Under the pieces are notes generated by a model, which did not search any database, was not told where the DNA came from, and worked only from the letters and a program-made list of their open reading frames with translations. The translations under genes were made by a program, and so were the position numbers. DNA of 64,000 nt, taken from Actibacterium lipolyticum. GTDB lineage: Bacteria > Pseudomonadota > Alphaproteobacteria > Rhodobacterales > Rhodobacteraceae. The DNA lies in assembly GCF_900184935.1 (NCBI RefSeq), contig NZ_FXYE01000001.1, forward strand, positions 124,001-188,000, read 5' to 3'. Numbering within the stretch: the stretch's first letter is position 1; every line of letters starts with the position of its first letter. Positions 1-64,000 of the stretch are shown here, piece after piece.

Positions 1-394
1 CGCCCTGTACCGCGCCATAGTCGGTTTCCAGCGCCCAGAATGCCAACAGCACCCCACGCGACACACCATAGTTCCGTTCGATATAGTCAAAAACTTTGTC
101 GTATTTTTTCGAGTTTCGGCGGCCGTTATCAACGCGGTTCTGGCTGATCACCCGGCGCGAGAACGTCACGAAATCAAGCTGAAACACCCCTTGGGATCGG
201 TCGGCCTTGATCACTTTGGGATCTTGGCGCGCGGAAGACAGGAACCGATCAACCGTTGCGGGCGCGTGGCCTTTGGAAACGGCCTCTTTCTTGATGCCTG
301 ACAGGAACGAACCGAACGTGCCGCCACAGGGCGCTTTGGCCTCTGCGACAGGGGCAAGCAACAGGCTTGCGACAAGGGGCAGGGCGAAACGCAT
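1..394 (-). CDS. Lytic murein transglycosylase, MltB/SLT_2 type (3' end outside window)
   Basis: The first 131 residues are visible; the gene runs off the left edge. It would cleave the MurNAc-GlcNAc bond of peptidoglycan in the periplasm. Residues 1-19 form a Sec signal peptide ending AEA. The segment around residue 123 (FWALETDYG) matches the catalytic glutamate motif of the MltB/Slt35 family, with Glu123 as the acid/base. The ATG at 394 is preceded by GGAGG about 7 bases upstream, which fixes the start. The family call is from established motifs; the C-terminal part, including any peptidoglycan-binding domain, cannot be seen. Confidence 0.85.
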   Translation of the reverse strand, partial: MRFALPLVASLLLAPVAEAKAPCGGTFGSFLSGIKKEAVSKGHAPATVDRFLSSARQDPKVIKADRSQGVFQLDFVTFSRRVISQNRVDNGRRNSKKYDKVFDYIERNYGVSRGVLLAFWALETDYGAVQG

Positions 395-456
395 GAACAA
401 CCTCCGAAAAACAAACTCGGGCGGACAGTAACAGCCCTACGGCGGCTGGCAACCGT

Positions 457-1449
457 TCAGGCAGCTTTCAGGTGTGCCCGGCCATGTGGCGCCCACCAGT
501 CGATTTCTGGGTTGATCGGAATAATCCGGTTCGGGCTGATCGTGTCATGGCTGTAATGATAATGGCGCACGATATGGTCGAATTTCACCGTGTCGGCCAC
601 GCCCGGCCATTGGTAAAGTTCGCGGGTATAACCCCACAGGTTGGGGTAATCGATCAGCCGCTTTTTGTTGCATTTGAAATGCAGATGATAAACCAGATCG
701 AACCGCGCAAGGGTTGTGAACAGCCGCCAATCAGCCTCGGTCAACTGATCGCCCAGCAGATAGCGGCGCGTGCTTAGGCGTTCCTCCAACCAATCTAGGG
801 TGTCGAACAGTGCGGTCACGGCCTCGTCATAGGCGTCTTGTTTGGTGGCGAACCCGGCTTTGTAAACACCGTTATTCACGTTGTCATAGACGCGGGCGTT
901 CACCTCTTCGATTTCGTCGTGCAAAGCGTTAGGCCAGAAATCCTGCGTGTCACCGGTTAGCCCATTGAACGCGCTGTTGAGCATGCGGATGATTTCCGAG
1001 GACTCGTTGGACACGATCGTTTCGCGCTTTTTGTCCCACAGGACAGGCACGGTGACCCGGCCGGAAACATCTGGAACCGCCTTGGTATAGACATCGCGCA
1101 TGAATGGCAGGCCATAGAGCGTATCACCCGTCGCGCCGGGGAAATCTGTTTCAAACGTCCAGCCGTCATTCAGCATGTCGGGATGCACGGCGGAAACGCT
1201 GATATGTTCTTCCAGCCCTTTCAGTGCACGGAAAATCAGGGTGCGGTGCGCCCAAGGGCAGGCGTATGAAACGTAAAGGTGGTAACGCCCGCTTTCCGCT
1301 GGGAAGCCGCCTTCGCCAGTTGGCCCGGCGCTTCCGTCTGCGGTGATCCAATTGCGAAAGCCCGCAGTGGTTCGTTGGAACCGTCCGCCGCTTTTCTTCG
1401 TGTCGTACCACGCATCATCCCAGACGCCGTTTACCAGTTGGCCCATCAT
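457..1449 (-). CDS. yqjG: Glutathionyl-hydroquinone reductase (YqjG/ECM4-type glutathione S-transferase)
   Basis: A 330-aa Xi-class GST that reduces glutathionyl-hydroquinones using glutathione in the cytoplasm. The N-terminal thioredoxin-like domain carries the family motif ACPWAHR with the catalytic Cys at residue 64, close to its position in E. coli YqjG. Residues from about 170 form the all-helical C-terminal domain, and the family-typical N-terminal stretch with GGRFQR and FRNWIT is present. Length equals the family norm. Two adjacent Met codons exist at the start; the first is used here. It stands alone, upstream of the transglycosylase gene on the same strand and divergent from the next small gene. 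Confidence 0.93.
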   Translation of the reverse strand: MMGQLVNGVWDDAWYDTKKSGGRFQRTTAGFRNWITADGSAGPTGEGGFPAESGRYHLYVSYACPWAHRTLIFRALKGLEEHISVSAVHPDMLNDGWTFETDFPGATGDTLYGLPFMRDVYTKAVPDVSGRVTVPVLWDKKRETIVSNESSEIIRMLNSAFNGLTGDTQDFWPNALHDEIEEVNARVYDNVNNGVYKAGFATKQDAYDEAVTALFDTLDWLEERLSTRRYLLGDQLTEADWRLFTTLARFDLVYHLHFKCNKKRLIDYPNLWGYTRELYQWPGVADTVKFDHIVRHYHYSHDTISPNRIIPINPEIDWWAPHGRAHLKAA

Positions 1450-1624
1450 GCTCTCCTTCGGTTGCTACGTGACCTAGGGCCAATGCGGGCACATAGGTAG
1501 GGATTTCTGCGCGCAGAATATATGCAGGAACGCACTATGCATAAAAACGCTTGCGCGACGAAAGGTTAGCTTGACGGTAACTTTGATCCAATTAGTTTCG
1601 GGGCAGGGAAGGGGAGTGTCTGCC

Positions 1625-1972
1625 ATGTCTGAATTTTTGCCAAAAGAGGTCCGTGAAGGCTTGGAAAAAGCGCGCAAAGCCGCGCTGCGCAGAAAGAATC
1701 GGCTGCGTGTGCGGGCGGGCGAAGACATGTACCCGGTGTTGCGATTCTGGTCGGGCGGGTTTGCCCTTGATGCGGAAACGGCACCCCATCTGCGTGGTTT
1801 GGTCGATGTGTTTGATGGATCGCGCCACCTGTATCAGGCGCTGATCATGGCGTCGTCCGAAGAGGGCGGCGAACTGATCTTTGAATTCAAACGAAACACC
1901 GCGGCAGTCGACAAAGCGCCGCTTGATTTCGTGCGTGACAAAGACGCGCCGATTGCGCTGTTGCCGCGTTAA
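1625..1972 (+). CDS. Conserved hypothetical protein, 115 aa
   Basis: I do not recognise a named domain. The frame is open further upstream, but the ATG at 1625 is preceded by GGGGAG at a workable distance and begins a basic, helical N-terminus (residues 1-30, rich in Lys/Arg/Glu), followed by a compact mixed alpha/beta region with FWSGGFAL near residue 40 and a hydrophilic C-terminus. No signal peptide or membrane segment is seen, so it is probably a small cytosolic protein. It converges on the L,D-transpeptidase gene with only 4 bases between the stop codons. Function unknown. Confidence 0.7.
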   Translation: MSEFLPKEVREGLEKARKAALRRKNRLRVRAGEDMYPVLRFWSGGFALDAETAPHLRGLVDVFDGSRHLYQALIMASSEEGGELIFEFKRNTAAVDKAPLDFVRDKDAPIALLPR

Positions 1973-1976
1973 GCGG

Positions 1977-2513
1977 TTAGGGGCGAATTTCAACCTCGGT
2001 TCCAACGGGGGTTGCGGCCCAGATTTCGTTGATCACCTCATTGGCCACGGCAATGCAGCCCGCAGTCCAGTCATTGGGCAGCGTGGCGATACGGCCCAGA
2101 CCGTTGGGTTGGCCATGAATGAAGATGTCCCCGCCGGGGTCGACGCCACGCGCGGCGGCTTGTTGTCTGTCTTGGGCGCGGGGATAGTCCAACCCAAGGG
2201 ATAGGTGATATTTGCTGCGCGGGTTACGCCGGTCGATCTTATAAACCCCTTCTGGCGTGCGCCCATCGCCCTGCTCTGTCTTGTGCCCGGCAGGTGCGAA
2301 GCCAAGCGCAATTTTGTATTCGCGCACGGGCGTGCCGTTCTGGAACAGCGTCATTCTGCGATTGGCTTTTTCGATCAGAATCTTGTCGATCTGACCAGTG
2401 ATGGGCGCAAGGGGCGGCGGTGGTGGCAGGCGGCTTTGAAGATAGATCGCCCCGGCCACCAGCAAAGTAACCAGTGTTAGTGCCGAAAACAGCCGCCCCA
2501 GCAACTTTGTCAT
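1977..2513 (-). CDS. L,D-transpeptidase family protein (YkuD domain)
   Basis: A 178-aa membrane-anchored periplasmic protein. Residues about 7-25 are a transmembrane anchor, followed by a proline-rich linker (28-37) and a YkuD domain from about residue 42 to the end. The catalytic motif is present as HGQPNG (His133) and DWTAGCIAV (Cys153), the latter a variant of the usual SxGCxR. The family forms or exchanges 3-3 peptidoglycan crosslinks or attaches proteins to the wall; which of these applies is not visible. Its ATG overlaps the last 4 bases of the upstream aminotransferase gene, indicating translational coupling. Confidence 0.85.
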   Translation of the reverse strand: MTKLLGRLFSALTLVTLLVAGAIYLQSRLPPPPPLAPITGQIDKILIEKANRRMTLFQNGTPVREYKIALGFAPAGHKTEQGDGRTPEGVYKIDRRNPRSKYHLSLGLDYPRAQDRQQAAARGVDPGGDIFIHGQPNGLGRIATLPNDWTAGCIAVANEVINEIWAATPVGTEVEIRP

Positions 2514-3682
2514 TGAAGGTCGGCGAAGGCTTCTTGCAAACGCTCAACCGCCTCGGCCACGACGGATTTGGGCGTGGCAAAGTTGAAGCGCAGGAAGTTT
2601 TCGCCCCCCTTGCCGAAAGTCGGGCCGTGGTTCGCGGCGATCTTGGCCGTGCTTTGCACGCGGCGGGTCGTTTCGGCCATATCCATGCCCGTGCCGGAAA
2701 AATCGACCCAAGACAGATAGGTCGCCTGCAGCTGCATCGCCTTGACCCCGGGGATGGCGTTCACGCCGTTTTCAAACAGGCGGCGGTTTTCATCAAGATA
2801 GCTGACAAGCCCGTCCACCCACGCGGCACCATCTGGGGAATAGGCGGCTGTGGCCATGAACACCCCAAACGAATTGGCCGAAATCCCAAGGGCGGCCATA
2901 CGCGCCGCGAATTTCGCGCGCAGCTTTTCGTCGGCGATAATCACGTTTCCGGAATGGCTTCCTGCGATGTTGAAGGTCTTTGTCGTGGCCGTCATCATGA
3001 CCAGCCGATCATGGATGCTTTCGTCAACCAGCGGCATCGGAAGGTGCGTTTGGCCGGGGAACACCAGATCATGGTGAATTTCATCCGACACCAAAATCAG
3101 ATCATGGCGTTTGCAGAAGTCAGCGACGCCCTGAAGTTCGTCCCGTGTCCATACGCGCCCGCCGGGATTGTGGGGGGAGCAAAGGACAACCATCTTTTCC
3201 GCCCCGGTCATCTGTGCGTCGTAGGCTTCGAAATCCATTTCATAGCGGCCATCGTTGTTGACCAGCTCGCATTCCACGATGTTTCGACCGGCGGCTGAAA
3301 TGACGCGGGCGAAGGCATGATAGACGGGTGTGAACAGGACCACGCCATCACCGGGGGCGGTGAATGCATCCACGCACATGGCGGTGCCGTTGACCAAGCC
3401 GTGTGTGGTAAAGATCCATTCCGGTTCCACGACCCAGCTGTGGCGCGTGCCCATCCACCACCGGATCGCCTCTTTGTAGGCTTTGTCGTCACCGAAATAG
3501 CCATAGACGCCGTGATCAACCATCGCCTGAACCGCATCGGAAACGCATTGCGGCGGGCGGAAGTCCATATCGGCGACCCACATCGAAATGCCATCGTCCG
3601 CGGAAACGCCATACAGCTTTTCCATCATGTCCCATTTTGCTGAATGGGTGCCACGGCGGTCGATGACTTCGTCGAAATTCAT
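2510..3682 (-). CDS. patB: PatB/MalY-type C-S lyase (PLP-dependent aminotransferase fold I)
   Basis: A 390-aa fold-type I PLP enzyme of the MalY/PatB group, which splits cystathionine or related thioethers to thiol, pyruvate and ammonia. The N-terminal signature WVADMDF (residues 35-41), the CSPHNPGGRVW stretch near 168-178, VSDEIHHDL (Asp200) and the PLP lysine in TATTKTFN (Lys235) are intact. RBS AGGAG precedes the ATG. The gene overlaps the YkuD gene by ATGA, so the two form an operon. The exact substrate is not determined by sequence; methionine/cysteine metabolism is the usual role. Confidence 0.88.
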   Translation of the reverse strand: MNFDEVIDRRGTHSAKWDMMEKLYGVSADDGISMWVADMDFRPPQCVSDAVQAMVDHGVYGYFGDDKAYKEAIRWWMGTRHSWVVEPEWIFTTHGLVNGTAMCVDAFTAPGDGVVLFTPVYHAFARVISAAGRNIVECELVNNDGRYEMDFEAYDAQMTGAEKMVVLCSPHNPGGRVWTRDELQGVADFCKRHDLILVSDEIHHDLVFPGQTHLPMPLVDESIHDRLVMMTATTKTFNIAGSHSGNVIIADEKLRAKFAARMAALGISANSFGVFMATAAYSPDGAAWVDGLVSYLDENRRLFENGVNAIPGVKAMQLQATYLSWVDFSGTGMDMAETTRRVQSTAKIAANHGPTFGKGGENFLRFNFATPKSVVAEAVERLQEAFADLQ

Positions 3683-3779
3683 GCGGGTCTCCTTTTTTCG
3701 TCAGGCTAACCAACCGCAAGCCGGGTGCAAGCATTAAGGAACGTTGCGAAACAGCGCGCCTTGGCCTAAATGCCATGGC

Positions 3780-4301
3780 ATGACAATTCGACCGATCCTG
3801 ATACACCCCGACCCGCGCCTGAAAAAGGCAGCAGAGCCCGTAGGCGACATCACTGATGAGATGCGCGCGCTGGCCGATGACATGCTGGAAACCATGTATG
3901 ACGCGCCGGGCATCGGCCTTGCCGCGCCGCAGATTGGCGTGATGCTGCAGCTTCTGGTCATGGATTGCGTCAAGGAAGAGGGCGAAGCGCACCGCCCGAT
4001 GGCCATGTTCAACCCGGAAATCATCTGGGCGTCTGACGAAATGAGCACCTACGAAGAGGGCTGCCTTTCCATCCCCGATCAATACGCAGAGGTGGATCGC
4101 CCCGCGGAAGTTGACGTGCGTTGGACCGACGTCAACGGCGAGGTCCAGGAAGAGCGGTTCAAAGACCTGTGGGCGACCTGCGTCCAGCACGAGATTGACC
4201 ACCTGAACGGCAAGCTGTTCATCGATTATCTGAAGCCGCTAAAGCGCCAGATGATCACGCGGAAAATGCAAAAGCTGAAACGCGAAAGGGCGCGGGCGTG
4301 A
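3780..4301 (+). CDS. def: Peptide deformylase (catalytically intact copy)
   Basis: Removes the N-formyl group from nascent proteins. Translation from the ATG at 3780 gives 173 aa beginning MTIRPILIHPDPRL, as usual for the family; an upstream in-frame start would only add 12 untypical residues. All three motifs are present: GIGLAAPQIG (44-53), EGCLS with the metal ligand Cys95, and HEIDH with His137, the catalytic Glu138 and His141. The C-terminal tail is rich in Lys and Arg. The stop overlaps the GTG start of a second deformylase-like gene, and fmt follows, so def-(def-like)-fmt form one operon. Confidence 0.95.
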   Translation: MTIRPILIHPDPRLKKAAEPVGDITDEMRALADDMLETMYDAPGIGLAAPQIGVMLQLLVMDCVKEEGEAHRPMAMFNPEIIWASDEMSTYEEGCLSIPDQYAEVDRPAEVDVRWTDVNGEVQEERFKDLWATCVQHEIDHLNGKLFIDYLKPLKRQMITRKMQKLKRERARA

Positions 4302-4798
4302 CGACCCGTCCTTTTGTCGCGTATCCCGACAAGCGCCTGAAAACGGCCGCCGCCCCAGTGGATGAAATCACTGACGAGGTTCGCGGCATTTGGAACGATA
4401 TGGTTGAAACCATGGATGCGATGCCCGGCTACGGCCTTGGTGCGCCGCAGATTGGTGTGATGCTGCGCCTTGCCGTTGTGGATTGTTCCGATGAACGTGG
4501 GCAGGCTGTGAAAATGGCCAATCCCGAAATCCTTCATGCCTCTGCTCAGATGCGCGAACACGAAGAGGCAAGCCCGAACCTGCCCGGTGTTTCGGCTGTG
4601 GTGGAACGCCCCCGCGCTGTGACGGTTCGTTTCTTGAACGAACAGGGAGAGGTTGAGGAACGTGATTTCGTAAGTCTGTGGGCCACCTCTGTTCAGCACC
4701 AGATCGATCATCTGAATGGCAAAATGTATTTCGATAACCTGTCAAAGCTAAAGCGCGACCGGTTGCTAAAGCGCGCCGCCAAGTTAGGGGGCCGCTGA
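4298..4798 (+). CDS. Peptide deformylase-like pseudoenzyme
   Basis: A 166-aa protein starting at GTG in a GTGA overlap with def. It is clearly a deformylase paralogue: motif 1 reads [10 protein letters not shown] (44-53), and the residues around motif 3 ([12 protein letters not shown]) keep both metal-ligand histidines, His134 and His138. Two key positions are lost: the metal-ligand Cys of motif 2 is Ser (EEASPNLP, Ser92), and the catalytic Glu is Gln135. From known deformylase chemistry it should not bind metal normally or deformylate. Its place between def and fmt with overlaps at both ends suggests coordinated expression and a role in nascent-chain processing or regulation, which is inference. 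Confidence 0.88.
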
Positions 4799-5697
4799 TG
4801 CGTATCGTCTTTATGGGAACGCCAGAGTTTTCGGTGCCCGTTCTGGACGCGCTGGTTGATGCTGGTCATGACATCGCATGTGTCTATTGCCAGCCCCCCC
4901 GCCCGGCGGGCCGTGGCAAGAAAGAGCGCCCCAGCCCAGTTCAAGCCCGCGCCGAGGCGCTGGGCCTGCCTGTGCGTTATCCCGTTAAGCTGCGTGATGC
5001 AGAGGCGCAGGCCGAATTCGCTGCGCTGAACGCCGATGTCGCGGTGGTGGTGGCCTATGGCCTGATCCTGCCGCAACCCGTGCTGGACGCCCCGAAACAC
5101 GGCTGCCTGAACATCCACGCATCGCTTTTGCCGCGGTGGCGGGGTGCGGCACCTATTCACCGGGCGATTATGGCGGGCGATGCGGAAACCGGCGTCTGCA
5201 TCATGCAGATGGAAGCCGGGCTGGATACCGGCCCTGTGTTGCTGCGCGAAGCGACACCTATTGGCGCCGAGGAAACGACCGCCGTGCTCCATGATCGGCT
5301 TTCGGATATGGGCGCGCGTCTGATCGTAACGGCGCTGGGTCAATTGGACGAACTGGAGCCGACCTCGCAGCCCGACGATGGCGTCACCTATGCCGAAAAG
5401 ATAGACAAGGCCGAGGCGCGCATCGACTGGGCGGAACCGGCAACTGTGGTTGATCGGAAAATTCGCGGCTTGTCTCCGTTCCCGGGCGCATGGTGCGAGG
5501 TGGGCGGAGAGCGTGTGAAACTGCTCGCTTCGCGTATCGGTGCAGGAAGCGGCGCGCCGGGGCAGGTTCTGAACGGGCTAACGATTGCCTGTGGCGAAGG
5601 TGCGGTTGAGGTGCTTAAGGCGCAGCGGCAGGGCAAGCGCGCGATGGATGCCGAAGAGTTTTTGCGCGGCACCGAATTGCCCGACGTTCTAAGCTGA
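4798..5697 (+). CDS. fmt: Methionyl-tRNA formyltransferase
   Basis: Transfers formyl from 10-formyl-THF to initiator Met-tRNA. The 299-aa protein has the N-terminal formyltransferase domain with [16 protein letters not shown] (105-120, catalytic Asn105 and His107) and GLDTGP with Asp143, and the C-terminal Fmt domain from about residue 200 ([21 protein letters not shown]). The ATG overlaps the TGA of the upstream deformylase-like gene by one base (TGATG). The operon therefore pairs formylation and deformylation of the initiator residue. Length is normal. Confidence 0.96.
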
Positions 5698-5734
5698 CTT
5701 CCCAAATGGAATTCCACCGGGCATAGTCGGGCCT

Positions 5735-5974
5735 ATGCATGTAATATTTCTTATCATTATTGGGGCTGCTGCCGGGTTCATCGCGACGCGCATGATGAAG
5801 GTCGAAGCCAACGTCGTTGTCACCATCGCGATCGGCATCGCCGGTGCGTTGATCGGCGGGTTTGTCCTGCGGTTCCTGTTGGTCCTTACCGGCGTCGCCG
5901 CCGGATTTGTTGGGGCGATCCTTGGGGCGGTTTTGCTGATCTGGCTGTACCAGACCTATATCGCCAAATCCTAA
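5735..5974 (+). CDS. GlsB/YeaQ/YmgE-family small membrane protein
   Basis: A 79-aa integral membrane protein with three glycine-rich hydrophobic segments (about 1-18, 25-50 and 53-74). The pattern GAAAGFIATRMMK, GIAGALIGGFVLR, GFVGAILGAVLLIWLY matches the transglycosylase-associated (YeaQ/YmgE) family, whose molecular role is unclear and often linked to envelope stress. It begins 37 bases after fmt and converges on rnhA with only 4 bases between stops, so it may be the last gene of the def-fmt transcript. Confidence 0.8.
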   Translation: MHVIFLIIIGAAAGFIATRMMKVEANVVVTIAIGIAGALIGGFVLRFLLVLTGVAAGFVGAILGAVLLIWLYQTYIAKS

Positions 5975-5978
5975 ACCG

Positions 5979-6437
5979 TTATGGTTTAAACGGTGCCATA
6001 CCGGCACGTGCCAATTCGTCGGCCCGTTCGTTTTCCGGATGACCCGCGTGGCCCTTTACCCATTTCCAAGTGACCTGATGGCGCTTTTGCGCCTCGTCCA
6101 GCCGCTGCCACAGCTCAACATTCTTAACGGGCTTCTTGTTGGAGGTTTTCCAACCGTTCCGCTTCCACCCGTGAATCCAGCTGGTGACACCGTTCTTCAC
6201 ATATGCGCTGTCCGTGACGACTGTGATCGTGCTGGGGCGGGCCAAGCTTTCAAGTGCGTGAATAGAGGCTAACAGCTCCATGCGGTTGTTGGTGGTGTCG
6301 GCCTCTCCGCCCTTAAGCTCGCGCTCTTTGATGACGGTTTCGCCCTCAATCGCTTGCAGCAACGCGCCCCACCCGCCGGGGCCGGGGTTTCCACTGCAGG
6401 CACCATCGGTATAGGCGTATAGATCAGGCATAGACAC
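5979..6437 (-). CDS. rnhA: Ribonuclease HI
   Basis: Cleaves the RNA strand of RNA-DNA hybrids. The 152-aa protein holds the full DEDD active site: Asp11 in [16 protein letters not shown], Glu54 in NNRMELLA, Asp76 in VTDSAYV and Asp140 in NERADELA, with the flexible-loop His130 in GHAGHPEN. Length equals E. coli RNase HI. A second Met at residue 3 is an alternative start. The DUF3429 and ispH genes lie upstream on the same strand, 27 bases away, so the three may be co-transcribed. Confidence 0.96.
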
Positions 6438-6464
6438 TCGCGCAGTTAAGATGTTTCGCCCGGC

Positions 6465-6914
6465 TTAAAGCAGGCTGAGGGCAAGGGAAAGCACGACAAC
6501 CCCGGTCAGGCCAGCACGTAAGGGCAACCACCAGCGTGGGGCAAGCCCGCGCGACCAAAACAGCCAGTCGATCCCCAACAGGCCAAGAAAGCCAGCGATC
6601 AGGTAAATGATCGCGCTGGTCGGGCCGCCGCCGACAAAGAAAAAGGCCCAGATGGCGGGCACGACACTTAGCACATAGCCAAGCGATGCAACGGGTTCAT
6701 CCGCCTTGGCCGCGAACCCCCACAAAACGCCGGACATGAACGACAGGATCACGGTGCCATAGAAGATCTGGACATATGGCCCAATATAACGCGGGCCAAA
6801 TTGGGCGACGCCGAAACCTGCCGCGCTTTCAGACATCAGCGTGACTGTTCCCCAGACAAAGGGCACAAGACCCGCAACGCCAAGCCAAAGCGCGGTACGT
6901 GGGATTTGCGTCAT
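6465..6914 (-). CDS. DUF3429 integral membrane protein
   Basis: A 149-aa protein with about five hydrophobic helices (roughly 8-26, 43-66, 75-95, 99-119 and 130-148). The motifs [24 protein letters not shown] and [16 protein letters not shown] match the DUF3429 family of uncharacterised inner-membrane proteins. Its ATG overlaps the ispH stop by 4 bases (ATGA), so it is translationally coupled to ispH; no function can be inferred from that alone. Confidence 0.82.
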
Positions 6915-7867
6915 GCGGTTTCGCGCAACACGCGCGGGACTTTGAACTCAACGTTCTCTTTCGCGGTCTCAACGATTTCCAGCGTCACGTCGAAACGGTC
7001 GCGGAAGGCATCGATGACCTCGTTGATCAGAACCTCGGGGGCGGATGCGCCCGCTGTCAGGCCAAGTGCGCGGATGCCTTCCAGCGCGCGCCAATCGATT
7101 TCGGCGGCGCGTTGCACCAGCTGTGAATACTTGCACCCCTCGGCGCTGGCGACTTCGACCAAACGGCGCGAGTTGGAAGAGTTCGGCGCGCCGATCACCA
7201 GCATCGCATCGACGTTAGGCGCAATCGCCTTGACCGAGGCCTGCCGGTTCGTGGTCGCATAACAGATGTCTTCTTTATGCGGGCCAACAATTGCGGGGAA
7301 GCGCGCCTTTAGCGCGGCGACGATGCCAGCCGTGTCATCGACCGAAAGTGTGGTCTGCGTAATGAAGGCCAGTTTCGCCGGATCACGCACATCCAGATCG
7401 GCAACGTCATCGGCTGTTTCCACCAACAACACCTCGCCGTCGGGCAATTGCCCCATCGTGCCGATTGTTTCGGGGTGGCCAGCGTGACCAATCATGACCA
7501 TTTGCAGCCCGTTCTGATGGTGGCGTTCTGCTTCGATGTGGACCTTGCTGACCAGCGGGCAGGTCGCATCAACATAAATCATCTCGCGCCGCGCGGCCTC
7601 TGCGGGTACGGCTTTGGGCACGCCATGGGCGGAAAAGATCACCGGACGATCGTCAGGGCATTCTTCCAGTTCTTCGACAAACACCGCGCCTTGTTCGCGC
7701 AGGGCGTCCACCACGAATTTGTTGTGCACAATCTCGTGCCGTACAAAGACGGGGGCGCCCCATTTCTGCAGGGCCATCTCGACGATCTTGATCGCACGGT
7801 CCACGCCCGCGCAAAAACCGCGCGGCGCAGCAAGGTATAGGGTAAGGGGCGGCTTTTGCATCGGCAC
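6911..7867 (-). CDS. ispH: 4-hydroxy-3-methylbut-2-enyl diphosphate reductase
   Basis: Last step of the MEP isoprenoid pathway, giving IPP and DMAPP through a [4Fe-4S] cluster. The three cluster cysteines are present: Cys19 in [12 protein letters not shown], Cys103 in [11 protein letters not shown] and Cys202 in [11 protein letters not shown]. The substrate residues HGVP (81-84), HPET with Glu133 and TTNRQ (205-209) are also intact. At 318 aa it has the normal family length. The strand continues into DUF3429 and rnhA. Upstream, the NYN gene on the same strand ends with its own terminator, so ispH should have its own promoter between about 7868 and 7973; I see no clear consensus there. Confidence 0.97.
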
Positions 7868-7973
7868 TCTCCTGTCTGCAGAGAGGTAAGACGAAGCGCG
7901 CGCGGCGTCTACCCCCAGCCAAAGATCATCAGATGTTCAACTGTGCGTGTGAATATCACGCGGGGCAGTGCGC

Positions 7974-8001
7974 CAAAAAAAACCGGAGCACTTGGCTCCG
8001 G
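7974..8001 (-). terminator. Rho-independent terminator of the NYN gene
   Basis: On the minus strand, a 7-bp perfect stem (GCCGGAG-type arms CCGGAGC/GCTCCGG at 7983-7989 and 7995-8001) with a 5-base loop is followed by a run of eight or nine T (complement of A at 7974-7982). It starts 7 bases after the NYN stop codon. Confidence 0.85.
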
Positions 8002-8007
8002 CTTTTA

Positions 8008-8580
8008 TCATTCGTCTGTCGCGTATTCCATCGGCTGGTCAGCACGTGGTTCACGCGGCGGGCGGCCAAGAACATCTTTCAACTCGTCCAGTTCGATGAA
8101 GTTATCGGCCTGGCGGCGAAGTTCGTCGGCTATCATAGGAGGCTGAGAGCGGATCGTCGAAACGACGGATACGCGCACGCCTTGGCGCTGCAGGCTTTCG
8201 ACAAGCGGGCGGAAATCACCGTCGCCAGAGAAAAGCACAATGTGGTCCACATGTGGGGCAAGCTCCATGGCATCGACGGTAAGTTCGATATCCATGTTAC
8301 CTTTTACTTTACGCCGGCCTTGGCTGTCTGTGTATTCCTTGGCCGGTTTCGTCACCATGGTGAAGCCGTTGTAGTGCAGCCAGTCAACCAGTGGGCGAAT
8401 TGGAGAGTAATCGTCATTCTCCAATAGTGCGGTGTAGTAAAAAGCACGAAGAAGCTTGCCACGACGCATGAATTCCTGTCGAAGCAATTTGTAATCGATG
8501 TCGAAGCCGAGCGCTTTTGCCGCTGCATAAAGGTTCGAACCATCAATGAACAGCGCCAGCCGTTCGTCTCTGTAGAACAT
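8008..8580 (-). CDS. NYN domain protein (LabA/DUF88 type, PIN-like nuclease fold)
   Basis: A 190-aa cytosolic protein. The acidic residues expected for the NYN/PIN-like metal site are visible: Asp13 in LFIDGSNLY, Asp97 in NMDIELTVDA and Asp120/Asp122 in FSGDGDF. This is the LabA/DUF88 group, proposed to be RNases; E. coli has no close functional equivalent, and the substrate cannot be read from sequence. It is monocistronic: a terminator lies just downstream, and the gene is divergent from folK across about 108 bases that contain a 13-base-period direct repeat. Confidence 0.85.
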   Translation of the reverse strand: MFYRDERLALFIDGSNLYAAAKALGFDIDYKLLRQEFMRRGKLLRAFYYTALLENDDYSPIRPLVDWLHYNGFTMVTKPAKEYTDSQGRRKVKGNMDIELTVDAMELAPHVDHIVLFSGDGDFRPLVESLQRQGVRVSVVSTIRSQPPMIADELRRQADNFIELDELKDVLGRPPREPRADQPMEYATDE

Positions 8581-8613
8581 TAATAATCCTTCCGGTAATG
8601 CGTTCTGCGATGC

Positions 8614-8637
8614 GTGAGTGGTGTTTGTGAGTGGTGT
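8614..8637. repeat. Two direct copies of GTGAGTGGTGT, 13-base period
   Basis: The 11-base unit occurs at 8614-8624 and again at 8627-8637, separated by TT. It lies in the intergenic region between the divergent NYN and folK genes, so it could be a protein-binding site or a simple slip duplication. No known operator is recognised. Confidence 0.5.
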
Positions 8638-8688
8638 AAGAAGTAGTATTTACACGCAGAACACACCTGAGTTAGGGGAATTTTTGGC

Positions 8689-9315
8689 ATGTCGCAACCC
8701 TCGCGCCGTCACCAAAACGACATACTATCCAATGGAAATTTAGACCTATCCTTAATAGCTATAGGTTCTAACGTAACGTCACTACTTGGCAATCCCGAAG
8801 ATTTGGTTTTAGGCGCCGTGACTTCCCTTCCGTCAGATTCTATCCGTCTGATTGCCATCAGCTCCCTCTACACAACCCCAAGCTTTCCGGCGGGCTCTGG
8901 CCCCGATTTTGTGAACGCGGCCGCAGTGATCGAGTCGGATTTATCCGCGCATGAACTCCTTTTGCGGTTGCACGAAGTTGAACATAATTTTGGCCGATCA
9001 AGGGATGTTCGATGGGGCGCGCGAACGATTGATATGGACCTACTGGCTTGTGGTTCTTCGGTTTTTCCCGATGTTGAAACCGTCCGCAAGTGGCAGGACA
9101 TGCCGTTGGAAGAACAGATGACAGTTGCCCCTTCGGAACTGATTCTCCCTCATCCGCGGATGCAGGATCGGGGGTTCGTTTTGGTGCCTTTGGCCGAAAT
9201 TGCACCCGATTGGGAGCACCCAATACTGCATCGCAGCGTGTCTCAGATGCTTGATGCGCTTCCAGATAGGGAAAAAGCGCCTATTCGCAGGCTTTCATCG
9301 GCTAATTTGGGCTAA
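8689..9315 (+). CDS. folK: 2-amino-4-hydroxy-6-hydroxymethyldihydropteridine diphosphokinase
   Basis: Pyrophosphorylates 6-hydroxymethyl-dihydropterin in folate synthesis. The HPPK motifs are present: IAIGSN (23-28), YTTPSF, and [18 protein letters not shown] (102-119), with the two Mg-binding aspartates Asp115 and Asp117. At 208 aa it is longer than E. coli FolK by an approximately 18-residue N-terminal extension and a C-terminal tail. The ATG at 8689 follows AGGGGAA; a later start would cut into the first strand. It lies upstream of rpoZ with a 71-base gap. Confidence 0.94.
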
Positions 9316-9386
9316 TCTGCCCTTGTCAAGAAGTTTGCGACTCAATAGATAGAGCTTTCCACCTTCCAGATGGATTGGAGAATTTC

Positions 9387-9740
9387 ATGGCCCGCGTGAC
9401 GGTTGAAGATTGCGTTGACAAGGTTCCTAACCGGTTTGAACTGGTTATGCTTGCCGCCCATCGGGCGCGTGAGATCGCTGCTGGTGGGGCGCTCACCGTA
9501 GATCGTGATAACGACAAAAACCCTGTCGTTTCCCTGCGTGAGATTGCGGATGAAACACAGTCGGCTGACGAACTGCGCGAGCGCATGATCGAAAGCAACC
9601 AGACCCAGATCGAAGTTGACGAGCCTGAAGAAGACTCGATGGCACTTCTTATGGGTGGTGAAGCTGACAAACCCGCCGATGACGATATGTCGGAAGAGAA
9701 ACTGCTGCGCGCTCTGATGGAAGCGCAGGGGCAAAAGTAA
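9387..9740 (+). CDS. rpoZ: DNA-directed RNA polymerase omega subunit
   Basis: 117 aa. The start is the ATG at 9387, giving the family-typical MARVTVEDC; a TTG 12 bases upstream is less likely. The conserved RpoZ core ([18 protein letters not shown], then [10 protein letters not shown]) spans residues 13-60, and an acidic C-terminal tail rich in Asp and Glu follows, common in alphaproteobacterial omega. Omega aids assembly of beta-prime and, in other bacteria, ppGpp binding. Direct linkage to the ppGpp synthetase/hydrolase gene 30 bases downstream is a long-known gene order. Confidence 0.95.
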
Positions 9741-9752
9741 GGGGTTAACCCC
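9741..9752. repeat. 12-bp perfect palindrome GGGGTTAACCCC between rpoZ and spoT
   Basis: It begins directly after the rpoZ stop codon and ends 18 bases before the chosen spoT ATG. It may be an operator or an RNA element that affects spoT initiation; its short length means chance cannot be excluded. Confidence 0.4.
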
Positions 9753-9770
9753 CGATTGGATGCGGACCGA

Positions 9771-11897
9771 ATGCCGAGGATCGATGTCGAAGACCTGATC
9801 TCGCTGGTCCGCAACTATAACCCAAAGACAAACGAACAGTTGCTGCGCACCGCCTATGACTATGGCGAGCGCATGCATGACGGCCAGCTTCGTCAATCGG
9901 GTGAGCCGTATTTCACCCACCCTGTCGCTGTCGCTGCTATTCTGACGGAAATGCAGCTGGACGATGCGACGATCATCACCGCGCTTCTGCACGACACGAT
10001 CGAAGATACCAAATCCACCTACAGTGAAATCGCCTCCATGTTTGGGGACGAGGTTGCCGAACTGGTGGATGGTGTTACTAAGCTGACCAACCTTCAGCTG
10101 TCTTCGTCCGAAACTAAGCAGGCCGAAAATTTTCGTAAGCTGTTCATGGCGATGTCCAAAGACCTGCGGGTGATTTTGGTGAAGCTGGCGGACCGTCTGC
10201 ACAACATGCGCACGATCAAATCGATGCGCGCGGAAAAGCAGGCGCAAAAGGCGCGCGAGACGATGGATATCTACGCCCCGCTTGCCGGGCGCATGGGTAT
10301 GCAGTGGATGCGCGAAGAGCTGGAAGATCTGGCCTTTCGCGTGCTGAACCCAGAAGGGCGCAATTCGATCATCCGCCGCTTTATCACGCTTCAGCGCGAA
10401 ACCGGCGATGTGGTTCACCAGATTACTCAGGACATCCGGACAGAGCTGGAAAAGGCCGGGATCGACGCCGACGTGTTTGGCCGCGCGAAAAAGCCTTATG
10501 CGATCTGGCGCAAGATGCAGGAAAAGAACCAAGGCTTTTCCCGTCTGTCCGACATCTATGGCTTCCGGGTGATTACGCGGAACGAAACTGACTGTTATCG
10601 TGTGTTAGGCTCTATTCACCGCCGCTGGCGTGCTGTGCCCGGCCGGTTCAAGGATTACATCAGCCAACCCAAGACCAACGGCTATCGTTCGATCCACACA
10701 ACTGTTTCGGGTCGTGACGGTAAGCGGGTAGAGGTGCAGGTTCGCACCCGTCAGATGCACGAAGTTGCCGAAGCTGGCGTTGCCGCGCATTGGTCATACC
10801 GTGATGGTGTGCGCGCTGAAAACCCGTTTGCGGTTGATCCGGCGAAATGGTTGGCGGCCCTGAACGAACGGTTTGGCAACGCTGAAGACCATGATGAGTT
10901 TCTGGAACACGTCAAACTAGAGATGTATTCCGATCAGGTCTTTTGCTTCACCCCAAAAGGCGACGTGGTGAAGCTGCCCAAGGGGGCGACGCCGCTGGAT
11001 TATGCCTATTCGATCCACACGCGGATCGGCGACAGTTGCGTCGGGGCTAAGGTCGATAACATCCGGGTTCCCCTGTGGACCCGTCTGAAAAACGGCCAGT
11101 CGGTCGAGGTTATCACGGCCGAAGGTCAGCGGCCTCAGGCCACTTGGATCGACATCGTGGTGACCGGGCGTGCCAAGGCGGCGATCCGCAAGTCCCTGCG
11201 CGAAGAAGACCGCGAGCGGTTTATTAAGCTGGGCCGTGAACTTGCCCGGGTCGCATTTGAACATGTGGGCAAAAAGGCGACCGACAAGGCGCTGAAAACC
11301 GCCGCCAAGACGCTGGGTATTGAAGACGCGTCCGAGATTTTGGCGCGGCTTGGCAGCGCAGAAATGCGTGCGCAAACCGTCGTTCAGGCGCTTTATCCTG
11401 ATCTTGTCGCCAATACCGATGACGAGGTGGACGCGGAACGGGCCGTTGTTGGCCTTTCCTCGGATCAAAGTTTTACGTTGGGCAAGTGTTGCCAACCCGT
11501 CCCGGGCGAGCGCATCGTGGGAATCACCTACCGCGGCCGTGGCGTTGTTGTGCATGCTATCGATTGCCCCGGTCTTGCAGAATACGAAGAACAGCCAGAT
11601 CGCTGGGTCGACCTTCATTGGGATGCGGGGAAACATTCCGCGTCTCATACCGTTACAATGAACGTGACGATCCGTAATGATGCGGGTGTGTTGGGGCGAA
11701 TCTGTACCCTGATTGGCGAGCAGAAAGCCAACATTTCCGATCTGCACTTTGCGGATAGAAAACCGGATTTTTACCGCCTGTTGATCGACGTCGACTTAAG
11801 AGATGTGGAGCACCTGCACACGGTCATGACCGCGCTTGAGGCCGACACTGATGTCGCGGCCATCGAACGCTTCAGGGATGCGGATCGCAAGCTCTGA
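9771..11897 (+). CDS. spoT: Bifunctional (p)ppGpp synthetase/hydrolase (RSH, Rel/SpoT)
   Basis: The sole RSH seen here, 708 aa from ATG 9771 (a TTG at 9756 is the alternative). The N-terminal HD hydrolase domain is intact: His50 in YFTHPVAVA, His74-Asp75 in LLHDTIEDT and Asp141 in KLADRLHNMRTI. The synthetase domain is also intact, with YGFRVITRNETDCYRVLG (263-280) and QPKTNGYRSIHT (299-310). A TGS domain follows (about 390-450, FCFTPKGDVVKLPKGATP) and an ACT domain at about 635-705. Both enzymatic halves look functional, as expected for the single RSH of alphaproteobacteria controlling the stringent response. It is downstream of rpoZ and upstream of DUF2062. Confidence 0.95.
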   Translation: MPRIDVEDLISLVRNYNPKTNEQLLRTAYDYGERMHDGQLRQSGEPYFTHPVAVAAILTEMQLDDATIITALLHDTIEDTKSTYSEIASMFGDEVAELVDGVTKLTNLQLSSSETKQAENFRKLFMAMSKDLRVILVKLADRLHNMRTIKSMRAEKQAQKARETMDIYAPLAGRMGMQWMREELEDLAFRVLNPEGRNSIIRRFITLQRETGDVVHQITQDIRTELEKAGIDADVFGRAKKPYAIWRKMQEKNQGFSRLSDIYGFRVITRNETDCYRVLGSIHRRWRAVPGRFKDYISQPKTNGYRSIHTTVSGRDGKRVEVQVRTRQMHEVAEAGVAAHWSYRDGVRAENPFAVDPAKWLAALNERFGNAEDHDEFLEHVKLEMYSDQVFCFTPKGDVVKLPKGATPLDYAYSIHTRIGDSCVGAKVDNIRVPLWTRLKNGQSVEVITAEGQRPQATWIDIVVTGRAKAAIRKSLREEDRERFIKLGRELARVAFEHVGKKATDKALKTAAKTLGIEDASEILARLGSAEMRAQTVVQALYPDLVANTDDEVDAERAVVGLSSDQSFTLGKCCQPVPGERIVGITYRGRGVVVHAIDCPGLAEYEEQPDRWVDLHWDAGKHSASHTVTMNVTIRNDAGVLGRICTLIGEQKANISDLHFADRKPDFYRLLIDVDLRDVEHLHTVMTALEADTDVAAIERFRDADRKL

Positions 11898-11919
11898 ACT
11901 GCCAAAAGGAACCTATGGC

Positions 11920-12567
11920 TTGGTATTCAAGCGCCGAAATAAACCCTCTTTGATGCAATCCGTTCTGGGTTTCATCTATCCGCGCGGCGGATGGGGGCGG
12001 GCGTTTCATTACATTCGGCATAGGGTTCATCGGTTGCCAGACAGCCCCGAACGCATCGCGCGTGGCATTTTTGCCGGGGTCTTCACCGCATTCACGCCGT
12101 TCTACAGTCTGCATTTTCTGGTTGCCGCTGTGATTGCACGGCTGATGAACGGGAATATCCTTGCGGCGCTTGCGGGGACGTTTTTTGGAAACCCGCTGAC
12201 CTATCTTCCGATCGGGGTGGTGTGCCTTAAGGTTGGTCACTTCATGCTGGGAACCGAGTTTGAGGGGGAATTGGACGAATCCCTGATCGACAAGTTCTTT
12301 GGCGCGGCGGATGACCTGTTTGAGAATTTCTTGGCGCTGTTCACCGACGCAGAGGCGAACTGGTCCAACCTGTCACGCTTTTATGACGAGGTGTTCATGC
12401 CCTATCTGGTGGGCGGCATCATACCGGGCATCGTTGCGGGGCTGATTGCGTATTACCTTAGTGTGCCGGTGATCACGGCCTATCAAAAACGTCGTCGCGG
12501 TCGCATCAAACAAAAGCTTTCCGAGCTGCGCGAAAAAGCAGCCGGGAAGGTTGATGAAGGCGCGTGA
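11920..12567 (+). CDS. DUF2062 membrane protein
   Basis: About 215 aa from TTG 11920, which has AAAGGA about 8 bases upstream and gives the start (M)VFKRRNKPS. An in-frame ATG at 11878 (229 aa) overlapping the end of spoT is the alternative. The DUF2062 core follows: [29 protein letters not shown], then [12 protein letters not shown], with about three hydrophobic helices (roughly 50-75, 83-105 and 175-195) and a basic C-terminal tail. An inner-membrane protein of unknown role; its place between spoT and pdxJ gives no functional clue I can support. Confidence 0.8.
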
Positions 12568-12607
12568 ACCCTGTCTAACTGCGCGGGCAACGGTAGGGGC
12601 TGGGAAG

Positions 12608-13375
12608 ATGGCTGAAAACGTAAAAGCGCCGCTTGGGCAATTGCGCCTTGGGGTGAATATCGATCACGTCGCAACGGTACGTAACGCACGGGGAAGCGAA
12701 TATCCCGATCCCGTGCGCGCCGCAAAGATCGCAGAGCAGTCGGGTGCTGATGGTATCACGGCGCATTTGCGCGAAGATCGCCGGCACATCTCGGACGCGG
12801 ATATCGAAGCACTGATGGATGCGCTGACCCTGCCGCTGAACTTTGAAATGGCGGCGACGGCGGAAATGCAGGCCATTGCGCTGCGCCACAAACCTCATGC
12901 GGTGTGCATCGTCCCCGAACGCCGTGAAGAGCGTACGACCGAAGGTGGGCTAGAGGTCGCGCGCGAAGAAAACAGTCTTGCGCATTTCATCGCCCCCTTG
13001 CGCGATGCGGGGTGCCGGGTTTCCATCTTTATTGCCGCCGATCAAAGCCAGATCGAAGCGGCCGCCCGTATTGGTGCTGCGGTGATTGAGCTGCATACAG
13101 GCGCGTATTGCGATGCCCATGCCGAAGGCCGGTTTGATGATCGTGATAACGAACTGGCACGCTTGCGCGACATGTCGGCCTTTGCGCATTCCCTTGGGTT
13201 GGAGGTCCACGCAGGCCACGGCCTGACCTATGATACGGTCAAGCCAATCGCGGCGATCCCCGAGGTGATGGAGCTGAACATCGGTCACTTTCTAATCGGA
13301 GAGGCGATCTTTCTGGGGCTTACCCCGGCCATTCATGAAATGCGTCGTCTTATGGATGAGGCGCGGGCAGAATAA
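12608..13375 (+). CDS. pdxJ: Pyridoxine 5'-phosphate synthase
   Basis: Condenses 1-deoxyxylulose 5-phosphate with 3-amino-2-oxopropyl phosphate to pyridoxine 5'-phosphate. From ATG 12608 (preceded by GGGAAG) the protein has 255 aa. PdxJ signatures are present: [16 protein letters not shown] (14-29), [12 protein letters not shown], and [11 protein letters not shown] and [17 protein letters not shown] near the C-terminus for phosphate binding. A longer open frame to 12551 lacks homology-like sequence. pdxJ followed by acpS is the usual gene order, here with a 124-base gap that holds no recognisable gene. Confidence 0.96.
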
Positions 13376-13499
13376 GCGCCGCGCGGGTGCACGGGCCGGT
13401 CTGCCTTGCGATGGTTTGCCCAAGCTGGCAGTTTGCACGATGAAATCAGGCGAATGCTGACACTCGTTGAACGGCGGCCTCTGTGGGAAACATCCTTTT

Positions 13500-13901
13500 A
13501 TGATCCTTGGTATCGGCACCGATCTGGCGAACATCGAACGTATTCAGCGTGTGCTTGACCGACATGGCGACAGGTTCCGCAATCGTGTGTTCACCGACGA
13601 AGAACAGCGCAAGGCTGAACGCCGTGCCGATACTGCGGGAACCTATGCCAAGCGGTGGGCCGCGAAAGAGGCGTGCTCTAAGGCGCTTGGCACGGGGCTT
13701 CGCATGGGGATTGCGTGGAAAGACATGGCAGTGTCGAACCTAGAAACCGGTCAGCCTGTGATGGCGGTAACCGGCTGGGCGGCAGAGCGTTTGGCGGAAA
13801 TGACGCCCGCGGGCCACGAAGCCATTGTTCACGTCACTTTGACGGACGATCACCCATGGGCACAGGCATTTGTGGTGATCGAAGCACGGCCGCTTACTTG
13901 A
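13500..13901 (+). CDS. acpS: Holo-[acyl-carrier-protein] synthase
   Basis: Transfers 4'-phosphopantetheine from CoA to acyl carrier protein. From ATG 13500 the protein has 133 aa beginning MILGIGTDL. The magnesium-binding residues Asp8 (GTDL) and Glu57 ([12 protein letters not shown]) are intact. The ORF stays open upstream, but the ATG at 13500 gives the standard N-terminus. The operon continues to lepB after 58 bases. Confidence 0.95.
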
Positions 13902-13959
13902 CTCCCTACCGCTGCCCGCTCATGTAGCGGGGAACATCTAATTTGTCAGGGCAGGGTTC

Positions 13960-14748
13960 ATGACCAGCGATGAAAAGACGGACGGCGGTATCGTCGAAAC
14001 GATTAAGACGGTTGTCTATGCTCTGCTGATTGCAGGCATCTTTCGCACGCTGTTTTTTCAACCCTTCTGGATTCCGTCTGGCTCGATGAAAGACACCCTG
14101 TTGGTCGGTGACTTTCTGTTCGTGAACAAGATGGCCTATGGCTATTCCCAATACTCTTGCCCGTTCAGCGTTTGCCCCATCGAAGATCGCCTGCTTGGCT
14201 CAGAACCAGAGCGCGGCGATGTCGTTGTGTTCCGTCACCCGGTGAACGGATCTGACTTTATCAAGCGCCTGATCGGTCTGCCCGGTGACACGATCCAGAT
14301 GATCGACGGTGTGCTGAACATCAACGGAGAGCCGGTGAAGATGGTGGCCGAAAGCCCATTCATCGAAACCTTCACCAAGCAGGGGCCGCTTGGGTACTAT
14401 CCCAAATGTTCCAACGGGCCCGTTGGGGAAGGCGGCACTTGCGAAAAAGAACGCTTTACCGAAACGCTTCCAAACGGCGTAAGCCACAGCACCCTTAACG
14501 TTCGCGATGGTCTGTTTTCCGACAACACCAAGGTGTTTTCGGTTCCCGAAGGCCACTATTTCTTCATGGGTGATAATCGCGACAATTCAGAAGATAGCCG
14601 GTATTCCCAAGTCAGTGGTGGCGTCGGCTTTGTGCCTGCGAAGTATCTGATTGGCCGCGCTGATCGTATCATGTTCTCGTCCGCCGGGCGTTCGCTGTTC
14701 TATTTCTGGACGTGGCGCGCGGACCGTTTCTTCAAGGCTGTTGAGTGA
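13960..14748 (+). CDS. lepB: Signal peptidase I
   Basis: Inner-membrane protease that removes Sec signal peptides. The 262-aa protein has one N-terminal transmembrane segment (about 12-35), then box B with the catalytic Ser42 in [14 protein letters not shown], box D with the general base Lys102 in [12 protein letters not shown], and box [12 protein letters not shown] around residue 205. An insertion with Cys residues near 66-72 and 149-165 is typical of alphaproteobacterial LepB. Its stop overlaps the GTG start of rnc (GTGA), so lepB-rnc-era are coupled, the classic order. Confidence 0.96.
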
Positions 14749-15434
14749 AACTATCTGCCGATCTTCAAGACTTCGCCAAACGGCTTGGGCATCGCTTTGC
14801 GAAGCCTGAACTGTTGGTGCGTGCGGTAACGCATTCGTCCATCTCATCCCCCACGCGGCCCGATAACCAGCGGCTGGAATTTCTGGGCGACCGGGTGCTT
14901 GGTCTTGTGATGGCCGAGGCGCTTTTGGTCGCTGACACTGGTGCCAGCGAAGGGCAACTTGCACCGCGGTTCAACGCGTTGGTACGCAAAGAAGCCTGTG
15001 CCGAGGTCGCGCGCGAGATTGACCTTGGTGCCGTGCTAAAGCTGGGCCGTTCAGAAATGATGTCGGGTGGTCGCCGCAAAGAGGCGCTTCTTGGTGACGG
15101 GATGGAGGCAGTGATTGCCGCCGTCTATCAAGACGCTGGGTTTGAGGCGGCGCGTGATGTTATCCTAAAGCTGTGGGGCCAGCGGGTAACCACCGTTGAT
15201 GCCGACGCACGAGACGCAAAGACCGCGTTACAGGAATGGGCACAGGCGCGGGGCCAACAGCCGCCGCGCTATGTCGAAGTTTCGCGCGAAGGGCCGGATC
15301 ATGCTCCGGTTTTCCAAATTGCGGCGCGGCTGGAATCTGGCGAAGAGGCGCAAGCCTCTGCTGGGTCAAAGCGCCAAGCAGAACAAGCCGCGGCAAAAGC
15401 GCTGCTGGATAGAATGGAGGCCGGGAATGGCTGA
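14745..15434 (+). CDS. rnc: Ribonuclease III
   Basis: Processes double-stranded RNA, including rRNA precursors. 229 aa, starting at GTG 14745 within the lepB stop. The catalytic signature [12 protein letters not shown] has Glu45 and Asp49; the second acidic pair is Asp118 and Glu121 in [17 protein letters not shown] double-stranded RNA-binding domain occupies about residues 155-225 ([11 protein letters not shown] to KAL). The last 8 bases overlap era. All active-site residues are intact. Confidence 0.95.
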
Positions 15435-16341
15435 CACACGCGCGGGCTTTGTTGCCCTGATTGGTGAGCCGAACGCAGGCAAATCCACCCTTTTGAACCG
15501 CATGGTCGGGGCGAAGGTTTCAATCGTTACGCATAAGGTGCAAACCACGCGGGCCCGTATTCGCGGCGTCGCGATGGAAGGCGATGCGCAAATCGTGTTT
15601 GTCGACACGCCGGGCCTGTTCCGCCCGCGCCGCCGGCTTGATCGTGCGATGGTTGCCGCCGCTTGGGGCGGTGCAGCCGACGCTGATATCGTCGTGCTTT
15701 TGATCGAAGCGCACCGGGGTATCACCGAAGGCGTCGAAGCCATTCTGGACGCGTTGAAAGAACGCGCGACCGAAAATCAGATCGTGGCTTTGGCGATCAA
15801 CAAGATCGACCGGGTCAAGGCAGAGGTGCTGCTGGATCTGACCTCAAAACTGAACGAAGCCTATCCGTTCGCCCAAACCTTTATGATTTCCGCCGAACGT
15901 GGCCACGGCGTGGATGACCTGCGTGAATGGCTTGCGGCACACCTGCCCAAGGGCCCGTGGCTGTACCCCGAAGATCAGATCGCTGACCTGCCGATGCGTA
16001 TGATCGCGGCCGAAATGACGCGCGAAAAGCTGACGCTGCGCCTGCACCAAGAACTGCCTTACCAGCTGACCGTAGAGACAGAGAAATGGGAAGAGCGTAA
16101 AGACGGCTCTGCCCGGATTGACCAGATCATCTATGTCATGCGGGATGGGCACAAAGGAATCGTGCTTGGCAACAAGGGCGAAACGATCAAGGCCGTCAGC
16201 CAAGCCGCCCGTGCCGAGATTACCGAGTTTCTGGGCCGCCCCGTTCACTTGTTCCTGCAGGTGAAGGTGCGCCCGAACTGGCTGGAAGAGTCAGAGCGGT
16301 ATTCCGAAATGGGCTTGGATTTCAAAGACGGAAATTCATGA
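15427..16341 (+). CDS. era: GTPase Era
   Basis: Ribosome-assembly GTPase binding the 3' end of 16S rRNA. From ATG 15427 (with GGAGG about 8 bases before it) the protein has 304 aa. G1 is GEPNAGKS (13-20), G3 DTPG (60-63), G4 NKID (125-128). The C-terminal KH domain contains [15 protein letters not shown] at about 240. The much longer open frame upstream is rnc read in another frame. The start overlaps rnc by 8 bases and the stop overlaps the DUF1491 ATG. Confidence 0.96.
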
Positions 16342-16667
16342 CGCGGCTAACGGCCGAGTTTTGGGTTCAAGCCTATTTGGCACGGCTTCGTTTGGTCGAT
16401 ATCCCTGCCTTTGTGACGTCCCGCGGTGATAACAGTGCGGGCGCGGTTCTGGTGAAACTGAACACGCTTGATGGCAGGGCGCAGGCGTTTCAGCGTTCGT
16501 TTGACCTGATGACGGGAGAGCGCGCCTGGGTCACGCTCGCAGAGGGCGATGAAGCAGACGTTGACGCCTCAATCGCGAAACAGGCCAGCTTTGACCCCGA
16601 CCTTTGGGTGATAGAGGTCGAAGACCGTCAGGGGCGTCATTTGCTTGATGAACAGGGCCTTTCGTGA
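16338..16667 (+). CDS. DUF1491 family protein
   Basis: A 109-aa cytosolic protein whose sequence (LTAEFWVQAYLARL, RGDNSAGAVLVK, PDLWVIEVEDRQGRHLLDE) matches the alphaproteobacterial DUF1491 family. The function is unknown. It starts in an ATGA overlap with era and is followed 49 bases later by recO; this era-DUF1491-recO order suggests one transcript. Confidence 0.85.
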   Translation: MTRLTAEFWVQAYLARLRLVDIPAFVTSRGDNSAGAVLVKLNTLDGRAQAFQRSFDLMTGERAWVTLAEGDEADVDASIAKQASFDPDLWVIEVEDRQGRHLLDEQGLS

Positions 16668-16716
16668 CTTTCTAGCCCATGGTGGCAAATTCATTGCGAA
16701 TTGGGGGTAAGACCCG

Positions 16717-17442
16717 ATGGAATGGCGGGATCAGGGTGCGCTGTTAAGCGTGCGGCGGCACGGAGAGACTTCGGCGATTATCGAAGTGTTCACACCGCAG
16801 CATGGTCGCCACGCGGGTGTGGTGCGTGGGGGAACCAGCCGAAAGATCGCGCCGATTTTGCAGCCCGGCGCGCAGCTTGATCTGACGTGGCGCGCGCGGC
16901 TGGACGAACACATGGGCAGCTTTACGGTCGAACCCATCCGATCCCGCGCGGCATCGGTGATGGGTGATCGCCTGTCACTGGCTGGGCTGAACGCCGTCAC
17001 CGCGATGCTGCTGTTCACCTTGCCCGAGAGAGAGGCCCACCCCGCGCTTTATGCGCGATCGATCACGATGCTCGATTTGTTGGGGCATGCTGATGCGTGG
17101 CCCTTGGCCTATCTGCGGTGGGAGGTGGCGTTGCTGGAGGAAATGGGTTTTGGCCTTGATCTGACCCGCTGTGCCGTCACGGGCAGCCGTGATGATCTGG
17201 CCTATGTCTCGCCCAGAACCGGGCGGGCGGTCAGCGCCGAAGGGGCCGGGGAGTGGGCTGATAAATTGCTTCCGTTGCCGATGTGCCTGTTGGGGCAAGG
17301 CCCGGTAGAGGCCGACGAAATTCGGGACGGGCTGCGCACGACAGGTCATTTCCTAGGGCAATGGTTGGCGCCGTCCCTTGGGAACAAGCCGTTGCCAGAA
17401 GCGCGTCAGCGGCTGATCGACCTGCTGGATCGTCACTTCTGA
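16717..17442 (+). CDS. recO: DNA repair protein RecO
   Basis: Acts with RecR in loading RecA at gaps and in annealing SSB-coated DNA. The 241-aa protein has the N-terminal OB-fold ([26 protein letters not shown], residues 1-80 overall) and the helical C-terminal domain with [18 protein letters not shown] at about 129-146. The zinc-site cysteines are reduced, as often in this class: only Cys150 and Cys189 are apparent. Its stop overlaps the convergent META gene by 10 bases. Confidence 0.92.
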
Positions 17443-17822
17443 GCGGTGAACACCATCTCTGCGCCAGCTTCGTTTGATAAGATCAGCGTGTCGCCCTGCA
17501 CTTCGGCCAAAGTCATTTCGCCAAGGGCGCTAAAAAAGGCCTGCTCTTGCTTTAATTCGGGACATGCGCGTTTGGTTGAGGTCAGCGGCCCGGTTCCAAA
17601 CCACGGATACGGTTTGGTCTGACTGCCCATAAACACGTTGCAGGGCGCGCGACCGGAAATCCGGCCTGGTTCGGGAAACGAAAGCGTGGCGTTTGCGGAA
17701 AATGTATCGCCGTTCAAAGAGGTGAGTACATAGATCGCGCTGCGGTCCGCATAGCCCGAAATGGTTTCATCCGCTTGGCACGCGGTCAGCCATAGCAAAG
17801 AGAAAAAGATCACACGCAGCAT
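17433..17822 (-). CDS. META domain lipoprotein
   Basis: 129 aa from the ATG at 17822, which begins a lipoprotein signal ([15 protein letters not shown]; lipobox LTAC, Cys15). The frame is open further upstream, but that part has no signal and crosses the terminator region. Residues 35-125 resemble the META/HslJ domain: [37 protein letters not shown]. Family members are outer-membrane or periplasmic proteins linked to stress resistance; the exact job is unknown. The 3' end overlaps recO in convergent orientation. Confidence 0.8.
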
Positions 17823-17873
17823 TGGCGAAATATGCCAAACGTCAATCATTCCGGCAAGCGCTGGGGTGAATGC

Positions 17874-17904
17874 AAAAAGGCCGGCCCGATGAAGGCCGGC
17901 CTTT
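17874..17904 (-). terminator. Rho-independent terminator of the acyl-CoA dehydrogenase gene
   Basis: Perfect 8-bp arms GGCCGGCC (17879-17886 and 17894-17901) with a 7-base loop, followed on the minus strand by TTTTT. It lies 16 bases after the stop at 17920. Confidence 0.88.
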
Positions 17905-17919
17905 GAAAATGTGGTTCGC

Positions 17920-19611
17920 TTAACCCAGTACGCGGCGCGCGATGACCTGAGCCTGGATTTCAGCAGCCCCTTCAAAGATGTTCAGAATACGCGCATCACA
18001 CAGGATGCGGCTGATCTGATATTCCAGCGCGAAACCGTTGCCGCCGTGGATTTGCAGCGCGTTATCTGCGCAAGCCCACGCCACGCGAGCCCCCAACAGT
18101 TTCGCCATACCAGCCTCGAGGTCACAGCGGCGGTCGTGGTCTTTTTCCCATGCGCTGAAATAGGTCAACTGACGTGCAACCATGATTTCCACAGCCATCA
18201 TCGCCAGCTTGCCGCCCACACGGGGGAAGTTGATCAGTGACTTGCCAAACTGTTTGCGGTCCAGCGCGTATTGCATGCCGACCTCAAGCGCGTTTTGGGC
18301 AACGCCGACAGCGCGGGCGGCTGTTTGGATGCGCGCGCTTTCGAAGGTTTGCATCAGCTGCTTAAAGCCTTGGCCTTCAACGCCGCCCAGAAGGTTTTCA
18401 CCCTTAATTTCGAACCCGTCAAAGGCCAGTTCGTATTCCTTCATGCCGCGATAGCCCAGCACCTCAATCTCGCCGCCGGTCATGCCGGGGGTGGGGAAGG
18501 GGTCGGCGTCGGTGCCCGGCGTTTTTTCAGCCAAGAACATCGAAAGACCTTTGTAATCGGTCGTGTCCGGGTCAGTCCGCGCAAGCATTGTCATCACATG
18601 GGTGCGGGCCGCGTGGGTGATCCATGTTTTGTTACCAGTGACTTTGTAATCGTCGCCCTCTTTCACAGCGCGGGTACGCAGGCTGCCAAGGTCGGACCCG
18701 GTGTTGGGTTCGGTGAAAACGGCAGTTGGCAGGATTTCGGCGCTGGCCAGTTTGGGCAGCCAGTTGGCTTTCTGTTCGTCCGTGCCGCCGCACAGGATCA
18801 ATTCGGCGGCGATTTCCGAACGCGTGCCCAATGAGCCAACACCGATGTATCCGCGCGAAAGCTCTTCTGAGACGACCACCATCGAGGCTTTGGACAAGCC
18901 GAAGCCGCCGAACTCTTCGGGGATGGTCAGGCCGAACACGCCCAGTTCGGCCAGCTCTTCGATGATTTCCATCGGGATCAGTTCGTCCTTCAGGTGCCAT
19001 TCATGGGCATTGGGGACGACGCGTTCATCCGCGAAACGGCGGAACTGTTCGCGGATCATTTCAAGTTCTTCGTCCAGCCCGGTAGAGCCAAAGGTGGCGT
19101 GGCCGTGGTTGTCTTGCATCAACTCAACCAATCGCATGCGCGCGACCGAGGTGTTGCCGCCGTCGCAAAGCGCGGTGATTTCAGCGGTGTCCAACACCGA
19201 CTGTTCGGTGCGGGAAAGGCCCATGTCTTGAAGGCGGGCCATTTCGCCTTGGCTCATCGGGATGCCGCCCTGAATCTGGGTCAGGTATTCGCCGAACGCG
19301 ATTTGAAGCAACAGTTGCTCCATCTCTCCGAGTTGGCCGTCGGTGTTCAGCTTGTTGGCCCAAGCGTGCATCTGGCGCAGGGCTTCGACATAGGTCGCCA
19401 GCCATGCCAACGCATGCGCACCGTGCTGTTCAGCCTCCAACGCGGCACCGGATACGCGCCCATCGACGGTCAGCGCTGTGCGCATCTTTTCGGTGGCAGT
19501 GGCAAGCAGAGCCTCGACCGGGCCGACGGCGGCACCAGTCAGTTTCAGAAGGTCGGGAAGAATTGCGTTCTTTACGTCGTTCTGGGGCATGTCCTGTCCA
19601 TCATGTGGCAT
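17920..19611 (-). CDS. mcd: Acyl-CoA dehydrogenase with N-terminal extension, probably (2S)-methylsuccinyl-CoA dehydrogenase
   Basis: A 563-aa flavoprotein. Residues about 175-563 are a complete acyl-CoA dehydrogenase: TIPEEFGGFGLS, TAVFTEPNTGSDLGS, TGNKTWITHA, YALDRKQFGK and the catalytic-base region NIFEGAAEIQ near the C-terminus. The first approximately 170 residues are a helical extension absent from ordinary short-chain enzymes. Established knowledge: Mcd of the ethylmalonyl-CoA pathway in Rhodobacter and Paracoccus has this extended architecture and size. Assignment to Mcd is inference from length and lineage. Electrons would pass to ETF, encoded about 11 kb away. It is monocistronic with its own terminator. 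Confidence 0.75.
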   Translation of the reverse strand: MPHDGQDMPQNDVKNAILPDLLKLTGAAVGPVEALLATATEKMRTALTVDGRVSGAALEAEQHGAHALAWLATYVEALRQMHAWANKLNTDGQLGEMEQLLLQIAFGEYLTQIQGGIPMSQGEMARLQDMGLSRTEQSVLDTAEITALCDGGNTSVARMRLVELMQDNHGHATFGSTGLDEELEMIREQFRRFADERVVPNAHEWHLKDELIPMEIIEELAELGVFGLTIPEEFGGFGLSKASMVVVSEELSRGYIGVGSLGTRSEIAAELILCGGTDEQKANWLPKLASAEILPTAVFTEPNTGSDLGSLRTRAVKEGDDYKVTGNKTWITHAARTHVMTMLARTDPDTTDYKGLSMFLAEKTPGTDADPFPTPGMTGGEIEVLGYRGMKEYELAFDGFEIKGENLLGGVEGQGFKQLMQTFESARIQTAARAVGVAQNALEVGMQYALDRKQFGKSLINFPRVGGKLAMMAVEIMVARQLTYFSAWEKDHDRRCDLEAGMAKLLGARVAWACADNALQIHGGNGFALEYQISRILCDARILNIFEGAAEIQAQVIARRVLG

Positions 19612-19778
19612 GGTGAGGCTCCTAATTTCTTGGTTCAGTCTGGCATATTCACTTTGCAGGTGCAGCGCAACAAAAATTCAACACAGGCAGTGGTTTTGAA
19701 GCAATGTGTCGCGCCCATATTTGCGGTGCAGCATGATCTGATCCACGATATAGCGGTAAAAACAGAAAAGGCTGCCCG

Positions 19779-20549
19779 ATGGAGACTGTAATTTTCGGAC
19801 TGCCGCTGGCGCTTTTTGTCGCGGCGATCATCGTATCCGTCTTCGCGGGATTCGTGAAAGGCGCCGTGGGATTCGCGATGCCGATGGTCATGATCTCGGG
19901 GTTTTCGATGTTTCTGCCCGCGCAAACAGCACTGGCCGCTTTGATTTTCGCCACGGTGCTAACGAATGTTGCACAGGCATTTCGGCAAGGCCCGCGGGCG
20001 GCAATCGATTCCCTAGTGAAGTATAAGCGCCTGATCGGGGTGTTGGTGGTGTTCATCTTCATCAGCGCGCCGTTGGTAACGATCCTTCCGGCGTGGCTTT
20101 TGTATTTGCTGCTGGGTGTTCCGATCCTGTTGTTTGCCGTCACGCAGTTGATGGGGCGGCAGCTGACCCTAAGCGCGGAACGTCGAAACCGGGCAGAGGT
20201 CTTGATGGGCGCGGTCGCCGGGTTTTTCGGCGGCATTTCCGGGGTCTGGGGCCCGCCGATCGTTGCCTATCTTTTGTCGTTCAACACCGAAAAGGCCGAA
20301 ATGGTTCGTGTGCAAGGCGTTGTGTTCTTGATCGGCGGCGTTGTGCTGTTGGGCTCGCACCTGACGTCGGGCGTGTTGAACGCGCAGACGATTCCGTTGT
20401 CGGCGGCGCTGATCATACCTGCGTCGGTGGGGATGTGGTTGGGGTTTCGGGTGCAAGACCGGCTTGATCCGGTGAAGTTCCGAAAGGCAACGCTGGCCAT
20501 TCTGGCGATTGCCGCGCTGAACTTGGTTCGAAAGGGCCTGATGGGCTAA
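19779..20549 (+). CDS. TauE/SafE family permease
   Basis: A 256-aa integral membrane protein with about eight hydrophobic helices in two related halves, each with a glycine-rich signature (GFVKGAVGFAMPMV near 25-38 and GFFGGISGVWGPPIVAYLL near 149-167). This is the TauE/SafE family, whose members export sulfite, sulfoacetate or other small anions. The substrate is not visible. It is divergent from mcd across 167 bases and converges on pckA with a shared terminator between them. Confidence 0.87.
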   Translation: METVIFGLPLALFVAAIIVSVFAGFVKGAVGFAMPMVMISGFSMFLPAQTALAALIFATVLTNVAQAFRQGPRAAIDSLVKYKRLIGVLVVFIFISAPLVTILPAWLLYLLLGVPILLFAVTQLMGRQLTLSAERRNRAEVLMGAVAGFFGGISGVWGPPIVAYLLSFNTEKAEMVRVQGVVFLIGGVVLLGSHLTSGVLNAQTIPLSAALIIPASVGMWLGFRVQDRLDPVKFRKATLAILAIAALNLVRKGLMG

Positions 20550-20550
20550 G

Positions 20551-20584
20551 AAAAACGCCCCGGTCGATTTGACCGAGGCGTTCC
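20551..20584 (-). terminator. Terminator after pckA (possibly bidirectional)
   Basis: Arms AACGCC(C)CGGTC and GACCG(A)GGCGTT pair across a short loop. On the minus strand the stem is followed by TTTTTC, marking the end of pckA (stop at 20609). On the plus strand the T run is poor, so it serves the permease gene less well. Confidence 0.8.
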
Positions 20585-20608
20585 AATTCTTACCAACGAT
20601 TGTGTGCG

Positions 20609-22207
20609 TTAGCCGATAGCGGCGGCTTTCACGTCTTCGTCGATGAACGGCACGTATTGGGCAAAGTTTTCGGCGAACATGTTCACCAGCTTTTTCGCCT
20701 GCGCGTCGTATTCTTCGTTCACTGACCATGTGCGGCGGGGATCCAGCAGAACCTCGGCCACGCCATCAACGAACACTGGAACTTGGAAGCCAAAGTTCGG
20801 GTCTTTGCGGAACTCTGCGTTGTTCAGCGAACCGTCCAGCGCCGCAGTCAGCAACGCACGGGTGGAACGGATCGGCATACGCGAACCAACGCCATAGGCA
20901 CCGCCGGTCCAACCGGTGTTTACCAACCAGCAGGTCGCGCCGTGCTTGGCGATCTTTTCACGCAGCAGGTTGCCGTAAACTTCGGGGCGGCGTGGCATGA
21001 ATGGCGCGCCAAAACAGGTAGAGAACGTCGGCTCTGGTTCGGTCACACCTTTTTCGGTGCCTGCTACTTTGGACGTGAAGCCCGACAGGAAGTGGTACAT
21101 CGCCTGTGCCGGCGTCAGTCGCGCGATTGGAGGCAGCACACCAAACGCATCACATGTCAGCATGATGATGTTCTTAGGGTGCCCACCAAGAGAGTCGCCC
21201 GACGCGTTCGAGATATATTCCAGCGGGTACGCACAACGCATGTTGGCGGTCAGGCTGTCGTCTTCGAAATCCAGTTCCTTCGTTTCCGGGTCGAAAACCA
21301 TGTTTTCGATCACAGTCGCGAATTTCTGGGTTGTCGCGTAAATCTCGGGCTCGGCTTCTTCGGAAAGGTTGATTGTTTTGGCGTAACAACCCCCTTCGAA
21401 GTTGAACGTGCCACGGTCGGACCAACCATGTTCGTCGTCACCGATCAGAACGCGCGATGGGTCAGCCGAAAGCGTGGTTTTCCCGGTGCCGGACAGGCCA
21501 AAGAACACGGCCGTATCGACAGGGTTGTCGATCGCGTGGTTGGCAGAGCAGTGCATCGCCATGATGTCTTTGCCTGGCAGGATGTAGTTCAGCAGAGTGA
21601 AGACGGATTTCTTGTTTTCACCGGCGTATTCTGTGCCACCGATCAGGATGACCTTCTTGTCGAAGTTCAGCGCGATCACCGTGCCGGAACGGCAACCATG
21701 CTTTGCCGGGTCGGCGGTAAAGCTTGGGCAGTTGATGATGGTGAATTCTGGCGCGAATGTATCCAGCTCTTCGCGCGACGGGCGGCGCAGAAGGTGGCGG
21801 ATGAACAGGCCGTGCCACGCCAGTTCGGTAACCATACGCACATCAAGGCGATGTTCGGGGTCGGCACCACCGTAAAGATCCTGAACGAAATATTCGCCGC
21901 CCTTCATGTGATCCAGCATGTCGGCGTGAAGTTGGTCGAACGCTTCTGGCGTCATTGGGGCGTTGTTTTCCCACCAGATGCTGTCTTCGACAGAAGGGGT
22001 GCGCACAACAAACTTGTCTTTGGGGGAACGGCCGGTGTGTTCGCCGGTAGACACAAGGAATGTACCGCCATTGCCCAGAGTTCCTTCATCACGCTTCAGC
22101 GCGGCTTCCACCAGCGCCGGTTCCATGAGGTTATAATAGACCTGGCCCAGCCCCGTGATACCTTGATCTTCCAGGCGCTGTTTGGGGTTTACCCGTCCAG
22201 TTGTCAT
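20609..22207 (-). CDS. pckA: Phosphoenolpyruvate carboxykinase (ATP)
   Basis: Converts oxaloacetate and ATP to PEP, the entry to gluconeogenesis. The 532-aa protein has the ATP-type signatures: kinase P-loop [11 protein letters not shown] (237-247), metal site [11 protein letters not shown] (254-264), and [12 protein letters not shown] (55-66) for substrate binding. Length is normal. It is monocistronic, divergent from chvI across 351 bases, a fixed arrangement in alphaproteobacteria where ChvI or PckR-type regulators have been connected with pckA. The intergenic region carries a direct repeat (22353-22384) that could act on either gene. Confidence 0.97.
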
Positions 22208-22352
22208 ATGTCTGCTCCCGACACCGATCCGCGTTTGGCGGACCGTTTAATCTTGCCACAGCAGCGGGTCATGGCTGCCGACCCTCCCCGGTCAGGGCGG
22301 GTGGCACCTCTTAACATGTCGTTTCTGTTAGGGAATAGGTCACCTTTGATAG

Positions 22353-22384
22353 GTTAGCGCAAAACCAACGAACCGTTAGCGCAA
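22353..22384. promoter_or_regulatory. Candidate operator: two direct GTTAGCGCAA copies between pckA and chvI
   Basis: GTTAGCGCAA occurs at 22353-22362 and 22375-22384, exactly 22 bases (about two helical turns) apart, so both would face the same side of the DNA. The GCGC core flanked by TTA and AA resembles half of a LacI-family palindrome. It is the only repeated element I see in the 22208-22558 intergenic region; the remainder holds no gene and no clear consensus promoter. The regulator is not identified. Confidence 0.45.
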
Positions 22385-22558
22385 CCGGTCCGGGCAAGTG
22401 ATGTAATTTCGCCGCGCAGAGCCATTTTCAGGGGCAATACTAGGCGGCATTCGTGCCTGATTCGCCGAATAAAGTTGATTCCACTTGGGTTAGTCGGAAA
22501 AATCTGTCAAAAATCATGCGTTAAGCAGAGTATTGGCACAGCAGAAGGTAGCGACTCC

Positions 22559-23260
22559 ATGTCACGGATTGCGCTCGTTGATGATGACAGGAATATCCTG
22601 ACTTCGGTTTCTATGACTTTGGAAGCCGAAGGCTTTGAGGTTGAGACCTATAATGACGGCCAGTCGGCCTTGGACGCTTTTAACAAGCGTCTGCCAGATA
22701 TGGCGGTTCTCGATATAAAAATGCCTCGGATGGATGGCATGGATTTGCTGCAGCGTTTGCGGCAGAAGACATCGATGCCGGTTATCTTTCTTACGTCAAA
22801 AGACGATGAGATTGACGAGGTTCTTGGCCTGCGTATGGGGGCCGACGACTATGTGAAAAAGCCGTTTTCACAGCGTTTGCTGGTTGAACGCATTCGCGCG
22901 CTGCTGCGCCGCCAAGAGGCACTGGATGCCGACGAAGGCGCGCCGCCCGAAGACGCAAAAGTCATGGAGCGCGGAGAGCTGACGATGGATCCGCTGCGCC
23001 ATTCCGTTTCTTGGAAAGGTCGCGATGTTTCGTTGACCGTGACAGAATTTCTGCTGCTTCAGGCGCTGGCTCAGCGTCCGGGTTTTGTTAAAAGCCGCGA
23101 TCAGTTGATGGATGTTGCTTACGACGATCAGGTCTATGTGGATGACCGTACGATCGACAGCCACATCAAGCGCCTTCGCAAGAAGATGCGCCAGTCCGAT
23201 CCGGAATTCTCTGCGATCGAAACGCTTTATGGCATCGGGTATCGTTACAACGAAGAATGA
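22559..23260 (+). CDS. chvI: Response regulator ChvI (OmpR family)
   Basis: 233 aa from ATG 22559. The receiver domain (1-120) has the acidic pocket DDD (8-10), the phospho-acceptor Asp52 in [13 protein letters not shown], Thr in FLTSKDD and Lys in VKKPF. The C-terminal winged-helix DNA-binding domain (about 135-230) ends with [13 protein letters not shown] and [12 protein letters not shown]. ChvI with ChvG controls envelope, acid and host-associated functions in alphaproteobacteria. chvG follows after 30 bases. The upstream open part of the frame is not typical of the family. Confidence 0.93.
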
Positions 23261-23290
23261 TGCTTCTGCGGCGTTTGCGAAAGGGACCAA

Positions 23291-24988
23291 TTGTTGCGTG
23301 ATACACGATCATCTAGTGACGGCCTTGTCGTATTGGGCGAAGACTGGGTAATTCCAGACGACGCCGATACGGAGATTCACGAACGCCGCCGCAAGCGTAA
23401 TTTCGTATCGCTTAACCGTTCGCCTTTGGCGCGGAAAATTATCACGTTTAACCTGTTGGGCCTGATTATTCTGGTCGCTGGCGTTCTGTATTTGAACCCC
23501 GGCCGCGATAACCTTGTGAAACAGAGAGAGTTCGCATTTCTGACTCAGGCAGAGCTGATCGCAGATGTGTTTGAAGCGCAGCTGCCAGACTTCGGCCCTG
23601 TCAGTTACACCGCCAGCGATGGCGTGGACGCCGGTGGAACCCTGTCAGAGCTTGACCTTGCGCCGGGCGTAGAAGTGTTTTTGTTCGACACCTCGGGCGC
23701 GCTGGTTGTGTCCACCGATGGGTTCGAACAGCGCATCGATGTCAGTATCAGCACCCAAGGCAAATCGACGATCATCACTGATTTTCTGAACTCGATCTGG
23801 GAAGGCGCATCGGGTGTCTTCTCTCGCGGAGAGGAAGAATACAGCGAAGTCACATCCATTGATCACGCACGCGGGCTGGCAAGGCTGGCGCGCAATGGCA
23901 CGACGGTTGCACAAACCGGCAGCGATAGCGCAGGCAATACCATCTTTTCAGTTGCCAGCCCGGTCGTTCGCACCGGCGAGGTGATGGGCGTTGTTGCGGT
24001 AACCTCGGCTGCGGGTGAAATCGACTGGCTCGTCCGGTCCGAGCGGGAACAGGTTTTGCAGATGTTCGTGGTCGCAATCTTGGTGTCGATCGGCCTGTCG
24101 CTGGTTCTGGCCAGCACGATTGCGAACCCAATTTCTGATTTGGCCGCTGCCGCCGAAATCGGCGGAGAGCATGGCGCGCGGAAATTCAGCCCGGCCCGTG
24201 TGCGTATCCCCGACCTTTCTGGCCGCCCCGATGAAATTGGCCGCCTGTCTGCCGCGATGCGTGGCATGGTTGCCGCGCTTTATGATCGCATCGATGCGAA
24301 CGAACAGTTTGCCGCTGACGTTGCCCACGAAATCAAGAACCCGCTTGCGTCTTTGCGGTCTGCAGTTGGGACGTTGCATGTGGCCAAGCGGGACGATCAG
24401 CGCACGAAACTTCTGGATGTCATCGAACATGACGTGCGCCGGCTTGACCGTCTGGTCAGTGACATTTCAAACGCTTCGCGTCTGGATAGTGAGCTGGTCA
24501 AAGAAGAAGAAGAACGTTTCAACCTTCTTAAGCTGCTCGATAATTTGTCCGAATATCTTGGGCAACAGGCCAGCGAAAAAGGCGTTGATTTCATCTCGGA
24601 CCTGCCTTCCGGTGATATCGAAATTCAGGGTCTAGAGCCGCGCTTGGCGCAGGTTTTCGTGAACCTTATCACCAATGCGATTTCGTTTTGCGAAGATGGC
24701 GATGCGGTTCGTATCTGGGCGCGTCGCCGATCCAACCGTGTTCTTGTCGTGATCGAAGATACCGGCCCAGGCATTCCCGAACAGGCGCTGAACAAGGTCT
24801 TCAACCGCTTTTATTCAGAGCGTCCCGTCGGCCAGTTTGGCGACCACTCGGGCCTGGGGCTCGCGATTTCGAAACAGATCGTCGAAGCACATGGCGGTGT
24901 TATCTGGGCTGAAAACATTCGCCCGACGGATGCCGATCTTATGTCTGACCCGCTTGGTGCGCGATTTGTTGTCGGCCTTCCGCTCTAA
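23291..24988 (+). CDS. chvG: Sensor histidine kinase ChvG
   Basis: A 565-aa membrane kinase starting at TTG 23291, with AAGGGA 5-6 bases upstream and no ATG in frame nearby. TM1 is at about 49-69, a periplasmic sensing domain at 70-255, TM2 at about 256-277 and a HAMP segment at about 278-332. The HisKA box FAADVAHEIKNPLASL contains the phospho-acceptor His346. The ATPase domain has the N box VNLITNAISF, EDTGPGIP and GLGLAIS. It phosphorylates ChvI. The gene is immediately followed by hprK (24 bases), the conserved alphaproteobacterial ChvGI-PTS arrangement. Confidence 0.92.
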   Translation: MLRDTRSSSDGLVVLGEDWVIPDDADTEIHERRRKRNFVSLNRSPLARKIITFNLLGLIILVAGVLYLNPGRDNLVKQREFAFLTQAELIADVFEAQLPDFGPVSYTASDGVDAGGTLSELDLAPGVEVFLFDTSGALVVSTDGFEQRIDVSISTQGKSTIITDFLNSIWEGASGVFSRGEEEYSEVTSIDHARGLARLARNGTTVAQTGSDSAGNTIFSVASPVVRTGEVMGVVAVTSAAGEIDWLVRSEREQVLQMFVVAILVSIGLSLVLASTIANPISDLAAAAEIGGEHGARKFSPARVRIPDLSGRPDEIGRLSAAMRGMVAALYDRIDANEQFAADVAHEIKNPLASLRSAVGTLHVAKRDDQRTKLLDVIEHDVRRLDRLVSDISNASRLDSELVKEEEERFNLLKLLDNLSEYLGQQASEKGVDFISDLPSGDIEIQGLEPRLAQVFVNLITNAISFCEDGDAVRIWARRRSNRVLVVIEDTGPGIPEQALNKVFNRFYSERPVGQFGDHSGLGLAISKQIVEAHGGVIWAENIRPTDADLMSDPLGARFVVGLPL

Positions 24989-25012
24989 TCCCATCAATGG
25001 CGGGGTTCTGAA

Positions 25013-25441
25013 TTGACCCCACCCGAACCCCTTCTTGTTCATGCAAGCACAGTTGCCTTAGAGGGCCGCGCTGTTTTGATCATGGGCGCATCGGGGGCTG
25101 GAAAGTCGTCGCTTGCGTTAAAGCTGATGTCCCTTGGTGCAACGCTTGTTTCGGACGACCAGACGTGGCTGAACCTCAGGAACGGCAGTTTGATCGCCTC
25201 GGCTCCGGAAACGATCAAGGGATTGATCGAAGCACGCGGCGTGGGTTTGCTGCGCGCCGATACGGTTGAAAGCGCCGCGGTGGCCTTGGCCATCGACATG
25301 GATCAACCCGAAACAGAGCGTTTGCCCATACGTCGTGAAATCGCCCTGCTTGGCCTTTCAGTCAACTTGCTTCACAAAGTAGAACATGACCATTTCCCCG
25401 CAGCCATTCTGCAATACCTAAGAGCAGGGAGAGACGCATGA
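25013..25441 (+). CDS. hprK: HPr kinase/phosphorylase, short alphaproteobacterial form
   Basis: 142 aa, about half of the Gram-positive enzyme: the N-terminal HprK domain is missing and only the catalytic part remains. The start is TTG 25013, because the conserved [10 protein letters not shown] (9-18) follows directly and no ATG is in frame. The P-loop GASGAGKSS (25-33), LVSDDQ (45-50) and EARGVGLL signature (about 74-81) are intact. It would phosphorylate HPr on Ser46, which is present in the ptsH gene 1.3 kb downstream. It overlaps rapZ by ATGA. Confidence 0.9.
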
Positions 25442-26367
25442 GCGACACTGACACCACGCAACGGCCTGATGTACCCGGTTACCGACTGGTGCTGGTGACT
25501 GGCCCTTCGGGTGCCGGACGCTCAACCGCGCTGAATGCGTTGGAGGATCTGGGCTATGAGGTGATTGATAACCTTCCTCTGTCGCTGATCCCACGCCTTC
25601 TGAGCGGGCCGATGGCCGGCCCGCCCTTGGCTCTGGGGGTGGACACCCGAAACCGGGATTTCAGCGCGGCAGCATTGGCGGACTTGATCGCCCAGCTAAA
25701 GCGCGAGCCGAACGTTCAGGCTGAAACGCTTTTTCTGGACTGTTCTGCAGATGTGCTGGTGCGCCGCTTTTCAGAAACCCGTCGCCGTCATCCAATGGCC
25801 CCGGCCGAAAGCCCCGCCCAAGGCATCGCCCGCGAGATGGACTTGCTGGCACCAATCCGAAACCTTGCTGACGTTCTGATTGATACGTCCGAACTGACCC
25901 TGCACGATCTAAGGGCGGAACTTGCCGGGTGGTTCGGGCAGCAGGACGGCGCGCGGTTGGCGGTTTCCATCCATTCGTTTTCCTACAAACGAGGCATCCC
26001 ACGGGGGGCGGATATGGTTTTTGACTGTCGGTTCCTGCGCAACCCCTATTGGGAACCCGCATTGCGCAGCCTGAATGGTCAATCAGCCGAGGTTGCCGCC
26101 TATGTCGCCGCCGATGACCGCTTTCAGGCGTTCTTTGACAAGGTCTATGAACTGACGGATTTGTTGCTTCCTGCCTATCTGGAAGAGGGGAAATCGCACC
26201 TTTCCATCGCTTTTGGCTGCACAGGCGGACAGCACCGTTCCGTCACAGTGGCAGAAAAACTGACTGATGCGCTTGCGGACGCCGGGTGGCGGGTGTCTAA
26301 AAGACATCGTGAACTAGAACGGCAGGCCCAAGCGGCCACGGCATCCAATACGGAGAAGACCGCGTGA
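25438..26367 (+). CDS. rapZ: RapZ-type nucleotide-binding protein (YvcJ/RapZ family)
   Basis: A 309-aa P-loop protein. The N-terminal domain has GPSGAGRST (22-30): the usual Walker A lysine is arginine. [16 protein letters not shown], the Asp-rich second part (VDTRNRDFS) and the C-terminal domain with [25 protein letters not shown] (in two stretches, about 180-205) and [15 protein letters not shown] (about 259-273) are characteristic of the family. In E. coli, RapZ is an RNase E adapter for GlmZ; in alphaproteobacteria the partner is not established. It is coupled to hprK and to the EIIA gene by 4-base overlaps. Confidence 0.92.
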
Positions 26368-26756
26368 TCGGCATCGTGATCGTTGCGCATGGAGGACTGG
26401 CCAAGGAATACTTGGCTGCCATTGAGCATGTCGTGGGCAAACAGGATGGCATCATCGCCATTTCCATCGAACCCGACCATGATCGCGCCGCCAAAAAGGC
26501 CGAGATCAACGCCGCCGCGGATAAGGTGGATGACGGTTCTGGCGTCGTCGTTGTTACGGATATGTTTGGCGGGTCACCATCGAACCTTTCCTTGAACGCT
26601 TGTAACAAGGCTGATCGGAAAATCCTCTATGGCGCCAATCTTCCGATGCTGATCAAATTGGCTAAATCGCGCCACTTGAACGTTGATGATGCGGTATCCT
26701 GTTCGCTGACGGCTGGACGCAAGTACATCAACAGCTTTGACGGTAACACAGAATAA
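26364..26756 (+). CDS. PTS EIIA component, mannose family
   Basis: 130 aa from GTG 26364, overlapping rapZ by GTGA. The phosphorylatable histidine is His9 in [12 protein letters not shown], followed by [13 protein letters not shown] (about 72-84), the signature of the mannose-class EIIA fold. No EIIB or EIIC genes are in the window, so this is the regulatory phosphocarrier type found in alphaproteobacteria, not part of a sugar transporter here. It receives phosphate from HPr encoded just downstream. Confidence 0.92.
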
Positions 26757-26765
26757 AGGGTCAGT

Positions 26766-27035
26766 ATGGCAACGCGACAGCTAAGTATAATAAACGAAAA
26801 AGGGCTGCATGCCCGCGCGTCTGCAAAATTCGTTGAAACGGTTGAAGAATTCGATGCTAATGCCGAAGTTCGCCGTGATGGGCTCAGCACATCCGGGGAT
26901 TCCATTATGGGGCTTTTGATGTTGGCAGCTTCTAAGGGAACCTCTATTGAGGTCGAAACCAGTGGCACGGACGAAGAACCACTGATGGAGGCCCTTGCAG
27001 CGCTCGTTGCTGACAAATTCGGCGAAGAGTTCTGA
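26766..27035 (+). CDS. ptsH: Phosphocarrier protein HPr
   Basis: 89 aa. His15 in EKGLHARASAKFV is the EI-dependent phosphorylation site, and Ser46 in GDSIMGLLML is the HprK target, so both sites of a dual-control HPr are kept. Length is normal. It ends the hprK-rapZ-EIIA-ptsH block; a gene for EI (ptsI/ptsP) is not in the window. RBS GGGTCAGT precedes the ATG only weakly. Confidence 0.95.
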   Translation: MATRQLSIINEKGLHARASAKFVETVEEFDANAEVRRDGLSTSGDSIMGLLMLAASKGTSIEVETSGTDEEPLMEALAALVADKFGEEF

Positions 27036-27064
27036 GACTGAAAAAGCAAGGAGAACCACGCCCC

Positions 27065-27958
27065 TTGGTTGAAAGCTATCAGCATAAGACGATGTCAGTT
27101 GATGCAACTGATTCTGACGGCCCGTCGCTGGCTGAACAGCCCTATGAAAAGGGCCGCCTGTCTTATGCGAACACTTTTACCAACCCGTGGAAGGCAAACA
27201 CGATCCGGGTGATGGAATGGACAACGGGCAAGATTCGCCTGTTGCGTCTGATCCGTCGGTTCGAGGCAATGGGCGCCCCACACGGTCAGGCGTTTTGGCA
27301 ACAAGCGCTTGGCGTAATGGGCATCTCGCTTGAAACGCCCTCCGATCAAATTTCCAACATTCCGGCCGAGGGGCCAGTTGTGATTGTGGCCAACCACCCA
27401 CATGGTTTGGTTGATGGCATGGTTCTGGCGGAATTGGTTGGCCGGGTGCGGACTGACTACAAAATCCTGACGCGTTCTTTGCTGACAGGCGTTCAGGAAA
27501 TTGATGAATTCATGATCCCGGTGCCGTTCCTGCACGAAGAGGACGCGCTTAAGAAAAATCTGGAAATGCGTAAGCGGGCGATGGATCACCTGAATGCGGA
27601 TGGCGTTGTCATCCTGTTTCCATCAGGTGTTGTCGCATGTTCCGAAACGATGTTCGGCCCCGCGATCGAGGCCGAGTGGAACCCGTTCACCGCCAAGATG
27701 ATCCAGCGTTCAGGTGCCAAGGTCGTGCCGATTTACTTTCCCGGGCAAAACTCGCGCTATTACCAAATCGCGAACCGTCTATCCGCGACCCTGCGCCAAG
27801 GTCTGCTGTTGTACGAAGTTGTTCATTCGTTGAACCGGCCACAGGCACCTGTCGTAGGCGAACCGATTGACCGCCCAGAAATCGAAGGCTGGGCAGGCAA
27901 TCCGCGTGGTTTCGTCAACTGGCTGCGTGAGCGGACCCTTGCGCTGAAGGGCGGTTAA
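27065..27958 (+). CDS. Lysophospholipid acyltransferase family protein
   Basis: A 297-aa probable 1-acyl-glycerol-3-phosphate-type acyltransferase. The start is TTG 27065 because AAGGAGA lies 10 bases upstream; ATG 27092 is the alternative. The acyltransferase motif is NHPHGLVDG (His111, Asp117), with the glycerophosphate-binding motif LFPSG near residue 184 and PIYFPGQNSRYYQ around 225. No strong transmembrane helix is evident. It stands directly after ptsH, as the seventh consecutive forward gene from chvI, and may be transcribed with them; the substrate is unknown. Confidence 0.82.
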   Translation: MVESYQHKTMSVDATDSDGPSLAEQPYEKGRLSYANTFTNPWKANTIRVMEWTTGKIRLLRLIRRFEAMGAPHGQAFWQQALGVMGISLETPSDQISNIPAEGPVVIVANHPHGLVDGMVLAELVGRVRTDYKILTRSLLTGVQEIDEFMIPVPFLHEEDALKKNLEMRKRAMDHLNADGVVILFPSGVVACSETMFGPAIEAEWNPFTAKMIQRSGAKVVPIYFPGQNSRYYQIANRLSATLRQGLLLYEVVHSLNRPQAPVVGEPIDRPEIEGWAGNPRGFVNWLRERTLALKGG

Positions 27959-28830
27959 CGGGTCGGCACGGGCGCGTCACCGCGATAGTCGTAGAACCCG
28001 CGCTTGGATTTACGGCCAAGCCAGCCAGCCTCAACATATTTGGTCAGCAGCGGGCAGGGGCGATATTTCGTATCGGCCAAGCCGTCATGCAACACGTTCA
28101 TGATCGCAAGGCACGTATCCAGCCCGATAAAATCTGCCAGTTCCAGCGGACCCATCGGATGGTTCGCGCCCAGTTTCATCGATTCGTCGATTGATTTGAC
28201 GGACCCCACGCCTTCGTACAGCGTATAGACGGCCTCGTTTATCATCGGCATCAGAATGCGGTTAACGATGAAGCCGGGAAAATCTTCGGCGCTGGCGGCG
28301 GTTTTTCCAAGCGACTCTACGACCTTCAGGCAGGCGTTATAGGTTGGCTCATCCGTCGCGATACCGCGGATCAGTTCCACCAATTGCATCACTGGAACCG
28401 GGTTCATGAAGTGAAAGCCCATGAAACGTTCAGGGCGATCAGTGCGCGATGCAAGCCGCGTGATCGAGATGGACGAGGTGTTCGACGTCAGGATCGTTTC
28501 GGGTTTTAGGTGTGGTAGCAGATCTTCGAAGATCGCGGCCTTGACGGTTTCACGTTCGGTCGCGGCTTCGATGATCAGGTCCGTCGGGCCAAGGTCGGGA
28601 AGGGCGGTTGTTGTTTTAATCCGGCCAAGCGCAATCGCGCGCTCATCTTCCGAAATCTTTTCACGCGACACTTGGCGCTCAAGGTTCTTGTCGATCAGAG
28701 AGAGCGCCTTGTTCAGGCTTTCCTCTGAAATGTCATTCAGTAAAACATCGTAACCGGCCAAGGCCATGACATGGGCAATCCCGTTGCCCATCTGCCCCGC
28801 GCCGACAACTCCCACCGTTTTGATATCCAT
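27955..28830 (-). CDS. hbd: 3-hydroxybutyryl-CoA dehydrogenase
   Basis: 291 aa from ATG 28830, with AGGGG 7 bases upstream. The N-terminal NAD domain begins IKTVGVVGAGQMGNGIA with the GxGxxG loop at 10-15. The catalytic region NTSSISITRLA and FHFMNPVPVMQLVE (His about 139), and the C-terminal dimerisation domain with FPGFIVNRILMPMINEA and GANHPMGPLELADFIGLD, are complete. It oxidises or forms acetoacetyl-CoA and so links to butyrate/PHB and to the ethylmalonyl-CoA route that mcd belongs to. It converges on the acyltransferase gene with a 4-base overlap. Confidence 0.94.
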   Translation of the reverse strand: MDIKTVGVVGAGQMGNGIAHVMALAGYDVLLNDISEESLNKALSLIDKNLERQVSREKISEDERAIALGRIKTTTALPDLGPTDLIIEAATERETVKAAIFEDLLPHLKPETILTSNTSSISITRLASRTDRPERFMGFHFMNPVPVMQLVELIRGIATDEPTYNACLKVVESLGKTAASAEDFPGFIVNRILMPMINEAVYTLYEGVGSVKSIDESMKLGANHPMGPLELADFIGLDTCLAIMNVLHDGLADTKYRPCPLLTKYVEAGWLGRKSKRGFYDYRGDAPVPTR

Positions 28831-28961
28831 CGGATGCCCCTTAAGCCTGACGGGCCGACCATATGCCCCGGATTGCTGCGGGTGCAAGCCAGAACGACCT
28901 GATCAATTCACCTCAAATGCCAAGCTTAGCCATTTGGAAAGGTTCGCAAGGGAATCTGAAC

Positions 28962-29822
28962 ATGGGTGAGTTGATATCAAAAAAGGTGGGTGGAAGAATG
29001 TATGAACATCCCGGCACAAGTGCCATTAACTATTTTCCGTGCCGATACGGCAAATCAAAGCTGCTGTTTCGGGGCCCGAAACGCATGACGGTCGCGCCTT
29101 TCTGCGCTGTGTTAGGCGGCACCGAAACGTACGGCAAATTCATCGAACGGCCGTTCCCGCAGCTGTTGGAAGAACAGTCCGGAATCAGGGCGGTGAACCT
29201 AGGCTGCGTGAACGCGGGCGTAGATGTCTTTGTGAATGACCACACGATCATGGAGCTGTGTGGCAACGCGGGCGTGACGGTCGTTCAGGCGCTTGGCGCG
29301 CAGAATATGTCGAACAGGTTGTACGCGGTGCACCCGCGCCGAAACGATCGTTTTTTGCGGGCCTCGCCAACAATGAAAACCTTGTACAGAGAGGTGGATT
29401 TCACCGAATTCAATTTTACGCGGCACATGTTGACGACGCTAAAGCGGTTGGCGCCCGACAAGTTCGGGGTCGTCGAAGCGGAGCTGAAATCAGCGTGGGT
29501 CGCGCGGATGCGTTTGCTGGCCGAGCGATTGCAGGGAAAGACCGTGCTTTTGTTGCTGTCCAACCTAACTAGCGGAGTTCGCGGCCAAGATGATCTTGGG
29601 CCAGAGCCTTTGTGGATAGATGAAGATATGGTGGCGGAATTGGACGGGTGTTTCACCGAAGTTGTGCATGTTCGGGCAAGCGATGCGTCCCTGCAGCAGG
29701 GCACCATGGGAAAGGTCTTTTCGCCGTTGGATGAACCCGCAGCTGCAGAAGTACCCGGCCCCGCGGTCCATCAAGAAATCGCGCAGGCGTTGGTACCCGT
29801 GGTGACGCGCTTGATGGGCTAA
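28962..29822 (+). CDS. DUF6473 family protein
   Basis: 286 aa from ATG 28962 (AAGGGAA 8 bases upstream); ATG 28998 is possible. The N-terminal half, with YGKSKLLFRGPKR, VLGGTETYGKFIERPFP and VNLGCVNAGVDVFVND, matches a Rhodobacterales family that I know as DUF6473. The GTET and NxG pattern recalls SGNH/GDSL-hydrolase-like folds, but I cannot identify a complete catalytic set, so enzyme activity is only a guess. The upstream hbd gene is divergent across 131 bases; the next gene is convergent. Confidence 0.7.
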   Translation: MGELISKKVGGRMYEHPGTSAINYFPCRYGKSKLLFRGPKRMTVAPFCAVLGGTETYGKFIERPFPQLLEEQSGIRAVNLGCVNAGVDVFVNDHTIMELCGNAGVTVVQALGAQNMSNRLYAVHPRRNDRFLRASPTMKTLYREVDFTEFNFTRHMLTTLKRLAPDKFGVVEAELKSAWVARMRLLAERLQGKTVLLLLSNLTSGVRGQDDLGPEPLWIDEDMVAELDGCFTEVVHVRASDASLQQGTMGKVFSPLDEPAAAEVPGPAVHQEIAQALVPVVTRLMG

Positions 29823-29828
29823 GGGGCG

Positions 29829-30518
29829 TTACAGCAGCCAGCCAAACGCGCGCCGAAGGAATGCAGGGCAATCTTGTGCCACCGGGGTGCCGTGGGCCAT
29901 CAGAACCTTCTGAGCGGGCCACGCAAGAATCCGACCTGCGGCCTGACGCGCCGTGTTTCGGTCGGTAAATGCCAGCCGGAATTTGCGCGGCACCGATGGT
30001 TCGGCGCCGGTCATAAGGTCCAGTTTCGCGATAACAGCCCGCCAGCCGGAAAACCAGTTGGCGGGAAGCTGTTGCAGCAGGTCGGCGAACAGCACAGTTC
30101 CGCTTTTTGTGTGAAAGAAAACGACTTCGGTCGTGATGCGGTTGCCTTGCATGACGACCTGATCGATCTGTCCGGCCCAATCAGGGTCAGCGGTATCCCC
30201 AAGGTCAGCATCGAAGGAAATATCGGCGCGCTTCTTGCGCAACCCCGGCGCGGCGTGAACCGCGGCGGCGGGATAGGCCTGCGCCCATTCGGGCAGAAAC
30301 AAGTGATGCAGCGAATTGGGTGCAACGATGTGCCGGACGGGGCCAAGGGCGCCTATTTGGGCGGCAAGCTGATCTGTCAGGTGCACCGGGGACCATACAA
30401 ACAGGCCGCCATCTGAAAGACGTATCACGGCCATTCTGGTGGGGTAATGAAATCCGGCGAATGCGTCGACATCCGGGCCGTCGACTATCCAGAGTTCGTC
30501 GCCAAAAAGCTTTAACAT
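29829..30518 (-). CDS. DUF4336 domain protein (metallo-beta-lactamase-like fold)
   Basis: 229 aa from ATG 30518. The arrangement LFGDELWIVDGP, GGLFVWSPVHLTDQL, HIVAPNSLHHLFLPEW and VLFADLLQ is that of DUF4336, a family with a metallo-beta-lactamase-like chain but a degenerate metal motif (NSLHHLFL in place of HxHxDH). Two His and later Asp (FADL) remain. Catalytic role unknown. It ends 7 bases from the convergent DUF6473 gene. The open frame upstream to 30647 lacks typical sequence and crosses the etfA terminator. Confidence 0.75.
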   Translation of the reverse strand: MLKLFGDELWIVDGPDVDAFAGFHYPTRMAVIRLSDGGLFVWSPVHLTDQLAAQIGALGPVRHIVAPNSLHHLFLPEWAQAYPAAAVHAAPGLRKKRADISFDADLGDTADPDWAGQIDQVVMQGNRITTEVVFFHTKSGTVLFADLLQQLPANWFSGWRAVIAKLDLMTGAEPSVPRKFRLAFTDRNTARQAAGRILAWPAQKVLMAHGTPVAQDCPAFLRRAFGWLL

Positions 30519-30615
30519 GACGGATCCAATATCGCTGATCTGACGGGTAATTGCCCGCTGGGCCAAGCGTATGTGGAAGAAATCGTACCGGCAAGACACG
30601 TGACAGGTGGCCAAG

Positions 30616-30643
30616 AAAAAGGCCCGCCGATTGGGCGGGCCTT
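30616..30643 (-). terminator. Rho-independent terminator of etfBA
   Basis: On the minus strand AGGCCCGCC pairs with GGCGGGCCT across a short CAAT-type loop and is followed by TTTTTC. It lies about 30 bases downstream of the etfA stop. Confidence 0.88.
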
Positions 30644-30672
30644 CCAAAATTTGGACTGTATCCGATACCGGA

Positions 30673-31599
30673 TTACAGTTTTTCGATCAGCTCTGGCACT
30701 GCGTCGAACAGGTCGGCGACCAAGCCGTAATCAGCAACCTGGAAGATTGGTGCCTCTTCGTCTTTGTTGATCGCGACGATGATCTTGGAGTCTTTCATAC
30801 CTGCAAGGTGCTGAATCGCGCCCGAGATGCCGACAGCGACATAAAGATCGGGTGCAACAACTTTACCGGTCTGACCAACCTGCCAGTCGTTCGGGGCATA
30901 GCCCGAGTCAACGGCAGCACGCGATGCGCCAACGGCCGCGCCCAGCTTGTCAGCCAGCTTTTCGATCAGCGCGAAGTCGTCTTCGGAACCAACGCCACGG
31001 CCACCGGATACAACGATGCCAGCGGATGTCAGTTCTGGGCGGTCGCTTTCGGCAACCTTGTCTTCAACCCATTCAGACAGGCCGGGGTTGCCCGCAGCGC
31101 CGATGGTTTCAACAGCGGCAGAACCGCCTTCACCAGCTGCGTCAAACGTGGAGGTGCGAACCGTCAGAACCTTTTTCGCGTCAGAGGTTTTCACCGTCTG
31201 GATCGCGTTACCAGCATAGATCGGGCGTTCGAACGTTGCGCCGTCAACCACGCCCGAAACGTCGGACAGGATCATGGAATCAAGCAGCGCAGCGACGCGT
31301 GGCATGATGTTTTTCGCGGATGCGGTGGCGGGGGCTACGAAGTGTTCGTAATCGCCAGCGACCGATGCGATCAGATCAGCGATTGGTTCAGCCAGACCGT
31401 TGCCATAGGCAGCGTCGTCTGCGCACAGAACTTTGGAAACACCGTCCAGCTTGGCAGCAGCTTCTGCCGCGCCGCCGCAGGATGCGCTTGCGCACAGAAC
31501 GGTAACTTCGCCCAGTGCCTTCGCAGCGGTCAGTGCTTTTGCAGTTGCGTCAACGGCCAGTTCGCCGCCGGATACTTCAGCAAGAAGAAGAACAGCCAT
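30673..31599 (-). CDS. etfA: Electron transfer flavoprotein alpha subunit
   Basis: 308 aa. ETF collects electrons from acyl-CoA dehydrogenases and hands them to ETF-ubiquinone oxidoreductase. The C-terminal FAD-binding domain (about 185-308) has the family signature LYVAVGISGAIQHLAGM and then INKDEEAPIFQVADYG. The N-terminal domain begins AVLLLAEVSGGEL. The ATG overlaps the etfB stop (TAATG), so etfB-etfA is one operon ending at a terminator. It would serve the mcd product and other acyl-CoA dehydrogenases. Confidence 0.96.
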   Translation of the reverse strand: MAVLLLAEVSGGELAVDATAKALTAAKALGEVTVLCASASCGGAAEAAAKLDGVSKVLCADDAAYGNGLAEPIADLIASVAGDYEHFVAPATASAKNIMPRVAALLDSMILSDVSGVVDGATFERPIYAGNAIQTVKTSDAKKVLTVRTSTFDAAGEGGSAAVETIGAAGNPGLSEWVEDKVAESDRPELTSAGIVVSGGRGVGSEDDFALIEKLADKLGAAVGASRAAVDSGYAPNDWQVGQTGKVVAPDLYVAVGISGAIQHLAGMKDSKIIVAINKDEEAPIFQVADYGLVADLFDAVPELIEKL

Positions 31600-32357
31600 T
31601 ATACAGCCCCCGCTTCCTTAAGTTTCGCCACAAGCTCGTCAACCGAGCCAACGATTTCACCGGCCTGACGGGCCTCTGGCTCTGTGGTTTTGACAACCTC
31701 AAGCCGTGGTGTGACATCCACGCCGTAGTCGGCAGGTGTCTTTTCATCCAGCGGCTTTTTCTTCGCCTTCATGATGTTCGGCAACGAAGCATAGCGCGGT
31801 TCGTTCAGGCGAAGGTCAACAGTGACGATGGCAGGCATCTTCACTTTGATGGTCTGAAGACCACCGTCAACTTCGCGGGTCACGATCGCGCTGTCGCCTT
31901 CGACCTTAACTTCGGACGCGAATGTGGCCTGGCTCCAACCCAGAAGGGCGGAAAGCATCTGACCGGTCGCATTCATGTCGTTATCGATGGCTTGCTTACC
32001 GGCCAGAACAAGGCCTGGCTGCTCTTCGTCGACGATCCCTTTCAGGATTTTCGCAACGGCCAGCGGTTCGATGTCGGTGTGAACGTCGTCAGCGGCAACC
32101 ACCAGAATGGCGCGGTCAGCGCCCATGGCAAGTGCGGTGCGCAGGGTTTCTTGCGCTTGCTTGACCCCGATCGAAACGGCCACGATTTCCGTTACGACGC
32201 CGGCTTCTTTCAGGCGAATAGCCTCTTCCACCGCGATTTCATCAAAGGGGTTCATCGACATCTTCACGTTGGCAAGATCGACACCGCTTCCGTCCGCCTT
32301 AACACGAACCTTCACGTTATAGTCGATCACGCGCTTAACAGGCACAAGAACCTTCAT
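31599..32357 (-). CDS. etfB: Electron transfer flavoprotein beta subunit
   Basis: 252 aa, the normal length. It starts [19 protein letters not shown], has the AMP-binding region (about 115-145, [17 protein letters not shown]) and the recognition-loop segment [21 protein letters not shown] (in two stretches, about 182-202). RBS AAGGAGAG precedes the ATG by about 8 bases. The intergenic region upstream (32358-32527) contains GTTAGCG elements like those near pckA. Confidence 0.96.
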
Positions 32358-32527
32358 TTGCGTGTCTCTCCTTGGGTATTAATCAAGCGTTGGATGTTTG
32401 TTAGCGAGTCCCGGCGCAGGAAAACAGGTCAAAATCGACGCGTAGCATTCTTTCGACGCCGCGTTCTTTTCTTTTCGGATGTTTCGCGGGGCAGTTCTAA
32501 CGCTAACGTCTAAGGGAATGCTTTCGG

Positions 32528-33100
32528 TTAACGATTTGCGCCCGGAACCCACAACACATCATCCTTGCCGTTGTTGTTGGCCACACGGCCAGCGGCAAAG
32601 AACCAATCCGACAGGCGGTTCAGATATTTCACAGCAGCGGGGTTGATGGTTTCGGCGGTGGCCAGCTCGACCGTCAGGCGTTCGGCGCGGCGCGATACCG
32701 TGCGGCAAAGGTGCAACTGTGCCGCCAAGGCAGACCCGCCGGGCAAGATGAAGCTGCGCAGAGGTTCAAGCGCGTCGGTCATCGCGTCGATTTCGGTTTC
32801 AAGCCGTTCGACTTGGGCGGAGGTGACGCGCAGGGGCGGATATTCGGCATCTGCGTCTTTTTCCATGTCGGGGCGGCACAGGTCGGCACCCAGATCGAAA
32901 AGGTCGTTCTGGATGGCGGCAAGCCGGGCGTCCATTTCCCCGTCGGCGTGAAGGCGGGCCAGACCCACCGTCGCGTTGGTTTCATCAACGGTGCCATAGG
33001 CGTTGACCCGGGCGGAGTGTTTGGCAACACGCGCGCCGTTGCCCAATGCGGTTTCGCCTGCGTCGCCGGTTTTGGTGTAGATTTTGTTGATGACAACCAT
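32528..33100 (-). CDS. pduO: Cob(I)alamin adenosyltransferase, PduO type
   Basis: 190 aa from ATG 33100. The ATP-binding N-terminus KIYTKTGDAGETAL, then AYGTVDETNA (about 34-43), LCRTVSRRAERL and LNRLSDWFF are the PduO/MMAB signatures. It makes adenosylcobalamin, the cofactor needed by methylmalonyl- and ethylmalonyl-CoA mutases, which fits the C4/C5 CoA metabolism coded nearby (mcd, hbd, etfBA). A GTG at 33109 is an alternative start that would overlap the upstream twin-TM gene. Confidence 0.92.
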   Translation of the reverse strand: MVVINKIYTKTGDAGETALGNGARVAKHSARVNAYGTVDETNATVGLARLHADGEMDARLAAIQNDLFDLGADLCRPDMEKDADAEYPPLRVTSAQVERLETEIDAMTDALEPLRSFILPGGSALAAQLHLCRTVSRRAERLTVELATAETINPAAVKYLNRLSDWFFAAGRVANNNGKDDVLWVPGANR

Positions 33101-33101
33101 A

Positions 33102-33308
33102 TCAGCCACCCATCCTGCGGAGGAATACGAATGCCAAAATCAGCGCCACTGCCACGGCTTGCGCGATCAGGCGATAACGCATCACGCGGTTGGCGTGCTT
33201 TTTGTTGAAATCGCCACCCTTGGCAAAGCCACCGATGCCCAGCAACAAAATGCCTGCTACGGCAAGGCACGCCACGGCGACGAGGATGAAAAGCGGATCG
33301 TTGAACAT
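33102..33308 (-). CDS. Twin transmembrane helix small protein
   Basis: 68 aa with two hydrophobic helices (about 5-27 and 46-63) joined by a charged loop containing KGGDFNKKHANRVMRYR, typical of the HIG1-like twin-TM family of alphaproteobacteria. Eukaryotic relatives associate with cytochrome oxidase supercomplexes; a similar job here is inference only. It lies one base from the adenosyltransferase start, suggesting coupled translation. Confidence 0.82.
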   Translation of the reverse strand: MFNDPLFILVAVACLAVAGILLLGIGGFAKGGDFNKKHANRVMRYRLIAQAVAVALILAFVFLRRMGG

Positions 33309-33380
33309 ACCGGTTTCCTTTATCTGCTGTGTGGGACATAGCGGCCCGTTTGATAAAAGCGAACCGGTATTTCGTCGCGC

Positions 33381-34211
33381 CTATGCCTTGGCCAGTACCC
33401 AATCCAACAGGCGTGTCGGCAGGATACGCCGCAGGATGTTCATCGCATAGGTCGGCGTCGTCACGAAATAACGCGCGTGGGGGCGGCGGCTTTCCAGTGC
33501 GTGAACCAGCTTTTTCGTGACCGCGCTGGCGGGAAGTTCGAACGTGTCCTTGCCGCCGTCTTCATACAAGCGTTTCAACAGCGTGGCTTTGTATTGCTCG
33601 GCCCGCGGCGAGTTTTTCCAGTCGATCCATTTGCTGAAATGCGGGATGGAGTTAACCCGGATGTTTGACGTCACCGGGCCGGGTTCGATCAGGATCACCT
33701 CTATTGGAGTGTCGCGCATTTCAAGACGAAGGGTATCTGTCAGCCCCTCCATCGCGAATTTGGTCGAATTATACGCCCCGCGCCATTTCAGCGCGACCAG
33801 CCCTAACACGGAAGAGCAGTTGATGATGCGCCCATGCCCTTGTGCCCGCATGATCGGAATCACCCGGCGGGTAAGGTCATGATAGCCGAACAGGTTCGTT
33901 TCAAAGATTTCCCGCAAGGCCTCGCGCGGCAGATCTTCGATCGCGCCGGGGCAGGCATAGGCACCATTGTTGAAAATGGCGTCCAACGTGCCGCCAGTGC
34001 GCGACAAAGCCTCGGCCACGGCCGATTCGATGCTGGCTTCGTCGGCATAGTTTAGAACAAAGCTTTCAAGGCCTTCTTTGCGAAGGCGGGCGCAGTCGCG
34101 CTCTTTCCGGCAGGTGGCGAACACGCGCCATCCGCGCGCCTTTAGGCCATGCGCAGCGTCATAGCCGATACCGGATGAACAGCCGGTAATTAGGATAGAT
34201 TTTTCAGCCAA
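33381..34211 (-). CDS. Short-chain dehydrogenase/reductase
   Basis: 276 aa. The Rossmann motif TGCSSGIG (9-16), NNGAY (81-85), catalytic Ser about 134, Tyr147 and Lys151 in AYNSTKFAMEG are those of the classical SDR family with NAD(P)H. The C-terminal 40 residues are basic and aromatic. The substrate cannot be assigned. It stands alone between the twin-TM and SH3 genes. Confidence 0.9.
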   Translation of the reverse strand: MAEKSILITGCSSGIGYDAAHGLKARGWRVFATCRKERDCARLRKEGLESFVLNYADEASIESAVAEALSRTGGTLDAIFNNGAYACPGAIEDLPREALREIFETNLFGYHDLTRRVIPIMRAQGHGRIINCSSVLGLVALKWRGAYNSTKFAMEGLTDTLRLEMRDTPIEVILIEPGPVTSNIRVNSIPHFSKWIDWKNSPRAEQYKATLLKRLYEDGGKDTFELPASAVTKKLVHALESRRPHARYFVTTPTYAMNILRRILPTRLLDWVLAKA

Positions 34212-34275
34212 ATGCCTGCCCCAAGCCTATTTGTTTGGTCGCAGGCTAGGGTATCGCGGCCTTTGCTTCAATCGC

Positions 34276-34818
34276 TCAGGATGCGGGGGCGGTGAAACGT
34301 TCAGCCATAAAGCCGTGCAAGCCGGTTTCTAGGTCCTTCAGTTCGACCCAGCCGTTTGCCGGGCGGCCAACAACCTCTGCCTTGGTGCCGCGTGTCAGTT
34401 GGCCAACAACCGATTCATTCGTCGATGGGCCAGCGCGCAGGTTCACTCGGCTGCCAGTGATTGCAACAATCTGGCCGTCGGACGCCGGGGCAGTGGCCTT
34501 AGCTGTTGGCGCTGTCTTGGAGGTGTAACCCTGAGGCGCGTCGCGGCTGACAACCTCAACAAGTCCGGTTGTCGGCGCTGTGCCAAAGCTGACTTTGGAA
34601 ATCGACGCGTCGGTCGTCGTTGCGGCGTCGGCCGATTCTTTTGCGATCACCGCGGAAGCGTCAGCTAAAAGAACCGGCTCTGCCTTAATCGACACCACAT
34701 CGTGGGGTGCTTCGGGTGTAGGGACGAAGCTAGCCGCCTGCATGGATGTTGCAGGCTTGTCGGTTAAACTCATTACTGCGAACAGGCTGGCGCACAGCCA
34801 GAAACTCATACGAAACAT
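34276..34818 (-). CDS. Exported SH3 domain protein
   Basis: 180 aa with an N-terminal hydrophobic signal (about 4-20), a long low-complexity Ala/Thr/Lys linker (about 25-115) and a single bacterial SH3 domain at about 117-180 (GSRVNLRAGPSTNESVV, then GTKAEVVG and GWVELKD). Such proteins bind peptidoglycan or other surface polymers in the periplasm. The exact ligand is unknown. The gene is divergent from parC. Confidence 0.82.
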   Translation of the reverse strand: MFRMSFWLCASLFAVMSLTDKPATSMQAASFVPTPEAPHDVVSIKAEPVLLADASAVIAKESADAATTTDASISKVSFGTAPTTGLVEVVSRDAPQGYTSKTAPTAKATAPASDGQIVAITGSRVNLRAGPSTNESVVGQLTRGTKAEVVGRPANGWVELKDLETGLHGFMAERFTAPAS

Positions 34819-34957
34819 GTCACTTCCCCAAGTGGTGCGATTATCAACAAATTAACGTTTAAAGATCGCCGACGGTTCCCGATAAGGGAAAAAGAAAGCC
34901 TCGTTCCCCGCTCTTGTCTGCTTGCCGGGGCAATCTGGCGCGGCTATCACCAGATCT

Positions 34958-37270
34958 ATGAGCGATATGACCGACGAGCCTATTGATAGGCCAACCGACC
35001 CTTCCGAACCTTTGCGCCGCGCCATTGGTGAACGCTATCTGACTTATGCGCTGTCCACGATCATGGACCGCGCCCTGCCAGATGCGCGCGATGGTCTGAA
35101 GCCGGTTCACCGGCGAATCCTTTACGCGATGAGCCGCCTGCGGCTTGCGTCGGGCGGTGGGTTTCTGAAATCGGCCAAGATCAGCGGCGACACGATGGGT
35201 GATTTCCACCCGCATGGCGATGCCGCGATCTATGACGCGATGGCGCGACTGGCGCAGGATTTCAACGTGCGCTTCCCGCTGGTCGATGGTCAGGGGAATT
35301 TCGGTAACATCGATGGCGATAACCCCGCCGCCAGCCGATACACAGAAGCACGGATGACCGCTGCTGCCGAGGCGTTGCTGGAAGGGATGGCGGAAAACGC
35401 TGTCGATTTCCGCGACAACTATGATGGTCGTTTGACCGAGCCGGTGGTTCTGCCTGCATCGTTCCCTAACCTTCTGGCCAACGGTTCCACCGGTATCGCG
35501 GTGGGCATGGCGACCAATATCGCACCCCACAACATCGAAGAGCTGATCAATGCCTGTCTGCATCTGATCAAATCCCCGAACGCGCGGGATGAGACGCTGA
35601 TCGACTATGTTCCGGGCCCCGACTTTCCGACGGGCGGCGTGATCGTCGAGCCGAAAGAGAATATCATCGAAGCCTATCGCACCGGGCGCGGGTCCTTCCG
35701 CCTGCGCGCGAAATGGGAAGTCGAAGATCTGGGCCGTGGTCAGTGGCAGGTTGTCGTGACCGAAATTCCCTATCAGGTGCCAAAGTCCCGCCTGATCGAA
35801 AAGATCGCAGAGCTGATCCAGCTTAAGAAAATCCCGATCCTTGCCGATATCCGTGACGAATCCGCCGAAGACATCCGCATGGTGTTCGAACCGCGGACCA
35901 AGAATGTGGACCCCGAGGTGCTGATGGGTACCCTGTTCCGCCAATCGGACCTAGAGGTTCGGTTCAGCCTGAACATGAACGTGCTGATCGACGGTCGCAC
36001 GCCGAAGGTTTGCAGCCTGAAAGAAGTGCTGCGTGCGTTCCTTGATCACCGCCGCGAGGTTCTGATCCGACGGTCGCAATACCGGATGGAAAAGATCGAC
36101 CACCGGCTCGAGGTGTTGGAAGGTTTCATCATTGCCTTCCTCAACCTTGACCGGGTGATTGATATCATCCGCTATGACGAAGACCCCAAGGCCGCGTTGA
36201 TGCGCGAAGACTGGTCGCTGGAACGTGGCCGTGCCGCGGACGAGGCCAGTTATGTCTCTCCGCTTGACCTAGGCGATGGCGAAGGTGAACTGACCGAGGT
36301 TCAGGCCGAAGCGATCCTGAACATGCGCCTGCGCAGCTTGCGCAAGCTGGAAGAGATGGAGCTGCTGCGCGAGCGTGATGCGCTGATGGAAGAACGCGCA
36401 TCGTTGGAAGACCTGCTGGAAAACGAAGACGTCCAGTGGACAAACATTTCTGACCAGCTTCGCGAAACCCGCACCAAGTTCGGCAAAAAGACGATCGAAG
36501 GCGCGCGCCGGACCCAGTTCGCAGAAGCGACCGAGGTTGAAGAGGTGCCGCTGGAAGCCATGATCGAGCGGGAGCCGATCACCGTGGTCTGTTCCAAAAT
36601 GGGCTGGATTCGCGCGATGAAGGGCCACGTGGCGCTGGATTCGGCGTTGAAGTTCAAAGATGGCGATGAAGGCCGCTTTGTCTTCCATGCAGAGACCACC
36701 GACCGGCTGTTGATGTTCGGGACCAACGGGCGTTTCTATACGCTGTCCGCGTCGCAGCTTCCTGGTGGGCGTGGCATGGGTGAACCTGTGCGCCTGATGG
36801 TCGATCTGCCAAACGAATCCGACATCGTTGATCTGTTCATTCTTAAGCCGGGCGTGAAATTCCTTGTGGCCTCGTCCGCGGGCGACGGGTTTATCGTTCC
36901 GTCTGACGATGTCGTTGCGCAAACGCGGACCGGTAAACAGGTTCTGAACGTGCGCGGCGATGTGCTGGCCAAGGTTTGCAGAACCGTTGTGGGCGATAGC
37001 GTGGCGTGCGTGGGCGAGAACCGTAAGGTTCTGGTGTTCGCAGTCGATGAGCTACCCGAAATGGTGCGCGGCAAGGGCGTGCGTTTGCAGAAATACAAAG
37101 ATGGCGGGCTAAGCGATGCCACCACCTTTGCTCTGGAAGAGGGGCTTTCGTGGAAAGACCCTGCCGGACGCACCCGCACGGAAACCGAGCTGGCCGAATG
37201 GACCGGAAAGCGCGCAAGCGCCGGGCGGATGGCTCCGCGTGGGTTTCCACGGGATAACCGTTTCAACTAA
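34958..37270 (+). CDS. parC: DNA topoisomerase IV subunit A
   Basis: 770 aa from ATG 34958. The catalytic Tyr128 sits in NPAASRYTEARM; the quinolone-resistance region GDFHPHGDAAIYDAM (81-95) has the usual Ser position taken by His84-Pro-His context, so no resistance call is made. The C-terminal domain holds beta-pinwheel repeats (for example LDSALKFKDGDEG, GKGVRLQKYKDGG). ParC rather than GyrA is chosen from the 770-aa length and the RPTDPSEPLRRAIGERYLTYALS-like start (in two parts). parE is not in the window. Confidence 0.92.
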   Translation: MSDMTDEPIDRPTDPSEPLRRAIGERYLTYALSTIMDRALPDARDGLKPVHRRILYAMSRLRLASGGGFLKSAKISGDTMGDFHPHGDAAIYDAMARLAQDFNVRFPLVDGQGNFGNIDGDNPAASRYTEARMTAAAEALLEGMAENAVDFRDNYDGRLTEPVVLPASFPNLLANGSTGIAVGMATNIAPHNIEELINACLHLIKSPNARDETLIDYVPGPDFPTGGVIVEPKENIIEAYRTGRGSFRLRAKWEVEDLGRGQWQVVVTEIPYQVPKSRLIEKIAELIQLKKIPILADIRDESAEDIRMVFEPRTKNVDPEVLMGTLFRQSDLEVRFSLNMNVLIDGRTPKVCSLKEVLRAFLDHRREVLIRRSQYRMEKIDHRLEVLEGFIIAFLNLDRVIDIIRYDEDPKAALMREDWSLERGRAADEASYVSPLDLGDGEGELTEVQAEAILNMRLRSLRKLEEMELLRERDALMEERASLEDLLENEDVQWTNISDQLRETRTKFGKKTIEGARRTQFAEATEVEEVPLEAMIEREPITVVCSKMGWIRAMKGHVALDSALKFKDGDEGRFVFHAETTDRLLMFGTNGRFYTLSASQLPGGRGMGEPVRLMVDLPNESDIVDLFILKPGVKFLVASSAGDGFIVPSDDVVAQTRTGKQVLNVRGDVLAKVCRTVVGDSVACVGENRKVLVFAVDELPEMVRGKGVRLQKYKDGGLSDATTFALEEGLSWKDPAGRTRTETELAEWTGKRASAGRMAPRGFPRDNRFN

Positions 37271-37306
37271 GGTCTGAAAAGTACTGTCCGAGGGATTGGG
37301 GAAGAC

Positions 37307-37936
37307 ATGAAGCCGTTTTTGAAGCTTGCTCGTTTGGTGGTCTGCATCGCCGGCATCGCGATTGTTGCGGGCTGTACGACCAGCCAAGACATCCCCGAAA
37401 CGCCCGAACCGTTGGGTGACTTCGCGCTTGGGTTCAATATCGTCGTTGCCAAGAACGCCCAGCTTATTCCGCCGTCCCGCAAAGCGGAACCGGAAGAATG
37501 GGAAGCTTCGATCAAGTCGGCCATTGATCAGCGGTTCGGCCGCTATGAGGGCGACAAGCTGTATCACCTCGGCGTGTCGGTCGACGGATTCGCGCTTGCC
37601 GTTCCGGGGATCCCGGTCGTTCTGTCACCCAAATCGGCGCTGGTCGTGACGGTAAACATTTGGGACGACGCGGCGCAGGCCAAGTTGAACGAAAAGCCCA
37701 AACAGTTGACGGTGCTGGAAAGCCTGTCGGGCGATACCGTGCTTGGTTCTGGGCTGACACAATCGCGCGAAAAGCAGATGAAAAATCTGTCTTTCAACAC
37801 CGCGCGTCTGATCGAACGCTGGTTGGTTGAAAACCGGGCAGAGTGGTTTGGAGAGCTTGAGGCACCCGAAACCAGCGATGCCGAGGCTGCTTTGGAAGGC
37901 ACATCCGTTGCCCAGCTTCCTGAAACAAGCAACTGA
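37307..37936 (+). CDS. Hypothetical lipoprotein, 209 aa
   Basis: A lipoprotein signal with basic start, hydrophobic core and lipobox VAGC (Cys23) marks it as envelope-anchored. The middle part (about 35-180) alternates strands and helices with DFALGFNIVVAKNAQLIPPSR and VPVVLSP-like stretches, and the C-terminus is acidic. No named domain is recognised. It lies between parC and tuf copy 1, with 36 bases from parC, so it may be read through from parC. Confidence 0.72.
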   Translation: MKPFLKLARLVVCIAGIAIVAGCTTSQDIPETPEPLGDFALGFNIVVAKNAQLIPPSRKAEPEEWEASIKSAIDQRFGRYEGDKLYHLGVSVDGFALAVPGIPVVLSPKSALVVTVNIWDDAAQAKLNEKPKQLTVLESLSGDTVLGSGLTQSREKQMKNLSFNTARLIERWLVENRAEWFGELEAPETSDAEAALEGTSVAQLPETSN

Positions 37937-37939
37937 CGC

Positions 37940-37968
37940 TTGATTTTTCTCCCAACTGCCAATAATTA
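37940..37968 (+). promoter_or_regulatory. Candidate sigma-70 promoter for tuf copy 1
   Basis: TTGATT at 37940-37945 and TAATTA at 37963-37968 are spaced by exactly 17 bases, 57 bases before the tuf ATG. No other good pair is seen in the 89-base gap. Inference from consensus only. Confidence 0.4.
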
Positions 37969-38025
37969 GCGCGCGTTGTTGAATCGGGCCTTTCCCGGCC
38001 CCCTAATCCATGAGGCGCCAGAGGA

Positions 38026-39201
<1,176 letters not shown>

Positions 39202-39220
39202 TTCTTAGTCGCATGACTTT

Positions 39221-39251
39221 CGAAAGGCCGTCCTTCGGGGCGGCCTTTTTT
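39221..39251 (+). terminator. Rho-independent terminator of tuf copy 1
   Basis: AAAGGCCG-TCC pairs with GGGCGGCC around a TTCG tetraloop, followed by TTTTTT (39223-39251). It lies about 20 bases after the tuf stop. Confidence 0.9.
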
Positions 39252-39349
39252 GTTGTCTGATGCTTGGCGCGGTTGGCAAAGATGGCGCTTTACGATTTTG
39301 GTTTCCTGTGGCTGGCTGTTTCGGAACTGGTTTGTGAAAGGGCACCCGC

Positions 39350-39982
39350 ATGGAATTCGAACTCTGGCTTGCATTTGTCGCGGCATCGATGGCGCTTTTG
39401 CTGATCCCCGGACCAACGGTTTTGCTGGTGCTAAGCTATGCAATAAGCCAAGGGCGGCGTGTGGCCCTTGCGACCGTTGCGGGGGTGGCGCTTGGTGACT
39501 TGATTGCCATGACGGCTTCGCTGGCCGGGTTGGGCGCGGTTGTCCTTGCGTCGGCGACGCTGTTCACGGCGTTGAAATGGGTCGGCGCGGTCTATCTGAT
39601 CTATCTTGGCATAAAGCTGTTTCGCAGCGCGCCTAACGCCTCGCTTGGGGAACTGGCGCAGGTTGCAGAAACGACGCCCGCCAACGTGTTTGGCCATGCG
39701 GCGGCCGTAACGGCGCTGAACCCCAAGTCCATCGTGTTTTTCATTGCCTTCGTTCCGCAGTTTATCAGCGCGAAGGCCCCGCTGTTGCCGCAGTTTTCGG
39801 TGCTTGTTGCGACATTCGTGGGATTGGCGGCGATCAACGCGCTTGCCTATGCGATCTTGGCAGACCGGCTGCGCCATCGCATCGCGCGCCCTTCCGTCTT
39901 GGCGATGTTTTCGCGGCTGGGGGGCAGTGCGCTGATCGCGATGGGAGTGGCGACGGCGGCGTTCAAGCGATCTTCGGCATAG
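39350..39982 (+). CDS. LysE family exporter
   Basis: A 210-aa membrane protein with six hydrophobic helices. The N-terminal signature FVAASMALLLIPGPTVLLV and SQGRRVALATVAGVALGD are those of LysE/RhtB exporters of amino acids or homoserine lactones. The C-terminal part contains ALNPKSIVFFIAFVPQFI, also typical. Substrate not determined. It converges on the methyltransferase-like gene with 6 bases between stops. RBS GGGCA is weak. Confidence 0.9.
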   Translation: MEFELWLAFVAASMALLLIPGPTVLLVLSYAISQGRRVALATVAGVALGDLIAMTASLAGLGAVVLASATLFTALKWVGAVYLIYLGIKLFRSAPNASLGELAQVAETTPANVFGHAAAVTALNPKSIVFFIAFVPQFISAKAPLLPQFSVLVATFVGLAAINALAYAILADRLRHRIARPSVLAMFSRLGGSALIAMGVATAAFKRSSA

Positions 39983-39988
39983 CGGCGT

Positions 39989-40831
39989 CTATGGCCGTTG
40001 GAACCGCCAAGCGGTGCGTTCCTTTGGGTTGGCGCGGATTGCTTTGATCATTTCGTCAAACTGTTGCGCCTCGACGAAAGCGCTTAGCGTGTGTTTTGCT
40101 TTCTCAAGCAGGGATATCAACGCATCGTCGCTAAGCCCACCGACTTGCGCGCCCTTTAGCGCCTTAAGGGTCGGGACCTTCGTGCAGCCGTAAACGATGG
40201 TACTGTCGCGGCAGAACGCCAGCGGGGTGAAATACTCCGATAACAGTTCCATCTGCGCGGCGATCCAAGGTTGGCTCCAGTGCATCAGGTCTTGTTGAAC
40301 CAGCAGGGACTGGCCCGCGATCAGGTGCGGGAAGAAGATTTCGGCCATGTTATCGGCGGAACTTGCGGTTTTGGAGGCATCCATCACCAGCAGTTCGATG
40401 GGTTCGTTCCATACCGCATGTTCGATTTCGCCGGGATGGAGGGTAATGCGGTCGGCCCAACGCCCCAATAGCGCGGTGGCCAAGGGCAGCGTGTCATGGC
40501 CTTTGAAAACTTCGATGCCCGCCGGGTAAAGCAGCTTTTTCTTGGTCTGCTCGTCCGAAGTGAAGCGGTCGAAGGCGTGAATTTTCGAAGCTAATCCCGC
40601 TGCCGCATGCCCCGCCGCCAAGCGCGCCGTGGAGCCGCCGACAAAGCAACCCAGATCGACGATCGCGCCCGAGCCTTCCGCCCAAAGCGACGTTAGCCAG
40701 AAGTAGAGTTGCTGTTCTTCTTCGCGCAACATGGTCGGGACGTGGTTAGCGTCGGCCAAGGCGCGTGGCAGCAAAAGCCGCCAAGGTGATTTATCGAAAA
40801 CGCTGTAAGAGCGGGGTACTGAACTGAACAT
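39989..40831 (-). CDS. Class I SAM-dependent methyltransferase-like protein
   Basis: 280 aa from ATG 40831; an upstream ATG at 40861 adds 10 residues. Motif I is IVDLGCFVGGSTARLA (57-72), and a conserved Asp follows in HAFDRFTSDE (about 88). No signature tells the substrate. The first 50 residues are basic and aromatic (PRSYSVFDKSPWRLLLPRAL). Similar proteins lie in polysaccharide or surface-modification loci, but no such genes are nearby, so the role stays open. It diverges from tRNA-Trp. Confidence 0.65.
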   Translation of the reverse strand: MFSSVPRSYSVFDKSPWRLLLPRALADANHVPTMLREEEQQLYFWLTSLWAEGSGAIVDLGCFVGGSTARLAAGHAAAGLASKIHAFDRFTSDEQTKKKLLYPAGIEVFKGHDTLPLATALLGRWADRITLHPGEIEHAVWNEPIELLVMDASKTASSADNMAEIFFPHLIAGQSLLVQQDLMHWSQPWIAAQMELLSEYFTPLAFCRDSTIVYGCTKVPTLKALKGAQVGGLSDDALISLLEKAKHTLSAFVEAQQFDEMIKAIRANPKERTAWRFQRP

Positions 40832-40888
40832 TTTGATTTTGTAACATCGGCACTTTTGCAAAACCAGACGAAAGGCTGAAATGTGCTC

Positions 40889-40917
40889 TTGATTTCAGGC
40901 GCGCTGTGCCGTAGTTC
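40889..40917 (+). promoter_or_regulatory. Candidate promoter of tRNA-Trp
   Basis: TTGATT (40889-40894), 17-base spacer and TAGTTC (40912-40917) end 13 bases before the mature 5' end of tRNA-Trp. The -10 is poor, and the -35 repeats that of the tuf candidate. Inference only. Confidence 0.38.
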
Positions 40918-40930
40918 GCAACGTGGTCCT

Positions 40931-41006
40931 AGGGGTGTAGCTCAGTTGGTAGAGCATCGGTCTCCAAAACCGAGGGTCGTGGGTTCGAGTCCCTCCGCCC
41001 CTGCCA
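40931..41006 (+). tRNA. tRNA-Trp (anticodon CCA)
   Basis: The 76-base cloverleaf is complete: acceptor arms AGGGGTG/CGCCCCT, D arm GCTC/GAGC, anticodon arm TCGGT/ACCGA with loop CTCCAAA (anticodon CCA), T arm with TTCGAGT loop, and the CCA end encoded. It lies upstream of secE, the classic tRNA-Trp-secE-nusG order, with a small membrane gene in between here. Confidence 0.97.
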
Positions 41007-41134
41007 GACCGTTTTTTTAGCAAGTCCATTTTTTTAGGGCTGATGCTTATTATAGAGACGGCCTTTTTGTCGTCACATCTTGGTAAGACACTCAGCCTAT
41101 ACGAATAAAATTTTAGATTAAGGCACGAGGAACC

Positions 41135-41383
41135 ATGATTCGTCGGATTCTGTTGTTTCCCATACTAGCGTATTTCGCTTTGGCGGTTTTTGTCGCCAGT
41201 GTTGTTGTCCTTCTCGTCACAAGCATCTTCGTTTCAATTCGGTTTGTACTGGAGCTTTTCAGGCCCCAGAGAGACCCTGAAAGCCGTCAAGCTGCCGCTT
41301 ATCGTGGCACGTTCCCAGAACAACCGGTTTTTCGTAAATTGAAGCGCGGGCAGAGCTATCTGTTTAAGGGGCAATCGCGCTAG
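41135..41383 (+). CDS. Small membrane protein between tRNA-Trp and secE, 82 aa
   Basis: Residues about 5-40 form one or two hydrophobic helices; the C-terminal half is soluble and basic (SRQAAAYRGTFPEQP, FRKLKRGQSYLFKG). I know no family for it. The ATG at 41135 follows ACGAGGAACC, a good RBS, and the gene fills the space before secE with a 73-base gap, so it is probably real and co-transcribed with secE-nusG. Function unknown; a link to translocation is only suggested by position. Confidence 0.7.
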   Translation: MIRRILLFPILAYFALAVFVASVVVLLVTSIFVSIRFVLELFRPQRDPESRQAAAYRGTFPEQPVFRKLKRGQSYLFKGQSR

Positions 41384-41456
41384 CGTGAACTGTCCCTTGT
41401 AAACGCGGGTTAGAAAGCGTATCTCCCAGCCGTTGTCAGGAAGATCGAGACGTTAC

Positions 41457-41654
41457 ATGGCGAAAGCTAACCCACTTCAGTTCGTTCAGCAGACTAGGTC
41501 TGAAATCTCTAAGGTTGAGTGGCCGACTCGGCGTGAGGTGATGTTGACGACCGTGATGGTTGTTGCGTTGTCAGCCGTAATGGCGATCTTGTTCTCGATC
41601 GTGGATTTGTTGATCCGCACGGGGCTGGCCACAGTGCTGGGCTTTTTCGGCTAA
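41457..41654 (+). CDS. secE: Preprotein translocase subunit SecE
   Basis: 65 aa, the short single-helix form. It begins MAKANPLQFVQQTRSEISKV; the conserved cytosolic EWPTRREV (22-29) and one C-terminal transmembrane helix (about 35-60) are present. ATG 41457 is chosen because an upstream in-frame start lacks homology. It is part of the SecYEG channel and precedes nusG, the standard order. Confidence 0.93.
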   Translation: MAKANPLQFVQQTRSEISKVEWPTRREVMLTTVMVVALSAVMAILFSIVDLLIRTGLATVLGFFG

Positions 41655-41838
41655 GCTTTTTCAGCGACAAGCTCTTGAAAATTTGGGGCTAGGCCGGTAA
41701 TGCGGGCAGACCTTCAATAACCGGCGTGCATCGATTCGGGTTGCGCGCTGTTTTTTGTTTAGGTCGCTAGCGGGATGACCGCTTGATTTTATTGAATGTT
41801 TCGGCCGCAGTGCCGAAAGACGCGAGGTAACTGGCAAG

Positions 41839-42372
41839 ATGGCGAAGCGGTGGTATTCGGTGAGCGTGCTCTCGAACTTTGAAAAGAAGATCGCTGAGCA
41901 GATCAAGACGGCCGTTGCTGAGAAGGGTCTTGAAGATCAGATCGAAGAAGTGCTGGTGCCCACCGAAGAGGTGATCGAAGTGCGCCGGGGCAAGAAGGTG
42001 ACGGCAGAGCGGCGTTTCATGCCCGGCTATGTGCTGGTGCGCATGGAGATGAGCGATCAGGGCTATCACCTTATCAACTCGATCAACCGCGTGACTGGTT
42101 TCTTGGGCCCGCAAGGCCGCCCGATGCCGATGCGCGACGACGAAGTGAACGCGATCCTCAACCGTGTTGAGGAAGGCGAGGCTGCGCCACGCTCGTTGAT
42201 CATCTTCGAGATCGGCGAACAAGTTAATGTAACCGACGGGCCGTTCGAAGGCTTCGCTGGTATGGTCGAAGAAGTTGATGACGAAAATCAGCGTCTGAAA
42301 GTGACCGTTTCGATCTTTGGCCGGGCAACCCCGGTTGAACTGGAATTCACGCAGGTTTCGAAAGAAGTCTGA
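41839..42372 (+). CDS. nusG: Transcription termination/antitermination protein NusG
   Basis: 177 aa. The NGN domain (about 1-115, [27 protein letters not shown]) and the C-terminal KOW domain (about 122-177, [22 protein letters not shown]) are complete. It couples RNA polymerase, Rho and ribosomal S10. It follows secE after 184 bases that hold no gene; the RBS before the ATG is only weakly visible (GAGGTAACTGGCAAG). Confidence 0.96.
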
Positions 42373-42381
42373 GTGCTGCAC

Positions 42382-42418
42382 GTGGGAGGTGACCGGGCGC
42401 GCCCGTAATCCGAACCAC
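42382..42418 (+). promoter_or_regulatory. Candidate L1-type autoregulatory leader of rplKA
   Basis: GTGGGAGG at 42382-42389, followed by a small GC stem (CGGG/CCCG) and CCAC at 42415-42418, which pairs with GTGG, gives an internal-loop helix like the L1 site of 23S rRNA (also GUGGGAGG). Established knowledge: L1 represses rplKA by binding a mimic of that site in the L11 leader. A second GTGGGAAC follows nearby. Structure was judged by eye. Confidence 0.5.
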
Positions 42419-42475
42419 TAAACCGAAGCGCCGCCCTCGCGTGGGAACGGCGTGGTGATATGAAGGAGAGGCCAA

Positions 42476-42904
42476 ATGGCCAAGAAGCTCGCAGGCACGA
42501 TGAAACTGCAAGTGCCAGCAGGTCAAGCAAACCCGTCCCCCCCCGTGGGTCCGGCGCTTGGTCAGCGTGGTATTAACATCATGGAATTCTGTAAGGCGTT
42601 TAACGCTAAGACACAGGATCTGGAGCCCGGTGCGCCGTGCCCAACCGTGATCACCTACTACCAAGACAAATCGTTCACGATGGACATCAAGACACCTCCG
42701 GCGTCTTATTTCCTTCGGAAGGCTGCAAAGGTTAAGTCCGGCGCAAACAATCCCGGTCGTGATGTTGTTGGTTCTGTATCTGCTGCTCAGGTGAAAGAAA
42801 TCGCCGAAGCCAAGATGAAAGACCTGAACGCAAACGATATCGAAGCCGCGATGCAGATCATCCTTGGTTCTGCCCGTTCGATGGGTATCGAGGTTAAAGG
42901 ATAA
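42476..42904 (+). CDS. rplK: 50S ribosomal protein L11
   Basis: 142 aa, normal length. It begins [20 protein letters not shown]; the Pro-rich [14 protein letters not shown] and the C-terminal RNA-binding domain ([10 protein letters not shown]) are intact. It forms the GTPase-associated centre with 23S rRNA, which stimulates the Rel synthetase. RBS AAGGAGAG precedes the ATG. rplA starts 5 bases after the stop. Confidence 0.98.
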
Positions 42905-42909
42905 TCGTC

Positions 42910-43608
42910 ATGGCAAAACTCGGTAAACGTACACGCGCTGCGCGTGAAGCATTCGCTGGCAAAGAAGACGTAACAGTTGAAGAAGCTGTTGCTCTGGTTA
43001 AAGGCAATGCAAAGTCCAAGTTCGACGAGACCGTTGAAATTGCGCTGAACCTTGGTGTTGACCCACGCCACGCTGACCAAATGGTTCGCGGTGTTGTGTC
43101 CCTGCCAAACGGCACAGGCAAAACCGTTCGTGTTGCTGTATTCGCACGTGGCCCTAAGGCTGACGAAGCCAAGGCGGCTGGCGCGGATATCGTTGGCGCG
43201 GAAGACCTGATGGAAATCATTCAGGGCGGCAAGATCGAATTCGATCGTTGCATCGCTACGCCTGACATGATGCCGATCGTTGGTCGTTTGGGTAAAGTGC
43301 TTGGTCCACGTAACCTGATGCCAAACCCAAAAGTTGGCACCGTTACTATGGATGTCACTGCGGCTGTTGAAGCTGCCAAGGGTGGCGAAGTGCAGTTCAA
43401 GGCTGAAAAAGCCGGTGTTGTACACGCTGGCGTTGGCAAAGCATCGTTCGATGAGGCCAAACTGGTCGAAAACGTTCGTGCTTTTGTTGAAGCTGTAAGC
43501 AAGGCCAAGCCTGCTGGTGCCAAGGGCGCCTATATGAAGAAGGTTTCCCTTAGCTCTACTATGGGCCCAGGTGTTTCGATCGACGTTTCGAACGCAACTG
43601 GCAACTAA
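42910..43608 (+). CDS. rplA: 50S ribosomal protein L1
   Basis: 232 aa. It builds the L1 stalk and autorepresses the rplKA mRNA. The signature [10 protein letters not shown] (about 137-146) and [20 protein letters not shown] (38-57) are intact. It is followed by a clear terminator, so rplKA forms one transcript with secE-nusG or by itself. Confidence 0.98.
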
Positions 43609-43617
43609 TCAGTTACG

Positions 43618-43646
43618 AAGGGCGCCACAAAGTTGGCGCCCTTTTT
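43618..43646 (+). terminator. Rho-independent terminator after rplA
   Basis: AAGGGCGCCA and TGGCGCCCTT pair across CAAAGT, followed by TTTTTC. It starts 9 bases after the rplA stop. Confidence 0.92.
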
Positions 43647-43852
43647 CTTACTTTCAGGGGGTGTATTCCCCCTTGGCTTCGCCCCTGCCAGAAAGGCTTA
43701 ACAGCCGGGTAGGGTTGGGCGTTTTAAGCCACTGCAAAACGGCGCATTGCGGCCATTTTCGATCATTTCCCCACAGTCTGAATCCGGCGTCGCAAAAAAG
43801 TTTTTCGTTTGGGCTTGGAAAACCTTCGTTTTCTGAATAGGACACGAGTTCG

Positions 43853-43891
43853 CACATAAGCGCGCGATTCGTCGTGCGCTTATGTGTTTTT
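43853..43891 (+). terminator. Terminator-like hairpin (possible attenuator) upstream of rplJ
   Basis: CACATAAGCGC (43853-43863) pairs perfectly with GCGCTTATGTG (43876-43886) across a 12-base loop, and TTTTT follows. The preceding rplA terminator already ends that transcript, so this second one lies inside the 429-base rplA-rplJ gap and could attenuate a promoter placed between 43650 and 43850. A weak TTGGAA/ATAGGA pair (near 43815-43842) is the best candidate. The gap holds no gene. Confidence 0.6.
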
Positions 43892-44075
43892 CGTCCAAGA
43901 CGGTGGGTGGATCCAGCTGGATCCTTAATTTCCTGCCTGAGACGGGAGACGACCAGAATGACCGAGGGTTTCCTCGGGCGGTTTTGGCTCAGACCCGTTA
44001 GCGGACCTGAACGCTGGCCTTTGGTCAGCAAATACGAGCCGGAAGGTGAGAGCCTTCCTGAATTGGAGTGAAACT
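43890..44075 (+). promoter_or_regulatory. Candidate L10 leader of rplJL
   Basis: The 5' untranslated region between the hairpin and the rplJ start contains GGATCCAGCTGGATCC, CTTAATTTCCTGCCTGAGACG and further stems (CCGAGGGTTTCCTCGG, GGAAGG-CCTTCC). In many bacteria L10(L12)4 binds such a leader to repress rplJL. The CTTAATTTCCTGCC stretch resembles what I know from alphaproteobacterial rplJ leaders. The fold is by eye. Confidence 0.45.
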
Positions 44076-44594
44076 GTGGATAGAGCCCAGAAAGAGAAAT
44101 TGGTCGAAGAGCTCGGCCAAATCTTCGAAAGCTCTGGCGTAGTCGTGGTCGCACGCTATGCAGGAATCACGGTTGCTGAGATGCAAGACCTGCGCGCTCA
44201 AATGAGCGAAGCTGGTGGGTCTGTACGTGTCGCCAAGAACAAGCTCGCCAAGATCGCCCTAGACGGAAAGCCTTGCGCAAGCATTGCCGACCTTCTTTCG
44301 GGCATGACCGTTCTGACCTACTCGGAAGATCCTGTGGCAGCTGCCAAGATCGCCGAGAAGTACTCCAAGGAAAACGACAAGTTCGAAATCCTTGGTGGTG
44401 CAATGGGTGAGACCGCTCTGGACCCTGCTGGTGTTAAAGCCGTGGCCGCCATGCCGTCCCGCGAGGAGCTTATTGCCTCCATCGTTGGCTGTATCGGTGC
44501 CCCTGCTTCGAACATCGCTGGTGCCATTGGCGCGCCTGCTTCTAACGTCGCGAGCATCCTCTCGACTATCGAGGAGCGTGCGGAAGCCGCTTAA
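44076..44594 (+). CDS. rplJ: 50S ribosomal protein L10
   Basis: 172 aa from GTG 44076, with TTGGAG 6-8 bases upstream; the upstream open frame is leader. It starts (M)[12 protein letters not shown], contains [14 protein letters not shown] and the rRNA-binding core up to about residue 130, and ends in the L12-binding helix (about 130-172, PAS-rich). It anchors L7/L12 dimers on the ribosomal stalk. rplL follows after 70 bases. Confidence 0.96.
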
Positions 44595-44664
44595 GCAACA
44601 CGGAGCCTGTGTGGGGTTGAACTTCCCTACGTTGGAACACATCTGAAAGAACGGAAACAGTATA

Positions 44665-45042
44665 ATGGCTGATCTGAAGAAACTTGCCGAAGAGATCGTT
44701 GGTCTGACGCTTCTCGAAGCACAAGAACTGAAAACCATCCTGAAAGACGAGTATGGCATCGAGCCAGCTGCCGGTGGCGCTGTAATGATGGCTGGTCCTG
44801 CTGGTGGCGACGCTGCTGCTGCTGAAGAGCAGACAGAATTCGACGTGATCCTGAAAGCCGCTGGCGCTCAGAAAATCAACGTCATCAAAGAAGTCCGCGG
44901 CATCACTGGCCTGGGCCTCAAAGAAGCTAAAGAGCTGGTCGAAGCTGGCGGCAAAGCCGTTAAAGAAGGCTGCGACAAAGCAGAAGCTGAAGACATCAAA
45001 GCCAAGCTGGAAGCAGCTGGCGCAGAAGTCGAGCTTAAGTAA
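44665..45042 (+). CDS. rplL: 50S ribosomal protein L7/L12
   Basis: 125 aa. The N-terminal dimerisation domain (1-30), Ala/Gly hinge (about 38-55) and the C-terminal factor-binding domain from [17 protein letters not shown] to the end are intact, including [12 protein letters not shown]. It recruits translation GTPases. RBS GAACGGAAACAG is weak, but strong expression is expected from the codon use. Confidence 0.98.
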
Positions 45043-45075
45043 TCGGCTGCGGCCTTGGCCGCGACCATTTGAAAA

Positions 45076-45103
45076 GGCTGGGTCCGAGTTTTCGGGCCCA
45101 GCC
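45076..45103 (+). other. GC-rich hairpin between rplL and rpoB
   Basis: GGCTGGGTCCGA pairs with TCGGGCCCAGCC across GTTT, with one T-G wobble. No T run follows, so it is not a terminator; it may be an RNA processing or stability element. In E. coli this same interval holds an attenuator and an RNase III site (established), so a similar job here is inference. Confidence 0.5.
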
Positions 45104-45280
45104 GAACCTGTCTTAGAAAGGGCTTGTTGTACGAGCTTTTTCTAAGGCGCGGTTTAAGGTTCGGGAGCAGCCGGTGGGACGGCATGCAAGAATTGGACCT
45201 TACCTCCTTCATTCGTGAGCGGTGCGCAGCCGGAGCCCGACGGCATGGCGCGACGCGACAGACGAAAGGTGATGACGCAC

Positions 45281-48200
45281 ATGGCGCAGACGTTTGTTGG
45301 CCAGAAACGACTCCGCAAATTTTACGGTAAAATCCGTGAAGTTCTGGAAATGCCGAACCTGATTGAGGTTCAAAAATCTTCCTACGACCTGTTCCTGAAG
45401 TCAGGCGACCAGCCTGCACCTTTGGACGGCGAAGGCATTCAAGGTGTTTTCCAGTCGGTATTCCCGATCAAGGATTTCAACGAAACCGCGGTTCTGGAGT
45501 TCGTTCGTTACGAGCTTGAGAAGCCGAAATACGATGTTGAGGAATGTCAGCAGCGTGACATGACCTACAGCGCGCCTTTGAAGGTGACGCTGCGACTGAT
45601 CGTGTTTGATGTCGATGAAGACACAGGCGCGAAGTCGGTTAAAGACATCAAAGAACAAGACGTGTTCATGGGCGATATGCCTTTGATGACGCCAAACGGT
45701 ACGTTTGTTGTAAACGGTACAGAGCGTGTGATCGTTTCCCAGATGCACCGTTCGCCCGGCGTGTTCTTTGACCACGACAAAGGTAAAACCCATTCTTCGG
45801 GTAAGCTTTTGTTTGCTTGCCGCATTATCCCATACCGTGGCTCTTGGCTGGACTTTGAGTTTGACGCGAAAGACATCGTGTTTGCTCGTATCGACCGCCG
45901 TCGTAAGCTGCCTGTGACCACGCTGCTTTATGCGCTGGGTCTGGATCAGGAAGGCATCATGGATGCCTATTACGACACGGTTGATTACAAGCTTCAGAAG
46001 GGTAAAGGCTGGGTCACCAAGTTCTTCCCCGAACGTGCACGTGGTACGCGTCCTGCTTTCGATCTTGTTGATGCGAAAACAGGCGAAGTTATCGCCGAGG
46101 CAACCAAAAAGGTTACCCCGCGCGCGGTTAAGAAGCTTATCGACGAAGGCGCTGTTACCGATCTGTTGATCCCGTTCGATCAGATCGTTGGCAAGTTCGT
46201 AGCCAAGGACATCATCAACGAAGAAACTGGCGCGATCTATGTCGAAGCCGGTGATGAGCTGACTTGGGAACTGGACAAAGAAGGTGAAGTAACCGGTGGT
46301 TCGCTGAAAGAACTGTTGGATGCTGGCATCACCGATATTCCGGTTCTGGACATCGATAACATCAACGTCGGCCCGTACATCCGCAACACGATGGCGCAAG
46401 ATAAGAACATGGGTCGCGACACCGCGCTTATGGATATCTATCGCGTTATGCGTCCGGGTGAACCGCCCACCGTCGAAGCTGCGTCGGCTCTGTTCGACAC
46501 GCTGTTCTTCGATTCCGAGCGGTACGACCTGTCGGCTGTTGGTCGCGTGAAGATGAACATGCGTCTGGCTCTTGATGCGCCTGACACACAGCGCACCTTG
46601 CGCCGTGACGACATCATTTCGTGCATCAAAGCGCTGGTTGAACTGCGCGACGGCAAGGGCGATATCGACGATATTGACCACCTTGGTAACCGCCGTGTTC
46701 GTTCCGTTGGCGAACTGATGGAAAACCAGTACCGTGTTGGCCTGCTGCGTATGGAACGCGCGATCAAAGAGCGTATGTCCAGCGTCGAAATCGACACTGT
46801 CATGCCTCAGGACTTGATCAACGCGAAACCGGCTGCGGCTGCTGTACGTGAATTCTTCGGCTCTTCGCAGCTGTCGCAGTTCATGGACCAAACCAACCCG
46901 CTGTCCGAAGTTACCCACAAGCGCCGCCTTTCGGCGCTTGGCCCAGGTGGTCTGACGCGTGAGCGTGCTGGCTTTGAGGTTCGCGACGTTCACCCGACCC
47001 ACTATGGTCGGATGTGCCCGATTGAAACGCCGGAAGGGCCAAACATTGGTCTGATCAACTCGTTGGCCACTTATGCCCGCGTGAACAAATACGGCTTCAT
47101 CGAAACACCGTATCGTAAAGTTGTGGACGGTCAGGTCACTGACGAAGTGAACTACATGTCCGCGACCGAGGAAATGCGCCACACTGTGGCTCAGGCCAAC
47201 GCCAACCTCGACGAAGACGGCCGTTTTGTGAACGATCTGGTTTCGACACGTCAGTCTGGCGAATACATGCTTCAGCCTAACGCGAATGTTGATCTGATCG
47301 ACGTTTCGCCAAAACAGCTGGTGTCTGTTGCTGCCTCGCTTATTCCGTTCCTTGAAAATGACGATGCTAACCGCGCCTTGATGGGTTCGAACATGCAACG
47401 TCAGGCCGTGCCACTGCTTCAGGCCGATGCTCCGTTCGTGGGTACCGGTATCGAAGAAGTTGTTGCGCGTGACTCGGGTGCGGCGATCATGGCGAAACGT
47501 GCGGGTGTCATCGACCAAGTCGATGCGACACGTATCGTTGTGCGCGCCACCGAAGATCTGGAACCGGGCGATCCGGGCGTAGACATCTATCGTCTGCGTA
47601 AGTTCCAGCGTTCGAACCAGAACACTTGTATCAACCAGAAGCCTTTGGTGAAGGTTGGTGACAAGGTTGGCAAAGGCGAAGTTGTTGCTGATGGCCCGTC
47701 CACAGACAACGGCGAGCTGGCGCTTGGTAAGAACGTGATCGTCGCGTTTATGCCTTGGAACGGTTACAACTACGAAGACTCCATTCTGATCTCTGAGCGG
47801 ATTGCCCGTGACGACGTCTTCACCTCGGTTCACATCGAGGAATTCGAAGTCGCCGCACGTGACACGAAGCTGGGCCCAGAAGAAATCACTCGTGACATCC
47901 CGAACGTTGGTGAAGAAGCGCTGCGCAACCTCGACGAGGCTGGCATCGTTTACATCGGCGCAGAGGTTGGCCCGGCTGACATTCTGGTTGGTAAGATCAC
48001 ACCGAAGGGCGAAAGCCCGATGACGCCAGAAGAAAAGCTTCTGCGCGCTATCTTCGGTGAGAAAGCCTCGGACGTTCGTGACACATCCCTGCGTGTACCG
48101 CCGGGTGACTTCGGTACGATCGTTGAAGTACGCGTCTTTAACCGCCACGGCGTGGAAAAAGACGAACGTGCGCTTCAGATCGAACGCGAAGAAGTTGAAC

Positions 48201-49414
48201 GCCTTGCACGTGACCGCGACGATGAGATGGTCATTCTGGAGCGCAACATCTATGCGCGTCTGAAAGGCATGATCCTTGGCAAGGTTGCTGTAAAAGGTCC
48301 GAAAGGCGTTAAGCCGAATTCGGAAATCACCGAAGAACTGATGGACATGCTGTCCAAAGGTCAGTGGTGGCAGCTTGCACTGGGTGACGAAGCCGACGCC
48401 GCACAGGTCGAAGCATTGAACGGTCAGTTCGAAGCACAGAAGCGTGCGCTGGACGCGCGGTTCGAAGACAAGGTTGAAAAGGTTCGCCGCGGCGACGATC
48501 TGCCTCCGGGTGTGATGAAGATGGTAAAAGTCTTCATCGCTGTGAAGCGTAAGCTTCAGCCGGGCGATAAGATGGCCGGTCGTCACGGGAACAAAGGTGT
48601 TATTTCGCGGGTTGTACCCATGGAAGACATGCCGTTCCTTGCCGATGGTACGCCGGTCGATTTCTGTCTGAACCCGCTGGGTGTGCCTTCGCGTATGAAC
48701 GTTGGTCAGATCCTTGAAACCCACATGGGTTGGGCCGCACGGGGTCTTGGTCTGAAGATCGATGATGCGCTGGGTGAATTCAAACGCTCAGGCGATCTGA
48801 CACCGGTTCGCGAAGCGATGCGCAACGCGTATGGCGACGATGTCTACGAAGAAGGCATCGCCGGCATGGATGAAGATCGACTTCTGGAAGCTGCCGGTCA
48901 CGTTGTGAACGGTGTTCCAATCGCGACGCCTGTTTTCGACGGCGCGAAAGAGGCCGATGTCAACGACGCGCTGCTGCGTGCTGGGTTCTCTGAATCTGGC
49001 CAGTCGGTGCTTTATGATGGCCGTACAGGTGAGCAGTTCGCCCGCCCTGTAACGGTCGGCGTGAAGTACCTGCTGAAGCTGCATCACCTGGTCGATGACA
49101 AAATCCACGCACGTTCGACTGGCCCATACTCGCTTGTTACGCAGCAGCCGCTGGGTGGTAAGGCGCAGTTCGGTGGTCAGCGCTTCGGTGAGATGGAGGT
49201 CTGGGCCTTGGAAGCCTATGGCGCCGCTTACACCCTGCAAGAGATGCTTACCGTCAAGTCGGATGACGTGGCGGGCCGTACGAAAGTCTATGAATCCATC
49301 GTCAAAGGCGAGGATAACTTCGAGGCTGGCGTACCAGAAAGCTTCAACGTGCTGGTGAAAGAGGTCCGCGGCCTCGGTCTGAACATGGAACTCCTGGATG
49401 CGGAGGACGAGTAG
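45281..49414 (+). CDS. rpoB: DNA-directed RNA polymerase beta subunit
   Basis: 1377 aa from ATG 45281 ([16 protein letters not shown]), with AAAGGTG 9 bases before; ATG 45272 is the alternative. The rifampicin region [20 protein letters not shown] (about 528-547) has Thr538 where E. coli has Asn518, while the usual resistance positions are wild-type (Asp537, His547-like, Ser551). The C-terminus with KPHLVDD-type clamp and [20 protein letters not shown] is complete. It follows rplL, with rpoC after 47 bases containing a TTCG hairpin (49414-49427). Confidence 0.97.
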
Positions 49415-49461
49415 GGCGTTCGCGCCCTTCTCAACCCATCCCCTGACGTAAGGAATACGCA

Positions 49462-52400
49462 ATGAACCAGGAATTGACGACAAACCCGTTCAACCCGCTG
49501 ACTCCGCCGAAGCAATTCGACGAGATCAAGGTTTCCCTTGCCTCGCCAGAGCGGATCCTCAGCTGGTCCTACGGTGAGATCAAGAAGCCCGAGACGATCA
49601 ACTATCGTACGTTCAAGCCTGAACGCGACGGTCTGTTCTGTGCTCGTATCTTTGGCCCGATCAAAGACTACGAATGTCTCTGCGGCAAATATAAGCGCAT
49701 GAAGTATCGCGGCGTTGTCTGCGAGAAATGTGGTGTTGAAGTAACGCTCCAGAAGGTGCGCCGCGAGCGTATGGGCCACATCGAGCTGGCCTCGCCCGTT
49801 GCACACATCTGGTTCCTGAAATCGCTGCCATCCCGCATCGGCCTGATGCTGGACATGACACTGCGTGATCTGGAACGCGTGCTGTACTTCGAAAACTATG
49901 TGGTTATCGAACCCGGCCTGACGGACCTCACCTACGGTCAGATGATGACCGAAGAAGAGTACATGGACGCCCAAGATGCCTTCGGCATGGACGCGTTCAC
50001 CGCAGGTATCGGCGCCGAAGCCATTCGCGAAATGCTGAGCCAGATCGATCTGGATGCCGAAGCTGAGCGTCTGCGCGAAGAGCTGAAAGAAGCCACAGGC
50101 GAGCTGAAACCCAAGAAAATCATCAAGCGCCTTAAGGTGGTTGAAAGCTTCTTGGATTCCGGCAACCGCCCTGAATGGATGATCCTGACCGTTGTGCCAG
50201 TCATCCCACCAGAGCTGCGCCCGCTGGTTCCACTTGATGGCGGCCGCTTTGCGACCTCGGACCTGAACGATCTGTATCGCCGGGTGATCAACCGGAACAA
50301 CCGTTTGAAGCGCCTGATCGAGCTTCGCGCGCCGGACATCATCGTTCGGAACGAAAAGCGGATGCTTCAGGAATCCGTTGATGCGCTGTTTGATAACGGC
50401 CGTCGCGGCCGCGTTATCACGGGTGCAAACAAGCGCCCGCTGAAATCGCTTTCCGACATGCTGAAGGGTAAGCAGGGTCGTTTCCGTCAAAACCTTTTGG
50501 GTAAACGGGTCGACTTCTCTGGTCGTTCGGTGATTGTGACCGGGCCTGAACTGAAACTGCATCAATGCGGTCTTCCCAAGAAGATGGCGTTGGAGTTGTT
50601 CAAGCCGTTCATCTATTCCCGTCTAGAAGCCAAAGGTCTGTCTTCCACAGTGAAGCAAGCCAAGAAATTGGTTGAAAAGGAACGTCCCGAGGTTTGGGAT
50701 ATTCTGGACGAGGTGATCCGCGAACACCCAGTCATGCTGAACCGTGCGCCAACGCTTCACCGCCTTGGTATTCAGGCGTTCGAACCCACGCTGATCGAAG
50801 GTAAAGCCATCCAGCTTCACCCGCTGGTCTGCTCGGCGTTTAACGCTGACTTTGACGGTGACCAGATGGCTGTTCACGTTCCGCTGAGCCTTGAGGCCCA
50901 GTTGGAAGCCCGTGTTCTGATGATGTCGACGAACAACGTTCTGTCCCCTGCAAACGGTGCGCCTATTATCGTTCCGTCGCAGGATATGATCCTTGGTCTG
51001 TACTACATCACCATGGAACGTAAGGGTATGCAGGGCGAAGGCATGGTCTTCGGTTCGGTCGAAGAGATCGAACATGCGTTGAACGCTGGTGAAGTTCACC
51101 TTCACGCGAAGATCCAAGCCCGTGTTAAGCAGATCGACGACGAAGGCAACGAGGTGTTCAAACGCTTCGAAACCACGCCGGGTCGTGTTCGTCTTGGCGC
51201 GCTTCTGCCGCTGAACGCGAAAGCACCGTTTGATCTGGTGAACCGTCTTCTGCGGAAGAAAGAAGTGCAGCAGGTCATCGATACCGTTTATCGTTACTGC
51301 GGCCAGAAAGAGTCCGTCATCTTCTGTGATCAGATCATGACCATGGGCTTCCGCGAAGCGTTTAAGGCGGGCATTTCGTTCGGTAAGGACGACATGCTTA
51401 TCCCAGATACCAAATGGGATATCGTCAACGGCGTTCGTGATCAGGTTAAAGAATTCGAACAACAGTACATGGACGGCCTGATCACTCAGGGCGAGAAGTA
51501 CAACAAAGTTGTCGATGCCTGGTCGAAGTGTTCCGACGAAGTTGCGGGCGCTATGATGGACGAAATCTCGGCGGTTCGCGTTGATGACGCGGGTGCAGAG
51601 AAAGAGCCAAACAGCGTTTACATGATGTCCCACTCTGGTGCGCGTGGTTCCCCTGCTCAGATGAAGCAGCTGGGCGGTATGCGTGGTCTGATGGCTAAGC
51701 CTTCTGGCGAGATTATCGAAACGCCGATTATCTCGAACTTTAAAGAAGGTCTGACCGTTCTCGAGTACTTCAACTCTACGCACGGTGCCCGTAAGGGTCT
51801 GGCCGATACGGCGCTTAAGACGGCTAACTCTGGTTACCTGACACGTCGTCTGGTTGACGTGGCGCAGGACTGCATCGTTCGTATGAAGGATTGCGGAACT
51901 GAAAACGCCATTACAGCCGAAGCCGCTGTGAACGACGGTGAAGTTGTTTCGTCGCTGTCCGAGCGCCTGCTGGGTCGTGTTGCTGCCGAAGACATTCTGC
52001 GCCCCGGCACAGATGAAGTCATCGTCAGCCGCAACGAGTTGATCGACGAACGCAAATCCGACGCTATCGAAAAAGCTGGCCTTGCCACTGTTCGCATGCG
52101 TTCGCCGCTGACTTGTGAAGCGGAAGAGGGCGTTTGCGCCATGTGTTATGGTCGTGACCTTGCACGTGGTACGATGGTGAACACCGGCGAAGCCGTTGGT
52201 ATCATCGCGGCGCAGTCGATTGGTGAACCTGGTACACAGCTGACGATGCGGACGTTCCACATCGGCGGTATTGCGCAGGGTGGTCAGCAGTCGTTCCAAG
52301 AAGCTAGCCAGGCTGGTAAGGTTGAATTCCGCAACACGAACCTGCTTGAAAACGCGAGCGGCGATCGCATCGTTATGGGCCGTAACATGGTCATGGCGAT

Positions 52401-53709
52401 CATCGACGAAAACGGTGTTGAGCGTGCCAGCCACAAGCTGGGCTACGGCACAAAGGTTCACGTCGAAGACGGTGCTTCTGTTAACCGCGGCGACAAGCTT
52501 TATGAATGGGATCCTTACACGCTTCCAATCATCGCTGAGAAAGCCGGTATCGCTAAATTCGTTGACCTTGTGAACGGCATCGCCCTTCGTGAGGAAACCG
52601 ATGACGCGACTGGCATGACCCAGCGGATCGTGACCGATTGGCGCGCTGCGCCGAAAGGCAACGATCTGAAGCCTGAGGTGATCATCGTTGATCCTGCAAC
52701 GGGTGAGCCTATTCGCAACGATGCTGACAATCCGGTAACTTACCCAATGTCGGTTGACGCTGTTCTGTCGGTCGAAGACGGGCAAGAGATCAAAGCCGGT
52801 GACGTTGTTGCGCGTATCCCGCGTGAAGGTGCCAAGACGAAAGACATCACCGGTGGTCTGCCGCGTGTTGCCGAACTGTTCGAAGCACGTCGTCCGAAAG
52901 ATCACGCTATCATCGCGGAAATCGATGGTTACGTGCGCTTTGGCCGCGACTACAAAAACAAGCGTCGGATTGCGATCGAGCCTGCTGATGAGAGCATGGA
53001 AACCGTCGAATACATGGTGCCTAAGGGCAAGCACATTCCTGTTCAGGAAGGTGACTTCGTCCAGAAGGGCGACTACATCATGGACGGTAACCCAGCGCCT
53101 CATGACATTCTGTCGATCATGGGTGTAGAGGCTTTGGCCGACTACATGATCGACGAGGTGCAGGACGTTTATCGACTGCAGGGCGTTAAGATCAACGACA
53201 AGCATATCGAAGTCATCGTGCGTCAGATGCTCCAGAAATGGGAAATTCTGGACAGCGGTGAAACGACCCTTCTTAAGGGCGAAAATGTGGACAAGGCCGA
53301 GTTTGACGAAGCAAACGCCAAGGCGATTTCCAAAGGCGGCCGTCCTGCACGGGGCGAACCGATCCTGCTGGGTATCACCAAAGCATCGCTTCAGACACGC
53401 TCGTTCATCTCTGCGGCCTCGTTCCAGGAAACGACACGTGTTCTTACCGAGGCTTCGGTTCAAGGTAAGCGCGACAAGCTTGTCGGCCTGAAAGAGAACG
53501 TGATTGTTGGTCGTCTGATCCCAGCCGGTACAGGTGGCGCAACACAGCGCGTTCGCCGTATCGCGGCAGAGCGGGACCAGACCGTTCTGGAAGCGCGTCA
53601 GGCAGAGGCACAAGAAGCCGCAGCCCTTGCCGCGCCGATGGAAGATGTTGTTTCGGATGGGGGCGAAGATTTCGGCCTGGTCGAGACACCGGAAAGCCAC
53701 AACGAATAA
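49462..53709 (+). CDS. rpoC: DNA-directed RNA polymerase beta-prime subunit
   Basis: 1415 aa, the usual size in this group. The catalytic NADFDGD (461-467) with three Mg-binding Asp, the N-terminal zinc cysteines (CLCGKYKR and CEKCG, near 70-90) and the second zinc site ([15 protein letters not shown] near 890) are present. It follows rpoB and ends at a clear terminator, so the operon ends here. The long antisense reading frames in rpoB and rpoC are shadows of codon bias. Confidence 0.98.
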
Positions 53710-53738
53710 GTTCGCCTTCTAAAGGCCATGAAAATGAA

Positions 53739-53766
53739 AACCCCGCCAAGTTGGCGGGGTTTTTTC
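53739..53766 (+). terminator. Rho-independent terminator of rpoBC
   Basis: AACCCCGCCA and TGGCGGGGTT pair across AGT, followed by TTTTTT. It starts about 30 bases after the rpoC stop. Confidence 0.93.
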
Positions 53767-53825
53767 GTTGTAGTGGAAGCGTCAGCTGCCGTACGCGGCC
53801 CTAAAGGAACCGGGTAGGCAGACCG

Positions 53826-54443
53826 TTACTTGATGCCGTAGAATAGGGCCTGATCCAGCGTTATTGCGACACCATTGACCGTACCCCCGGTCATCGCGCC
53901 ATTAACGGCCGTGGGTGTACCCGATGGGCCAAGAAACACGCCAAACATTTCAAGTCCAGTATCCGAAGAAACCGACGCGCCAGTCGCTGTCGGCAGCATC
54001 AAGGCACCGGTTGCGCTGGCCTGAATGTCGGAGCCAGCAAACGCGCCATCAATGGTAAGTTCGCCGCCAACGTCGAAGACGTCGGCCCCATCGGACGCGA
54101 CAAGCTCATCAATCGTGCCCGAAATGGCCAAGCTGTCAAACTGCGCAGTCATCGACATGTCGCCCAGCAGGCTGCCGGTGATGTCGCCGGCATAGTCAGC
54201 GCTTACCCGACCGTTATAGGTCGCACTGCCGCTTGTCGGTATGTTGGTGGCCTGCGCGCGGTTGGCCACGTTCAGAATGGTGGCGTCAAACTGATCGGCG
54301 CTATCCGCGAATTCTTGGACAGAGGTGATGCTGGGCGTTGCGGGCGTAACGCTTTCTTCCGGTGTGGGCTCACTGCCCCCGCCGCCGCCACCGCAAGCGG
54401 CAAGCAGAAGCACGGAAAAGACGCCGACAATTTTCATACTCAT
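53826..54443 (-). CDS. Lipoprotein, TbpB-like barrel fold suspected
   Basis: 205 aa with a lipoprotein signal ending LLLAAC and then a poly-Gly stretch, so it is lipid-anchored. After a Pro/Thr/Ser-rich linker (about 25-45), repeated short strands with alternating Gly (for example SADYAGDITGSLLGD, GGELTIDGAFAGSD, GVFLGPSGTPTAVNGAM) resemble the C-lobe barrel of transferrin-binding-protein-like lipoproteins, common in Rhodobacterales. That fold is inference; no iron or transport genes are near. ATG 54437 is an alternative start. It is antisense-oriented between rpoC and rpsL. Confidence 0.72.
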   Translation of the reverse strand: MSMKIVGVFSVLLLAACGGGGGGSEPTPEESVTPATPSITSVQEFADSADQFDATILNVANRAQATNIPTSGSATYNGRVSADYAGDITGSLLGDMSMTAQFDSLAISGTIDELVASDGADVFDVGGELTIDGAFAGSDIQASATGALMLPTATGASVSSDTGLEMFGVFLGPSGTPTAVNGAMTGGTVNGVAITLDQALFYGIK

Positions 54444-54656
54444 TGGTCACCTTCAGATGATATTTCGCGCAGCTTACGTGGATCCTTCAGGTACCTCAAT
54501 CTAGCACTTACCGGGGCCTACGGTGTTCGCAATATCCCGCGCTCAGTTCGACCTTTGTCGGCGATGGGGGGCTGGCGCCCGCCGCGCAACCGTGTGATAG
54601 CTATCGGCACGGTTCTGTCGGCGCTTCCACTCATGTGCTGTGTTTTATGCTCTGTG

Positions 54657-54685
54657 TTGACAACTATGCCGACTCTCCATATACC
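54657..54685 (+). promoter_or_regulatory. Strong sigma-70 promoter candidate for the rpsL-rpsG-fusA operon
   Basis: A perfect TTGACA (54657-54662), exactly 17 bases, then TATACC (54680-54685). It gives a 5' leader of about 220 bases before rpsL. The 54444-54915 gap contains no gene; the two open frames crossing it are shadows. A second TTGACA lies at about 54887-54892, but without a fitting -10. Confidence 0.72.
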
Positions 54686-54915
54686 GCGCCCACTCAGGCA
54701 GGTGTGGTAATCCCTCATTTGGCCTGAAATCAGAATTGAAGTGGTCAAGATCCGGGTTTAACTGCCCCGATCCTCTGTAATTCCACCGCGTCGTTCCCGC
54801 GAACGAGGGAACGCATGCGGTATTGGTGTTTCTGCAAGTGTGCAGAGCACCGTCGAGAAGCGGCGTCCCCGGTTTTGGGGGCGAGTATTGACAAAGTGCA
54901 ACACGAGGAACGTGC

Positions 54916-55287
54916 ATGCCAACGATCCAACAGCTGATCCGCAAGCCGCGGCAGCCCAAAGTAAAGCGCCAGAAGTCCATGCACCTGCAGGCTTGCCCGC
55001 AGAAGCGTGGCGTATGTACGCGCGTATACACAACAACACCTAAGAAACCGAACTCGGCTATGCGTAAGGTTGCCAAAGTGCGCCTGACAAACGGCTTCGA
55101 GGTCATCAGCTATATCCCAGGTGAAAGCCACAACCTTCAGGAACACTCTGTGGTTCTGATCCGTGGCGGCCGGGTAAAAGACCTTCCGGGTGTTCGTTAT
55201 CACATCCTTCGCGGTGTTCTGGATACCCAGGGCGTCAAAGACCGTAAGCAACGCCGTTCGAAGTACGGCGCGAAGCGTCCTAAGTAA
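54916..55287 (+). CDS. rpsL: 30S ribosomal protein S12
   Basis: 123 aa. Decoding-centre protein. [19 protein letters not shown] has Lys43, and [29 protein letters not shown] has Lys88 and Asp89 (in two stretches), so the streptomycin positions are wild-type. RBS ACGAGGAACGTGC precedes the ATG. It opens the str operon rpsL-rpsG-fusA-tuf. Confidence 0.98.
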
Positions 55288-55299
55288 GGAGAGACTGGA

Positions 55300-55770
55300 A
55301 TGTCCCGTCGTCACGCCGCCGAGAAGCGCGAAGTCCTGCCTGATGCCAAGTTTGGTGATCGGGTTCTGACAAAATTCATGAACAACCTGATGATCGACGG
55401 CAAAAAATCTGCCGCCGAGCGCATCGTATACAACGCGCTGGACCGCGTCGAAGGCAAGCTTAAGCGCTCGCCCGTCGAAGTTTTCCAGGAAGCGCTGGAC
55501 AATGTTAAGCCTTCGGTTGAAGTCCGTTCCCGCCGTGTTGGTGGTGCGACTTACCAGGTGCCCGTCGAAGTGCGCCCAGAGCGCCGCGAAGCACTTGCAA
55601 TCCGTTGGTTGATCAACGCGTCCCGTGCGCGGAACGAAAACACGATGGAAGAGCGTCTGGCCGGTGAGCTGATCGACGCTGTTCAAAGCCGTGGTTCCGC
55701 CGTTAAGAAGCGCGAAGACACTCACAAGATGGCCGAGGCTAACAAAGCCTTCAGCCATTACCGCTGGTAA
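55300..55770 (+). CDS. rpsG: 30S ribosomal protein S7
   Basis: 156 aa. It nucleates the 30S head. The core ([20 protein letters not shown], 9-28; [17 protein letters not shown] about 88-104) and the C-terminal helix are present. AAGGAGAG lies before the ATG, 12 bases after rpsL. fusA starts 21 bases downstream. Confidence 0.98.
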
Positions 55771-55791
55771 CTCTGGCCTAGGACCGAACCA

Positions 55792-57909
55792 ATGGCACGC
55801 GAATACCCACTCGACAGATACCGTAACTTCGGCATCATGGCGCACATCGATGCAGGTAAAACTACCTGTTCCGAGCGTATCCTTTTCTACACCGGTAAGT
55901 CCCACAACATTGGTGAGGTGCACGATGGTGCGGCCACCATGGACTGGATGGAGCAGGAGCAGGAACGCGGGATCACCATCACCTCGGCTGCGACGACCAC
56001 TTTCTGGGAACGCACCGAAGATGGCAAAAACGCCGAAACTGAAAAGCACCGTCTGAACATCATCGACACCCCCGGCCACGTTGACTTCACCATTGAAGTT
56101 GAGCGTTCGCTGGCGGTTCTTGATGGCGCGGTTGCTGTTCTTGACGCCAACGCTGGTGTTGAGCCTCAGACTGAGACCGTATGGCGTCAGGCTGACCGCT
56201 ACAAAGTTCCACGTATCGTGTTCGTCAACAAGATGGACAAGATCGGCGCTGACTTCTTCAACTGCGTTCACATGATCGCAGATCGTACCGGCGCACGCCC
56301 ATGCCCGATCCAGCTGCCTATCGGCGCTGAGACCGAGCTGGAAGGCATCGTTGATCTGGTGACCATGCAGGAATGGGTTTGGGCCGGCGAAGACCTTGGT
56401 GCTTCGTGGGAACTTCGTCCAATCCGCGCTGAGCTGGCTGACAAAGCTGCTGAAATGCGCAACGAGATGGTCGAAATGGCCGTCGAAATGGACGACGACG
56501 CGATGGAAGCTTACCTTGAAGGTAACGAGCCTGATATCGCAACCCTGCGCAAGTTGATCCGCAAGGGCACCTTGTCGATGACCTTCGTTCCAGTTCTTGC
56601 TGGTTCGGCGTTCAAAAACAAAGGTGTTCAGCCTCTTCTCAACGCTGTTGTTGACTACCTGCCCAGCCCGCTGGACGTTGTTGACTACATGGGCTTTAAG
56701 CCTGGTGACGAGACAGAAACACGTGACATCCCGCGTCGTGCGGACGATGAAATGCCGTTCTCTGGCCTTGCATTCAAAATCATGAACGACCCCTTCGTTG
56801 GTTCGTTGACCTTCACACGTATCTATTCGGGTACTCTGGCCAAGGGCGGCACTATGCTGAACTCGACCAAAGGCCGTAAAGAGCGTGTTGGCCGTATGAT
56901 GATGATGCACTCGATCAACCGCGAAGAGATCGAAGAAGCATTTGCTGGCGACATCATCGCGCTTGCTGGTCTGAAAGACACCACCACAGGTGACACGCTT
57001 TGCGCCGTCAACGATCCGGTGGTTCTGGAAACGATGACTTTCCCCGATCCCGTTATCGAGATCGCGGTAGAGCCAAAGACCAAAGCCGACCAAGAAAAGA
57101 TGTCTCAGGGTCTTGCCCGTCTGGCAGCTGAAGATCCATCCTTCCGTGTGGAAACTGATCTGGAATCCGGTCAGACCATCATGAAAGGTATGGGCGAACT
57201 TCACCTGGACATTCTGGTTGATCGTCTGAAGCGTGAATTCAAGGTTGAAGCTAACATCGGTGCGCCTCAAGTGGCTTACCGTGAGACCATCGGCCACGAA
57301 GCTGAAATCGATTACACCCACAAGAAACAGTCGGGTGGTTCGGGTCAGTTCGCGCGGGTCAAAATGGTTATCACGCCGACAGAAGCTGGCGAAGGTTACT
57401 CGTTCGAGTCCAAAGTTGTTGGTGGTAACGTTCCTAAGGAATACATCCCCGGCGTTGAAAAAGGCATCAAATCGGTTATGGATAGCGGCCCATTGGCTGG
57501 CTTCCCCGTGATCGACTTCAAAGTTGCCCTGATCGACGGTGCATACCACGACGTTGACTCCAGCGTTCTTGCCTTTGAAATCGCGGCACGTGCAGGTATG
57601 CGCGAAGGTCTGCGTAAAGCTGGCGCGAAACTGCTGGAACCCATCATGAAGGTCGAAGTTGTGACCCCGGAAGAATACACCGGCGGCATCATCGGCGACT
57701 TGACCTCTCGTCGTGGTCAGGTTCAGGGCCAAGAGACACGCGGCAACGCGATCGTCATCAACGCCTTCGTTCCACTGGCAAATATGTTCGGCTACATCAA
57801 CACGCTGCGTTCCATGTCTTCGGGCCGCGCGAACTTCTCGATGCAGTTCGATCACTATGACCCAGTTCCGCAGAACATCTCGGACGAAATTCAGGCGAAA
57901 TACGCCTAA
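55792..57909 (+). CDS. fusA: Elongation factor G
   Basis: 705 aa. The G domain has AHIDAGKTT (17-25), [13 protein letters not shown] and NKMD; domains III to V follow and the sequence ends in the EF-G C-terminus ([10 protein letters not shown]-like [30 protein letters not shown]). It translocates the ribosome. It is followed by a hairpin and tuf copy 2, the classic str operon. Confidence 0.98.
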
Positions 57910-57921
57910 TTCAGAAAACGC

Positions 57922-57952
57922 GGTGTTGCGCGGTCAGGCGCAGCACCGTTTT
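57922..57952 (+). other. Hairpin between fusA and tuf copy 2
   Basis: GGTGTTGCGC (57922-57931) and GCGCAGCACC (57938-57947) pair with one wobble across a 6-base loop, followed by only GTTTTAAG. It is terminator-like but weak; it may partly terminate or process the mRNA, which would let tuf be read at a different level from fusA. Confidence 0.5.
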
Positions 57953-57972
57953 AAGAACAAGAGGAGGCCATC

Positions 57973-59148
<1,176 letters not shown>

Positions 59149-59225
59149 AAGACCTCCGGGTTCGAAGTGGGGCGGGGAATGACCCTCGCTCCACCTATCA
59201 ACTCTAAGCCGCGAAAGGCACCGAC

Positions 59226-59534
59226 ATGCAGTCGCAAAACATTCGCATCAGGCTGAAGGCCTTCGATTACCGTGTGCTGGATGCCAGCACGCAGGAAATC
59301 GTGAACACTGCCAAGCGCACCGGCGCTCAGGTACGTGGCCCGATCCCGCTGCCGAACAAAATTGAAAAGTTCACGGTTCTGCGTGGTCCCCACGTAGACA
59401 AGAAATCCCGTGATCAGTGGGAAATCCGCACGCACAAGCGGCTTCTCGACATCATCGACCCAACACCTCAGACTGTGGACGCGCTTATGAAGCTCGACCT
59501 GGCTGCTGGCGTTGACGTCGAGATCAAGGTTTAA
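59226..59534 (+). CDS. rpsJ: 30S ribosomal protein S10
   Basis: 102 aa. It begins [19 protein letters not shown]; the [20 protein letters not shown] and [17 protein letters not shown] stretches are the S10 signature. It binds NusB/NusG in antitermination. It opens the S10 cluster. RBS GCGAAAGGCACC precedes the ATG. Confidence 0.98.
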
Positions 59535-59549
59535 GGAGGGCACCAGCAG

Positions 59550-60269
59550 ATGCGCTCTGGAGTAATCGCAAAGAAAGTCGGCATGACCCGGCTTTTCATG
59601 GACGACGGGAAGCAGATTCCTGTGACGGTCCTTCAACTCGAGAACCTGCAGGTTGTCGCACAGCGTACTTCTGAAACAGACGGTTACACCGCTGTTCAGT
59701 TGGGTGCCGGCACAGCCAAAGCTAAGCGGGTATCGGCCCCTATGCGTGGGCATTTCGCTAAGGCCTCTGTTGCGCCTAAGCGGAAGATCGCGGAATTCCG
59801 CGTTGCCCCGGAAAACCTGATCGGCGTTGGTGAAGAAATCACCGCTGACCACTACTTTGCTGGTCAGTTCGTTGATGTTTCCGGTACGTCCATCGGTAAA
59901 GGCTTCCAAGGTGCTATGAAACGGCACAACTTTGGCGGTCTGCGTGCGTCGCACGGTGTTTCGATTTCGCACCGTTCGCATGGTTCGACTGGTCAGTGTC
60001 AGGATCCTGGTCGCGTTTTCAAAGGTAAGAAAATGGCTGGTCACATGGGTGCTGCCCGCGTGACAACTCAGAACCTTCAGGTTGTTAAGACCGACGCCGA
60101 CCGTGGCTTGATCATGGTTAAAGGCGCCGTTCCTGGCTCCAAAGGTGGCTGGGTCACGGTTAAAGACGCGGTGAAGAAGCCGACGCCTGACAATCTGGTT
60201 CTGCCTGCTGCTCTGCGTTCGGCCCAAGCTGCCGCTGCAGAAGCTCCCGCTGAAGGAGATGCAGAATGA
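59550..60269 (+). CDS. rplC: 50S ribosomal protein L3
   Basis: 239 aa, longer than E. coli L3 by a C-terminal Ala-rich tail (about 218-239). The conserved [15 protein letters not shown] and [19 protein letters not shown] (112-130) and [20 protein letters not shown] are present. RBS AAGGAGGG is near the ATG. Its stop overlaps rplD by ATGA. Confidence 0.97.
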
Positions 60270-60883
60270 AACTTGATGTAATCAAACTGGACGGCGGCAA
60301 AGCCGGTTCCGTTGAGCTGGGCGAAGAGATCTTTGGTCTTGAGCCTCGTGCGGACATTCTGCACCGTGTGGTTCGCTGGCAGCGCAACAATGCGCAGCAG
60401 GGTACCCACAAGGTAAAGACACGGTCCGAGACCAGCTACTCGACCAAGAAGATCTATCGCCAGAAGGGCACCGGCGGCGCACGCCACGGTGACCGTAACG
60501 CGCCGATCTTCCGCAAGGGTGGTATCTATAAGGGTCCAACCCCTCGCAGCCACGGCCACGATCTTACGAAGAAATTCCGTAAGCTTGGCCTGAAGCACGC
60601 TCTGTCTGCCAAAATGGCAGCGGGTGAGCTGGTTGTGATCGACACGGCAGACGCAGATGGCAAAACCGCCGTTCTTGCAAAAGCCGTGAAGAACCTGGGC
60701 TGGAAACGCGCGCTGGTTATCGACGGTGCTTCGGTGAACGAAAACTTCGCCAAGGCAGCACGTAACATCGAAGGTCTGGATATCCTGCCATCGATGGGCG
60801 CAAATGTTTATGACATCCTGAAGCGTGACACACTTGTGCTCACGAAGGCGGGTGTTGAAGCACTGGAGGCTCGACTGAAATGA
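60266..60883 (+). CDS. rplD: 50S ribosomal protein L4
   Basis: 205 aa. Residues about 40-100 form the exit-tunnel loop ([38 protein letters not shown]). In gamma-proteobacteria L4 represses the S10 operon; whether that holds here is not known. It overlaps rplC and rplW by 4 bases at both ends. Confidence 0.97.
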
Positions 60884-61176
60884 GCGCTAAGGCAGAACAT
60901 TACGACGTGATCCGCAAGCCGATCATCACCGAGAAAGCCACTATGGCGTCTGAAAATGGCGCGGTTGTTTTCGAAGTAGCGATCGACGCGAACAAACCAC
61001 AGATCAAAGAGGCGGTTGAAAACCTCTTTGGTGTGAAGGTGAAGGCCGTGAACACGACCATCACCAAAGGTAAGTCCAAGCGGTTCCGCGGCCAGTTGGG
61101 CAAGCGGAAAGACGTTAAGAAGGCTTATGTTACCCTCGAAGAAGGTAACACAATCGACGTGAGCACTGGTCTCTAA
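60880..61176 (+). CDS. rplW: 50S ribosomal protein L23
   Basis: 98 aa. It begins [20 protein letters not shown]; the signature [21 protein letters not shown] (in two parts, about 56-76) is intact. It lies at the tunnel exit and docks trigger factor and SRP. A textbook terminator follows its stop, which breaks the S10 cluster here. Confidence 0.97.
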
Positions 61177-61197
61177 TCGAAAGCTGATAGAATGAAG

Positions 61198-61226
61198 AAG
61201 GCCCTCGCAATTGCGGGGGCCTTTTT
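61198..61226 (+). terminator. Rho-independent terminator after rplW, inside the S10 cluster
   Basis: GGCCCTCGC pairs with GCGGGGGCC (one T-G wobble) across AATT, followed by TTTTT (61222-61226). It begins about 20 bases after the rplW stop. Downstream rplB would need read-through or its own promoter. Confidence 0.9.
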
Positions 61227-61355
61227 GTTTCGCTAGGGCTGATTGTCCGTGTGGGGAAGATCCGCCTGTTAAGTTCATTTCAGAGGACAGGCAAAAGCGG
61301 ATCGTAAGTCAGCCGCCCACATTGACCGCTGTGTCGCCTTCGGTAAGCTTGTTGG

Positions 61356-61892
61356 ATGGCAGGGAGAGTAAATCGACAGGCTTTGAGGGATGAACTAGTC
61401 CGTCTTTTAAAGGGACTGGATTTTTACCGCGCGTGGCGAATCTCGTGCATAAAGCGCGATCAGGAAGCGGTTAGCGAAGAGGACATTAATCAGATTGTCG
61501 TCGTTCCGGGCTCTTTTTTCCTTCAGCTTTTTGACGACACAAAAGACAGCCAATGCGCGCAAATTACCGAAGAAGTCCAGCGGTGGTATTCACATACGTG
61601 GAGCGATTTGTCCTATATGGCGAGGTCGGCGGAAGGAGGCCTAGAGGCCGATGTCCGTCAATTTCTGACGGATTTCCGAAATGAAGTTGGGTTTGATTTC
61701 CACACCAAGACGGGGCTTTTAAAGAAAACTGCCAACAAGGTTCTCAAGCGACGCGAGATTGCAAACGAATTGGAGTATTATTCGCTTAAGGAACTTGAGC
61801 ATGACCTTACCCAATCGGTTTTAAGCGCTGAAGAGCTGACGAAACTCGCGGATCTGCTCCGTAAATTTGAAAACGACCCAATGACATCGTGA
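61356..61892 (+). CDS. Unrecognised 178-aa protein inserted between rplW and rplB
   Basis: No signal peptide, no membrane segment and no motif I know. It is charged and appears largely helical: basic N-terminus (RQALRDELVRLLKGL), a central part with VVVPGSFFLQLFDD and WYSHTWSDLSYMARS, and a helical C-terminus (ELEYYSLKELEHDLTQ, AEELTKLADLLRKFE). Codon use is more AT-ending than that of the flanking ribosomal genes. The ATG at 61356 has only a weak RBS. A terminator lies before it, and 264 bases with no gene separate it from rplB. It may be a lineage-specific insertion. Confidence 0.65.
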   Translation: MAGRVNRQALRDELVRLLKGLDFYRAWRISCIKRDQEAVSEEDINQIVVVPGSFFLQLFDDTKDSQCAQITEEVQRWYSHTWSDLSYMARSAEGGLEADVRQFLTDFRNEVGFDFHTKTGLLKKTANKVLKRREIANELEYYSLKELEHDLTQSVLSAEELTKLADLLRKFENDPMTS

Positions 61893-62052
61893 ACGGGCGC
61901 GTTGCAAGGATAGACGGCAGCAGGTCAATTCATGTCGCCTTGAACGGCCAGCCCGAAAACCATCGTCACTCTATAGACACCCCCCAGCCCCTCTGTTAGT
62001 ACGCGCGGATGGTTCTCGGCCTCAGATTCGTTCTGGGGCCGCTTAACTTTGT

Positions 62053-62080
62053 TAAAATACACTTGGGACCTTCGGGGCCC
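62053..62080 (+). promoter_or_regulatory. Possible -10 and TTCG hairpin upstream of rplB
   Basis: In the 264-base gap before rplB an AT-rich TAAAAT (62053-62058) is followed by GGGACC-TTCG-GGGCCC (62065-62080). A new promoter is expected here because of the upstream terminator, but I see no convincing -35. The rest of the gap holds no gene. Confidence 0.3.
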
Positions 62081-62156
62081 TATACACTCGGCCACCTACG
62101 GGGGGCTAATCACATAGGCAGGTTTACCTGTCGCAGCTAAACGGAAGACAGAAAGC

Positions 62157-62999
62157 ATGGCACTTAAGTCGTATAAGCCGACGACGCCTGGCCAGCGTGG
62201 GCTGGTTCTGATCGACCGTTCGGAGCTTTGGAAAGGGCGTCCGGTCAAATCTCTTACTGAGGGTTTGACCAAAAAGGGCGGTCGGAACAACACCGGACGG
62301 ATCACTATGCGCCGCCGCGGCGGTGGCGCGAAGCGTCTCTATCGCGTTGTCGATTTCAAACGTAACAAATTCGACGTTTCCGCAACTGTGGAACGTATTG
62401 AATATGACCCCAACCGCACAGCCTTCATCGCGTTGATCCGCTATGAAGATGGCGAGCAGGCCTACATCCTGGCCCCGCAGCGCCTTGGCGTTGGCGACTC
62501 GGTCATTTCTTCGGCAAAAGCTGACGTGAAGCCCGGCAACTCCATGCCCTTCACCGGCCTGCCAATCGGTACAATCGTACACAACATCGAACTGAAAGCA
62601 GGCAAGGGCGGTCAGATCGCTCGTGCGGCTGGCACATACGCCCAGTTCGTTGGTCGTGACGGTGGCTACGCTCAGATCCGCCTGTCTTCGGGTGAACTGC
62701 GTATGGTTCGTCAGGAATGCATGTGCACCGTTGGTGCGGTGTCCAACCCTGACAACAGCAACCAAAACCTTGGTAAAGCTGGCCGTAACCGCCACAAGGG
62801 CATCCGCCCATCTGTTCGTGGTGTTGTTATGAACCCGATCGATCACCCGCACGGTGGTGGTGAAGGTCGTACATCGGGTGGTCGTCACCCAGTGACCCCG
62901 TGGGGTAAACCCACAAAGGGCGCCCGCACCCGCAACAAGAACAAGGCGTCGAGCAAGCTGATTATCCGCTCGCGTCACGCCAAGAAGAAGGGCCGCTAA
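62157..62999 (+). CDS. rplB: 50S ribosomal protein L2
   Basis: 280 aa. It begins [15 protein letters not shown]; the peptidyl-transferase-region signature [18 protein letters not shown], with the conserved His about 231, is intact, and the C-terminus is basic. RBS is GGAAGACAGAAAGC. rpsS starts 2 bases after the stop. Confidence 0.98.
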
Positions 63000-63000
63000 T

Positions 63001-63279
63001 ATGTCGCGTTCTGTTTGGAAAGGCCCCTTCGTTGATTCCTACGTTCTCAAGAAAGCTGAGAAGACTCGGGAATCGGGCCGCAACGAAGTTATCAAGATTT
63101 GGTCGCGCCGCTCGACGATCCTGCCCCAGTTCGTGGGCCTGACGTTCGGCGTTTATAACGGTCAGAAGCACATTCCGGTTAACGTGTCCGAGGACATGAT
63201 TGGCCAGAAGTTCGGTGAGTATGCACCGACGCGCACCTACTATGGTCACGCGGCTGATAAAAAAGCGAAGAGGAAATAA
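63001..63279 (+). CDS. rpsS: 30S ribosomal protein S19
   Basis: 92 aa. It begins [43 protein letters not shown] in two parts is the S19 core. It binds 16S rRNA with S13. It is followed by rplV after 3 bases. Confidence 0.98.
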
Positions 63280-63282
63280 GCC

Positions 63283-63663
63283 ATGGGTAAGGAAAAGAAT
63301 CCCCGCCGCGTGGCCGAGAATGAGGCCTTTGCAAAAGCAAAGATGCTTCGCACCTCGCCGCAAAAGCTGAACCTGGTTGCTGCGATGATCCGCGGGAAGA
63401 AAGTTGACAAGGCTCTGGCCGACTTGACGTTCTCCAACAAGCGTATCTCGGCTGACGTGAAGAAATGCCTTCAGTCGGCTATCGCGAATGCTGAAAACAA
63501 CCACAACCTGGATGTTGATGAGCTGATCGTTGCTGAAGCCTATGTCGGTAAGAACCTGACCATGAAGCGCGGTCGCCCGCGTGCACGTGGCCGGTTTGGC
63601 AAGATCGTAAAGCCGTTCTCGGAACTCACCATCAAGGTGCGTCAAGTTGAGGAGCAAGCGTAA
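63283..63663 (+). CDS. rplV: 50S ribosomal protein L22
   Basis: 126 aa. The conserved [20 protein letters not shown] and the beta-hairpin part [19 protein letters not shown] (near 88-106), which lines the tunnel, are intact. RBS AAGCC precedes ATG 63283 only weakly. Its TAA overlaps the rpsC ATG. Confidence 0.98.
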
Positions 63664-64000
63664 TGGGTCATAAGGTCAATCCGATCGGTATGCGCCTGCA
63701 GGTCAACCGCACCTGGGACAGCCGCTGGTACGCTGATACTAAGGACTTCGGTGATCTCCTCCTCGAGGACATCAAAATCCGTGAGTTCATCAAAGAAGAC
63801 TGCAAGCAAGCTGGTGTTAGCCGCATCATCATCGAGCGTCCGCACAAGAAGTGCCGTGTGACTATTCACACTGCGCGTCCTGGCGTGATCATCGGTAAAA
63901 AAGGCGCTGACATCGAAACGCTGCGCAAAAAGCTGGCGGCTATGACCGACAGCGAGCTGCACCTGAACATCGTCGAAGTGCGCAAGCCCGAGCTGGACGC
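63663..64000 (+). CDS. rpsC: 30S ribosomal protein S3 (5' part, cut by window end)
   Basis: The ATG at 63663 overlaps the TAA of rplV (TAATG). The visible 112 residues hold the N-terminal part and the KH domain ([17 protein letters not shown]). The 3' part is outside the window. Confidence 0.96.

Follow-up and report, generated by a model that had tools for sequence, protein, structure and literature searches.

The window, by which we mean the whole stretch of 64,000 nucleotides of Actibacterium lipolyticum DNA that was analysed, contains a canonical peptide deformylase gene (def1), a deformylase paralogue without the catalytic Cys and Glu (def2) and fmt, one after the other on the same strand (Table 1).

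Table 1. Genes and features of the def1-def2-fmt locus, in positions of the window
Feature	Position	Strand	Remarks
def1, canonical peptide deformylase	3780..4301	+	motifs GIGLAAPQ / EGCLS / QHEIDH, basic C-terminal tail
def2, deformylase paralogue without Cys/Glu	4298..4798	+	166 aa, GTG start
fmt, methionyl-tRNA formyltransferase	4798..5697	+	
def2 motif II, Ser92-Pro93-Asn94	4571..4579	+	Cys90-Leu91-Ser92 in E. coli deformylase
def2 motif III, Ser131-Val-Gln-His134-Gln135-Ile-Asp-His138	4688..4711	+	Cys129 to Ser, Glu133 to Gln, His pair kept
def2 C-terminal helix, residues 150-164	4745..4789	+	predicted, AlphaFold model

The start of def2 (GTG, 4298-4300) lies across the stop codon of def1 (4299-4301), giving an overlap of 4 bases (GTGA), and its own TGA (4796-4798) shares 1 base with the ATG of fmt, which starts at 4798. 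The product of def2 matched PF01327 with 139.1 bits (cut-off 22.8), so the preliminary description of this DNA was right to place a paralogue with the deformylase fold between def and fmt, overlapping both. Def2 and the Def1 of its own genome are approximately 50% identical (51-53%). Only these two proteins in the genome matched PF01327, therefore Def1 is the only deformylase with canonical motifs that was found in it.

Alignment of Def2 with Def1 of the window confirmed the residues that had been noted before, namely Ser for the metal-ligand Cys at 92 and Gln for the catalytic Glu at 135, with His134 and His138 kept. Three further replacements came to light, with Pro for Leu at 93, Asn for Ser at 94 and Ser for Cys at 131. 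Motif II reads EEASPNLPG in Def2 and EEGCLSIPD in Def1, and motif III, TCVQHEIDHL in Def1, becomes HQIDH after Ser131 in Def2. Motif I of Def2, GYGLGAPQ, is largely as usual, with Gly replacing the first Ala. The signatures of active deformylases, EGCLS with the metal-ligand Cys and HExxH with the catalytic Glu, are therefore replaced in the window by EASPN and HQIDH.

To see how far these changes extend, deformylase matches above 60 bits were classed by their best match to Def1 or Def2. Nearest to Def2 were 151 sequences with Ser and Gln (150 distinct ones after one repeat genome was removed) and one frameshifted copy in which the Ser was kept; Cys or Glu was found in none of the matches nearest Def2. 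The 150 distinct intact orthologues comprise 21 from a first family sample, 80 best-scoring loci, 1 from a profile search of the order, 14 of the weakest scorers that have Def2, 4 from a search of the class and 30 added genomes. As the 80 loci are the best 80 of at least 573 confirmed candidates they are a biased set, and the 30 genomes and 14 weak scorers were hand-picked to balance it. Rows from repeat genomes (L142 and L143), deformylase stretches shorter than 140 aa and fmt stretches shorter than 250 aa were dropped. The preliminary description had asked whether the Ser/Gln pair is conserved in Rhodobacterales homologues, and it is, in 150/150, which shows that it did not arise by chance in this one genome. 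Outside the family (Rhodobacteraceae), 24/24 deformylases carry Cys and Glu, as do 245/248 family matches nearest Def1, a tally made without selection for these residues, which takes in two repeat genomes and a third paralogue, Def3. The three exceptions are L088, a fragment cut off by a contig edge, and two Def3 sequences, described below.

In the numbering of mature E. coli deformylase (reference sequence identical to PDB 3k6l), Cys90 to Ser, Leu91 to Pro, Cys129 to Ser and Glu133 to Gln each occur at a frequency of 1.00 among the 150 Def2, and Ser92 to Asn at 0.93. Gly43, Gly45, Gln50, Glu88, His132, Asp135 and His136 are each kept at 1.00. In E. coli deformylase structures the formyl oxygen is held by two groups, one of them the Leu91 backbone NH, and as proline has no backbone NH, the change at 91 suggests that Def2 would not deformylate. 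A docked inhibitor has been described in contact with the Leu91 backbone and Gln50 (PMC4964514), and the metal is stated to be bound by the Cys of motif II and both His of motif III (PMC5591237). Def2 residues 32, 42, 59 and 74 are nearly invariant (Val31 to Trp 1.00, Glu41 to Met 1.00, Ile58 to Ala 0.98 and Ile73 to Ala 0.99, in E. coli numbering); the Trp for Val together with Ala for Ile at two sites looks like a coordinated repacking of the core under the pocket.

The AlphaFold model of Def2 (pLDDT 94.9, pTM 0.90, from an alignment of 75 rows of Def1, Def2 and Def3) has the predicted fold of a deformylase. It was superimposed on the E. coli iron deformylase 1xen with Z 26.7 and rmsd 1.5 over 164 aligned residues and on 5j46 with Z 26.9, and deformylases were also matched over the whole length by Foldseek. 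The closest solved chain by sequence, 5j46, is 42% identical in the structural alignment, so no solved Def2 structure was found. Six NCBIfam models match Def2, TIGR00079 above its curated cut-off, and because all six are named peptide deformylase, automatic annotation will probably label Def2 as an active enzyme.

A profile built from 18 Def2 sequences matched 378/390 Rhodobacterales genomes at the counting threshold of 1e-65 (a listing counted by eye), all 378 in fact with a best E of 3e-69 or better; the residues above were read in the 150 orthologues. The other 12 genomes comprise 8 with a best match between 1e-50 and 1e-55 and 4 without a match at 1e-50, and their loci were def1-fmt without def2 in nine, def1-def3-fmt in two and a frameshifted def2 in one. 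As 11/390 genomes lack def2 and one has a frameshifted copy, the gene is not required in every genome. The frameshifted copy (L130, genome G295) is whole in the other five examined genomes of the genus, and could be a sequencing error or a recent loss. Within the first sample Def2 was present in 21/25 family genomes; two of the others have Def1 only (G015 and G018), and two genomes that are 82% and 91% complete (G009 and G020, respectively) gave no match at all.

Beyond the family, none of 380 Alphaproteobacteria genomes scored better than canonical deformylases do (385 were searched, 5 of them from the family). The best E there was 1.4e-55, poorer than the 1.8e-59 that the canonical Def1 of the window itself scores on the Def2 profile, and the 15 non-family loci of the class that were fetched were all canonical. 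A DNA pattern encoding QHQxDH, searched for across the class, was not used, being too unspecific (102/385 genomes). An origin from phages or plasmids was rejected: the best 80 of 298 viral relatives are 28-38% identical and all 80 carry Cys and Glu, and, apart from a 1.58-Mb plasmid record of Pseudorhodobacter turbinis (E 1e-30), a search of viral contigs and plasmids found no Def2 on mobile DNA.

The gene order def1-(def3)-def2-fmt holds in 150/150 Def2 loci as far as each locus reaches: 73 have all four genes, 71 are def1-def2-fmt, 5 end at def2 and 1 starts at def3, which puts def3 in 79/150 clusters. If gene starts are estimated from the edges of the profile matches, the median distance from the preceding gene to def2 is -4 bases, with negative values in 124/150, and that from def2 to fmt is 3.5 bases (142 loci). 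In a FastTree of 415 sequences, which took in no type 3 deformylase, Def2 forms one clade (support 1.0) on a branch of 0.66. It is joined to the family Def1 and Def3 clade (0.795) at a node with a support of 0.7, and Def3 is one clade (0.995) inside Def1. Judged from these sequences, Def2 is an ancient, family-wide paralogue of single origin.

The median dN/dS was 0.24 for def1, 0.31 for def2 and 0.24 for fmt (4416 pairs), and 0.45 for def3 (1252 pairs); these are Nei-Gojobori values for high-GC genes from non-independent pairs with partly saturated dS, the pairs being admitted by Def2 dS and the Def1 and Def3 sets chosen for having Cys and Glu. In the five pairs for which Def2 dS was lowest, the ratios were 0.05, 0.07, 0.05, 0.28 and 0.03 for def2 against 0.06, 0.08, 0.07, 0.19 and 0.06 for def1, lower for def2 in four and higher in the fourth listed. 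Among the 40 pairs listed, several show a much higher ratio for Def2, reaching 0.90 against 0.27 for def1, partly from sorting by low Def2 dS. Thus def2 is under purifying selection, weaker than on def1 and fmt and stronger than on def3. The pocket core has an entropy of 0.06 bits in Def2 (0.00 in Def1, 146 loci; 0.22 in Def3, 75 loci), against 1.06 bits outside the pocket of Def2 (146 loci); in the wider pocket Def2 is looser than Def1 (0.50 vs 0.20). Both new serines use both codon families (Ser92, AGY 112 and TCN 38; Ser131, TCN 97 and AGY 53; n=150), which suggests that lineages switched codon family and either stayed at or returned to serine.

It had been said beforehand that homologues with the canonical Cys and Glu would make def2 a decaying copy. 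Such homologues number 0/150, and the idea of a decaying duplicate that persists by chance or through operon polarity is barely credible and was rejected. One frameshifted copy and the 11 absences would fit it, but the same substitutions in every orthologue, dN/dS well below 1 and the switching of serine codons do not. With its catalytic residues lost and purifying selection acting on it, Def2 can be classed as a putative pseudoenzyme. The earlier pseudoenzyme reading is well supported by the sequences; the part of it that stands firmly is the fixed loss of Cys and Glu in a gene kept by selection, while its inactivity is deduced from the residues.

Another explanation for a pocket kept in this way is that Def2 is an altered enzyme, with a Ser/His/His site that holds another metal or hydrolyses another N-terminal group, acting on an unusual substrate or during oxidative stress. 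The invariance of both His, Gln50 and Glu88, in a nearly invariant pocket core, would agree with this, as would the stress-specific metals that have been proposed for type 3 deformylases (PMC12690207). Such a site would be oxidation-proof, as both pocket cysteines are replaced. However, the general base Glu133, the thiolate ligand and Leu91 are changed jointly, with no reversion in 150 sequences, and we regard an altered enzyme as unlikely. A very unlikely use of the pocket is that of a decoy, in which natural deformylase inhibitors would be bound by Def2 and Def1 spared. Actinonin is a chelator of the deformylase metal, which Def2 may not bind; furthermore, Arg97 is already replaced by Tyr or Phe in Def1 of the family (160/160), and a decoy leaves the near-universal vertical retention of def2 unexplained. 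In its favour, natural inhibitors exist and accessory deformylases can confer tolerance to actinonin (PMC12690207).

The C-terminal helix of deformylase binds L22 and competes with methionine aminopeptidase (MAP) (PMC8712518), and the ribosome contacts of the E. coli enzyme have been given as L149, K150, R153 and K157 to uL22 and K160 and R163 to 23S rRNA (PMC12690207). Positions 150, 157 and 160 are all basic in Def1 (160/160) and Def2 (150/150) and in 0/80 Def3, where they are singly basic in 5, 5 and 8 of 80, respectively, and 62/80 have none of the three. Position 163 is basic in 160/160 Def1, 53/150 Def2 and 2/80 Def3, and position 153 in 0/160, 12/150 and 7/80; the ribosome contact of Def2 may be weaker because of the low counts at these two positions. 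Def2 of the window has Lys or Arg at 150, 153, 157 and 160 and Gly at 163. The mean tail after His136 is 32.8 residues in Def1, 27.5 in Def2 and 24.1 in Def3, with a net charge of +7.9, +6.6 and -0.7, respectively. These counts come from sequences extended to the stop codon, as trimming to the matched stretch had cut 67/80 Def3 tails; the counts from trimmed sequences agree, except at position 163 (51 Def2 and 1 Def3).

Def2 thus combines the contact residues with the helix predicted in its model, as in type 1B deformylases. The helix is also still there at 151-160 in the AlphaFold model of one Def3 (L062), so the Def3 tail is stripped of charge and not absent. Def3 was recognised partly by its motif I, GRGLAAPQ, in which Arg takes the Ile44 position. 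It evolves the fastest of the genes compared, and its tail is without net positive charge. Two Def3 sequences have lost catalytic residues, one by Cys to Ala with HE to QV (L082:2507-2992) and one by Glu to Lys (L217, reverse strand, 1040-1495); the 80 other Def3 have Cys and Glu, in a set selected for these residues. At the level of residues, the features are split among the paralogues: Def3 nearly always has Cys and Glu, without the ribosome-contact residues, and Def2 is the reverse.

This complementarity could mean that Def2 is a partner subunit, which complexes with Def1, Def3 or Fmt to stabilise or deliver them and could lend its ribosome tail to Def3. The fixed gene order, the negative gap before def2 and the opposite tail charges of Def3 on one side and Def2 and Def1 on the other would be in line with this. 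However, a strict pair of Def2 and Def3 was rejected, as 71/150 Def2 loci, as well as the genome of the window, show no Def3, and two genomes (G268 and G333) have Def3 without Def2. From the 71 loci it also follows that Def2 must have a role without Def3. In addition, deformylases are generally monomers, and a partner subunit is rather unlikely overall.

The explanation that we favour, though tentatively and at slightly less than an even chance, is that Def2 is a pseudo-deformylase tethered to the ribosome, where it would bind nascent N-termini or gate them. Def2, presumably unable to deformylate, would dock by its C-terminal helix at the uL22 site of Def1 next to the tunnel exit, where it would bind the N-terminal (formyl-)Met without turnover and delay or gate the access of Def1 and MAP. 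Translated together with def1 and fmt, Def2 would stay matched in amount to formylation and deformylation. The deformylase and MAP sites overlap on the E. coli ribosome, and deformylase has a KM approximately 100-fold lower for ribosome complexes than for a model peptide (PMC8712518), so a non-enzyme that bears the tail could matter. The preserved pocket core and the ribosome-contact residues are compatible with the roles put forward in the preliminary description, binding formylated nascent chains or regulating Def. Against the tethered pseudo-deformylase, the pocket core suits an unknown ligand as well as formyl-Met, def2 is under weaker constraint than def1 and fmt and has a wider pocket looser than that of Def1, positions 163 and 153 are less often basic than not, the gene is missing from some genomes, and activity has been reported for some type 3 deformylases whose motifs are changed (PMC12690207). 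A broader form is possible but more doubtful. In it, Def2 would be a non-catalytic reader of formyl-Met at the ribosome exit across the family; Def1 would have both functions, Def3 the chemistry only and Def2 the docking only, and the timing of deformylation and methionine excision would be set by competition between enzyme and pseudoenzyme.

Among known systems, Def2 is like the type 1B deformylase of E. coli in its whole-length fold, most of motif I, both motif III His and the basic C-terminal helix, and differs from it in lacking Cys90, Glu133 and Leu91, with Cys129 and mostly Ser92 changed as well. Type 3 deformylases (Archaea, trypanosomatids, S. aureus and S. pneumoniae) have substitutions in the catalytic motifs, as Def2 has in motifs II and III, and in S. 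aureus and S. pneumoniae they stand beside an active copy (PMC12690207, PMC5591237). They are described as weakly active or inactive, some being inactive, and accessory deformylases as mostly retaining the critical residues (PMC12690207). Compared with type 3, taken here by its description, Def2 is a single clade of one family with one invariant set of changes, locked in an operon and keeping the type 1B tail. Viral deformylases without a ribosome tail (Vp16 PDF) resemble Def3 in having catalytic residues without tail contacts, the opposite of Def2 (PMC5591237). Two deformylases of B. subtilis are also mentioned in a discussion of duplicates (PMC3024229).

The cluster itself is known. Lamberioux et al. 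2025 reported clustered PDF genes in 98.1% of Rhodobacterales species, with three genes in 62.5% of these, which is the same cluster as def1-(def3)-def2-fmt, and called the rationale for the clustering elusive (PMC12690207). Sections 5, 6, 7 and 16 of its main text do not mention an invariant Ser/Gln member or a split between tail and chemistry. Titles and abstracts from our literature searches (for one query the best 25 of 957 matches, none of which contains the word deformylase) include none that describes the Ser/Gln clade of Def2, and no passage on deformylation was found in a R. pomeroyi proteogenomics paper. Within the literature searched, two things appear to be new, namely a cluster member that is invariably crippled and the separation of chemistry from the ribosome tail.

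The proposed role of Def2 offers a testable answer to why the deformylase genes of Rhodobacterales cluster. A pseudoenzyme encoded in the deformylation operon throughout the family would form a control layer on a step that is essential and targeted by antibiotics, and Def2 would point to an unstudied control step in protein synthesis across almost all examined family members. To our knowledge, a control layer of this kind has no counterpart in E. coli.

A separate observation concerns Def1. All 160 family Def1, including that of the window, and 24/24 other alphaproteobacterial Def1 carry Tyr or Phe where the E. coli enzyme has Arg97. In Vibrio, Arg97 to Tyr raises the actinonin MIC (PMC12690207). 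Natural tolerance to actinonin may therefore be common in Alphaproteobacteria, given the Tyr or Phe in these 184 Def1.
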